From Actinomycetota bacterium (lineage in GTDB: Bacteria > Actinomycetota > Rubrobacteria > Rubrobacterales > Rubrobacteraceae), in the NCBI GenBank assembly GCA_902810695.1, contig CADDYV010000036.1:1-36318 (forward strand): a DNA stretch of 36,318 nucleotides. Reading direction: 5' to 3'. Below, piece after piece: positions 1-36,318 of the stretch. Below the pieces are notes generated by a model that saw nothing but the letters and a program-made list of their open reading frames with translations, was not told where the DNA came from and did no database searches. Position 1 is the first letter of the stretch. Every line of letters begins with the position of its first letter. Made by a program: the position numbers and the translations under genes.

Positions 1-1
1 C

Positions 2-22
2 GATCCAAAGGCGGTAGAATAG
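2..22 (+). CDS. 3' end of an upstream gene, probably an ABC peptide/nickel transporter permease (DppC/OppC type), partial
   Basis: Only the last six codons are present, reading DPKAVE and then TAG. The next gene starts 6 nt later. DppC/OppC permeases often end in a short polar tail after a run such as DALDP, and this tail plus the downstream ATPases makes a permease the natural candidate. The identification rests on context and on six residues, so it is tentative. Confidence 0.4.
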
Positions 23-28
23 AGTACT

Positions 29-1054
29 ATGGCTATGCTAGAAGTGAACAACCTGAAGACGCATTTCAAGACCCCGGACGGCGTGGTCAAAGCGGTGGAC
101 GGGGTCTCTTTCTCTCTGGAGCCGGGCGAGACTTTAGGCATCGTCGGGGAGTCGGGAAGCGGCAAGAGCGTTACGGCGCTCTCCATCATGCAGCTCAACC
201 CCAAGCCCCCGTGCGAGTACCCGGAGGGTGAGATCCTCTTCGAAGGTCAGAACCTGCTCAAGGTCTCGGAGTCCAGGATGCAGAAGATCCGGGGCAACGA
301 CATCGCCATGATCTTCCAGGACCCGATGACCTCGCTCAACCCGGTCTTCACGATTGGGAACCAGATCATGGAGGCCATCCGCATCCACCAGAAGGTCTCC
401 AAGAGCGAGGCCCGCCAGAGGACCGTGCAGGTTCTGCGGGACGTGGGTATCCCCAACCCGGAGCAGAGGGCTCGCGACTATCCGCACCAGTTCTCCGGCG
501 GAATGCGCCAGCGCGCCATGATCGCGATGGCCCTCTCGTGCAACCCCAAGGTGCTCATCGCCGACGAGCCTACCACGGCGCTGGACGTTACCATCCAGGC
601 CCAGATCCTGGAGCTCATGGTGGGATTGCAGGAGAAGTACGGAACGGCGATCATCATGATCACGCACGATCTTGGCGTGGTCGCCCAGATCGCCGACAAC
701 ATCATGGTCATGTACGCCGGGAGAGCCGTCGAGAAGGGGACGACGGACCAGATCTTCTACGACCCCCTGATGCCTTATTCGTGGTCGCTTCTGCGCTCTT
801 TGCCGCGCCTGGATACCGCGGGCGAGGTCAGGCTCCTCCCGATAAAAGGCTCGCCGCCATCGCTAATCTTCCTGCCCAAGGGGTGCAACTTCAGCCCCCG
901 TTGTCCGTTCGTCAAAGACAAATGTTACGAGGTTGACCCTATCCTCGAGGAGAAACGTCCTGGACATTCGGCTGCCTGCATACTCTCCGTTGAGGAGATA
1001 CAGGCGAACAAGAGCCGGATGGATGAAGAGTTGGGAGTAGAAAGACAGGCATGA
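29..1054 (+). CDS. dppD: ABC transporter ATP-binding protein, DppD/OppD family
   Basis: This is one of the two ATPases that power uptake of di- or oligopeptides, or a similar solute such as nickel, through a DppBC/OppBC permease pair at the inner face of the membrane. Visible motifs are Walker A GESGSGKS at residues 40-47, a Q-loop in [11 protein letters not shown], the signature FSGGMRQR and Walker [13 protein letters not shown] followed by a switch His in ITHDLGVV. The C-terminal oligopeptide-transporter domain carries four cysteines, C286, C292, C299 and C317. In some Dpp/Opp ATPases these positions hold an iron-sulfur cluster. The 341-aa length is usual for the family. The gene starts 6 nt after the preceding stop and overlaps dppF by 4 nt (ATGA), so the two are co-translated. 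Substrate cannot be read from the ATPase alone. Confidence 0.93.
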
Positions 1055-2079
1055 GCGAGTACTTGCTAGAGACCAAGAACCTGAAGATGCACTTCCCCAT
1101 CAAAGCCGGGGTCTTCAAGCGCACCGTCGGGCACGTGAAGGCGGTGGACGGCGTGGATCTGCAGGTCAGGCGGGGAGAGACCCTGGGACTGGTCGGTGAG
1201 TCCGGGTGCGGGAAGAGCACGCTGGCGCGTCTCATCCTGCGCCTGCTGGAGCCGACGGAAGGCGAGGTCATCTTCGAGGGCGAGAACATCCTCAACTTCA
1301 ACCGCAAACAGATGTTGCGGGTGAGGCGCAACATGCAGATCGTCTTCCAGGACCCCTACGCCTCCCTCAACCCCCGGATGACTGTCGGCAGCATCATCTC
1401 CGAGCCACTCAAGACCCACCGCTACGAGGGCGACGTGAAGCGGCGGGTGCAGGAGCTCCTGGAAGTCGTGGGACTCAACCCCGAGCACTACAATCGCTAT
1501 CCGCACGAGTTCTCCGGCGGCCAGCGCCAGAGGATCGGGGTGGCGAGGGCCATCGCCCTCAATCCCAAGCTCATCATCTGCGACGAGCCGGTGAGCGCCC
1601 TGGACGTCTCGATCCAGGCGCAGGTCGTGAACCTCCTGGAAGACCTCCAGAAAGAGTTCGATCTGACCTACATCTTCATCGCCCACGACCTCTCGGTGGT
1701 CAAGCACATCTCCGACAGGGTGGCGGTGATGTACCTGGGCAAGATCGTGGAGCTCGCCGACCGCGCCAAACTCTACGGGAGCCCCAGGCACCCGTACACG
1801 ACCTCGCTGCTCTCGGCCATACCCGTCCCGGACCCCGAAAAGGAGCGCGAGCGGCGCAGGATCGTCCTGACCGGCGATGTGCCCTCTCCGGCGAACCCGC
1901 CTTCGGGATGCACCTTCCACACCCGCTGTCCGCGTGCCCAGGACTACTGCGCCGAGCACGTACCTACCCTGGAGAAACAGGACGAGGACGGGCATCTGGC
2001 TTCCTGCTTCTTCCCGGTCAAAGAGGGGCAGCAGGTAGAGCAGCGCGTGGAGACCGCGCCCTACCGCGCCGGGGAGTAG
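1051..2079 (+). CDS. dppF: ABC transporter ATP-binding protein, DppF/OppF family
   Basis: This is the partner ATPase of the preceding DppD-like subunit, together forming the heterodimeric motor of a peptide/nickel-type importer. Walker A GESGCGKS lies at residues 49-56, the Q-loop in [12 protein letters not shown], the signature in [14 protein letters not shown] and Walker B in [11 protein letters not shown], with the switch His in IAHDLSVV. The C-terminal domain repeats the cysteine pattern of DppD (C287, C293, C300, C319), so both subunits could bind a metal cluster. The length of 342 aa is normal. The ATGA overlap with dppD shows translational coupling. The operon ends here: the next gene follows after 76 nt with its own -10-like box. 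I see no clear terminator. Confidence 0.93.
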
Positions 2080-2143
2080 GAACTGATTCTCCGCAGAGAG
2101 AAGACGCGCGTTTAATCGGCTCCGGCTGAGCAGTCGGAGATAG

Positions 2144-2149
2144 TAGAAT
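2144..2149 (+). promoter_or_regulatory. Putative -10 box of a leaderless promoter for the S41 protein gene
   Basis: TAGAAT lies 6 nt before the GTG start at 2156, so transcription from it would begin at or next to the start codon. No good -35 box is visible 16-18 nt upstream. The nearest ribosome-binding-like sequence (GGAGA at 2136-2140) is 15 nt from the GTG, which is too far for ordinary use and fits a leaderless mRNA. Confidence 0.4.
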
Positions 2150-2155
2150 CTGAAC

Positions 2156-3397
2156 GTGCGAAGAAATATCTTTACCAAGTCTCGTCGCCGCGTCGTCTTA
2201 CGCTGGCTTGCTTATATCGTGGTGCTGGTGGTTGTGGCCGGCGGGGCTTATGCTTACGGGAGATCTCAGAGCCCCGCCGGTATGAGCCCGGCGGAGAAGA
2301 ACGGCCTCGATCTCTACGCGCAGGCTCTCAATATCGTTCGCAAGCACTACGTAGACCAGAAGGCGGTGAAACCCAAAAAGCAGACCTACGCGGCCATTCA
2401 GGCGATGCTGAACACCCTGGGAGACAAGGGGCACACCCGCTTCCTTACGCCGCAGGAGGTCAAGAGCAACGAGCGGGGCCTCTCCGGCAAGTACGTGGGC
2501 GTGGGCATACAGCTCGAACAGAAGAACAAAAAACCCGTCATCGTCGCCCCGATAGATGGCTCTCCCGCGCAGAAAGCGGGGGTGAGATCCGGCGACGTGA
2601 TAATTGGGGTGGGCGGAAAGAGCGTGAAGGGCGAAGATATTTCCCAGGTGGCGAGAAGAATCCGCGGGCCGGAAGGGACTTCGGTCAAAATCACGGTGCT
2701 GCGCCACGGTGAGAGGCGCACGTTCAACCTGAAACGGGAGCAGGTTACCGTCCCGTCCGCCACGTGGACCATGATCGGCAGCAGCCACGTGGCCGACGTG
2801 CGGCTTGCGATCTTCTCCAACGACAGCGCCGCGCAGCTCAAAAAGGCGTTTCAGGAAGCGAAGTCGGCGGGAGCCAGGCGGTTTATCCTGGATCTCCGGG
2901 ACAATCCGGGGGGCGAGCTTGACCAGGCGGTCGGGGCGTCGGGGGACTTCCTGAAGCCCGGTAGCGTCGTCTACATACGCAAGGACGCCTCCGGCAACCG
3001 GAAGAAGATCAAAGTCTCCGGCAACGCCAAACCCATCCAGGCTCCGATGGTGGTCCTCGTCAACGGGGGAACCGCCTCCAGCGCGGAGATCCTGGCTGGC
3101 GCTCTCAGGGACGATGGCCGGGCGAAGGTAGTAGGGACCACCACCTTCGGAACCGGGACCGTTCTCGCCGAGTATAGCCTCAGCGACGGCTCGGCCATCC
3201 TGCTCGGCATCGCCGAGTGGCTCACTCCAGACGGAGATTTTATCCGCAAGAGCGGCATAAAGCCGGACATTACGGTGAAGATGAACGGTTCCCAGCCCTT
3301 GCTCCCGGAGCAGGAAAAGAGTATGTCGAAGCAGCAGATCCTCAAGAAAGATCCTCAGCTAGAGCGCGCTTACAAGGTCGTGCTCGGCGCTCGCTAA
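2156..3397 (+). CDS. S41 family (CtpA-like) membrane-anchored PDZ protein, catalytic Lys apparently missing
   Basis: The 413-aa protein has the layout of carboxy-terminal processing proteases: a short basic N-terminus, one membrane segment at about residues 17-36, a PDZ domain at about 105-180 and an S41 domain after it. These enzymes trim or degrade extracytoplasmic proteins with a Ser/Lys dyad. The serine is present as S308 in GGTASSAE. The motif that normally reads TFGKGxVQ reads TFGTGTVL, placing Thr333 where the catalytic Lys should be and Leu337 where a conserved Gln should be. The spacing of 25 residues from S308 matches Prc and CtpB. It may therefore be inactive, act as a scaffold or inhibitor, or use another base. 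GTG is the start. The family assignment is firm; activity is doubtful. Confidence 0.88.
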   Translation: MRRNIFTKSRRRVVLRWLAYIVVLVVVAGGAYAYGRSQSPAGMSPAEKNGLDLYAQALNIVRKHYVDQKAVKPKKQTYAAIQAMLNTLGDKGHTRFLTPQEVKSNERGLSGKYVGVGIQLEQKNKKPVIVAPIDGSPAQKAGVRSGDVIIGVGGKSVKGEDISQVARRIRGPEGTSVKITVLRHGERRTFNLKREQVTVPSATWTMIGSSHVADVRLAIFSNDSAAQLKKAFQEAKSAGARRFILDLRDNPGGELDQAVGASGDFLKPGSVVYIRKDASGNRKKIKVSGNAKPIQAPMVVLVNGGTASSAEILAGALRDDGRAKVVGTTTFGTGTVLAEYSLSDGSAILLGIAEWLTPDGDFIRKSGIKPDITVKMNGSQPLLPEQEKSMSKQQILKKDPQLERAYKVVLGAR

Positions 3398-3510
3398 CCA
3401 TTAAGTCCATTATTTAACTGATTTGCGTTCCCCTCTTCGGGTAACATAGAAAGCTACCAGAGCTTAAAAGATCGGCTGCACATATAGACGACGCGGAAGA
3501 AGGTAACTTC

Positions 3511-3660
3511 ATGGGTATAGCGGTAGTAGCTTTGATAATCCTCATCTTCGTGGCCATCGTCGCCATCCTGATCCTGAGCCGCGTCTTCGCCGAGGCGGTG
3601 AAGAGAAACCCGGACCGTCCGGGCGACAGGAAAAGCGGGGACGATCGGGAAGAGGAATAA
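3511..3660 (+). CDS. Small single-pass membrane protein, function unknown (49 aa)
   Basis: An ATG preceded by GAAGAAGG (3496-3503, good spacing) opens a 49-codon frame ending in TAA. Residues 3-22 are almost entirely hydrophobic (Val, Ile, Leu, Ala) and form one transmembrane helix. The rest is a charged tail rich in Arg, Lys, Asp and Glu, probably cytoplasmic. The strong ribosome-binding site and the amphipathic layout make this a real gene rather than chance. It lies between the S41 protein and the 3' end of the sigma factor gene on the other strand. I do not recognise a family. An accessory role for the neighbouring membrane protein is possible but not shown. Confidence 0.7.
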   Translation: MGIAVVALIILIFVAIVAILILSRVFAEAVKRNPDRPGDRKSGDDREEE

Positions 3661-3673
3661 AGGGGTTTCTCGC

Positions 3674-4768
3674 TTACTCTAAGAGGTCGCGCAGCCCCGG
3701 GGCGTGAGGGCCGCTTTTGATCTTAGATAGCGCCGTGAGCTGTATCTGGCGGATGCGCTCGCGGGTTACGTCGAACCGCTCGCCAACCTCCTCCAGGGTT
3801 TTGGGCTGGCCGCCGGTCAGCCCGAAGCGGTATTCCAGGACCATCCGCTCCCGCTCGGGCAGGCCGTTGAGGGCCTCTCTCATCCTGGCTTTGAGCAGGG
3901 AAGATTTTGCCAGGTCGTGGGGAGAGTCGGATTCATCATCGGCGATGAAGTCTCCGAGTTCTGAGGCGTGATCTTCGCCCACGGGAGTCTCCAGCGAGAT
4001 CGAACGCCGGCTCACCCGCCGGATGCGTTCTACCTCTTCGGTCTCTACCTCCATCTCGTCTGCGATCTCCTCGTCGGTGGGGTCGCGGTTGAGCTCGGAG
4101 GCCAGGATCCGCTGCACACGGTAGTACTTATTGATCTTCTCGACCATGTGCACCGGAACCCGGATGGTGCGCCCCTTGTCGGCGATGGCGCGAGTTACGG
4201 CTTGCCTTATCCACCACGTCGCGTACGTAGAGAACTTGAAGCCCCGCCGGTAGTCGAACTTCTCGACCGCACGCATCAGACCGATGTTGCCTTCCTGGAT
4301 GAGATCCAGAAGCGAGACACCCCGGCCCGCGTACTTCTTGGCGATAGAGACGACGAGACGGAGGTTCGCCCGCGTGAGGTGCGCCTTGGCGCGCCGGTCT
4401 CCGCGCTCGATGCGCTTGGCGAGGTAGATTTCCTGGGACTTGGTCAGAAGCGGGGTCTTGCCGATCTCATCCAGATACATCTGAACCGCATCCCCGGTGT
4501 AACGGGCGCGGAGATCCCCTTCCAGAACCTCTTCGACGAGACGAGCGTCCTGCTCCTCGTTCAAGGTATCGGCGAGAAAATCGGCATCTACAACCTCAAC
4601 CCCCTGGTCTTTGAGCAGGCTATAGACCTGCTGTATCTCATCCGTGGAGAGATCCACTTCCTGCAGGAGGTCGAGAACCTCGCTGGATTCCAGGGTGCCA
4701 GACTGCTGGCCGACCTCGAAAAGCTCCTGGACTTCTTCTATGTCCCTAAGGTCGCGATGAGGTTGCAA
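3674..4768 (-). CDS. rpoD: RNA polymerase primary-type sigma factor (RpoD/SigA, sigma-70 group 1 or close paralogue)
   Basis: This 364-aa protein directs RNA polymerase to -10/-35 promoters. In order it has a short region 1.1 (about residues 10-65), region 1.2 ([17 protein letters not shown]), region 2 with [12 protein letters not shown] and the -10 recognition helix around [15 protein letters not shown], region 3 (RIRVPVHM-like start), and region 4.2 ending in a helix-turn-helix with [10 protein letters not shown] and SKIK near the C-terminus. The start is a TTG preceded by GAGGGAAA at 5 nt. An upstream ATG is out of frame. Region 1.1 points to the primary factor, but some actinomycetes carry several such paralogues, so it could be a second group 1/2 copy. 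It is divergent from the DUF697 gene, and the shared 116-nt gap carries promoters in both directions. Confidence 0.93.
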
Positions 4769-4819
4769 CGTTTCCCTCTAGTTTCATTCCAGACTGCAAC
4801 TCTCATGTTGCCTTCACGT

Positions 4820-4847
4820 AATATATCTGAAAAAGATCAAAGATCAA
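4820..4847 (-). promoter_or_regulatory. Promoter of the sigma factor gene
   Basis: On the minus strand TTGATC (4842-4847) is followed after 16 nt by TATATT (4820-4825). The sigma gene TTG start lies about 50 nt downstream behind a GAGGGAAA ribosome-binding site. A second GATCAA copy sits next to the first on the plus strand (4835-4840). Box quality is good, but no transcript data exist here. Confidence 0.5.
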
Positions 4848-4855
4848 TTTAACAT
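4827..4855 (+). promoter_or_regulatory. Possible promoter of the DUF697/PLD operon
   Basis: CTGAAA (4827-4832) and TAACAT (4850-4855) are separated by 17 nt and point toward the TTG start at 4885. Each box matches the consensus at about four of six positions. It overlaps the opposing sigma-factor promoter, so the two could interfere. Confidence 0.35.
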
Positions 4856-4884
4856 GCTAGAGAAACCGAGAGGAGAAGTGTATT

Positions 4885-5643
4885 TTGAACGGTCTCAGGA
4901 ATATGTACCGGGTGTTCAACGAGTCCCGCAAAGCCGCTCGCGAGCAGGCGACTCTCTCGGTGGTAGGTGATCATGCGCGCGCCGCCGAGATAGCAGACAT
5001 CCTGGGCGCCGAACGTACGCCCGGAGGAGCAGAGATCGTTATTACGGTCTCCGGCTCGGGCGGGAAGGTAGCCCTCTCAGGTAAAGGCATCGAGGATTCC
5101 AGGGAAATTTCTCTCCCTTCTGTAACTGAAGAGACGATAAAGAAGGAACTCGTTCCCGCCGTGGTACGGGCGCTGGAAGACGATTATCTGGTTCCGCTCG
5201 GGCGGGGATACCCGGTTTTCCGGCGGGTAGTTTGTGAGGAGATCGTCCGGAAGAACGCCCGCCAGAACGCCGTGATCGGCGCGCTGCCCATACCCGGCGC
5301 GGACATGCCCGTGATGACCGCGAACCAGTCCCGGATGGTTCTGCAGATAGCTGCTGTGCACGGCGAGGAGATGTCGCTGGAGCGGGCGCGGGAGCTCCTG
5401 GGAGTGCTGGCGGCGGGATTTGGGCTGCGGGCGCTGGGACGCCAGGCGGCCAAGCTGGTCCCGGTTGTGGGATGGGCCGCCGCCGGGACCGTGGCCTACG
5501 CGGGAACGCTGGCAATGGGCCAGGCTACGATTCTCTACTTCGAGCGCGGTAAGAGGGAGCCTTCTGCGGGCGAGAAATCCGAGATAATGCGCCGCGCCCG
5601 CAAGGAGGCCGAGGAGTTCGTCGCGCGCATGAGGCGACGCTAG
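4885..5643 (+). CDS. DUF697 family membrane-associated protein
   Basis: The 252-aa protein has a variable N-terminal part (residues 1-125) and a C-terminal DUF697-like region (about 130-225). That region begins IGALPIPGADMPVMTANQ, then has a glycine/alanine-rich amphipathic stretch, KLVPVVGWAAAGTVAYAG and a final YFERG. DUF697 domains occur in YcjF-like proteins and at the ends of small GTPases, where they associate with membranes. No P-loop GTPase motif is visible here. The start is TTG behind AGGAGAAG (4871-4878). The next gene starts 2 nt after its stop, so it is co-transcribed with the phospholipase D-type enzyme, suggesting a role at the membrane. The biochemical function is unknown. Confidence 0.75.
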   Translation: MNGLRNMYRVFNESRKAAREQATLSVVGDHARAAEIADILGAERTPGGAEIVITVSGSGGKVALSGKGIEDSREISLPSVTEETIKKELVPAVVRALEDDYLVPLGRGYPVFRRVVCEEIVRKNARQNAVIGALPIPGADMPVMTANQSRMVLQIAAVHGEEMSLERARELLGVLAAGFGLRALGRQAAKLVPVVGWAAAGTVAYAGTLAMGQATILYFERGKREPSAGEKSEIMRRARKEAEEFVARMRRR

Positions 5644-5644
5644 G

Positions 5645-6928
5645 GTGATGGTCGGCGCGCTTCCCGCTTTTCGCAGGAGGGTACGGAGGAGGATATCGGA
5701 TCTACGGAAGGTCGTCGTCCGGGGGACTGCGGGCCTCTTTGTAGTGCAGGTGATGCTGGTGGCCGTGCTCGTGGTAAGGGATGAGCTGCGCAAGCGCCGG
5801 GAAGGGCCGCGGGAGGGATTCCCCTGGGAGGACCAGCCGGAGATCGAACTCGAGTCCGGCGGGAACAGGTTGAAGCTCTATTCTTTCGGCGTCAAGCTTT
5901 ATGAGGCGATGCTGGAGGAGATCGAGAACGCCGAGCACGACATCTTCGTCGGGACTTTCATCTGGAAGGGCGACGAGGTGGGGCTGCGTTTCGTGGAGGC
6001 GCTGGCGCGCCGGGCGCGCGAGGGGGTGAGGGTGTGCGTGATCTTCGACGGGCTGGCGAACGTGGTGGTACCCCCCTCGTTCAAGCGGTTTCCGGCGGAG
6101 ATCCACACGCTCCACTTCCGCCCGCTCTGGGGACCCGAGAAGCTCATAAACCCGCGGAATATCTTCAGGTATCACCGCCACATCATGTCGGTGGACGGGC
6201 GGGTGGCTTTCCTGGGCGGCTACAACATCGGCTCGCTCTACGCCGCAGGCTGGCGCGACACGCAGCTCCGGATCCGGGGTAAGGAGGCGCGCGAGGTAGA
6301 GAACGACTTCGTTGACTTCTGGAACGCCCACCGCACCCCCGACCTTCCCAGGATAGACCTGGAGCGCGAGCGCGCCTGGAACCCGGTTACCCTCTTCAGG
6401 CGCAACGACCCGTACCTGCGGATCTTCCCGATCCGGGCCATGTACCTCGAAGCGATAGACCGGGCCAACGACCACATCTACCTCACCCACGCCTACTTCG
6501 TCCCTGACCGCGCGATGCGCGCCGGGCTCATCGAGGCGGCGAAGAGGGGTGTTGACGTGCAGGTTCTGCTGCCGGAGCACTCCAACCACGTCGTCGCCGA
6601 CTGGCTCGCACGGCGGCACTTCTACGAACTGCTCTCCGCGGGTGTGAGGATCTTCCGCTACAAGCACATCATGATCCACTCCAAAACCGCCACCATAGAC
6701 GGTGTGTGGTCCACGGTCGGCACAGCCAACATAGACCGCTACAGCATGTTAGGTAACTACGAGATAAACGTGGAGGTCCACAGCCGTCGCTTCGCCCGGC
6801 AGATGGAGCGGATGTTCGAGCTGGACAAGACCAATGCCAGAGAGCTTACGCTGGAGCGCTGGGAAAAAAGGCCTCTGCCTGCCAAGGTAGTCGAGCGGGC
6901 GCTTTCGACCCTGAGCCCGCTGGTCTAG
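5645..6928 (+). CDS. Phospholipase D superfamily membrane protein, cardiolipin synthase-like, first HKD motif altered
   Basis: The protein (427 aa from GTG 5645, 426 from ATG 5648) has one N-terminal membrane helix (about residues 26-45, rich in Val and Leu) and two PLD repeats. Enzymes of this layout join phosphatidylglycerol molecules into cardiolipin or hydrolyse phosphodiesters. The second motif is intact: HSKTATID with H345, K347 and D352, followed by GTANID. The first reads HRHIMSVD, so H177 and D184 are present but position 179 is His instead of Lys. Both motifs normally build one active site, so activity may be reduced or altered. The gene directly follows the DUF697 gene (1-nt gap). 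Its end converges on the phosphoesterase gene. The family is sure; cardiolipin synthase is the best guess. Confidence 0.85.
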   Translation: MMVGALPAFRRRVRRRISDLRKVVVRGTAGLFVVQVMLVAVLVVRDELRKRREGPREGFPWEDQPEIELESGGNRLKLYSFGVKLYEAMLEEIENAEHDIFVGTFIWKGDEVGLRFVEALARRAREGVRVCVIFDGLANVVVPPSFKRFPAEIHTLHFRPLWGPEKLINPRNIFRYHRHIMSVDGRVAFLGGYNIGSLYAAGWRDTQLRIRGKEAREVENDFVDFWNAHRTPDLPRIDLERERAWNPVTLFRRNDPYLRIFPIRAMYLEAIDRANDHIYLTHAYFVPDRAMRAGLIEAAKRGVDVQVLLPEHSNHVVADWLARRHFYELLSAGVRIFRYKHIMIHSKTATIDGVWSTVGTANIDRYSMLGNYEINVEVHSRRFARQMERMFELDKTNARELTLERWEKRPLPAKVVERALSTLSPLV

Positions 6929-6951
6929 ACTTCTGTACTCAGGCGTATCTC

Positions 6952-8511
6952 TCACCTTTTCGTGGAGGCTGGCCCGGGTTTGGGGTGCAGGGGAAGTATC
7001 AAAGGCGGGCGGGGCTTCTGGTTGAAGTCGAAGTCTCTGGTCAGGTTGCCGAGCTGAGGCATGTTCTCCCGCACGTTGGGACGCGGATCGGGACGCCCAT
7101 CGGTAGTTGGATCCAGCCTCTGCCCCCCCAAAAAGTCGTCCTCTATAAACTTCAGGTAGGCATCAAAAGAGAGAGTCTGGTGGTCTATGTAGCCTCTCTT
7201 CGCGTAGGGGCTTATCACCAGAGCGGGCACCCTGATGCCGTAGCCGTTCTGGTCCACTTTTGGCGGCGGGACGTGATCGTAGAATCCACCCCAGTCATCC
7301 CAGGCCAGGAAGATAGCGGTGGAGTTCCAGTCCGGGCTGCGCATGAGGGCGTTGATCAGAGCTGTCACATACGCCTGACCGTCGCTTACCAGGGCGGGGG
7401 GATGCTCGCTGTATTTCTGGTTGGGGATGACCCACGATACGGCGGGCAGCTTTCCTTTTTTGGCTGCCTGATAGAAGTGGGAGACATCCTGGACGTTCTG
7501 TAGCTGGTTATCCTGCTTTACCGTGTCGAAGTAGGGCAGAGGGTTCCACCATCCCGGAGTTTTTGGTCCCTGGAGCTTCTGGTGGCAGAACATATCGCCG
7601 TTGGCGCAGTCGGGTTCTTTGCCTTTGACCACGTAGTAGCCCCAGCTTATGTGGTGCTTGTGCAACAGGTAGGTAATATCCGTCCAGGCGTAGTCGGGGG
7701 GGATGATCTTGCCGTTCTTTATCTGCCCCTTTGTCGCCTTTATTCCGGGACGGATACGCACGAAGTCGGGTGTCGCCGCGGGTACCAGGGAGTTTTTGCA
7801 GCTCATCGGGTCTCCGCGTTTGCTGCACCGGGCCGACCACGCCGAGACCATATCGAGGTGGGCCGGAAGGCTCCATGCGGTGTCCGACTCGAACATGTGG
7901 TCCTGCAGGACGAAGTGGTGGGCATAGGCCCAGTAGTTGGGGATCTCGCGCGCATCGTGATAACCCACAACATCGGGCGGGGTGTATTTTTTGCCCAAGG
8001 GACATCCCGACAGATAGGGGTTTTTCTCGCAGCTCTGCCCCGCGCGCTTGCGCAGTTGCCGGATGAAGCCATCCATCTTGCCGCCGTCCACGTCCGCCCT
8101 GGTATCTACCGTCGTGTGGTGTGATGCGCCGTAGTCGAGGTCCGTGGAGTCGTGGAAGGGCTTTACGCAACGATGCACCAGCGGGTCGGGTAAGCAGACG
8201 GTGGGTTTGCCGTTCTTCATGGGGATACCGTCCGCACCGGGGTAGGTTCCGAAGTAGTTATCGAAGGAGCGGTTCTCCTGCATGATGATGACCACATGAC
8301 GTATCTTGTGGATGCCCGGGGGAATGGACGTGGTCTTGCCGGATGCCTCAGAGTGGCTCGCGGGCTGACCAGACGGTTTGCCGGTCGCCGGGCCTTTAGC
8401 TTTTCCTGCTGTCTTGCTGGAGCTGTTGCCGCAACCAACGGCGAGCAGGGCCACGATAGTCGCCACGGCGACAAGATAGCTCGCTACACCCCTCAGCGCC
8501 CGGCCGTGCAC
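6952..8511 (-). CDS. Secreted phosphoesterase (phospholipase C / acid phosphatase AcpA family), likely lipoprotein
   Basis: The 519-aa protein begins with a basic stretch and a hydrophobic segment ending LLAVGC (Cys27), a lipoprotein-type signal, followed by a Ser/Lys/Gly/Pro-rich linker to about residue 65. The catalytic domain starts with [17 protein letters not shown], the hallmark of the bacterial phosphoesterase family (non-haemolytic phospholipases C and AcpA). TAWSLPAH supplies the candidate nucleophile serine region, and [13 protein letters not shown] the metal-binding aspartates. It should cleave phosphate esters or phosphodiesters outside the membrane. The start is GTG with GAGGAGAAG immediately upstream on the minus strand. 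It is divergent from another hydrolase of the alkaline-phosphatase fold, which suggests phosphate or sulfate scavenging. The substrate is not determined by sequence. Confidence 0.88.
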
Positions 8512-8606
8512 CGCTTCTCCTCAGAGAACAAGTTCAGCATCTCTTTCGCCCTCCCACCTCAAGAGAGTTAGCCTGGTTCCACCAGACCGGGCATACCCCG
8601 GATCTC

Positions 8607-8655
8607 TGTAAATCTTGCCACAGGTTAGCCGCGTTTACCTCATTCCGTGTAAATC
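8607..8655. repeat. Repeated TGTAAATC / GTTTACC motifs in the divergent hydrolase intergenic region
   Basis: TGTAAATC occurs at 8607-8614 and 8648-8655, with GTTTACC (8633-8639) between them. GTTTAC and the second GTAAAT form an inverted pair. The AT-rich repeats stand out in a GC-rich gap between two divergent hydrolase genes and could be a regulator's binding sites. The regulator is unknown. Confidence 0.3.
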
Positions 8656-8717
8656 CTGATTTTGAGGGGGGCTTGTTGTACCCGGGCGGGGAGCCAGCAA
8701 CTGGTTTCGGATAAGGC

Positions 8718-8723
8718 TACAAT
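8718..8723 (+). promoter_or_regulatory. Possible -10 box for the sulfatase-like gene
   Basis: TACAAT lies 18 nt before the ATG at 8742, leaving room for the GGGGATCGAAG ribosome-binding region. I see no convincing -35 box at the usual distance, so the promoter call is tentative. Confidence 0.35.
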
Positions 8724-8741
8724 CCCACACGGGGATCGAAG

Positions 8742-10082
8742 ATGAATATCGTTCTGGTAATCATAGACACTCTGAGGCACGACCACGTGGGGGCCTACGG
8801 GAACAGGTGGATCAAGACCCCCAACCTCGACGCTCTGGCGAAGGAGAGCCTGCGCTTTACCCGGCCTCACCCGGAGTCTATGCCCACCATCTGTGTGCGG
8901 CGCGCGATCCACACGGGCACAAGGACGTTCCCATTCAGACACTGGAACCCCACGAGCGAGGACAGGGATTTTTCCTGGGGCTGGCAGCCGGTGCCGGAAG
9001 ACCAGATCACGCTCGCCGACATCCTGAAGAAGCAGGGATACCGGACCTTGTTTGTCACGGATACCTACCACCAGTTCAAGCCTTCTTACAACTTCCACCA
9101 GGGCTTCGACATCTTCCAGTTCATCCGGGGTCAGGAGAGCGACCGTTTCAGGCCGAACTGGCTCACCTCGAGGAAGCGTTTGCACGGGTATCTCACGGGC
9201 GGGCTGGAGATGGAGAAACAGCGAACCTTGCTGAAGCAGTACCTCTCCAACACGATGGGGCGCAGGAACGAGGAAGACTGGTTCTCCCCGCAGGTATTCG
9301 CCGGGGCGGCCGGGCTTCTCGAAGCGGCCAAAGAGACGCAGCCCTTCTTCCTGGTGGCGGATTCGTTCGATGTGCATGAGCCCTGGGACCCGCCTCGCTA
9401 CTACGCCGACATCTACGCCGGAGACTACAGGGGTAGAGAGCCGATCACCCCGACCTACGGCAGCGTGGAGTACCTGAGCGAGGATCAGTTGAAGAGGATG
9501 CGCGCCCTGTACGCGGGAGAGATAACGATGGTTGATCGCTGGCTGGGGCACTTTCTCAACAAGATGGACGACCTGAAGCTCTCCGAAAACACCATGCTGA
9601 TCGTGATCTCCGACCACGGCATGATCCTGGGCGAGTATGGGGTCTCCGGCAAGCCCACCAGTCTGATAGGTCCGGAACTCACAGACATCCTCTTCATGAT
9701 CCGGCATCCGGATGGGAAGCTGGCCGGCAAGACCAGCGATTTCTTCGCCTCCACCCACGACGTTGCGCCGACGGTGCTGAAGGCTGCGGGGATAGAAGTT
9801 CCGGATCAGATGGAGGGCGAGGACCTCTCCGTCCTCTTCGACGGAAAGGAACCCCCTGCGCGGGACCACTTCACGGTGGGCTACAGCAACTACGTGTGGG
9901 TTCTGGACGATAATTACGCCATGCGCTCCAAGAACGACGGCTCCTCGCCGGTACTCTATGATCTGCGAAAGGACCCCGAGATGAAAAACGACATCTCCTC
10001 GCAGAAACCCGAGGTGGCGAAGCACATGTTCAAGGACTATGTGATCCCCGACGCTGGCGGAAAACCGCTACCCAACTACTGA
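8742..10082 (+). CDS. Sulfatase-family (alkaline phosphatase fold) hydrolase lacking a formylglycine motif
   Basis: The 446-aa cytoplasmic protein (no signal peptide) starts with NIVLVIIDTLRHDHVGAYGN, the metal-binding start of sulfatase-type enzymes (D9). A second metal site is ISDHGM (D291, H292). Sulfatases normally carry CxPxR, whose Cys is converted to formylglycine. Here the equivalent stretch is PTICVRRAIHTG: Thr49 stands at the nucleophile position and Cys51 falls where Pro is expected. The protein thus more likely uses Thr directly, as phosphodiesterases and phosphomutases of the same superfamily do, and may act on a phosphate ester rather than a sulfate. The start is ATG behind GGGGATCGAAG. 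It stands alone between the divergent phosphoesterase and recJ. The substrate is unknown. Confidence 0.82.
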   Translation: MNIVLVIIDTLRHDHVGAYGNRWIKTPNLDALAKESLRFTRPHPESMPTICVRRAIHTGTRTFPFRHWNPTSEDRDFSWGWQPVPEDQITLADILKKQGYRTLFVTDTYHQFKPSYNFHQGFDIFQFIRGQESDRFRPNWLTSRKRLHGYLTGGLEMEKQRTLLKQYLSNTMGRRNEEDWFSPQVFAGAAGLLEAAKETQPFFLVADSFDVHEPWDPPRYYADIYAGDYRGREPITPTYGSVEYLSEDQLKRMRALYAGEITMVDRWLGHFLNKMDDLKLSENTMLIVISDHGMILGEYGVSGKPTSLIGPELTDILFMIRHPDGKLAGKTSDFFASTHDVAPTVLKAAGIEVPDQMEGEDLSVLFDGKEPPARDHFTVGYSNYVWVLDDNYAMRSKNDGSSPVLYDLRKDPEMKNDISSQKPEVAKHMFKDYVIPDAGGKPLPNY

Positions 10083-10120
10083 GTTTCTTATAGCGGAGAT
10101 GGGGTCGCGCTGCCCCGCTG

Positions 10121-10126
10121 TATAAT
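10121..10126 (+). promoter_or_regulatory. -10 box (TATAAT) upstream of recJ
   Basis: A perfect TATAAT stands in GC-rich sequence 33 nt before the TTG start of recJ, leaving a short leader with a GGGGAGG ribosome-binding site. No clear -35 hexamer is visible at 16-18 nt. Confidence 0.5.
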
Positions 10127-10159
10127 GCGTGTGGTAGATCTGGATTTTGGGGAGGATTA

Positions 10160-11821
10160 TTGGCGCGCTGGCGGCTACTTGAGCCCGAGCCGGACATAAT
10201 CGCAGAACTTGCGCGGGCGACGGGGGTGGACCAGCTCTGTGCCCGCGTGCTGGCGAACCGCGGCATCCTGCCGGAAGAGGTCTCGGGTTTCCTCGACCCC
10301 TCGCTCGCGACAGTCAGGATGCCGGAGGAAGAGCCCTGGCTCGTGGCGGCCCGGCGGGTTGCGCGGGCGGTAAAAAACGGCGAGCGGATCGGGGTCTTCG
10401 GCGACTACGACACCGACGGCATCACCGCCGCAGCCGTGCTCCACCAGGCCCTCTCCCGCTACACGGAGAACCTCGTCGTCAGGCTCCCGACCCGCCAGAC
10501 GGGATACGGGCTCCTGGAGCCTTACGTGCGTGATCTCTTCGGGGAGAGCCTCGATCTCCTGATAACCGCCGACTGCGGCATCTCGAACAAGGGCGAGGTG
10601 GAGCTGGCTAACTCTCTTGGAATGGATGTGATCATCACAGATCATCACATCCCACCCGAAGAACCGCCGGAAGCCCCGCCCGCGGTCGCCGTTCTCGACC
10701 CCAAGCTCTGGGATCCGCAAGATCCCCTGGCCGGTGTGGGGGTCGCGTGGAAGCTGGCCTGGGCCATAGCAAGAGAACTTGGAGACCCCGAAGGACGCAG
10801 GTGGCTGGGACGGCTCCTGGATCTGGTCTCGGTCGGGACTATCGTTGACATAGCGCCGCTCGTCAGCGACAACCGGGCGCTCGCGTGCACGGGGCTGCGC
10901 TACCTCAACGATACTCTGGCTGCCGGGAAGGCGCGTCCCGGCATCGAGGCGCTGGTGAGGGTGGCAGGGGTGCGCGGAACCCTGGACGAAGAGGATCTCG
11001 GGTGGAAAATCGGACCCCGCCTCAACTCTATCGGGCGGATCAAAAACCCGACGCCCGCGCTTGATCTGCTTCTCACCAGCGACCGGCGGGAGGCCCTGCG
11101 GATAGCCTCGCTCTTGAACCAGCTAAACTCCGAGCGCCAGCGGAGAACCCAGTACGCGCTCGAGCGGGCGATGGAGGAAGTGGACCCCGAGCAGGACTTC
11201 AAGGTCGTGGTGACGGAGGAGACCGGAGGTCTTGCGGGTTTGATCGCGGGCAAAGTCGCAGCGGCGACCGGACGCCCCGCGGCGGTCCTGAACCGCCGGG
11301 CAGACGGCTCCTACAACGGTTCGGCCCGCTCCGGCGAGACCAACGTGGACCTCTACGGCGCGCTCTTCTCCGTAAGGCACCTGCTGAGGGAGTGGGGCGG
11401 GCACCGCAAGGCCGCCGGTCTCTCGATAAGCCCCGGCAACTTCGACGCCTTCGTCGCCGGGGTCAACAAGGCGGTCCGCAAGCAGGCCGCCGAAGACCCG
11501 GAGATCTTCGAGCCGCCCATCGAGGTTGACGCCGAGATACCGCTGGAGGCTGCCTCAAACGGGCTTCTGGAGTGGCACGAGAAACTCGGACCGTTCGGGA
11601 GCGGCAACTACCGGCCCATTTTCGTCAGCCGGGGATTGCGGATAGAGAACTCGCGCCAGATCTGGGAGGGGATGAACCTGATTCGTCTGGACAGAGGCAT
11701 CGTTGCAAAAATGGCGTGCTCCCCGGATGCTCTGCCGGAAGGTACATTCGACGCGGCCTACACCGTGTACCGCAGCGCGTATTCTGGCGGGGCCGAACTG
11801 GAAATACTCGACTGGAGATAG
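10160..11821 (+). CDS. recJ: Single-stranded-DNA-specific exonuclease RecJ
   Basis: RecJ degrades single-stranded DNA from 5' to 3' in recombination and base-excision repair. The 553-aa protein shows the DHH phosphoesterase motifs: GDYDTDG (residues 81-87), DCGISN around 138-143, and TDHH (D161, H162, H163), which bind the catalytic Mn ions. A C-terminal DHHA1 domain has the GGHRKAAG motif, and an OB-type RecJ domain ends the protein. The length is normal. TTG is the start, with GGGGAGG at 10149-10155 in good spacing. The gene heads a forward run of housekeeping genes; the ROK kinase starts 7 nt after its stop, so they are probably co-transcribed. Confidence 0.93.
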   Translation: MARWRLLEPEPDIIAELARATGVDQLCARVLANRGILPEEVSGFLDPSLATVRMPEEEPWLVAARRVARAVKNGERIGVFGDYDTDGITAAAVLHQALSRYTENLVVRLPTRQTGYGLLEPYVRDLFGESLDLLITADCGISNKGEVELANSLGMDVIITDHHIPPEEPPEAPPAVAVLDPKLWDPQDPLAGVGVAWKLAWAIARELGDPEGRRWLGRLLDLVSVGTIVDIAPLVSDNRALACTGLRYLNDTLAAGKARPGIEALVRVAGVRGTLDEEDLGWKIGPRLNSIGRIKNPTPALDLLLTSDRREALRIASLLNQLNSERQRRTQYALERAMEEVDPEQDFKVVVTEETGGLAGLIAGKVAAATGRPAAVLNRRADGSYNGSARSGETNVDLYGALFSVRHLLREWGGHRKAAGLSISPGNFDAFVAGVNKAVRKQAAEDPEIFEPPIEVDAEIPLEAASNGLLEWHEKLGPFGSGNYRPIFVSRGLRIENSRQIWEGMNLIRLDRGIVAKMACSPDALPEGTFDAAYTVYRSAYSGGAELEILDWR

Positions 11822-11827
11822 AGAACT

Positions 11828-12781
11828 TTGAACGCGATCGGTGTGGATGTCGGGGGGACCAAGATCGCCGCCGGGGTTGTAACCTCGGAAGGCAAGGTCT
11901 TGAACAGGGTGCGCTACCCGACATCCGCCTCTCCGCAGCGGTTGCTCGCGAATATCGTGCGGGCCATCACCGAGGTCGGAGACAGGTTCGAGGTGGGGGG
12001 AGTCTGCCTCTCCGTTCCGGGCTTGATCCTCTCTGAAGAGAACAGGGTCGTCTATTCCCCGAACCTTCACTCCGTCGAGGGGATACCGCTCAAAGAGGAG
12101 ATTGAGCCCCGGATCGGGCTCTCTCTGACCGTCGAGAACGACGCGAACGCCGCCGTCTGGGGGGAGTTCAAGTTCGGTTCTAGAAGGGGCGTGCAACATC
12201 TGGTGATGGTAACCCTGGGGACCGGCATCGGGGGCGGCGTGATAACGCACGGCGTGCTGATGCGGGGAGCGCAGGGGGCCGGGGGCGAGCTCGGGCACGT
12301 TACGGTCCATGCTACCGGGCCGCGCTGCGCCTGCGGCAACCGGGGCTGCCTGGAGGCCGTGGCGTCTGGAAGCGCGATCGGCCGCCGCGCCCGCGAGGTC
12401 GCCAGCGAACACCCCGACTCGGCCCTCGGGGAGCTTGCGATGGAGCGCAAGGTCCTCGGTGAAGACGTAACCCGGCTTGCCAACGAGGGGGATGCGGCGG
12501 CGATACAGGTTCTCAAGGAGACCGGGAGGTGGCTCGGCATCGGGCTTGCCGGGTTTGTGAACGTCTTCAACCCGGAGGTCGTCGCGGTCGGCGGCAGCGC
12601 CATAAATGCAGGGGAGTTTCTATTGGAGCCCGCGCGAAAGGAGGTTCGCCTGCGGGCCCGGCCTCCTTCGAGGGATCTGGTCGAGGTAAAAGGCGCGACC
12701 CTGGGGCCAGACTCTGGAATGCTCGGCGCTGCGGCGCTGGCTCGGGATCCCAAGACCGGAGAGTACATCCTCGAAAGCTGA
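11828..12781 (+). CDS. glcK: ROK family glucokinase
   Basis: This kinase phosphorylates glucose (or a related sugar) with ATP in the cytoplasm. The 317-aa protein has the N-terminal phosphate-binding motif DVGGTK (residues 7-12), the sugar-binding ENDANAAVWGE, the GTGIGGG loop, and GELGH followed by the zinc motif CACGNRGCLE (C167, C169, C174). These are diagnostic for ROK glucokinases. TTG is the start, directly after recJ. Downstream rsmI follows 7 nt after its stop. The ROK repressor-type N-terminal helix-turn-helix is absent, so this is an enzyme, not a regulator. Glucose is the likely substrate by family; other hexoses cannot be excluded. Confidence 0.88.
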   Translation: MNAIGVDVGGTKIAAGVVTSEGKVLNRVRYPTSASPQRLLANIVRAITEVGDRFEVGGVCLSVPGLILSEENRVVYSPNLHSVEGIPLKEEIEPRIGLSLTVENDANAAVWGEFKFGSRRGVQHLVMVTLGTGIGGGVITHGVLMRGAQGAGGELGHVTVHATGPRCACGNRGCLEAVASGSAIGRRAREVASEHPDSALGELAMERKVLGEDVTRLANEGDAAAIQVLKETGRWLGIGLAGFVNVFNPEVVAVGGSAINAGEFLLEPARKEVRLRARPPSRDLVEVKGATLGPDSGMLGAAALARDPKTGEYILES

Positions 12782-12788
12782 GTCGTAA

Positions 12789-13589
12789 ATGCCCCTCGTA
12801 GTCGTACCGACCCCGATCGGCAACCTCGAAGACATCACCCTGCGTGCCCTTCGTGCCTTGCGCGAAGCGGATCTCATAGCCTGCGAGGATACTCGGCGCA
12901 CCGGGCGCCTCCTGGCCCACCACGGCATAGAGAACGAGCTTGCCTCCTACCACGAGCACAACGAGGAGCGCCTCGCTCCCCAACTCGCCGAGAGGGCGAA
13001 AACAGAGAAAGTAGCACTCGTCTCAGACGCGGGGATGCCACTCGTCTCCGACCCTGGATACCGTCTGATACGAGCCTGCATCGAAAGCAGCGTCGCGGTC
13101 GAGGTATTGCCTGGGCCTTCGGCACTCACTACCGCGCTCATCGCCTCGGGGTTGCCGGCGGATACGGTCGTATTCGCGGGGTTCACGCCGCGCAAGGGGC
13201 GCAAACGATCGGACTTGTTCCAGCGGATGCTGCGCGAGGAAGCCACCTTCGTGCTCTTTGAATCGCCGAACCGGCTGGCGAAGACCCTGGGTGAGCTTCC
13301 AGGTAACGCGCAGGTTGCCGTTTGTCGCGAGATGACCAAGCTGCACGAAGAGGTCTTCCGGGGCAAGGCGGAGGACGCGCTGCGCCGCTTCTCCGGGGAG
13401 GTCAGGGGAGAGGTGGTGCTCGTCGTTAGGGGCGGAGGAGCGGGCCGGAGCGCGGATATCGGGGAGGCCGTCGGGCTGGCGCGGAAGTATGTAGCGGATG
13501 GAGAGAGCCCGTCGAAGGCGGCGGCACGGGCGGCGCGCGAATCGGGGGTGGTGAAATCGGAGATCTATGACGCGCTCGCGCGTTCATAG
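12789..13589 (+). CDS. rsmI: 16S rRNA (cytidine(1402)-2'-O)-methyltransferase RsmI
   Basis: RsmI adds a 2'-O-methyl group to C1402 in the ribosomal P site, using S-adenosylmethionine. The 266-aa protein begins PLVVVPTPIGNLEDITLRAL and continues with CEDTRRTGRLLAHH, SDAGMPLVSDPGYRLI, and PGPSALTTALIASGLP, all typical of the tetrapyrrole-methylase fold of the RsmI branch. ATG is the start. In many actinomycetes rsmI stands in the same cluster as tatD and rsmA, often with metG between; here tatD follows directly after 68 nt. Confidence 0.95.
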   Translation: MPLVVVPTPIGNLEDITLRALRALREADLIACEDTRRTGRLLAHHGIENELASYHEHNEERLAPQLAERAKTEKVALVSDAGMPLVSDPGYRLIRACIESSVAVEVLPGPSALTTALIASGLPADTVVFAGFTPRKGRKRSDLFQRMLREEATFVLFESPNRLAKTLGELPGNAQVAVCREMTKLHEEVFRGKAEDALRRFSGEVRGEVVLVVRGGGAGRSADIGEAVGLARKYVADGESPSKAAARAARESGVVKSEIYDALARS

Positions 13590-13610
13590 CCTGCGGGGTT
13601 ACGCCCTATG

Positions 13611-13616
13611 TATAAT
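13611..13616 (+). promoter_or_regulatory. -10 box (TATAAT) upstream of tatD
   Basis: TATAAT in the 68-nt rsmI-tatD gap, 41 nt ahead of the tatD ATG, which has GGGAAGGG as ribosome-binding site. No clear -35 box. It probably starts a second transcript for tatD-rsmA-ispE. Confidence 0.5.
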
Positions 13617-13657
13617 GCCCGGCGGATGATTGAACCCTGGGAAACGGGAAGGGCGTC

Positions 13658-14416
13658 ATGCTCATAGACTCGCACGCGCACCTTTTGATGCTCGAAGTCT
13701 CGCCGGAGGAAGCGGTAAAAACGGCGGCGGAATCCGGTGTCGGGCTGGTGGTCAACATCGGGACCAACGTTGAGGACTCGCAGGGGGGCGCGGAGCTTGC
13801 CGCCCTCGTGCCGAACGTGTACTCCTCGGTGGGCATCCACCCGCACAACGCCGGGACCTACACGGCCTCGGACCTCGAAGCCCTGGCGGAGCTTTCCGAG
13901 TCTCCAGGAGTGGTTGCGCTCGGTGAGGTGGGGCTGGACTACTTCCGGGGGGACTGGTCAGGCGAGGTCCAGAAGGCGCTCTTCGAGGATGTCATCTCGC
14001 TCGCCAACGATACCCGGCTGCCCCTAATCATCCACTCCAGAAAAGCCTTTTCCGACACCATGTCCTGCCTCTCGCACGCCCGCGTTACCGTCATTTTGCA
14101 CTGCTTCGAGGGTGGGGAGCGCGAGATCCAGGAGGCAAACGAGCGCGGCTACTACATCGGGCTCGCTGGAAACGTTACCTACAAAGGCAGCGAGACCGCG
14201 AGGTTTCTTCCGCTGATAGAAGAGGATCGCCTTCTCGTCGAGACCGATTCCCCGTACCTGAGCCCCCAACCCATGCGCGGCAAGAAAAACCAGCCCAAGA
14301 ACGTCGTTTACACCGCGCGCTTCGTCGCCGAGCGGCTCGGGGTCTCCGAAGACGAGCTTGCCGCCCGTACTACCCGCAACGCCCGCGAAGCCTTCAACCT
14401 GCCCTCAGAAGCCTAG
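13658..14416 (+). CDS. tatD: TatD family metal-dependent hydrolase (DNase)
   Basis: TatD-type enzymes are metal-dependent exonucleases of the amidohydrolase fold. The 252-aa protein shows DSHAH (H6, H8), GEVGLDYFRG with the bridging Glu, IIHSRKA, LHCFEGG and ETDSPYL with the last metal Asp; all metal ligands are visible. SPQPMRGKKNQP is the usual C-terminal signature. ATG is the start, behind GGGAAGGG. The next gene, rsmA, starts 5 nt after its stop. The physiological substrate (DNA repair, RNA or D-aminoacyl-tRNA has been discussed for relatives) is not set by sequence. Confidence 0.92.
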   Translation: MLIDSHAHLLMLEVSPEEAVKTAAESGVGLVVNIGTNVEDSQGGAELAALVPNVYSSVGIHPHNAGTYTASDLEALAELSESPGVVALGEVGLDYFRGDWSGEVQKALFEDVISLANDTRLPLIIHSRKAFSDTMSCLSHARVTVILHCFEGGEREIQEANERGYYIGLAGNVTYKGSETARFLPLIEEDRLLVETDSPYLSPQPMRGKKNQPKNVVYTARFVAERLGVSEDELAARTTRNAREAFNLPSEA

Positions 14417-14421
14417 AGCGT

Positions 14422-15201
14422 ATGGTCTTCCCGGAGGGCCATCCCAAAAAACGCCTCGGACAGCACTTCCTGAAAGACCCGAACACCGCCCGGATAATGG
14501 CTGCGGGGGTAGAGAAGAGCGATGTGGTGCTCGAAGTGGGGCCCGGACGTGGTTTCCTTACCAGCTTCCTTGCACAGAGGGCGGGGTTCGTGCACGCTGT
14601 GGAGCTGGATGCGGATGTGATTCCCGCTCTGAGGAAGACCGTGGCGGAGCATGAGAACGTTGCTATCCACGAGGGAGACGCGCTCGCTTTCGACTACTCT
14701 GCGCTGGACCCACAGCCGAACAAGCTGGCCGCGAACCTGCCCTACAATATTGCCTCTTTGCTGGTACTGAGGTTACTGGAGGAGGTCGGCTCTATTGAGA
14801 GGTTGCGTTTTATGGTGCAGATCGAGGTCGCAAGGAGGATGGCGGCAAAGCGGGGCACCAAGGACTACGCGGCTTACGCGGTGCTCGTGCAACTGCTCGC
14901 CAGGGTCGAGGTCGTGCACAGGATATCACCCCGCGTCTTCGACCCACCGCCTCGGGTGTGGTCGGCTGTGGTGGATATGCTCCGCAAAGAGCCACCGGAG
15001 GATTACCCGCATGTCAAGGAATTCGTCATCTCTGCCTTCAGGAGCCGCCGTAAGCGGCTCGCGAATAACCTGCCGGAGCCAGCCAGGAGCGAAGCTCCGG
15101 CAGCTCTGGAGTCGCTGGGGTACGGTCCCGATGCCCGGGCCGAGGAAATTAGACCAGAAGACTTCGTTGCCCTGCGCGAGGCGCTCTCGGAGAGATTTTG
15201 A
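14422..15201 (+). CDS. rsmA: 16S rRNA (adenine(1518)-N6/adenine(1519)-N6)-dimethyltransferase RsmA (KsgA)
   Basis: RsmA dimethylates two adjacent adenines near the 3' end of 16S rRNA, a late check in 30S assembly. In the 259-aa protein, [12 protein letters not shown] at the N-terminus, the SAM-binding [18 protein letters not shown], and the catalytic NLPYNI are all present. ATG is the start. The 3' end overlaps ispE by 4 nt (TTGA). Near the C-terminus the codons for PARSEAPAA contain an 8-bp inverted repeat (15072-15079 with 15094-15101), which resembles another in the GntR gene of this window. Function is certain. Confidence 0.95.
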
Positions 15202-16103
15202 CGAGCAGGCTGACGCTGCGGGCCTTCGCCAAGGTCAACTACGCTCTCGAAGTGCTGGGTTTGCGGGAGGACGGATACCACAACATACGCACGGTCCTGC
15301 AGAGCATCTCGCTCGCTGATGAAGTGGAGATCGAGCAGACGGAGAAGGGGTTCGAGCTTCTGGTCGAACCGGAAGGAATAGAAGTCGGCTCGCCGCAGAA
15401 GAACACGGCCCACCGCGCGTGGAACCTGCTGCGGGAGTTTACCGGAGAAGAGCTTCCGGTAAGGGTCCGTTTGCACAAGAAGATACCGGCCGGGGCAGGT
15501 CTGGGTGGAGCTTCGGCGGACGCGGCGGCGGTTCTAACGGGTTTGAATGATCTCTTCGGACTCGGGCTGGCACGCGAGGATCTTCAAAAGATTGGTGGTC
15601 GGATCGGGGCCGACGTTCCTTTCTGTCTTTCGGGGGGCACGGCTCTTGGAGAGGGAGTAGGGGAGGTTCTGAGCCCGCTTCCCGCGCCGCCGCCTCACCG
15701 GATCGTTCTCGTCAAACCGGAGCAGGGTGCGAACACGGCTGAGATCTACCGGACCTACGACGAGTTTGCACCGGAGAGCTTATACTCTGCGAGTCCGGCA
15801 ATATCTGCGTTGAAGGCGAAAGACCTGGGCGCGCTCGCCCGCACGGTCGGCAACGATCTCACGCCGGTTACCAGAAGGCGGGTGCCGGAGATAGAAGCCT
15901 GTGAGGATGAGCTATTGCGAACCGGCGCTCTGGGAGTGGCGATGAGCGGGACCGGAAGCGCAGTCTACGGCATCTTCGGCACGGAGGATGAAGCCCGCTT
16001 TGCCTCGGAGCGGATCCGGGCGCACTTCGTCGGCGTCTATGAGCCCGTAGTGCGCGGGTTGGAGAGGATGGGTGAACTTTCCGGTTTTGCGTGGTGTATC
16101 TGA
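15198..16103 (+). CDS. ispE: 4-diphosphocytidyl-2-C-methyl-D-erythritol kinase IspE
   Basis: IspE phosphorylates CDP-methylerythritol with ATP in the MEP pathway to isoprenoids. The 301-aa protein belongs to the GHMP kinase fold: [11 protein letters not shown] with the substrate Lys, the ATP loop [17 protein letters not shown], and [17 protein letters not shown] with the catalytic Asp. A C-terminal GHMP motif [14 protein letters not shown] follows. TTG is the start, overlapping the rsmA stop (TTGA), so it is translationally coupled. Placement after rsmA is standard in actinomycetes. Confidence 0.94.
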
Positions 16104-16128
16104 CGGGCTTGGGGCGCTCCGGTATAAT
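16100..16128 (+). promoter_or_regulatory. Promoter of the tRNA-Gln gene
   Basis: CTGACG (16100-16105, four of six matches to TTGACA) and TATAAT (16123-16128) are 17 nt apart, about 47 nt ahead of the mature tRNA end. This is one of the best sigma-70 type promoters in the window. The -35 overlaps the ispE stop codon. Confidence 0.65.
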
Positions 16129-16175
16129 CGCCGTGCCGCAGAGATGGCTCTCCGAGCCGCTTTGTCGGCCTGAAA

Positions 16176-16246
16176 TGGGGCGTAGCCAAGTGGCAAGGCA
16201 CCGGGTTTTGGTCCCGGGATCGCAGGTTCGAATCCTGCCGCCCCAG
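16176..16246 (+). tRNA. tRNA-Gln (anticodon UUG)
   Basis: A full cloverleaf is visible: the acceptor stem is TGGGGCG with CGCCCCA (16176-16182, 16239-16245), the anticodon stem CCGGG/CCCGG encloses the loop TTTTGGT with anticodon TTG at 16208-16210, and the T arm GCAGG/CCTGC encloses TTCGAAT. The discriminator is G (16246). The genome continues CCG, so the CCA end is not encoded and must be added. It lies between ispE and glmU. Confidence 0.93.
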
Positions 16247-16298
16247 CCGCGATAGCGCGGGTGTTGACGGGAGAATCTTCGAGGAACTAGGGGAGCCT

Positions 16299-17684
16299 AT
16301 GTCTCACCAGACACCGATCTTCGCCGTGGTCCTCGCGGCGGGCAAGGGAACCCGCATGAAGTCCAACCGGGCGAAGGTGCTCCACACCTTGTGCGGCGTG
16401 CCGATGGTCAACTACGCGATAGAGGCGATCCGACCTCTGGTTCCCGAGAGGCTGCTGGTCGTCGTAGGACATCAGGCGGAAGAGGTGAAATCGGTCTTGC
16501 CACCCGACGCGGAGCCGGTTTTGCAGCGGGAGCAACTGGGGACCGGAGATGCGGTGAGGGTCGCCCTGGAGTCCATCGAGGAAGAGGAGGGACTCTTGCT
16601 CGTGGTCAACGGAGATGGGCCCCTGATCTCCGACCGCACGCTCGGAGAGCTGGTCGAGCGTCACCGTTCGGCGGGGGTGGGTGCGACGGTTCTGGCAGCC
16701 GAGCTTCCCGACCCGAACGGTCTCGGTAGGGTTACGGAGGATGCTGGCGTCGTGAGGATCGTCGAGGAGAGAGACGCGAGCGAAGCCGAACGAGAAATAC
16801 GCCTGGTCAACCTCGGCCTCTACGCCTTCGAACTGTCGGAGATCCGGGCGGCCCTGAGGAACCTGGGTTCGGATAACGACCAGGGAGAGCTATATCTCAC
16901 CGACGCGCTGGAGATTATCGGGCGCCGCAACCGGGCGGTTACCTACCGCCTCAAGGATCTGGAGGAGGCCAACCTGGTCAACGACCGCTCGCACCTGGCG
17001 CGGGCGGAGGAAATCCTGCGCCGCCGCATCCTGGATGCGCACATGAGAGATGGCGTTACGGTGCGGGACCCGTCGAGCACGCACATAGAGGCCGGGGTGG
17101 AGATCGGACGCGACACCATCATCCTGCCCGGCACCTTCCTGCGCGGGAGCACGAAGGTCGGCTCCGACTGCGTGATAGGCCCTTTTACGGACCTGATGGA
17201 CACGATTGTGTGCGACGGGGCGCTCGTCGAGCACTCGGTCGGGCGGGGAGCGGAGATCGGCCCCGGCGCGAACGTCGGGCCCTTCTCCTACCTGCGGCCA
17301 GGAACCGTCCTGGGAGCCGGCTCAAAAGTCGGCGCGTACTGCGAGGTAAAGAACACCCGGGTCGGGGAGGGGAGCAAGGTCCCGCACCTCTCCTACGTGG
17401 GCGACGCCGAGATCGGCGAGAATGCCAACCTGGGGGCGGGCACCATCACGGCCAACTACGACGGCAAAAACAAAAACCGCACCAGCATAGGGGACGGAGC
17501 GTTCACGGGGGTCAATACGAGTTTGATCGCCCCTGTTACAATAGGGGATGAGGCGTATCTCGGAGCCGGGAGCGTCGTGAACAAGGACATTCCGCCCGGC
17601 AAACTCGCCGTCGGGGCTCCGGCGCGTGTGATCCGTGACGCTCCGAAGAAGGTATCTGAGAAGAGTAAGAAGCGGGAATCGTAG
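16299..17684 (+). CDS. glmU: Bifunctional UDP-N-acetylglucosamine pyrophosphorylase / glucosamine-1-phosphate N-acetyltransferase GlmU
   Basis: GlmU makes UDP-GlcNAc for peptidoglycan in two steps, acetylating glucosamine-1-phosphate and then joining it to UTP. The 461-aa protein has the N-terminal nucleotidyltransferase domain with LAAGKGTRMKSNRAKVLH (about residues 11-28) and the EQLGTGDAV uridine site. The C-terminal left-handed beta-helix (about 255-440) has hexapeptide repeats and the acetyl-transfer stretch NYDGKNKNRTSIGDG. The length is normal. ATG is the start, behind AGGGGAG. The order glmU-prs-rplY-pth is conserved among actinomycetes. Confidence 0.95.
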   Translation: MSHQTPIFAVVLAAGKGTRMKSNRAKVLHTLCGVPMVNYAIEAIRPLVPERLLVVVGHQAEEVKSVLPPDAEPVLQREQLGTGDAVRVALESIEEEEGLLLVVNGDGPLISDRTLGELVERHRSAGVGATVLAAELPDPNGLGRVTEDAGVVRIVEERDASEAEREIRLVNLGLYAFELSEIRAALRNLGSDNDQGELYLTDALEIIGRRNRAVTYRLKDLEEANLVNDRSHLARAEEILRRRILDAHMRDGVTVRDPSSTHIEAGVEIGRDTIILPGTFLRGSTKVGSDCVIGPFTDLMDTIVCDGALVEHSVGRGAEIGPGANVGPFSYLRPGTVLGAGSKVGAYCEVKNTRVGEGSKVPHLSYVGDAEIGENANLGAGTITANYDGKNKNRTSIGDGAFTGVNTSLIAPVTIGDEAYLGAGSVVNKDIPPGKLAVGAPARVIRDAPKKVSEKSKKRES

Positions 17685-17717
17685 GCGGCTCCATTAGCGA
17701 GGAGGACTAGCGCGGCG

Positions 17718-18710
17718 ATGGAAAATGGTTACCTGTCGCAGATGACCGAGAAGCGGCTTATGCTCTTCTCCGGACGCGGCTACCCGGAGCTCTCCGAGCG
17801 GATCGCCGACCGTCTCGACGTGCCTCTGGGAGAGGTAGAGCTTGAAACGTTCCCGAACGGCGAGGTCTACGCCCGCTATCTGGAGTCGGTGCGCGGAGCA
17901 GACGTATTCATAGTCCAGAGCCTTTGCGATCCGGTGAACGCGAACCTCATGGAGCTTCTGGTGATGATAGACGCCGCCAAGAGGGCTTCGGCCGAGAGGA
18001 TCGTGGCGGTTCTCCCCTGGTACGCCTACTCCCGGCAGGATAGAAAGACGAAGCCCCGCGAGCCGATCACCGCAAGGCTGGTGGCGGATATGATCCAGGC
18101 CGCCGGAGCCGAACGGGTGATGACTATGGATCTGCACGTCGGCCAGATCGAGGGCTTCTTTAGCTTTCCTGTTGACCACCTTACGGCGATGCACACCTTC
18201 GTTGACTACTTCGTCGACGCCGGCTTCCGGGATGCCGATGACGCCGTGGTCGTCGCGCCCGATACGGGAGAGGCGAAGGTCGCCAAGCGTCTGGCGGATC
18301 ACCTGGGGTTGCCGTGGGCGATCCTGAGCAAGACGCGCCGCGACTCGGGGCAGTCGGAGGTTACCCACGTTATCGGCGACGTGGTCGGCAAGCGGGCGAT
18401 CATGATAGACGACGTGATCGCCACCGCCGGAACGCTGTGCAGCGCCGCCGAGCGCCTGATCGAAGAGGGGGCAACGAACGTCCGCGCCGCTGCGACCCAC
18501 GGCGAGTTCTCCGGCTCGGCCTACGAGAAGATCGAGGCTTCCCCGATGGAGGAGGTTGTCGTAACGGATACGCTGCCTCTGAAGGACCACGAACCGTGCA
18601 CCAAGATAAAGACGCTCACGATCGCGCCGATACTGGCGAGCACCATACGCAACGTCTTTACGGGCGAATCGGTGAGCGCGGTCTTCATGGGCGAGAACCA
18701 GCTTTTCTAG
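17718..18710 (+). CDS. prs: Ribose-phosphate pyrophosphokinase (PRPP synthetase)
   Basis: Prs converts ribose-5-phosphate and ATP to PRPP, the precursor for nucleotides, histidine and tryptophan. The 330-aa protein shows the class I features: FPNGEVYARYLESVRG, PWYAYSRQDRK with the flexible-loop KxxPREPI, the metal-binding MTMDLH, and the PRPP-binding loop IDDVIATAGTL. The ATG at 17718 has GGAGG 12 nt upstream, which is rather far. An in-frame ATG at 17742 gives MTEKRLMLF, a common start in the family, so the true N-terminus may be eight codons shorter. The gap to rplY is 19 nt. Confidence 0.94.
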   Translation: MENGYLSQMTEKRLMLFSGRGYPELSERIADRLDVPLGEVELETFPNGEVYARYLESVRGADVFIVQSLCDPVNANLMELLVMIDAAKRASAERIVAVLPWYAYSRQDRKTKPREPITARLVADMIQAAGAERVMTMDLHVGQIEGFFSFPVDHLTAMHTFVDYFVDAGFRDADDAVVVAPDTGEAKVAKRLADHLGLPWAILSKTRRDSGQSEVTHVIGDVVGKRAIMIDDVIATAGTLCSAAERLIEEGATNVRAAATHGEFSGSAYEKIEASPMEEVVVTDTLPLKDHEPCTKIKTLTIAPILASTIRNVFTGESVSAVFMGENQLF

Positions 18711-18729
18711 GAGAAAGGGAGCATTTGTC

Positions 18730-19443
18730 ATGGCAGAGAATGTGAGCTTGCAGGCCAGAGAGCGCGAGGGACGGGGCAAGAACGACGCCCGGCGTCTGAG
18801 AGCTTCCGGGATGGTGCCGGCTGTCCTCTACGCCCACGGGGACGGAGAGGCGAAGGTACTGGCGGTTCCGGCGAAGATCGTGGACCACACCCTCCAGCAT
18901 CTCGGCGACAACGCCCTCTACGACCTGCAGGGGCTCGGTTCCGGGGCTGCGTCTACGGCTCGCGTCGTGGACGTACAGCGCGACCCGGTCAAGGGGCATC
19001 TGATCCACGTGGACTTCGCCCCGGTCATCATGACCGAGCGTATCGAGGTTACCGTGCCGCTGCACGTGGTGGGCGAGGCTCCGGGTGTGAAGGAAGATGA
19101 GGGAGTCTTGCAGCAGGTGCTATACGAGGTACAGGTCGAGTCGCTGCCGGGAGATATCCCGCAGGAGCTTACCCTGGACGTCTCCAGCCTCGGAATGAAC
19201 GAGAACCTCACGCTCGCCGACGTTCAGCTCCCGGAGGGGGTTACCCTGGTCTCCGACCCCGAGGATGTTGCCGTAACGGTTACAGCGCCAACCGAGGTTA
19301 CCGAGGAGGAGATCGAAGCCGCCGGTATCGTCGAGGAGGAGGCCGAGGAAGAGGCCCCCGAGGGCGAGGAGGCCGAGGCCGCAGAGGGTGCCGAAGAGGC
19401 TGCCGCAGCCGAGGAGGAGTCAGAGGAGCAGGAAGGCGAGTAG
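18730..19443 (+). CDS. rplY: 50S ribosomal protein L25, general stress (Ctc) form
   Basis: L25 binds 5S rRNA in the large subunit. The 237-aa protein is the long Ctc type: an N-terminal L25 domain (about residues 1-90) with LQAREREGRGKNDARRLR and the following TL5/Ctc beta domain (about 95-185) with VTVPLHVVGEAPGVKEDEG. The last 50 or so residues are nearly all Glu and Ala, an acidic tail seen in some L25 proteins of halotolerant or thermophilic bacteria. ATG is the start, behind GGGAG. Pth follows after 12 nt; both act on translation. Confidence 0.94.
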   Translation: MAENVSLQAREREGRGKNDARRLRASGMVPAVLYAHGDGEAKVLAVPAKIVDHTLQHLGDNALYDLQGLGSGAASTARVVDVQRDPVKGHLIHVDFAPVIMTERIEVTVPLHVVGEAPGVKEDEGVLQQVLYEVQVESLPGDIPQELTLDVSSLGMNENLTLADVQLPEGVTLVSDPEDVAVTVTAPTEVTEEEIEAAGIVEEEAEEEAPEGEEAEAAEGAEEAAAAEEESEEQEGE

Positions 19444-19455
19444 CGCCGGCCGGGC

Positions 19456-20031
19456 TTGCCTTCGGAGCAGTTCGCCAGCACCTCTGGCGTTACGCCAAAG
19501 GAATATGTGGTTGCGGGGCTCGGCAACCCCGGCCGCTCCTACGCCCGCACCCGGCACAACGCGGGCTTCATGGTCGCCGACGAGTTGGCCCGGCGCCATG
19601 GCGGAAGCTGGCGCCGGAAAAAACGTGCCGAGGTCGCGGAGATATCGCTAGGACCTGCGTCCGCTACACTCCTAAAACCGACCACGTTCATGAACGACTC
19701 CGGAGCGGCGCTCGCTGCTTATAGAGCGGAAGAGTTGATAGTCGTTCACGACGACCTCGACCTCCCTGTAGGAGCGGTGCGGGTCAAGGTCGGCGGCGGA
19801 GCGGGCGGGCACAACGGCCTGCGTTCGATCATCAGCCGCATCGGGCCGGACTTCGTGCGGGTGAGGGTGGGAATCGGACGTCCCCCCATCGGTATGACCG
19901 TAACCGACTACGTACTGAGCCGGATGGAACCGGCGATCAGGGAATCTATCCCCCGCGCGGCGGATGCGGTAGAAGCCGTGATAGAGTCCTCGCCCGAAGC
20001 GGCGATGAACCGGTTTAACGTGCGGGTCTGA
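19456..20031 (+). CDS. pth: Peptidyl-tRNA hydrolase
   Basis: Pth frees tRNA from peptidyl-tRNA dropped by stalled ribosomes. The protein shows AGLGNPGRSYARTRHNAGFMV with the catalytic His, KPTTFMNDSG, VHDDLDLPVG with the catalytic Asp, and GGGAGGHNGLRSI, the full set. It is 191 aa from the TTG at 19456. The first 17 residues are not conserved in the family, and an in-frame GTG at 19507, preceded by AAAGGAA, gives MVAGLGNPG and may be the true start (174 aa). The usual next gene in this cluster is mfd; here a five-gene insert follows. Confidence 0.94.
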   Translation: MPSEQFASTSGVTPKEYVVAGLGNPGRSYARTRHNAGFMVADELARRHGGSWRRKKRAEVAEISLGPASATLLKPTTFMNDSGAALAAYRAEELIVVHDDLDLPVGAVRVKVGGGAGGHNGLRSIISRIGPDFVRVRVGIGRPPIGMTVTDYVLSRMEPAIRESIPRAADAVEAVIESSPEAAMNRFNVRV

Positions 20032-21054
20032 TCAACCCCGAGGTAGCTGGCGGAGCATTCTTCCGAGCATCTCCAGACCGCCCTTGTCGAGGGTGCGGTC
20101 CTCTTCGATTATCTCCAGCCCATCGAGCGCGCCATGCTGCTTGAGCCTGCGGGAGCTTGCTCCCGCGCCCACCCTTGCGGGTCTTCCGTCGGCCTCCGGG
20201 GGCGTGCCCAACTCGCGCAGCCTGCGGGCCATGACGCTGGAGCACACGACGATCGGAACCTTCCCGAGCAGGGCCGTTACCCTGTCCATGCCCTGGTCCT
20301 GATTTACCTCGATGAAGTTCAAATGTTCCAGCCCCGCCCCTTCTAGCGAGCTCGAGAGGTTCTCCATGCACGTCTGCGAACTGCCCACCACGCCCACCCT
20401 GGTCCCCGCGGGAAGCTCCGTGAGGCGCTGCAGGCTCTCCAGCGTCGCCTCGGCCAGAAGCGCCACCGTCTCTATACCATACTGCTCTACGATATCCTGC
20501 ACTTCGTGGACGTGGAAGAAGGTGGTAACCGCAAGTTGCCACGGCAGCTCTTCCTTGCCCGAGACCTTCTCTGCCAGGTTCTCCAGCAGCACACTTTCAA
20601 CCTCTACGGGAAGCTGTTCTTCGAGCTCTCTGGAGAACTGCTCCAGTTCGGGCTGGTTGCACTCGACGAACAGAATGGGGGTTTTCTCCCGCGGCTTCGC
20701 TCCCGCCCTCGCCAGCAGCGCGTACGCTATCTCCTCCACCGTAACGCCCCGCGCCGCCGCGATATCCATCACCCTCTCCAGGACTTCCTGGCGTTCGAGG
20801 TCCTCTTCGACGGTTGGCGGCTCGACCACGTAGACTCCGCTACCCCTGCGACTCTCCACATAGCCCTCCCGCTCTAGCTCCGTGAACACCCGCGCAACCG
20901 TGTTGCGGTTGATCCTCAGGTACCCCGCCAGCTCCCGGATGCTCGGCAACCGGCTTCCCACCTCGAAGTTCCCCGCCAGGATGAGGTGCTTGATCTGCTC
21001 CTTCAACTGGACGTGTACCGGTACGTGACTCTTCGCGTTTATCTGTAGATCCAT
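20032..21054 (-). CDS. GntR family transcriptional regulator with a large uncharacterised C-terminal sensor domain
   Basis: The start chosen is the ATG at 21054 (MDLQINAKSHVPVHVQLK, 340 aa). A longer reading to 21117 would cover the divergent promoter region and is rejected. Residues 1-78 form a GntR winged helix with SRLPSIRELAGYLRINRNTVARVF as recognition part. Residues 100-340 contain a separate domain beginning ILFVECNQPELEQFSRELE, with an alternating beta/alpha pattern (VGVVGSSQTC, VPIVVCSSVMARRL) that looks like a periplasmic-binding-type ligand sensor; I do not recognise a named family. It probably represses the divergently transcribed genes and itself through the repeats at 21066-21119. 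The segment RPARVGAGASSRRLKQHGAL near residue 300 is encoded by palindromic DNA and looks inserted. The ligand is unknown. Confidence 0.85.
   Translation of the reverse strand: MDLQINAKSHVPVHVQLKEQIKHLILAGNFEVGSRLPSIRELAGYLRINRNTVARVFTELEREGYVESRRGSGVYVVEPPTVEEDLERQEVLERVMDIAAARGVTVEEIAYALLARAGAKPREKTPILFVECNQPELEQFSRELEEQLPVEVESVLLENLAEKVSGKEELPWQLAVTTFFHVHEVQDIVEQYGIETVALLAEATLESLQRLTELPAGTRVGVVGSSQTCMENLSSSLEGAGLEHLNFIEVNQDQGMDRVTALLGKVPIVVCSSVMARRLRELGTPPEADGRPARVGAGASSRRLKQHGALDGLEIIEEDRTLDKGGLEMLGRMLRQLPRG
20149..20166. repeat. Perfect 8-bp inverted repeat inside the GntR gene
   Basis: GCGGGAGC, TT, GCTCCCGC reads as a perfect hairpin within the coding sequence. A related direct pair CTCCCGC...GCTCCCGC occurs at 20686-20706 in the same gene, and GGAGCGAAGCTCC at 15086-15098 in rsmA. 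The shared GGAGC core suggests a small dispersed palindromic element, although three short examples can also be chance in GC-rich DNA. Confidence 0.4.
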
Positions 21055-21065
21055 TACAAAATCCC

Positions 21066-21089
21066 TATTGACATATGACACTATGACAA
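21066..21089. promoter_or_regulatory. Tandem operator-like repeats in the GntR divergent region
   Basis: Three near-identical octamers stand head to tail: TATTGACA (21066-21073), TATGACAC (21074-21081) and TATGACAA (21082-21089). They overlap the -35 box and spacer of the divergent promoter and lie 12 nt before the GntR start. GntR regulators commonly bind next to their own gene, so these are probable operator sites, by position only. Confidence 0.5.
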
Positions 21090-21096
21090 CTACAAT
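21068..21096 (+). promoter_or_regulatory. Strong sigma-70 promoter divergent from the GntR gene
   Basis: TTGACA (21068-21073), a 17-nt spacer and TACAAT (21091-21096) form the closest consensus match in the window. It points toward the 49-aa ORF, the GNAT-like gene and possibly the EamA exporter. Its overlap with the TATGACA repeats suggests that it is repressed by the GntR protein. Confidence 0.7.
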
Positions 21097-21119
21097 TATC
21101 CTAATCGGATAGGACAATT
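21094..21119. promoter_or_regulatory. Inverted repeat just downstream of the divergent promoter
   Basis: AATTATCC (21094-21101), 10 nt, and GGACAATT (21112-21119) are inverted copies matching at seven of eight positions. The repeat covers the -10 end and the transcription start of the plus-strand promoter, a typical place for a repressor dimer. Confidence 0.4.
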
Positions 21120-21147
21120 ATAGAACAGAACGAGGAGGTTGTCGGGT

Positions 21148-21297
21148 ATGGGGTATATAGCGGGTATGGAGATCTACCACGAGCGGGAGAGGGAGCTTTT
21201 GCGGGAAGCCGGACAGCGGCGGCTGGCGAAGGAGTTGCGTCGGGGACCGAGGGTGCGCAGGCGCGGGTTTTTATCCGCTCGTCCGGCGGGCTGGTGA
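21148..21297 (+). CDS. Small protein of unknown function (49 aa) under the GntR divergent promoter
   Basis: ATG preceded by GAGGAGG (9 nt spacing) opens a 49-codon frame ending TGA at 21295-21297. The protein begins MGYIAGMEIYHERERELLRE and is very basic in its second half (many Arg), with no membrane segment or cysteine. The strong ribosome-binding site and position about 45 nt after a near-consensus promoter argue for a real gene. It is followed by the GNAT-like gene, so both probably lie on one transcript. I do not recognise the family. Confidence 0.6.
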   Translation: MGYIAGMEIYHERERELLREAGQRRLAKELRRGPRVRRRGFLSARPAGW

Positions 21298-21318
21298 AGC
21301 TGGAGAACGCTTTTGGGC

Positions 21319-21861
21319 ATGGTGCTGAAGAGGAGGACATCGGTGGGCGGTATAGAGGTAAGGTGGTCCCTTCCCGAGGACAGAAACCGGATAGGAGATT
21401 TGCTGGAGATAGGAGACCTGCCGCGCTGGCTGGCTGCCAGGGAGAGCTTTCTCGTCGCCGAGCGAGACGGTGAGATCATAGCGGCGCTCGAGTATCGGAT
21501 GGCTTACGGGCAGCTTGTGCTAGGTATTCTGGTCTCTGATCTGTTCGTGGACCAGCGGGTTGTGGCGAAGGCTCTCTACACCGAGGCGCACGCGATGGCC
21601 TGGGTGACGGGAGTCGAGAAGATAAGGGCCCTGCCCACCATGCAGGGAGAGTATCCCGGAGAGGCCGGGTATAGCTGCTGGAATAGCTGCTGGAGGCTGA
21701 ACGTAACCCGCGCTCCCCGCTCTACCGGGGAACCGTCCAGAGACAACTGGCGCAAACGACTCGACAGGTGGGCCTCACGCGCGCTCTTCTCGCGAGCCTC
21801 CCGGGTTCTGGGGCTTGCGGAACCGCCCTCGCGCAGGACATCGGGCGCAAGATCCGGATAG
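21319..21861 (+). CDS. Divergent GNAT-like (N-acetyltransferase fold) protein
   Basis: ATG at 21319 gives 180 aa; a TTG two codons earlier (21313) is possible. The protein has the order of GNAT proteins: GIEVRWSLPEDRNRIGDLLE, then SFLVAERDGEIIAALEYRMAYGQLVLGILVSDLFV (central beta strands). The usual acetyl-CoA pyrophosphate loop (Q/RxxGxG/A) is not seen; the place reads DQRVVAKALYTEA. It may therefore be an altered or inactive member. The C-terminal 50 residues are Arg- and Ser-rich and look disordered. The ribosome-binding site is weak, so translation may depend on the 49-aa ORF upstream, whose stop lies 21 nt away. Substrate unknown. Confidence 0.6.
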   Translation: MVLKRRTSVGGIEVRWSLPEDRNRIGDLLEIGDLPRWLAARESFLVAERDGEIIAALEYRMAYGQLVLGILVSDLFVDQRVVAKALYTEAHAMAWVTGVEKIRALPTMQGEYPGEAGYSCWNSCWRLNVTRAPRSTGEPSRDNWRKRLDRWASRALFSRASRVLGLAEPPSRRTSGARSG

Positions 21862-21888
21862 TCCTGGATTCTATTGAGAGGTGCTGTT

Positions 21889-21984
21889 TTGAAGGCCAGC
21901 TTGAGGGGAGAAGAGTTCGTGCTGGCGCGAGAACGTTTAAACAGTGAAGGGGGTCGCAGGACCGGGAAAGAGGCGCGGAGTTGA
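21889..21984 (+). CDS. Possible 31-aa leader ORF overlapping the EamA start
   Basis: TTG at 21889, behind GAGAGG, opens a 31-codon frame (MKASLRGEEFVLARER...) whose TGA overlaps the TTG start of the EamA gene (TTGA). The geometry would allow translational coupling. Nothing else supports it, so treat it as a candidate only. Confidence 0.25.
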   Translation: MKASLRGEEFVLARERLNSEGGRRTGKEARS

Positions 21985-22883
21985 GCGCGAAAGACCTGGG
22001 AGCCCTGCTTCTCCTCGGGGCGCTGTGGGGTGGTTCGTACATTTTTATTCGGGTTGCGGTTCCCGAGCTCGGACCGGCCGTTTTGATGGATTTGCGGGTG
22101 CTCGTGGCGGCGGCTGCGCTCATCCTCTACGCGGTGGCTGCCCGGCGCCTGCCCTCGTTCAAGAAACGGTGGAAGAGTTTCGTGGTCCTTGGCGCACTGA
22201 ACGCCGCCCTTCCATTCAGCCTCATAGCTTTCGCGGAGCTGCACGTAACGGCTTCGCTGGCGGCCATCCTGGTTTCCGCCACCCCGCTCTTTGCGGCCTG
22301 CGTCTCCGCGATCTACCTCGACGACGCCCTGACGATCAAAAAGGTTTTGGGCCTGTTGGTAGGGGTTGCCGGAGTTGCGATCACGGTCGGCTGGAGCCCG
22401 GTTCACCTGGGCGGCGCCGTGGCGCTCTCCGTGGCCGCCTTGCTCACTGCCGCACTCTTCTACAGCTTCGGTGGGGTCTACGCCAAGAGAAACTTCGTAG
22501 GATTTCCGCCGCTGACGCTCGCTATCGGCCAGCAGTTGGGGGCGGGTTTGGTGCTGCTGGCGCCCGCCGCCGCGACCCTTCCGGAGCATTTGCCATCCGC
22601 GGGCGCGGCACTTGCAGTAAGCGGGCTGGGGTTGTTATCCACGGCGCTGGCCTACATGCTCTACTTCCGTCTCCTCGACAGCGTGGGACCCACCAGGACC
22701 CTCACCGTTACGTTTCTGACACCCGCGTTCGGGCTCCTCTGGGGAGTCCTCTTTCTGGGCGAGCCGGTAGAGCCAGGGATGGTTCTCGGTTTCGCGGTGA
22801 TCCTCCTGAGCCTCGTGCTCGTGGCCGGTATCGGACCTGGTAAACCGGTATCGAACGCCCGATGCGTGGCCGATGAAGAGTGA
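21981..22883 (+). CDS. EamA family (DMT superfamily) transporter
   Basis: EamA proteins are ten-helix inner-membrane carriers, mostly exporters of amino acids or other metabolites. The 300-aa protein consists of two EamA repeats, with LLLLGALWGGSYIFIRVAV as first helix and LYFRLLDSVGPTRTLTVTFLTPAFGLLWGVLFLGE near the second repeat end, both hallmark stretches. About ten hydrophobic segments can be counted. TTG is the start, with AAAGAGG 7 nt upstream. The gap to the GNAT-like gene is 119 nt, so it may be in the same GntR-controlled unit. Substrate unknown. Confidence 0.88.
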   Translation: MSAKDLGALLLLGALWGGSYIFIRVAVPELGPAVLMDLRVLVAAAALILYAVAARRLPSFKKRWKSFVVLGALNAALPFSLIAFAELHVTASLAAILVSATPLFAACVSAIYLDDALTIKKVLGLLVGVAGVAITVGWSPVHLGGAVALSVAALLTAALFYSFGGVYAKRNFVGFPPLTLAIGQQLGAGLVLLAPAAATLPEHLPSAGAALAVSGLGLLSTALAYMLYFRLLDSVGPTRTLTVTFLTPAFGLLWGVLFLGEPVEPGMVLGFAVILLSLVLVAGIGPGKPVSNARCVADEE

Positions 22884-22898
22884 TTCACGGGGAGCCTG

Positions 22899-23315
22899 CT
22901 AAGAGGTTTTCCGGGGGTAGAGGATCATCTGCGTGCAGCGGAAGAGGGCCAGCGTCTCGCCGCTCTCCTCGTCGCTTACCGTCGCGTCCCAGACTTGCGT
23001 CGTGCGGCCTCCGTGCGCCAGCTTCGCCTCGCACGCTATAGTTCCCCCGCGTCTGGTGCCCAGAAAGTTGCTCTTCAACTCGATGGTGGTGAACCCCCTT
23101 GCTCCCTCGGGGAGGTTGGCGAAAGCCCCGTAGCCGCAGGAGGTATCGGCGAGGGCCACGACCGTCGCCGCGTGCAGGTATCCGTTCGGAGCCAGAAGCT
23201 CCTCTCTGAGCTGCAGGCGGCTGGAGATAGCGCCCGGTTTCACTTCGAGTATCTCGATGCCGATGAGACCCGGCAGGCTTCCGACTCCCAGCTCGTTGAA
23301 ATCCTCTGGCAACAA
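22899..23315 (-). CDS. PaaI-type hotdog-fold thioesterase
   Basis: Hotdog thioesterases hydrolyse acyl-CoA thioesters in the cytoplasm. The 138-aa protein reads MLPEDFNELGVGSLPGLIGIEIL, then LLAPNGYLHAATVVALADTSCGYGAF, the active-site helix region of the PaaI/YdiI group with its Asp in ADTS, then the dimer strands FTTIELKSNFLG and TTQVWDATVSDE. The start TTG at 23315 is chosen because AGAAAGG lies 7 nt upstream on the minus strand. The open frame continues much further up but would run under mfd. It is divergent from mfd with about 108 nt between. The substrate is not known; phenylacetyl-CoA or menaquinone-type intermediates are handled by relatives. Confidence 0.85.
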   Translation of the reverse strand: MLPEDFNELGVGSLPGLIGIEILEVKPGAISSRLQLREELLAPNGYLHAATVVALADTSCGYGAFANLPEGARGFTTIELKSNFLGTRRGGTIACEAKLAHGGRTTQVWDATVSDEESGETLALFRCTQMILYPRKTS

Positions 23316-23389
23316 CGCCAAACCTTTCTTCTCGGGTACGTACGAGTTGATTCTCTCGCAAAAGCTCGGGTTTCGGGGAGTGTCATACG

Positions 23390-23417
23390 TTGGAACCGGC
23401 CCGGAAGGCGTTAAAAT
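23390..23417 (+). promoter_or_regulatory. Promoter of a probably leaderless mfd transcript
   Basis: TTGGAA (23390-23395), 16 nt, and TAAAAT (23412-23417) form a fair promoter. The mfd GTG is at 23424, 6 nt after the -10 box, exactly where transcription should start, and no ribosome-binding site is found at normal spacing. Confidence 0.55.
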
Positions 23418-23423
23418 TAGCAA

Positions 23424-26400
23424 GTGCCAGATAGAGTCACCTCTCTTCTCAAAGCTCCCCGCCGCATACGCGCATACCTCGCCGCAACCGCCGATAAGCC
23501 GGTAGTGCTGCTCGCCGCAACCGAAGAGGCAGCCGAGCGTTACGCCCGCGACGCCGCGTGCTTCACCGGCGGAGCGGTAGTTTATCTCCCATCGCGCGGT
23601 CCCGCCTACGGAGACGTTTTCGACCCGCCCGTCGCCACCGTCGGGCGCAGGCAGCGGGCGCTTCACGCTCTGAATTCGGCGCGCGTGGTGGTTGCGGGGC
23701 CGCTCGCTTTCTCGGAGAAGACGCCGCTCTACGAGCCGCTGGAGCTTTCGGGCGGGGCGGAGCTGGAGTTCGACGTTGCTCTCGAAAGGCTGGTCGGGCT
23801 GGGTTACGAGCGGGTGGACAGGATTTCGCGACCCGGAGAATTCACGGTGCGAGGTGGGATCGTGGACCTGTTCCCGAGCACCCGCCGCTCGCCGGTGCGC
23901 GTCGAGTGGTGGGGAGATGAGATCGAGAACGTCCGCGCGGTCTCTTTAGCTACCCAGAGGGCGGTAAAGGACCTCCCGACCGTTACGGTCTACGCCGCCC
24001 GCGAGGGCGACCTTGCTGCTCTTGCGGCCACGAGCGGTGAGGATCTCCCGGAGGAAGCGCGGCGCGGCGTGCGCGTGCCCGGACTCGACCGGTTGCTCCT
24101 GGGGTTGAACCCCGTATCTCCGCGCGAGCTTGTCGCGGAGGAGGCCCGGATCTGGCGTGAAGAGCCGCAGGAGGATATCCCGGAGGAAGTGGAGGAGCTG
24201 GTCCGGGAGCTCTACGAGCCGGAGCCACCGGAGCCGGATGTCGAGTTCACCGGCGGCGAGGAGGGCGCGGTCGTCTCCGCTCCCCCGGTCGTGGCGTTCT
24301 CCGGCTCCATCCGGGAGGCTGGCCGGAGGCTTGCGGCGCTCGCGGAAGACGGGCTCGCGGTGTTCATCGCCTGCGGTTCGGGCAGCGAGGTGAAGCGGAC
24401 GGCCTACGCCCTGGGCCAGATAAACCGCGAGGTGAGAGAGGCCGAGCACGCCGTTGCGGGCCTGCCGCCCGGCCTCTACGCGGTACCCGGTGAGGTGGAA
24501 GAAGGGTTCACCTACCCCGAAGACGGCATCGCAGTCATCCGCCGGGATGAGCTTTTCGGACACAGGAGGCGTGCCGCGCGCCGCAGGGCGGGCAGGACCT
24601 TCGCTTCTTTTGCGGACCTCAAGGCCGGGGACCTCGTGGTGCACGAGACGCAGGGGATAGGGCGCTTCGAGGGGCTCGTATCGAGAGAAGTTCTCGGCAC
24701 GACCAGGGACTACATGGAGGTCAGCTATCGGGGCGGCGATACGCTGTTTGTGCCCTACGAGCAGATGGAGCTTCTGCACAAGTACATCGGCGGCGAGGGC
24801 GCGCGGCTGGACAGGCTCGGGGGAAGCTCTTGGGCGCAGGTTACGGACCGGGTGCGCAGGCGGGTCAAGGCGCTCGCCGGGGAGCTTCTGCGGTTGCACA
24901 TCGTGCGGGCCTCCGCCGAGGGGTTCGCCTTCCCCGGAGACTCGGAGTGGGAGCGGGAGCTGGAGGAGAGCTTCCCCTACCAGGAGACCCCGGACCAGGA
25001 GGCGGCCATCATGGCGGTCAAGGAGGACATGCAGAGGCCGCACCCGATGGACCGGCTGGTGTGCGGGGATGTGGGCTTCGGGAAAACCGAGGTGGCGGTG
25101 CGCGCGGCGTTCAAGGCGGCCTTGAGCGGGAAGCAGACCATGATGCTCGCCCCGACCACCATCCTCGTCCAGCAGCATCTGCGCACCTTCCGCGAGAGGC
25201 TGGACCGCTTCGCCGTGAGGGTAGAGAGTCTCTCGCGTTTCTCCACCCCCGCCGAGCGCGAGCGCATCCTGAAGGCCTTCGCATCTGGCGAGGTGGACGT
25301 GCTCATCGGGACGCACGCCATCTTGAGCTCGGATGTAACGCCGAAGGACCTCGGGCTCGTCGTGGTGGACGAGGAGCAGCGCTTCGGCGTCAGGCACAAG
25401 GAGCGCATCAAGCAGCTCAAAACGTCGGTGGATGTGCTGACGCTCACGGCGACCCCCATCCCGCGCACGATGCAGATGGGGCTCGCGGAGCTGCGGGACA
25501 TAAGCGTTATAGAGACCCCGCCTACCGGCAGGCGCAGCATCCTGACGCACGTGGGGCCTTACGACGAAGAACTGGTCAAGCAGGCCATCGAGCGGGAGGT
25601 CGCGCGCGGTGGGCAGACCTTCTTCGTCCACAACCGCGTCGAGACGATAGACGAGGTGGCCGAGAGGCTCAGGGCTCTGGTACCGGGGGGGCGGTTCGCG
25701 GTGGCGCACGGGCAGTTGCCCGAGAGGGCGCTGGAGAGCACGATGCGGCGCTTTCTCGACGGGGAGGCCGATGTTCTGGTTACGACGACCATCGTGGAGA
25801 GCGGGCTGGACGTGGGGACGGCGAACACCCTGATCGTGGACCGCGCCGACGCGATGGGCCTCGCCCAGCTCTACCAGCTACGCGGCAGGATCGGGCGCTC
25901 CACCGAGCAGGCCTACGCCTACCTGTTCGCGCCGCTTGGGGCCACCCTGGAGTCGCAGAAACGCCTCGAAGCCCTGATGGACTTCACCGAGCTCGGAAGC
26001 GGGTTCGCCATCGCGATGCGCGACCTGGAGATCCGGGGTGCGGGGAACCTGCTCGGCGCGGAGCAGTCGGGCCACATAGCGGCGGTGGGCTTCGAGATGT
26101 ACCTGCGGCTCCTCGAAGAAGCCGTCGCCCAGGCCAGGGGAGAAGAACCGGAGCGCCGCGAAGAGCGCCCGGTCATCGTCGAGCTGCCGATGGACGCCTA
26201 TCTGCCGCCTTCCTACGTGCAGGATGAGATCGAGCGCGTAGACCTCTACCGCCGGGCATCGGGGGCGAAGACGCTCGCGGAGGTGGACGACCTCGCGGAG
26301 GAGCTTGCAGAACGCTTCGGGGAGCCGCCGGAGCCCACCCTGAACCTGCTCGGCCTCACCCGGATAAAGATCCTGGCGCGGGAGATCGGGGCGAGCTCCA

Positions 26401-26597
26401 TATCCTACCGCTCGGGCGCGCTGACGATCTATGGCGTTACGGTTGACGATGAGGCCCAAAAGGAGCTTCAGGCGGTTACGGGAGGTGTAACATCCAGCCG
26501 CGTTGGGCGCCTTGCGGTAAGGAGCGCTGATGAAGAGGAAGTTCCCCTGTCCCTGGCCGAGTCCACGTTGCGGGCGCTCCGGCGGGTCATGCTATAA
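23424..26597 (+). CDS. mfd: Transcription-repair coupling factor Mfd
   Basis: Mfd recognises RNA polymerase stalled at DNA damage, pushes it off and recruits UvrA. The 1057-aa protein has an N-terminal UvrB-like part (about residues 1-330), a CarD-like RNA polymerase interacting domain starting near FADLKAGDLVVHETQGIGRF (about 395-480), and a RecG-type helicase with Walker A GDVGFGKTE (about 548-556), Walker B DEEQRFG (about 649), TATPIPRTMQM and RGRIGRS, and a C-terminal TRCF domain. The length is somewhat below the 1148 aa of E. coli, mostly in the N-terminal part. GTG is the start and the message looks leaderless. Position before a surA-type gene and eno is conserved in actinomycetes. Confidence 0.96.
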   Translation: MPDRVTSLLKAPRRIRAYLAATADKPVVLLAATEEAAERYARDAACFTGGAVVYLPSRGPAYGDVFDPPVATVGRRQRALHALNSARVVVAGPLAFSEKTPLYEPLELSGGAELEFDVALERLVGLGYERVDRISRPGEFTVRGGIVDLFPSTRRSPVRVEWWGDEIENVRAVSLATQRAVKDLPTVTVYAAREGDLAALAATSGEDLPEEARRGVRVPGLDRLLLGLNPVSPRELVAEEARIWREEPQEDIPEEVEELVRELYEPEPPEPDVEFTGGEEGAVVSAPPVVAFSGSIREAGRRLAALAEDGLAVFIACGSGSEVKRTAYALGQINREVREAEHAVAGLPPGLYAVPGEVEEGFTYPEDGIAVIRRDELFGHRRRAARRRAGRTFASFADLKAGDLVVHETQGIGRFEGLVSREVLGTTRDYMEVSYRGGDTLFVPYEQMELLHKYIGGEGARLDRLGGSSWAQVTDRVRRRVKALAGELLRLHIVRASAEGFAFPGDSEWERELEESFPYQETPDQEAAIMAVKEDMQRPHPMDRLVCGDVGFGKTEVAVRAAFKAALSGKQTMMLAPTTILVQQHLRTFRERLDRFAVRVESLSRFSTPAERERILKAFASGEVDVLIGTHAILSSDVTPKDLGLVVVDEEQRFGVRHKERIKQLKTSVDVLTLTATPIPRTMQMGLAELRDISVIETPPTGRRSILTHVGPYDEELVKQAIEREVARGGQTFFVHNRVETIDEVAERLRALVPGGRFAVAHGQLPERALESTMRRFLDGEADVLVTTTIVESGLDVGTANTLIVDRADAMGLAQLYQLRGRIGRSTEQAYAYLFAPLGATLESQKRLEALMDFTELGSGFAIAMRDLEIRGAGNLLGAEQSGHIAAVGFEMYLRLLEEAVAQARGEEPERREERPVIVELPMDAYLPPSYVQDEIERVDLYRRASGAKTLAEVDDLAEELAERFGEPPEPTLNLLGLTRIKILAREIGASSISYRSGALTIYGVTVDDEAQKELQAVTGGVTSSRVGRLAVRSADEEEVPLSLAESTLRALRRVML

Positions 26598-26598
26598 T
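26593..26598 (+). promoter_or_regulatory. -10 box (TATAAT) upstream of the foldase gene
   Basis: TATAAT overlaps the mfd stop codon and lies 21 nt before the first in-frame ATG (26620) of the next gene and 45 nt before the TTG at 26644. TTGCGG (26568-26573) at 19 nt is a weak -35 candidate. Confidence 0.4.
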
Positions 26599-26619
26599 CG
26601 CCCGCGATTCTGATACTTG

Positions 26620-27681
26620 ATGAGCAGTGAGGTTCTCCGCGTCTTGAGCAAATCTTCCATCAAGAAAGCCTGGATCATCTTTGGGATCTTCGCCTTGGCC
26701 CTGATATCTGCGGCGGCCTGTTCTCCGGCGGAGCAGAGTGCCAACGTCGAGGACGGGGCGAAGAAGGTTGCGGTCTTCAAGGGGGGTGATATCACCCAGG
26801 GTGAGGTGCAGCAGCAGGTGGACGCCCTCGCCCAGCAGAGCGGGACTGGGAGCATAAAACCGGGCTCTCCGCAGTACAAGGCCGCCGTCTCCCAGGTTAT
26901 GCCGCAGCTCGTCACCCAGAAGATAGCCGAGGCTTACGCGCAGGACCACAGCATCACGGTCTCTCAGAAAGAAGTGAGCCAGGCCGAGAGCAACCTCAAA
27001 CAGCAGGCCGGACAGCAGGCCCGGCAATCGGGCCGGAACATGAGCGACGAAGAAGCTTTCCAGCAGGTCCTGAAGGGATACGGGCTCAGCGAGGAACAGG
27101 CCCGGCAGCAGATCCATGACGGCCTGCTGGTGCGGAAAGTCCAGAACAAGGTCGTGGGAAACGTCAAGCCTTCCGAGGCTCAGATCAAGGACTTCTACAA
27201 CAAGAACAAGAGCCAGTTCAAGAACCCCGAGCAGCGCTGCGTCAGGATCATCGCCTTCACCCCGGACAGCAAGAAGCAGAAAGAGCAGGCGAACAAGGTG
27301 AAGGACAAGATCCAAAATGGCGGAGACTTCGCCAAACTCGCCAAGAAGTACTCCCAGGACCCCCAGAGCGCCAAAAACGGTGGCAAGATAGGCTGCGTGA
27401 GCAAAGGCCAGATATCGCTTCCCACCATCGAGAATGCTATCTTCAACGCCAAGAAGGGCGAGGTCGTCGGCCCGATAGAAAACAAGAAGGTCGGATACTT
27501 CCTGCTCGAAGTCACGAAGATAAAACCGGAAAACACGACTCCCTTGAAGAAGGTCTCCCCGCAGATCGAGCAGCAACTCGCCCAACAGCAGCAGCAGAAA
27601 AAGTTTAGCGACTGGATCCACAGCCAGGAGAAGAAGCGCGACATCAAGTACCTGCCAGGATACAAACCTCAAGGTGCGTAG
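26620..27681 (+). CDS. SurA/PrsA-type peptidyl-prolyl cis-trans isomerase, lipoprotein
   Basis: Proteins of this type help secreted proteins fold outside the membrane. From ATG 26620 the protein is 353 aa. A TTG at 26644 after GTGAGG could be the true start (345 aa, MSKSSIKKAW). A lipoprotein signal follows (ALISAAAC with the lipid Cys). The SurA N-terminal domain covers about residues 45-185, and a parvulin domain about 190-290 shows FAKLAKKYSQDPQSAKNGG and GCVSKGQ, then GEVVGPIENKKVGYFLLEV. A Gln-rich tail ends the protein. This order, mfd-surA-eno, is typical of actinomycetes. Isomerase activity is inferred from the domain. Confidence 0.88.
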   Translation: MSSEVLRVLSKSSIKKAWIIFGIFALALISAAACSPAEQSANVEDGAKKVAVFKGGDITQGEVQQQVDALAQQSGTGSIKPGSPQYKAAVSQVMPQLVTQKIAEAYAQDHSITVSQKEVSQAESNLKQQAGQQARQSGRNMSDEEAFQQVLKGYGLSEEQARQQIHDGLLVRKVQNKVVGNVKPSEAQIKDFYNKNKSQFKNPEQRCVRIIAFTPDSKKQKEQANKVKDKIQNGGDFAKLAKKYSQDPQSAKNGGKIGCVSKGQISLPTIENAIFNAKKGEVVGPIENKKVGYFLLEVTKIKPENTTPLKKVSPQIEQQLAQQQQQKKFSDWIHSQEKKRDIKYLPGYKPQGA

Positions 27682-27781
27682 CCGCAACTTTCGCGCAGAA
27701 GAAACCTGGCATTGCGCCCTCCAAAGGCGTAAAGTTAGAGGTTAGACTTTTGCTCGTTTCTGATTGAGAGAGGGAGGATAG

Positions 27782-29080
<1,299 letters not shown>

Positions 29081-29084
29081 CGGG

Positions 29085-30509
29085 ATGCGCCGGACCAAGA
29101 TAGTTGCCACCCTGGGACCCGCCACTTCTACAGAAGAGACCATAGCGGATCTGATCGAGGCCGGGGTAGACGTGGCGAGGTTCAACTTCAGCCACGGCGG
29201 GCACGAGGTGCACCTCAACAACGCCGAGATCGTGCGTCGAACCGCGCAAAAGCTGGGGCGCAACGTGGCGATCATGCAGGACATCCAGGGGCCGAAGATA
29301 AGAACGGGGGATATTGAAGGCGACACGGAGCTCGTCGCGGGGCACAAGGTAACGATCGCAGCCGGAGACTTCGTGGGGGACGCGAGCCGGCTCTCGACCT
29401 CTTACGAGCACCTCACCGACGACGTAAAGCCCGGAGACCGCATCCTGATAGACGACGGCCTGATCGGGCTGGAAGTCGAGGAGATTCAAGGTGAGGAAGT
29501 CATCTGCCAGGTCATCGAGGGAGGACCGGTCTCCTCGCACAAGGGGCTGAACTTCCCGGATTCTTCGCTCTCCATCCGGGGCCTGACGCCCAAGGATATG
29601 GAAGATCTGCGCTTCGGCATGGAGGAGCTGAAGCCGGACTGGGTTGCGGCCTCGTTCGTACGCACGGCCGATGAGGTGAAAGAGGTCAAAGAGCGCATCA
29701 AGGAGTTCGGTGGAGATGCGCCCGTGATCTCCAAGATCGAGAAGCACGAGGCCATAGACGACATCGAGGATATTATCGAGGCTTCTGATGGGATCATGGT
29801 CGCCCGCGGGGACCTGGCGGTAGAGCTCTCCGCCGAGCGGGTCCCCATTGAGCAGAAGCGGATGGTCGCCCGCTGCCGCAGGCTGGGGCGGCCCGTGATA
29901 GTCGCTACCCAGATGCTCGACTCGATGATCCGCAACCCCCGACCGACCCGCGCAGAGGTCTCCGACGTGGCGAACGCCATCTTCGACAGGGCAGACGCGG
30001 TGATGCTCTCCGGGGAGACGGCGGTCGGTCGCTACCCCCGGCAGAGCGTCGAAGCGATGGTCCGGGTCTGCGAGGCGGCGGAGGCGGCCATCAACTACGG
30101 CCGGGACATTGTGGCCTCGGCCTCATGGGGCAGGGGTGACCGCTACGACGCCCTGACGCACGCGGCGTGCGAGCTTGCGGAAGTCCTCGACACCGAAGCC
30201 ATCCTGGTTGCGACCCAGAGCGGGCTCTCGTGCATCCGGGTGGCGCGCTTCAGGCCGCCAAACAGGATTCTGGCCGTAAGCCCCGTCGAGGAAACCGTCA
30301 GGAGGCTGGCGCTGGTGTGGGGCGTTATTGCCATACAGGGAGAGCAGGCCGGCTCCCTGATAGAACGCTTCCGCGAATCTGTCGAGGCCGCAGAGGAAGC
30401 CGGGCATATACGCGAGGGGGATCAGGTGATCCTGATCGGCGGTACCGCAGGTCCCGTGCCGGGCTCGACCAACGTGCTCCACCTCCATACGGTGGGAGAA
30501 GACCAGTGA
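29085..30509 (+). CDS. pyk: Pyruvate kinase
   Basis: Pyruvate kinase turns phosphoenolpyruvate and ADP into pyruvate and ATP. The 474-aa protein begins MRRTKIVATLGPATSTEE with family-typical start, followed by MQDIQGPKIRTG, the active-site VISKIEKHEA with the catalytic Lys, MVARGDLAVEL, and ATQMLDSMI, TRAEVSDVANAI, SGETAVGRYP. The C-terminal allosteric domain is present without the extra PEP-utiliser domain of some bacilli. The ATG at 29085 is preferred, with AAAGAGG 7 nt upstream; a GTG at 29064 lies inside eno. The next gene overlaps its stop (GTGA). Direct linkage with eno is less common than eno-divIC and fits co-expression of lower glycolysis. Confidence 0.96.
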   Translation: MRRTKIVATLGPATSTEETIADLIEAGVDVARFNFSHGGHEVHLNNAEIVRRTAQKLGRNVAIMQDIQGPKIRTGDIEGDTELVAGHKVTIAAGDFVGDASRLSTSYEHLTDDVKPGDRILIDDGLIGLEVEEIQGEEVICQVIEGGPVSSHKGLNFPDSSLSIRGLTPKDMEDLRFGMEELKPDWVAASFVRTADEVKEVKERIKEFGGDAPVISKIEKHEAIDDIEDIIEASDGIMVARGDLAVELSAERVPIEQKRMVARCRRLGRPVIVATQMLDSMIRNPRPTRAEVSDVANAIFDRADAVMLSGETAVGRYPRQSVEAMVRVCEAAEAAINYGRDIVASASWGRGDRYDALTHAACELAEVLDTEAILVATQSGLSCIRVARFRPPNRILAVSPVEETVRRLALVWGVIAIQGEQAGSLIERFRESVEAAEEAGHIREGDQVILIGGTAGPVPGSTNVLHLHTVGEDQ

Positions 30510-30805
30510 ACGTTCTGCCCGAGGGAAGAAGGTTGCGGATCATCTCGGTAGTGCTCTACGCCGCATTGATAGGGATTCTGCTCGCGTTCTACATCTCGCC
30601 GCTGAAGCAGATCGTGGAGGACCGCTCGCAGATAGCATCTTTGAAGCAGAGCATCCAGAAAACCGAGCAGAAAAACGTCCAGCGCAGGCTCACGGTGCAC
30701 GACCTCAACACCAGGGCGGGGATAGAGCGCGCCGCCCGCGCGCGCTACGGCATGATAATGCCCGGCGAGAAGGTCTACGTCATCCCCAAGAAGAAAGGGA
30801 GATGA
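30506..30805 (+). CDS. FtsB/DivIC family septum formation initiator
   Basis: DivIC/FtsB proteins are small bitopic division proteins that form a complex with FtsL and FtsQ/DivIB at the septum. The 99-aa protein has a short basic N-terminus, one transmembrane helix (about residues 13-33, VVLYAALIGILLAFY), then a coiled coil (about 37-65, QIVEDRSQIASLKQSIQKTE), and the C-terminal IERAARARYGMIMPGEKVYVI, typical of the family. GTG is the start, overlapping the pyk stop by 4 nt; its own stop overlaps the next gene by 4 nt (ATGA). Position between the eno/pyk pair and DUF501 is the actinobacterial arrangement. Confidence 0.9.
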   Translation: MNVLPEGRRLRIISVVLYAALIGILLAFYISPLKQIVEDRSQIASLKQSIQKTEQKNVQRRLTVHDLNTRAGIERAARARYGMIMPGEKVYVIPKKKGR

Positions 30806-31221
30806 GCGACCGGGACACCGTGGCCCGCCAGCTTGGCCGCGAACCCAGACCCTTCCGCGTCGCCGCTCGTTGTCCCTTCGGAGAGCCGAGCGTCATCGAG
30901 AACCAAACCGCGCTCGAGATGCCCACCCGGTTCTGGATCACCTGCCCAAACCTCGTCAGGGAGATATCACGCCTTGAATCCGCCGGAGGCATCAAAGCAG
31001 CCCAGGAAGCAGTCGGGGCAGAAACCATCTCCAGAATCCACGAAGAACACAAAGATCGCTTCGGGACAAGAGTTGCCGGTGTACGCGAGGGTAGGAATAT
31101 AAAGTGTCTGCACGCCTTCACTGCCCTGCACCTGGCGGGTGAGATCCCCAACAAGGTCGCGGAGTGGACGCTGGAGCGCCTGGAGAGGCTGTATCCCGAA
31201 GACCGCTGCTGCTCCCGGTGA
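30802..31221 (+). CDS. DUF501 domain protein
   Basis: The 139-aa protein belongs to DUF501, a small actinobacterial and thermophile family of unknown function usually found after eno and divIC. It begins ARQLGREPRPFRVAARCPFG, continues with PTRFWITCPNLVREISRLESAGG, and ends with AGVREGRNIKCLHAFTALHLAGE. Several cysteines (ARCPFG, ITCPN, IKCLH, CC at the end) and histidines could bind a metal. ATG overlaps the stop of divIC. In many relatives an exopolyphosphatase (ppx) follows; here a tRNA-Leu does, so ppx is absent from this locus. Confidence 0.9.
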   Translation: MSDRDTVARQLGREPRPFRVAARCPFGEPSVIENQTALEMPTRFWITCPNLVREISRLESAGGIKAAQEAVGAETISRIHEEHKDRFGTRVAGVREGRNIKCLHAFTALHLAGEIPNKVAEWTLERLERLYPEDRCCSR

Positions 31222-31266
31222 GATGAGACAGAACCCGGCACTTATATTACCCTTTAAGCAATGTTC

Positions 31267-31340
31267 GGGGGCGTAGCCCAATTGGCAGAGGCAGGGGACT
31301 TAAAATCCCTACAGTGTGGGTTCGAGTCCCACCGCCCCTA
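31267..31340 (+). tRNA. tRNA-Leu (anticodon UAA), short variable loop
   Basis: The acceptor stem GGGGGCG (31267-31273) pairs with CGCCCCT with a G-U at the end. The anticodon stem GGGGA/TCCCT encloses CTTAAAA, anticodon TAA. The T arm GTGGG/CCCAC encloses TTCGAGT. The discriminator is A (31340); only one C of CCA follows. Only five bases (ACAGT) lie between anticodon stem and T stem, so this has a class-I body. Most bacterial tRNA-Leu genes carry a long variable arm. It would read UUA (and UUG), rare in GC-rich genomes. No CCA is encoded. Confidence 0.85.
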
Positions 31341-31534
31341 CTGATAAAGACGGCGCTATGACATCTTCGAGAGTTAGAAACTATCCCAGGCGAAACCAGC
31401 CTACCTCCGGAGCAACTCATCCAGTGAGATGATTCCGCTACTGAAAGGCACGCGAACCTAACGCAGATTTTATGGGCCAGCTTGCACGGCATGATGCTGG
31501 AGCCCTCAGGTCCTGGCGAGTGGGGCCCTCTCCT

Positions 31535-32173
31535 TTAGGAAGCCGCTTCTCCGACCTGGGTCAGGTAGTAGAGAGTGTGCATAAGCTGGGCGGTAGGGTC
31601 TATGCGGTGTACCTGTATGCCAGACGGGATATGAAGGAGGACGTCCGTGTAGTTGAGGATGACCTGGATACCAGCGTCTACCATAAGGTTTGCAACTTCC
31701 TGAGCCGAGGAGGAAGGGGTAGCGATGATGCCGATGACTTCTTCTGCTTCGGCGACGCTCTTCTTCAACTCGTCTATGTGCTTCACGACGACGTTGCCGA
31801 CGGTGCGCCCGATCTTCTCAGGGTCCTTGTCGAAGACGTCGTGGATGACAAAACCCCTCTTGGGGAGCATGGTGCTACCGGCGATGGCCGATCCCAGGTT
31901 GCCCGCACCTACGAGTGCGATGTTGTAGGTCTGCTTGAGGCCCAGAATGCCCCTTACCGCCTCGACGAGATCATAAGCCTGATAACCAACTCCGCGGGTT
32001 CCCGAAAAGCCTATGGCGTTCAGATCCCGCCTGACCTGTACCGGGTTGATGCCCGTGTAGTCCCCAAGCTCCTTACTCGATACCGCGTCGCGATTTTCTT
32101 CTATGAGCTGCTGGGTAACGCGGAGATACTTGGTCAGCCTGTTCGTCAATCCCGGTTGTAGCGTGGTTCGCAC
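31535..32173 (-). CDS. rex: Redox-sensing transcriptional repressor Rex
   Basis: Rex represses fermentation and respiration genes and lets go when the NADH/NAD ratio rises. The 212-aa protein has an N-terminal winged helix (about residues 1-75; VSSKELGDYTGINPVQVRRDLNAIGFSG, with recognition helix) and a Rossmann domain with NIALVGAGNLGSAIAG, followed by FDKDPEKIG and a domain-swapped C-terminal helix. The GTG at 32173 is chosen for its AAGGAG 9 nt upstream and usual Rex length. An in-frame ATG at 32215 overlaps the likely -10 box and cannot be used from that promoter. It is divergent from an aldo/keto reductase gene. I find no clear TTGTGAA-N-TTCACAA operator. Confidence 0.94.
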   Translation of the reverse strand: MRTTLQPGLTNRLTKYLRVTQQLIEENRDAVSSKELGDYTGINPVQVRRDLNAIGFSGTRGVGYQAYDLVEAVRGILGLKQTYNIALVGAGNLGSAIAGSTMLPKRGFVIHDVFDKDPEKIGRTVGNVVVKHIDELKKSVAEAEEVIGIIATPSSSAQEVANLMVDAGIQVILNYTDVLLHIPSGIQVHRIDPTAQLMHTLYYLTQVGEAAS

Positions 32174-32213
32174 TTCGCCTGGCTCCTTTTTCTTCTGATC
32201 CGTTGGTGAACGC

Positions 32214-32241
32214 ATTGTAACAAAATGGTGTGCTCTTGCAA
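32214..32241 (-). promoter_or_regulatory. Promoter of rex
   Basis: On the minus strand TTGCAA (32236-32241), 16 nt, and TACAAT (32214-32219) form a good promoter. The transcription start would fall near 32207, upstream of the chosen GTG start (32173), leaving a leader of about 34 nt with AAGGAG. Confidence 0.5.
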
Positions 32242-32294
32242 TAAAGGTGCTCTTAACAGCAGACAACTCAGCAAGCAAGTCAGATTACAGCGGC

Positions 32295-32321
32295 TTGAGC
32301 GTCGTTGCGAGCGGGTATGAT
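32295..32321 (+). promoter_or_regulatory. Possible promoter of the aldo/keto reductase gene
   Basis: TTGAGC (32295-32300) and TATGAT (32316-32321) are separated by 15 nt, shorter than usual. The GTG start at 32365 with AGAAGGAGG lies 44 nt downstream of the -10. Confidence 0.3.
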
Positions 32322-32364
32322 AACGGTTTGTCTTTTGAAAAGCTGTTGTGGAGAAGGAGGTTTT

Positions 32365-33330
32365 GTGGAGTACCGGCATCTGGGAAAGAGCGGGGTACGG
32401 GTCAGCGAGATCTCTTTAGGGAGCTGGCTGACCTACGGCGGCAGCGTCGCCGAGGAGCAGGCGCGGAGGTGCATCCACCGGGCGTACGAGTTGGGGATCA
32501 ACTTCTTCGACACGGCCAACGTATACATGCGAGGGATGGCCGAGGAGATCGTGGGCCGCGCCCTGAGGAGTTTCCGGCGTGACTCGTACTTCCTCGCGAC
32601 CAAGGTCTACTTCCCGATGGGCGAGGGACCGAACGACCGGGGGCTCTCGCGCAAGCACATAATGGAGCAGTGCCACGCCTCCCTGCGGCGGCTCGGGGTG
32701 GACTACGTGGATCTCTACCAGTGCCACCGCTACGACGAGAACACGCCACTAGAGGAGACCTTGAGGGCGTTAGATGATCTCGTGCGGCAGGGGAAGGTTT
32801 TGTACGTGGGGGTCTCGGAGTGGAGTGCGGACCAGATATCTGAGGCCTTGAGACTGGCCGATGAGATGGGTCTTGACAGGATCGTCTCCAACCAGCCGCA
32901 GTACAATATGATCCAGCGCAGGATAGAGTCCGAAGTCATCCCGCTCTGCGAGCGCGAGGGCGTGGGGCAGGTCGTCTTCTCGCCGCTCGCCCAGGGGATC
33001 CTCACCGGGAAATACCGCCCCGGAGAGGCTCCGAAAGAAGGAACCCGCGCCGCCAACCCGGAGCAGAGCGGCTTCATGCAACGGCTCATGAACGAAGAGG
33101 TACTCTCGGCGGTGGACAAGCTGAGGAATGTCGCTTCGGACTCGGGGCTTTCCATGAGTCAGCTCGCGCTGGCGTGGGTCTTGAGGCAGGAGAACGTCAG
33201 CAGCACCATTATCGGCGCTTCGCGCCCCGAGCAGGTCGAGGACAACGCCGGTGCCTCCGGGGTCAAGCTCACGCCGGACGCCGTCCAGGAGATAGACAAC
33301 ATACTCGAAGGTGTAATTCAGCGCCGATGA
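32365..33330 (+). CDS. Aldo/keto reductase
   Basis: Aldo/keto reductases use NADPH to reduce aldehydes or ketones in the cytoplasm. From GTG 32365 the protein has 321 aa, the normal size for the AKR6/YghZ-type branch (Kv-beta-like), starting VEYRHLGKSGVRVSEISLGSW. The catalytic tetrad is complete: D49 and Y54 in FFDTANVY, K80 in LATKVYF, H121 in LYQCHRYDE. The cofactor region includes FSPLAQGILTGKYRPG and STIIGASRPEQVEDN. AAGGAGG stands 4 nt before the start. A longer reading from 32305 lacks a ribosome site. It is divergent from rex and coupled to the following small gene (ATGA overlap). The substrate is unknown; redox control by Rex is plausible but not shown. Confidence 0.93.
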   Translation: MEYRHLGKSGVRVSEISLGSWLTYGGSVAEEQARRCIHRAYELGINFFDTANVYMRGMAEEIVGRALRSFRRDSYFLATKVYFPMGEGPNDRGLSRKHIMEQCHASLRRLGVDYVDLYQCHRYDENTPLEETLRALDDLVRQGKVLYVGVSEWSADQISEALRLADEMGLDRIVSNQPQYNMIQRRIESEVIPLCEREGVGQVVFSPLAQGILTGKYRPGEAPKEGTRAANPEQSGFMQRLMNEEVLSAVDKLRNVASDSGLSMSQLALAWVLRQENVSSTIIGASRPEQVEDNAGASGVKLTPDAVQEIDNILEGVIQRR

Positions 33331-33635
33331 GCGTGGAGCGCGTACGGGTCAAACAGAGGTACGAAGGGCTCTTCGATCAGATCTCGGCGATCCTGTTTCG
33401 CCACGATCCCATGGACATAAGCGGCGAAGATAATACCGACGAATACGAGCCAGAGGTCGGCACCATCTTGCCGCGTCTCGAAAAAGTCTCTTCCGAGGAA
33501 GAGGCTCTTGCGGTTATCCACCAAGAATTCGGTAGATGGTTTGGCGAAGATTTGGCGGGCTCCAAATCCCGCTACAAGGATGCAGCAGCCGAGATCTGGT
33601 CGGCATGGCTGAGCTATAAAGAGGCCCAATCTTGA
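33327..33635 (+). CDS. Hypothetical protein coupled to the aldo/keto reductase (102 aa)
   Basis: The ATG overlaps the stop of the aldo/keto reductase gene (ATGA), so translation is coupled. The protein reads RYEGLFDQISAILFRHDPMDISGEDNTDEYEPEVGTILPRLEKV and then WFGEDLAGSKSRYKDAAAEIWSAW. It is acidic, soluble, mainly alpha-helical by pattern, with no signal peptide and no known catalytic motif. The clean overlap and clear codon use support a real gene. I do not recognise a named family; similar short acidic proteins with DPxxxx...EYDPEVGTI stretches occur in other bacteria, some near secretion-system immunity genes, but that is a memory, not a finding. Confidence 0.75.
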   Translation: MSVERVRVKQRYEGLFDQISAILFRHDPMDISGEDNTDEYEPEVGTILPRLEKVSSEEEALAVIHQEFGRWFGEDLAGSKSRYKDAAAEIWSAWLSYKEAQS

Positions 33636-33732
33636 AGCTGGGAGATAATCTCTAAGCGGGCTCTTACATCATGGCGCGTGCTGGTGTAGCATGTTGCTTG
33701 TGAAACGAGGTAACACAGGGCTTGCTCTGAGA

Positions 33733-33807
33733 TCCCGCGCGGGACGGCTCCCTCGACCGTCCCTGCCCCGACCGTCCAGGTTCTAAGGGCGCGTTCGGGG
33801 CTTTCTT
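33733..33807 (+). ncRNA. Structured intergenic RNA with three hairpins, possible attenuator or leader of the GNAT gene
   Basis: Within the 218-nt gap the plus strand can fold TCCCGCGCGGGA (33733-33744), GGGACGG with CCGTCCC (33741-33747, 33757-33763), and GCCCCGA with TCGGGGC (33765-33771, 33795-33801), the last followed by TTTCTT (33802-33807). The first two share bases, so they exclude each other; a second copy of CCGTCC (33772-33777) gives another partner. Mutually exclusive stems ending in a U-rich run recall an attenuator. The rest of the gap (33636-33732) shows no ORF with a good start. I match it to no known riboswitch. Confidence 0.35.
33765..33807 (+). terminator. Possible intrinsic terminator
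   Basis: GCCCCGA (33765-33771) pairs with TCGGGGC (33795-33801), followed directly by TTTCTT. The 23-nt loop is long for a simple terminator. It could end the aldo/keto reductase operon or act as an attenuator before the GNAT gene. Confidence 0.35.
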
Positions 33808-33853
33808 ATAACCTCAAAACTGTATCCGCAAGAAATACTTATTCGGGGGAAAG

Positions 33854-34756
33854 TTGCTGGCTTTCGCGACAGAACAATCTGGAGACCGTGGCATCCGCAT
33901 CAGGCCGATGAGCGATGTGGACCTCGGGAGCATCCGGGAGCTACGATCGGTCGTGCGCTGGTCAGGGGACCCGAGGGCCTTTGATCTCCTGCGCGGTGTG
34001 AAGAATGCTCGCTGGGCGGTGGCGGAGACGCCGGACGGCTCGCTGGCCGGGATGGTCGGGGCGGTGCCGCTGGGTGAGGTGGGCATTCTCTGCCACCTGG
34101 CCGTCCGCGAGGACTACAGGAGAGCGGGCCTCGGCACCGGGCTCGCCCGCTGGGCAATCGCCTACCTGCGCTCCGCGGGAGTGCGGATAATCCGGCTGTA
34201 CTCCACCCGGCAGGCCGAGGCACTCTATCTGGCTCTGGGTTTCAAGCCCACCGCGCCGCGCACCGTATACCGGTTGGAAAGCTTGTCCCGGAACCTGCGA
34301 GCCAGGGATCGGGAGAGCCGTTACCAGCTCACACCGCTTCTGTTGGGAGATTTGCCGGAGCTCTACGGCTTGGATCACTGGTCATACGGCGGCAATCGGT
34401 CGGCCCTGGTCTTCGCCACGGTCCGGCTGCACCCCGGCGGAGGGCTCGTCGCCCGCGACGAGAGCGGTCTCATAAAAGGGTATCTCATCCGGAGTTCCTC
34501 GGATTGCGCCGAGCGCATCGGCCCCTTCCTGGCCGCAACGCCGGAGGTAGCCCGCGTCCTGCTCGCGCGCTCTCTGCGATCTTGCCGCAACACGCCTATC
34601 GAGGTTATGGTTCCAGGTGGTGGTCCCGCCCACGACTTGCTCGATGAATTCGGTTTCAAGGGGCGCAAGGACCGGCTCGGAATGGAGCTCGGGGCGGCTG
34701 AAAAACGTTCGCCGGGGCTCGACCAGTACGGCACCACTCCTTACCTCGCCACCTGA
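33854..34756 (+). CDS. Two-domain GNAT N-acetyltransferase
   Basis: GNAT enzymes move an acetyl group from acetyl-CoA to an amine. The 300-aa protein has an N-terminal GNAT domain (about residues 14-130) with IRIRPMSDVDLGSIREL, WAVAETPDGSLAGMVGAV and the acetyl-CoA loop VREDYRRAGLGTGLARWA (R-x-x-G-x-G intact), followed by EALYLALGFKP. The C-terminal half (about 150-280), with GYLIRSSSDCAERIGPFLA and VMVPGGGPAHDLLDEFGFKG, matches the YitH/HolE-type acetyltransferase extension. TTG is the start, after GGGGGAAAG. It follows a structured intergenic segment. Substrate unknown. Codon use is like its neighbours. Confidence 0.85.
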   Translation: MLAFATEQSGDRGIRIRPMSDVDLGSIRELRSVVRWSGDPRAFDLLRGVKNARWAVAETPDGSLAGMVGAVPLGEVGILCHLAVREDYRRAGLGTGLARWAIAYLRSAGVRIIRLYSTRQAEALYLALGFKPTAPRTVYRLESLSRNLRARDRESRYQLTPLLLGDLPELYGLDHWSYGGNRSALVFATVRLHPGGGLVARDESGLIKGYLIRSSSDCAERIGPFLAATPEVARVLLARSLRSCRNTPIEVMVPGGGPAHDLLDEFGFKGRKDRLGMELGAAEKRSPGLDQYGTTPYLAT

Positions 34757-34881
34757 GAACCACTCCGAGCATCCGGCGACGATTTCGACTAATATGTTGA
34801 TCCAGCGGCGCCTCTGCCGCGTAGGGGGAATTGATGGCCGAAATGCCTCGGCCTGCAGAAGAGGGAAGGAGGAACCTGAAT

Positions 34882-36318
34882 ATGCCAAAGGTCCTACGCC
34901 GCCAGATGAGCGTTCTGGTGGCCGCACTCATCCTGGCAACCGTTCTCTGCCTGTTGTTCGCCGTGGACAAGAAAGCCGGCGCGGCCTCCGGGGCGAGCTT
35001 CAAGAACTTCGAGCTCGCCGCAACCCCGCCGCAGCCGGTGGGTACGACGTGTCCGGGCTCGGGAAGCGAGTGCACCAACAACGCCGCCGAGCCCGCCATC
35101 CGGGCGGACAGGGCGGGAAACTTCTACGCATCTTCGGAGAACGGTCTTTCGTCGGGTACGCTGGCCTGGAAGTCCTCGGATAACGGGCTGCACTACAAGA
35201 CGCTGCCCTCGCCAAACATCGTCTCGGCGGGCCAGAACAGCACCGGGTTCGCGCCCGGCGGCGGCGACACCGACCTGGCGGTTGCCCCGCAGAAGAACGC
35301 CAGCGGCAACTACAACGTCTACGTCGCGAGCCTCAGCCTCGCCAACGTCACGGTAAGCACCAGCCAGGACGGCGGCCAGACCTTCTCCAAAAACGTGCTG
35401 AGCGCGACCGTTCCTGGAGACGATAGGGAGTGGATCGCCGCAGACGGCTCCAATAAAGTGTGTGTCTCCTACCACGATGTAGCTACCTTCAACATAAACG
35501 TTGACTGCTCCTACGATGCAGGGGCTACCTTCACCCAGCACGCCGTGCCGGGCGCCATAGACGCCAACCACGCCTACCTGATAGATAACAACCAGATCGG
35601 CAACCTCGCCATAGACCCGAGAAACCACAACGTCTATCAGGTCTTCAACGGCATCGCCAACTCGAACGAGGCTGCGAGCGGCGCCGCCGGCCAGACCAAC
35701 TATCACGCGGTGTGGATGGGCGTCTCCACCGACGGTGGAAAGACCTTTACGGACCACCGGGTTTATGTCGGCCCCAAGAAAGAAAGCTACAACCACAACT
35801 TCACCAACGTGAGCGTGGATCGGGCGGGAAACGTCTACGCCGCCTGGAGTAACGACAGAGCCATCTACTACAGCTACTCGACCGATCAGGGCAAGAGCTG
35901 GTCCAATCCCATCAAGATCAACTCCAGCCCGGCGAACACCGCGATCTTCCCGTGGAGTACCGCCGGAAGCGCAGGCAAGGTTGATGTCGTCTACTACGGC
36001 ACGAGCTACCGGGGCGATCCGCAGACGGCGCCTCCCTCGGCAGAGTGGCACGTATACATGGCCCAGATCCAGAACGCCACCAGCGGGAGCAGAACCATCA
36101 CCCAGTATCAGGCGTCACCGGTCAACCACCGCGGCGGCGTCTGCGAAGAAGGCATCTCGTGCTCCGGAAACCGAGATCTCTACGACGACTTCGGGGTGGC
36201 CGCGAGCCCGACCACGGGGCTTGCCTCGATCGTCTACAGCGATGACCAGCCGGGCAACAGCGCCCAGGATGATCATACGAGCGTAGCAACCCAGACATCT
36301 GGTCCGGGCATCTTCTAG
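34882..36318 (+). CDS. Secreted beta-propeller protein with Asp-box (BNR) repeats
   Basis: ATG 34882, after AAGGAGG, gives 478 aa; an ATG at 34834 is in frame but has no good ribosome site. A signal peptide (basic start, hydrophobic stretch about residues 9-27, then KKAGAASGA with cleavage likely after AGA) sends the protein out. At least five Asp-box motifs are visible: SSDNGLHY, SQDGGQTF, SYDAGATF, STDGGKTF and STDQGKSW, spaced as in sialidase-like six- or seven-bladed propellers. Several cysteines may form disulfides (TCPGSGSEC, CEEGISC). The sialidase Arg triad and FRIP motif are not evident, so I call it a propeller of unknown activity, perhaps carbohydrate binding. The gene ends exactly at the last base of the window. 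Confidence 0.8.
   Translation: MPKVLRRQMSVLVAALILATVLCLLFAVDKKAGAASGASFKNFELAATPPQPVGTTCPGSGSECTNNAAEPAIRADRAGNFYASSENGLSSGTLAWKSSDNGLHYKTLPSPNIVSAGQNSTGFAPGGGDTDLAVAPQKNASGNYNVYVASLSLANVTVSTSQDGGQTFSKNVLSATVPGDDREWIAADGSNKVCVSYHDVATFNINVDCSYDAGATFTQHAVPGAIDANHAYLIDNNQIGNLAIDPRNHNVYQVFNGIANSNEAASGAAGQTNYHAVWMGVSTDGGKTFTDHRVYVGPKKESYNHNFTNVSVDRAGNVYAAWSNDRAIYYSYSTDQGKSWSNPIKINSSPANTAIFPWSTAGSAGKVDVVYYGTSYRGDPQTAPPSAEWHVYMAQIQNATSGSRTITQYQASPVNHRGGVCEEGISCSGNRDLYDDFGVAASPTTGLASIVYSDDQPGNSAQDDHTSVATQTSGPGIF

Follow-up and report, generated by a model that had tools for sequence, protein, structure and literature searches.

What does a GntR-type regulator do, together with its divergent neighbours, between pth and mfd in a relative of the desert bacterium Rubrobacter? 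The locus occupies positions 20032-22883 of the window (the whole stretch of 36,318 nucleotides analyzed, from an assembly of 3.59 Mb in 148 contigs) and is flanked by pth (19456-20031) on one side and a hotdog thioesterase/mfd pair on the other. Its minus strand carries gntR, and three ORFs are on the plus strand: one of 49 aa, one that is GNAT-like (gnat), and eamA; pth and gntR are convergent, and their stop codons abut. An earlier note on this DNA had described the locus as an insert, on the grounds that pth usually leads toward mfd in related actinomycetes. The premise was borne out in other genomes of the phylum: of 12, 9 have the two genes on one strand with pth the upstream one, and in 8 the distance to mfd is no more than about 1.1 kb. 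The position given for the insert is also right, but it is not private to this genome, since the unit lies at the same place in most Rubrobacteraceae genomes examined; in several relatives, the interval from pth to mfd lacks such a unit. Relative to other Rubrobacteraceae, the window's copy has lost genes.

Protein content of the locus

Two proteins of the locus gave Pfam matches above cut-off, the regulator through its GntR winged helix-turn-helix (wHTH) and the transporter through EamA, while the 49-aa and GNAT-like proteins gave none. A search of 19000-24000 at gathering thresholds returned no RNA elements that are already known. The exporter named in the earlier note is a member of the EamA/DMT family (21981-22883, plus strand), with PF00892 matching in two stretches, the EamA repeats of these transporters, at 126.7 bits.

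The 49-aa protein, in contrast, did not survive as a separate original gene. Its ORF (21148-21297, plus strand) shares one frame with the GNAT-like ORF, from which it is divided by a single TGA at 21295-21297. In most relatives the frame is continuous and encodes a protein of ~195 aa, in which a helical module (consensus ELARERREELLREAEERRLAR) precedes the GNAT-like core, so that the 49-aa ORF corresponds to the N-terminal module of the GNAT-like gene. The core (172 aa; 21343-21861, plus strand) has its own Shine-Dalgarno sequence (GAGGAGG, 21330-21336), and its start codon, GTG at 21343, matches the start in two module-less relatives (L048 and L051), so that the split may be tolerated; it is also possible that the TGA is a sequencing error in this one draft genome. 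The helical module was seen in other short ORFs of the window's genome as well, and in one relative (G060) the module alone is left, the GNAT core having been lost.

The core was correctly described as lacking the acetyl-CoA loop: by inspection, the motif R/Q-x-x-G-x-G/A is absent from all 16 aligned members. The window's protein scores 13.0 bits against the GNAT model, for which the cut-off is 20.7, and PF00583 matches at E ≤ 1 were obtained for 12 of the 16 members, the best at 2.5e-4. Because the loop is missing throughout the alignment, we do not call this protein a modifying enzyme, as had been proposed, and regard it as probably a non-catalytic accessory.

The regulator and its sensor domain

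The regulator is a 340-aa protein encoded on the minus strand at 20032-21054 (ATG at 21054, stop codon at 20032-20034), and its orthologues are 61-75% identical, except for the most divergent copy (50%). It begins with the N-terminal wHTH of the GntR superfamily (PF00392, 59.1 bits against a cut-off of 27), which matches the DNA-binding domain of YvoA with a Z-score of 15.2 and 1.0 Å over 79 residues. The ~250 residues that follow belong to no Pfam family, in agreement with the large and unfamiliar sensor domain noted earlier. Pfam and PDB sequence searches with this domain returned no convincing relative, and its likeness to other proteins is by fold only; a weak match to TusA, in 12 of the 29 members, was judged spurious.

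The sensor domain was modelled separately because the HTH filled the fold search when the full-length model was used. The model built from 29 sequences (pLDDT 88, pTM 0.73) has an alternating α/β, periplasmic-binding-protein (PBP)-like arrangement of ~220 aa. Its top structural match is the N-terminal domain of PrpR (2pju; Z-score 10.4, 4.9 Å, 176 residues aligned), which it resembles along with the related 2q5c; LacI repressors and proteins of the ribose-binding type come next, with Z-scores of 8-9. The domain is accordingly predicted to adopt a periplasmic-binding-protein-like fold, closest to the PrpR N-terminal domain. Despite the top Z-score, identity to that domain is 14% in the alignment, and the regulator has no Pfam PrpR-N match; PrpR itself has a different architecture and is a sigma-54 activator. 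Among the residues invariant across Rubrobacteraceae and Rokubacteria are E131, C132, T177, T178, F179, H181, E184, N232, S236, and R320. A domain with the modelled fold would naturally be expected to bind a small metabolite.

The four main GntR subfamilies are described in PMC4494728, and the sensor domain fits none of these descriptions. The wHTH is most like those of the YtrA and MocR subfamilies, but in place of the two-helix C-terminal part of YtrA (~50 aa) the regulator has its ~250-aa α/β domain, and it has no Pfam match to any aminotransferase, whereas MocR regulators carry a C-terminal domain of the fold-type I aminotransferases. None of the 29 members matched FCD or UTRA in Pfam, which separates them from FadR (all-helical FCD) and HutC (UTRA) regulators.

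A parallel is AraR of Bacillus subtilis, from a minor GntR subfamily, which joins a GntR-type wHTH to a LacI/periplasmic-binding-type sensor, an architecture predicted here from the fold, and likewise has palindromic operators. The AraR sensor is LacI-like, and the matches of our model to LacI-like (type I PBP) folds, with Z-scores of 8-9, were accompanied by no sequence match. The sensor studied here also differs from that of AraR in being shorter, in having no Pfam match, in having a fold closest to the PrpR N-terminal domain, and in its gene context. These comparisons point to an uncharacterised type of sensor domain among GntR regulators.

A conserved palindromic operator at gntR

The near-perfect promoter reported for the divergent unit matches the pattern exactly, with TTGACA (21068-21073) and TACAAT (21091-21096) separated by a 17-bp spacer on the plus strand; 0.28 matches with up to two mismatches would be expected by chance per window. 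In relatives the promoter is mostly TTGTCC-17-TATAAT. In Rubrobacteraceae this region contains two palindromes of the form TGTNNTA-N6-TANNACA (consensus TGTCCTA-N6-TAGGACA), usually 28 bp apart. In the window, O1 (TGACATA-N6-TATGACA, 21069-21088) lies over the -35 and the spacer and has 11 of the 14 bases of the family consensus, and O2 (TATCCTA-N6-TAGGACA, 21097-21116), directly past the -10, has 13 of 14. Since the -35 reads TTGACA here and mostly TTGTCC in relatives, the window's promoter is nearer to consensus and its O1 is weaker. Many relatives have an overlapping third half-site upstream of the palindromes (TATCCTA or TGTCCTA), for which the window has a degenerate TCCCTA 5' of O1 (21062-21067, plus strand).

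The earlier note had seen here an inverted repeat and three TATGACA-type repeats. The TATGACA-type repeats do not form an independent family but are half-sites of a palindromic operator, namely O1. As a conserved repeat TATGACA was rejected, because half-sites across the family read TGTCCTA, and only the window's genome showed TATGACA as a direct repeat.

When the region 5' of gntR was aligned across 28 loci, the ~60 bp of the operator region were 76-81% identical, and identity dropped to 49% across the leader and the first part of the following gene. A search for palindromes in single sequences without the consensus was not significant (median p 0.59), and the evidence for the operator therefore comes from conservation. 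None of 300 composition shuffles reached the score of either O1 or O2, a test that leans toward the consensus because the consensus was derived from the same family. The palindrome has the GT-Nx-AC half-sites of the GntR operator consensus (PMC4494728), in the 28 loci and in five from Rokubacteria, with GT and AC far from the center as described there for YtrA.

The site is close to unique in each genome. A sequence-only model of the whole region picked out the operator in 29 of the 39 genomes of the family, each time next to gntR, including a genome with two gntR copies and two operators (G027); besides these loci it gave one weak partial match (E 0.064, G021). O2 is the sole match in the window's own genome to the palindrome pattern with up to two mismatches, and neither the model nor the pattern gave a second convincing site, and with it a wider regulon, in the genomes searched. 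Isolated two-mismatch matches to the pattern were seen in G016 and G020. Taken as footprinting across relatives, this conservation strongly supports a link between regulator and operator.

The same link recurs in a second phylum. When the sensor-domain alignment was scanned against 84,980 species genomes, relatives outside Rubrobacteraceae were found only in Rokubacteria and in bacterium HR32. In all five Rokubacteria the operator palindrome precedes gntR or its small leader ORF, as TGTCATA-N6-TAGGACA at two loci and as (T/C)GTACTA-N6-TAGTACA at three, with the length and spacing found in Rubrobacteraceae; the exact operator site at one locus (L137) had no match in 200 shuffles. The architecture of O2 is also found in Rokubacteria, and HR32 has a similar TTGTCACA-N7-TGTGACAA immediately before gntR. 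The small ORF before gntR in Rokubacteria was considered as a homologue of the 49-aa module, but this was not supported, as it did not score above shuffled decoys. Because the same palindrome stands at gntR in both phyla, autoregulation through this site is the best-supported step of the mechanism that we propose. What was a guess from gene arrangement thus becomes a regulator and an operator that can be tested as a pair, around a defined site of 20 bp that has essentially one locus per genome and is common to two phyla.

Gene order in relatives and a proposed mechanism

A comparison of gene neighbourhoods had been set beforehand as the test by which the proposed association of gntR, gnat, and eamA could be refuted, and the association proved to be conserved. 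Among 30 gntR loci of relatives, 25 have gnat as the divergent neighbour of gntR, and the eamA orthologue follows 3' of gnat in 18 of the 30, several others being cut by contig ends. The full order in Rubrobacteraceae is pth> <gntR gnat> azlC> azlD> repair genes> eamA> <hotdog mfd>, where arrowheads give direction. Of the genes behind the operator, the window retains only gnat and eamA, and AzlC is absent from its genome. In four relatives (G007, G018, G024, and G021) the unit lies away from pth, which argues that it holds together as a unit; in a further genome (G012) no pth was found. Partners vary at some loci: eamA is missing from one interval, where a LysE-type exporter is present (G013), and in two genomes (G009 and G015) gntR and the operator lie beside a short membrane protein and not beside gnat and eamA, so that export is not an invariable partner of the regulator.

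We consider the window's unit to be probably a reduced form of a Rubrobacteraceae divergon, in which an autoregulated, ligand-responsive GntR repressor is dedicated to a small export unit. The regulator would bind the O1 and O2 palindromes overlapping the divergent promoter and so repress the unit from gnat to eamA, as well as its own gene, the start codon of which is ~15 bp from O1; repression is favoured by the position of O1 and O2 over and directly after the promoter hexamers. With a small metabolite bound in its PBP-like (PrpR-N-like) sensor domain, the regulator would come off the operator and export would be induced, through EamA in the window and through AzlCD and/or EamA in relatives, usually together with O6-alkylguanine repair enzymes. 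Of the ligand-induced detoxification or efflux unit suggested earlier, efflux is upheld by the conserved exporters, and the modifier falls with the missing loop.

The repair genes raise the question of what is exported. The slot before eamA is occupied either by ada and ogt or by an ECF sigma factor gene and an Ogt-Ada_Zn fusion, and it is possible, if somewhat doubtful, that the ancestral unit answered DNA-alkylating, amino acid-like compounds by combining their export with repair of the lesions, through Ada, AlkA, and Ogt or through the ECF-sigma/Ogt-Ada pair, the window holding an export-only remnant. In 19 loci of relatives the genes between gnat and eamA include one for an alkyltransferase; two unrelated repair modules occupy one slot; ada, ogt, and eamA are joined by coding overlaps at one locus (L037); the fusion keeps its active-site PCHR and zinc cysteines; and AzlCD and LysE are amino acid exporter families. 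The argument is nevertheless one of co-location: one relative (G004) has azlCD and eamA without an alkyltransferase, the only MGMT-domain gene of the window's genome lies within an ECF/Ogt-Ada pair on a different contig, and a literature search found neither this gene cluster nor an ECF sigma factor with Ada and methylguanine. The recurrence of alkylation-repair genes suggests, from gene order, that the exported compound or its precursor is genotoxic in relatives, a recurring link of metabolite export to direct repair of alkylated DNA in a stress-tolerant lineage. In its broadest form, which we put forward tentatively, the proposal would define a new GntR subfamily (wHTH and PrpR-N-like sensor) of Rubrobacteraceae and Rokubacteria with a shared operator, whose unit in Rubrobacteraceae co-expresses exporters of amino acid-like genotoxic metabolites with adduct repair and in the window's lineage is export-only.

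It is unlikely that control by the regulator reaches no further than its own gene and the GNAT-like one, with azlCD, the repair genes, and eamA as passengers under their own promoters. The GNAT-like gene is indeed the most constant neighbour while the genes behind it vary, and a second operator before eamA was not found; but all genes from gnat through eamA point the same way, overlapping or separated by short gaps, the unit stays together at other chromosomal places, and in the relative without the GNAT core (G060) azlCD is next behind the operator. That the regulator is instead a GabR-like activator of the divergent unit is improbable: among NCBIfam models those of MocR type give it the highest scores, owing to the wHTH that they have in common, and GabR is described as both autorepressor and activator, but the positions of O2, immediately past the -10, and of O1, covering the -35, would obstruct RNA polymerase, and the regulator has no aminotransferase domain.

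For the preferred reading, that of a repressor dedicated to export, the parts are of known kinds, and GntR regulators beside exporters are ordinary; the gene combination and the sensor domain look undescribed. Amino acid exporter genes accompany an Lrp-type regulator in the azlBCD-type operons of B. subtilis, where small exporter genes adjoin the regulator as they do here. The present unit differs from these in its GntR-type regulator, its GNAT-like protein, and the alkyltransferases of relatives, and AzlCD has been lost from the window's genome. One relative (G001) has a gnat of 74% identity that lacks an accompanying gntR; its neighbours are a LysE exporter and an Lrp-type regulator.

Loci that lack gnat or gntR

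In two genomes, G015 and G009, the operator and gntR, the GntR-type regulator gene, are both present (loci L055 and L056), and the place of the GNAT-like gene gnat, divergent from gntR, is taken by a gene for a 53–68-aa protein with one likely membrane segment. A lactate-permease-like gene, so named by inspection only, is convergent with gntR in both genomes. The pth–gnat interval of genome G026 contains remnants (locus L106, 3753–3880) that are what is left of a deleted gntR. No operator was found when it was looked for in G026, which retains the downstream gnat-ada-ogt-eamA unit.

ECF sigma factor and Ogt-Ada gene pair

On contig C6 of the window's own genome, G000, an ECF sigma factor gene is paired with an Ogt-Ada fusion gene (L111, 7156–8556), and the pair recurs at L040, L043, L044, L045, L047, and L057. 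At all of these loci, the gene directly 3' of the sigma factor gene encodes a protein of ~260 aa that joins an alkyltransferase domain of the Ogt type, bearing PCHR, to an Ada zinc-binding domain at the C-terminus, whose cysteines are conserved. We regard the two proteins as a candidate alkylation-responsive sigma pair; in the literature collection searched, no paper linked an ECF sigma factor with Ada, alkylation, and methylguanine.

Helical module and sensor-domain insertion

G000 holds a second copy of the helical module that makes up the 49-aa ORF and of the GNAT-like core, here fused to each other (C39, 32438–32968; L104); this copy has no adjoining gntR. Several other short ORFs of G000 also carry the module (C15, 12756–12866; C51, 1422–1541; C25, 5324–5437; C86, 4841–4951; C100, 4383–4472), and it recurs more often in this genome than in the seven relatives searched. 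Comparison did not support the ~70-aa ORF lying between the operator and gntR in Rokubacteria (L136, L138, L139, and L140) as a homologue of this module.

The sensor domain of the window GntR contains an insertion of ~25 residues (residues ~286–312; window ~20110–20200), a part modelled with low confidence, for which partial counterparts were found only in L032 and L033.
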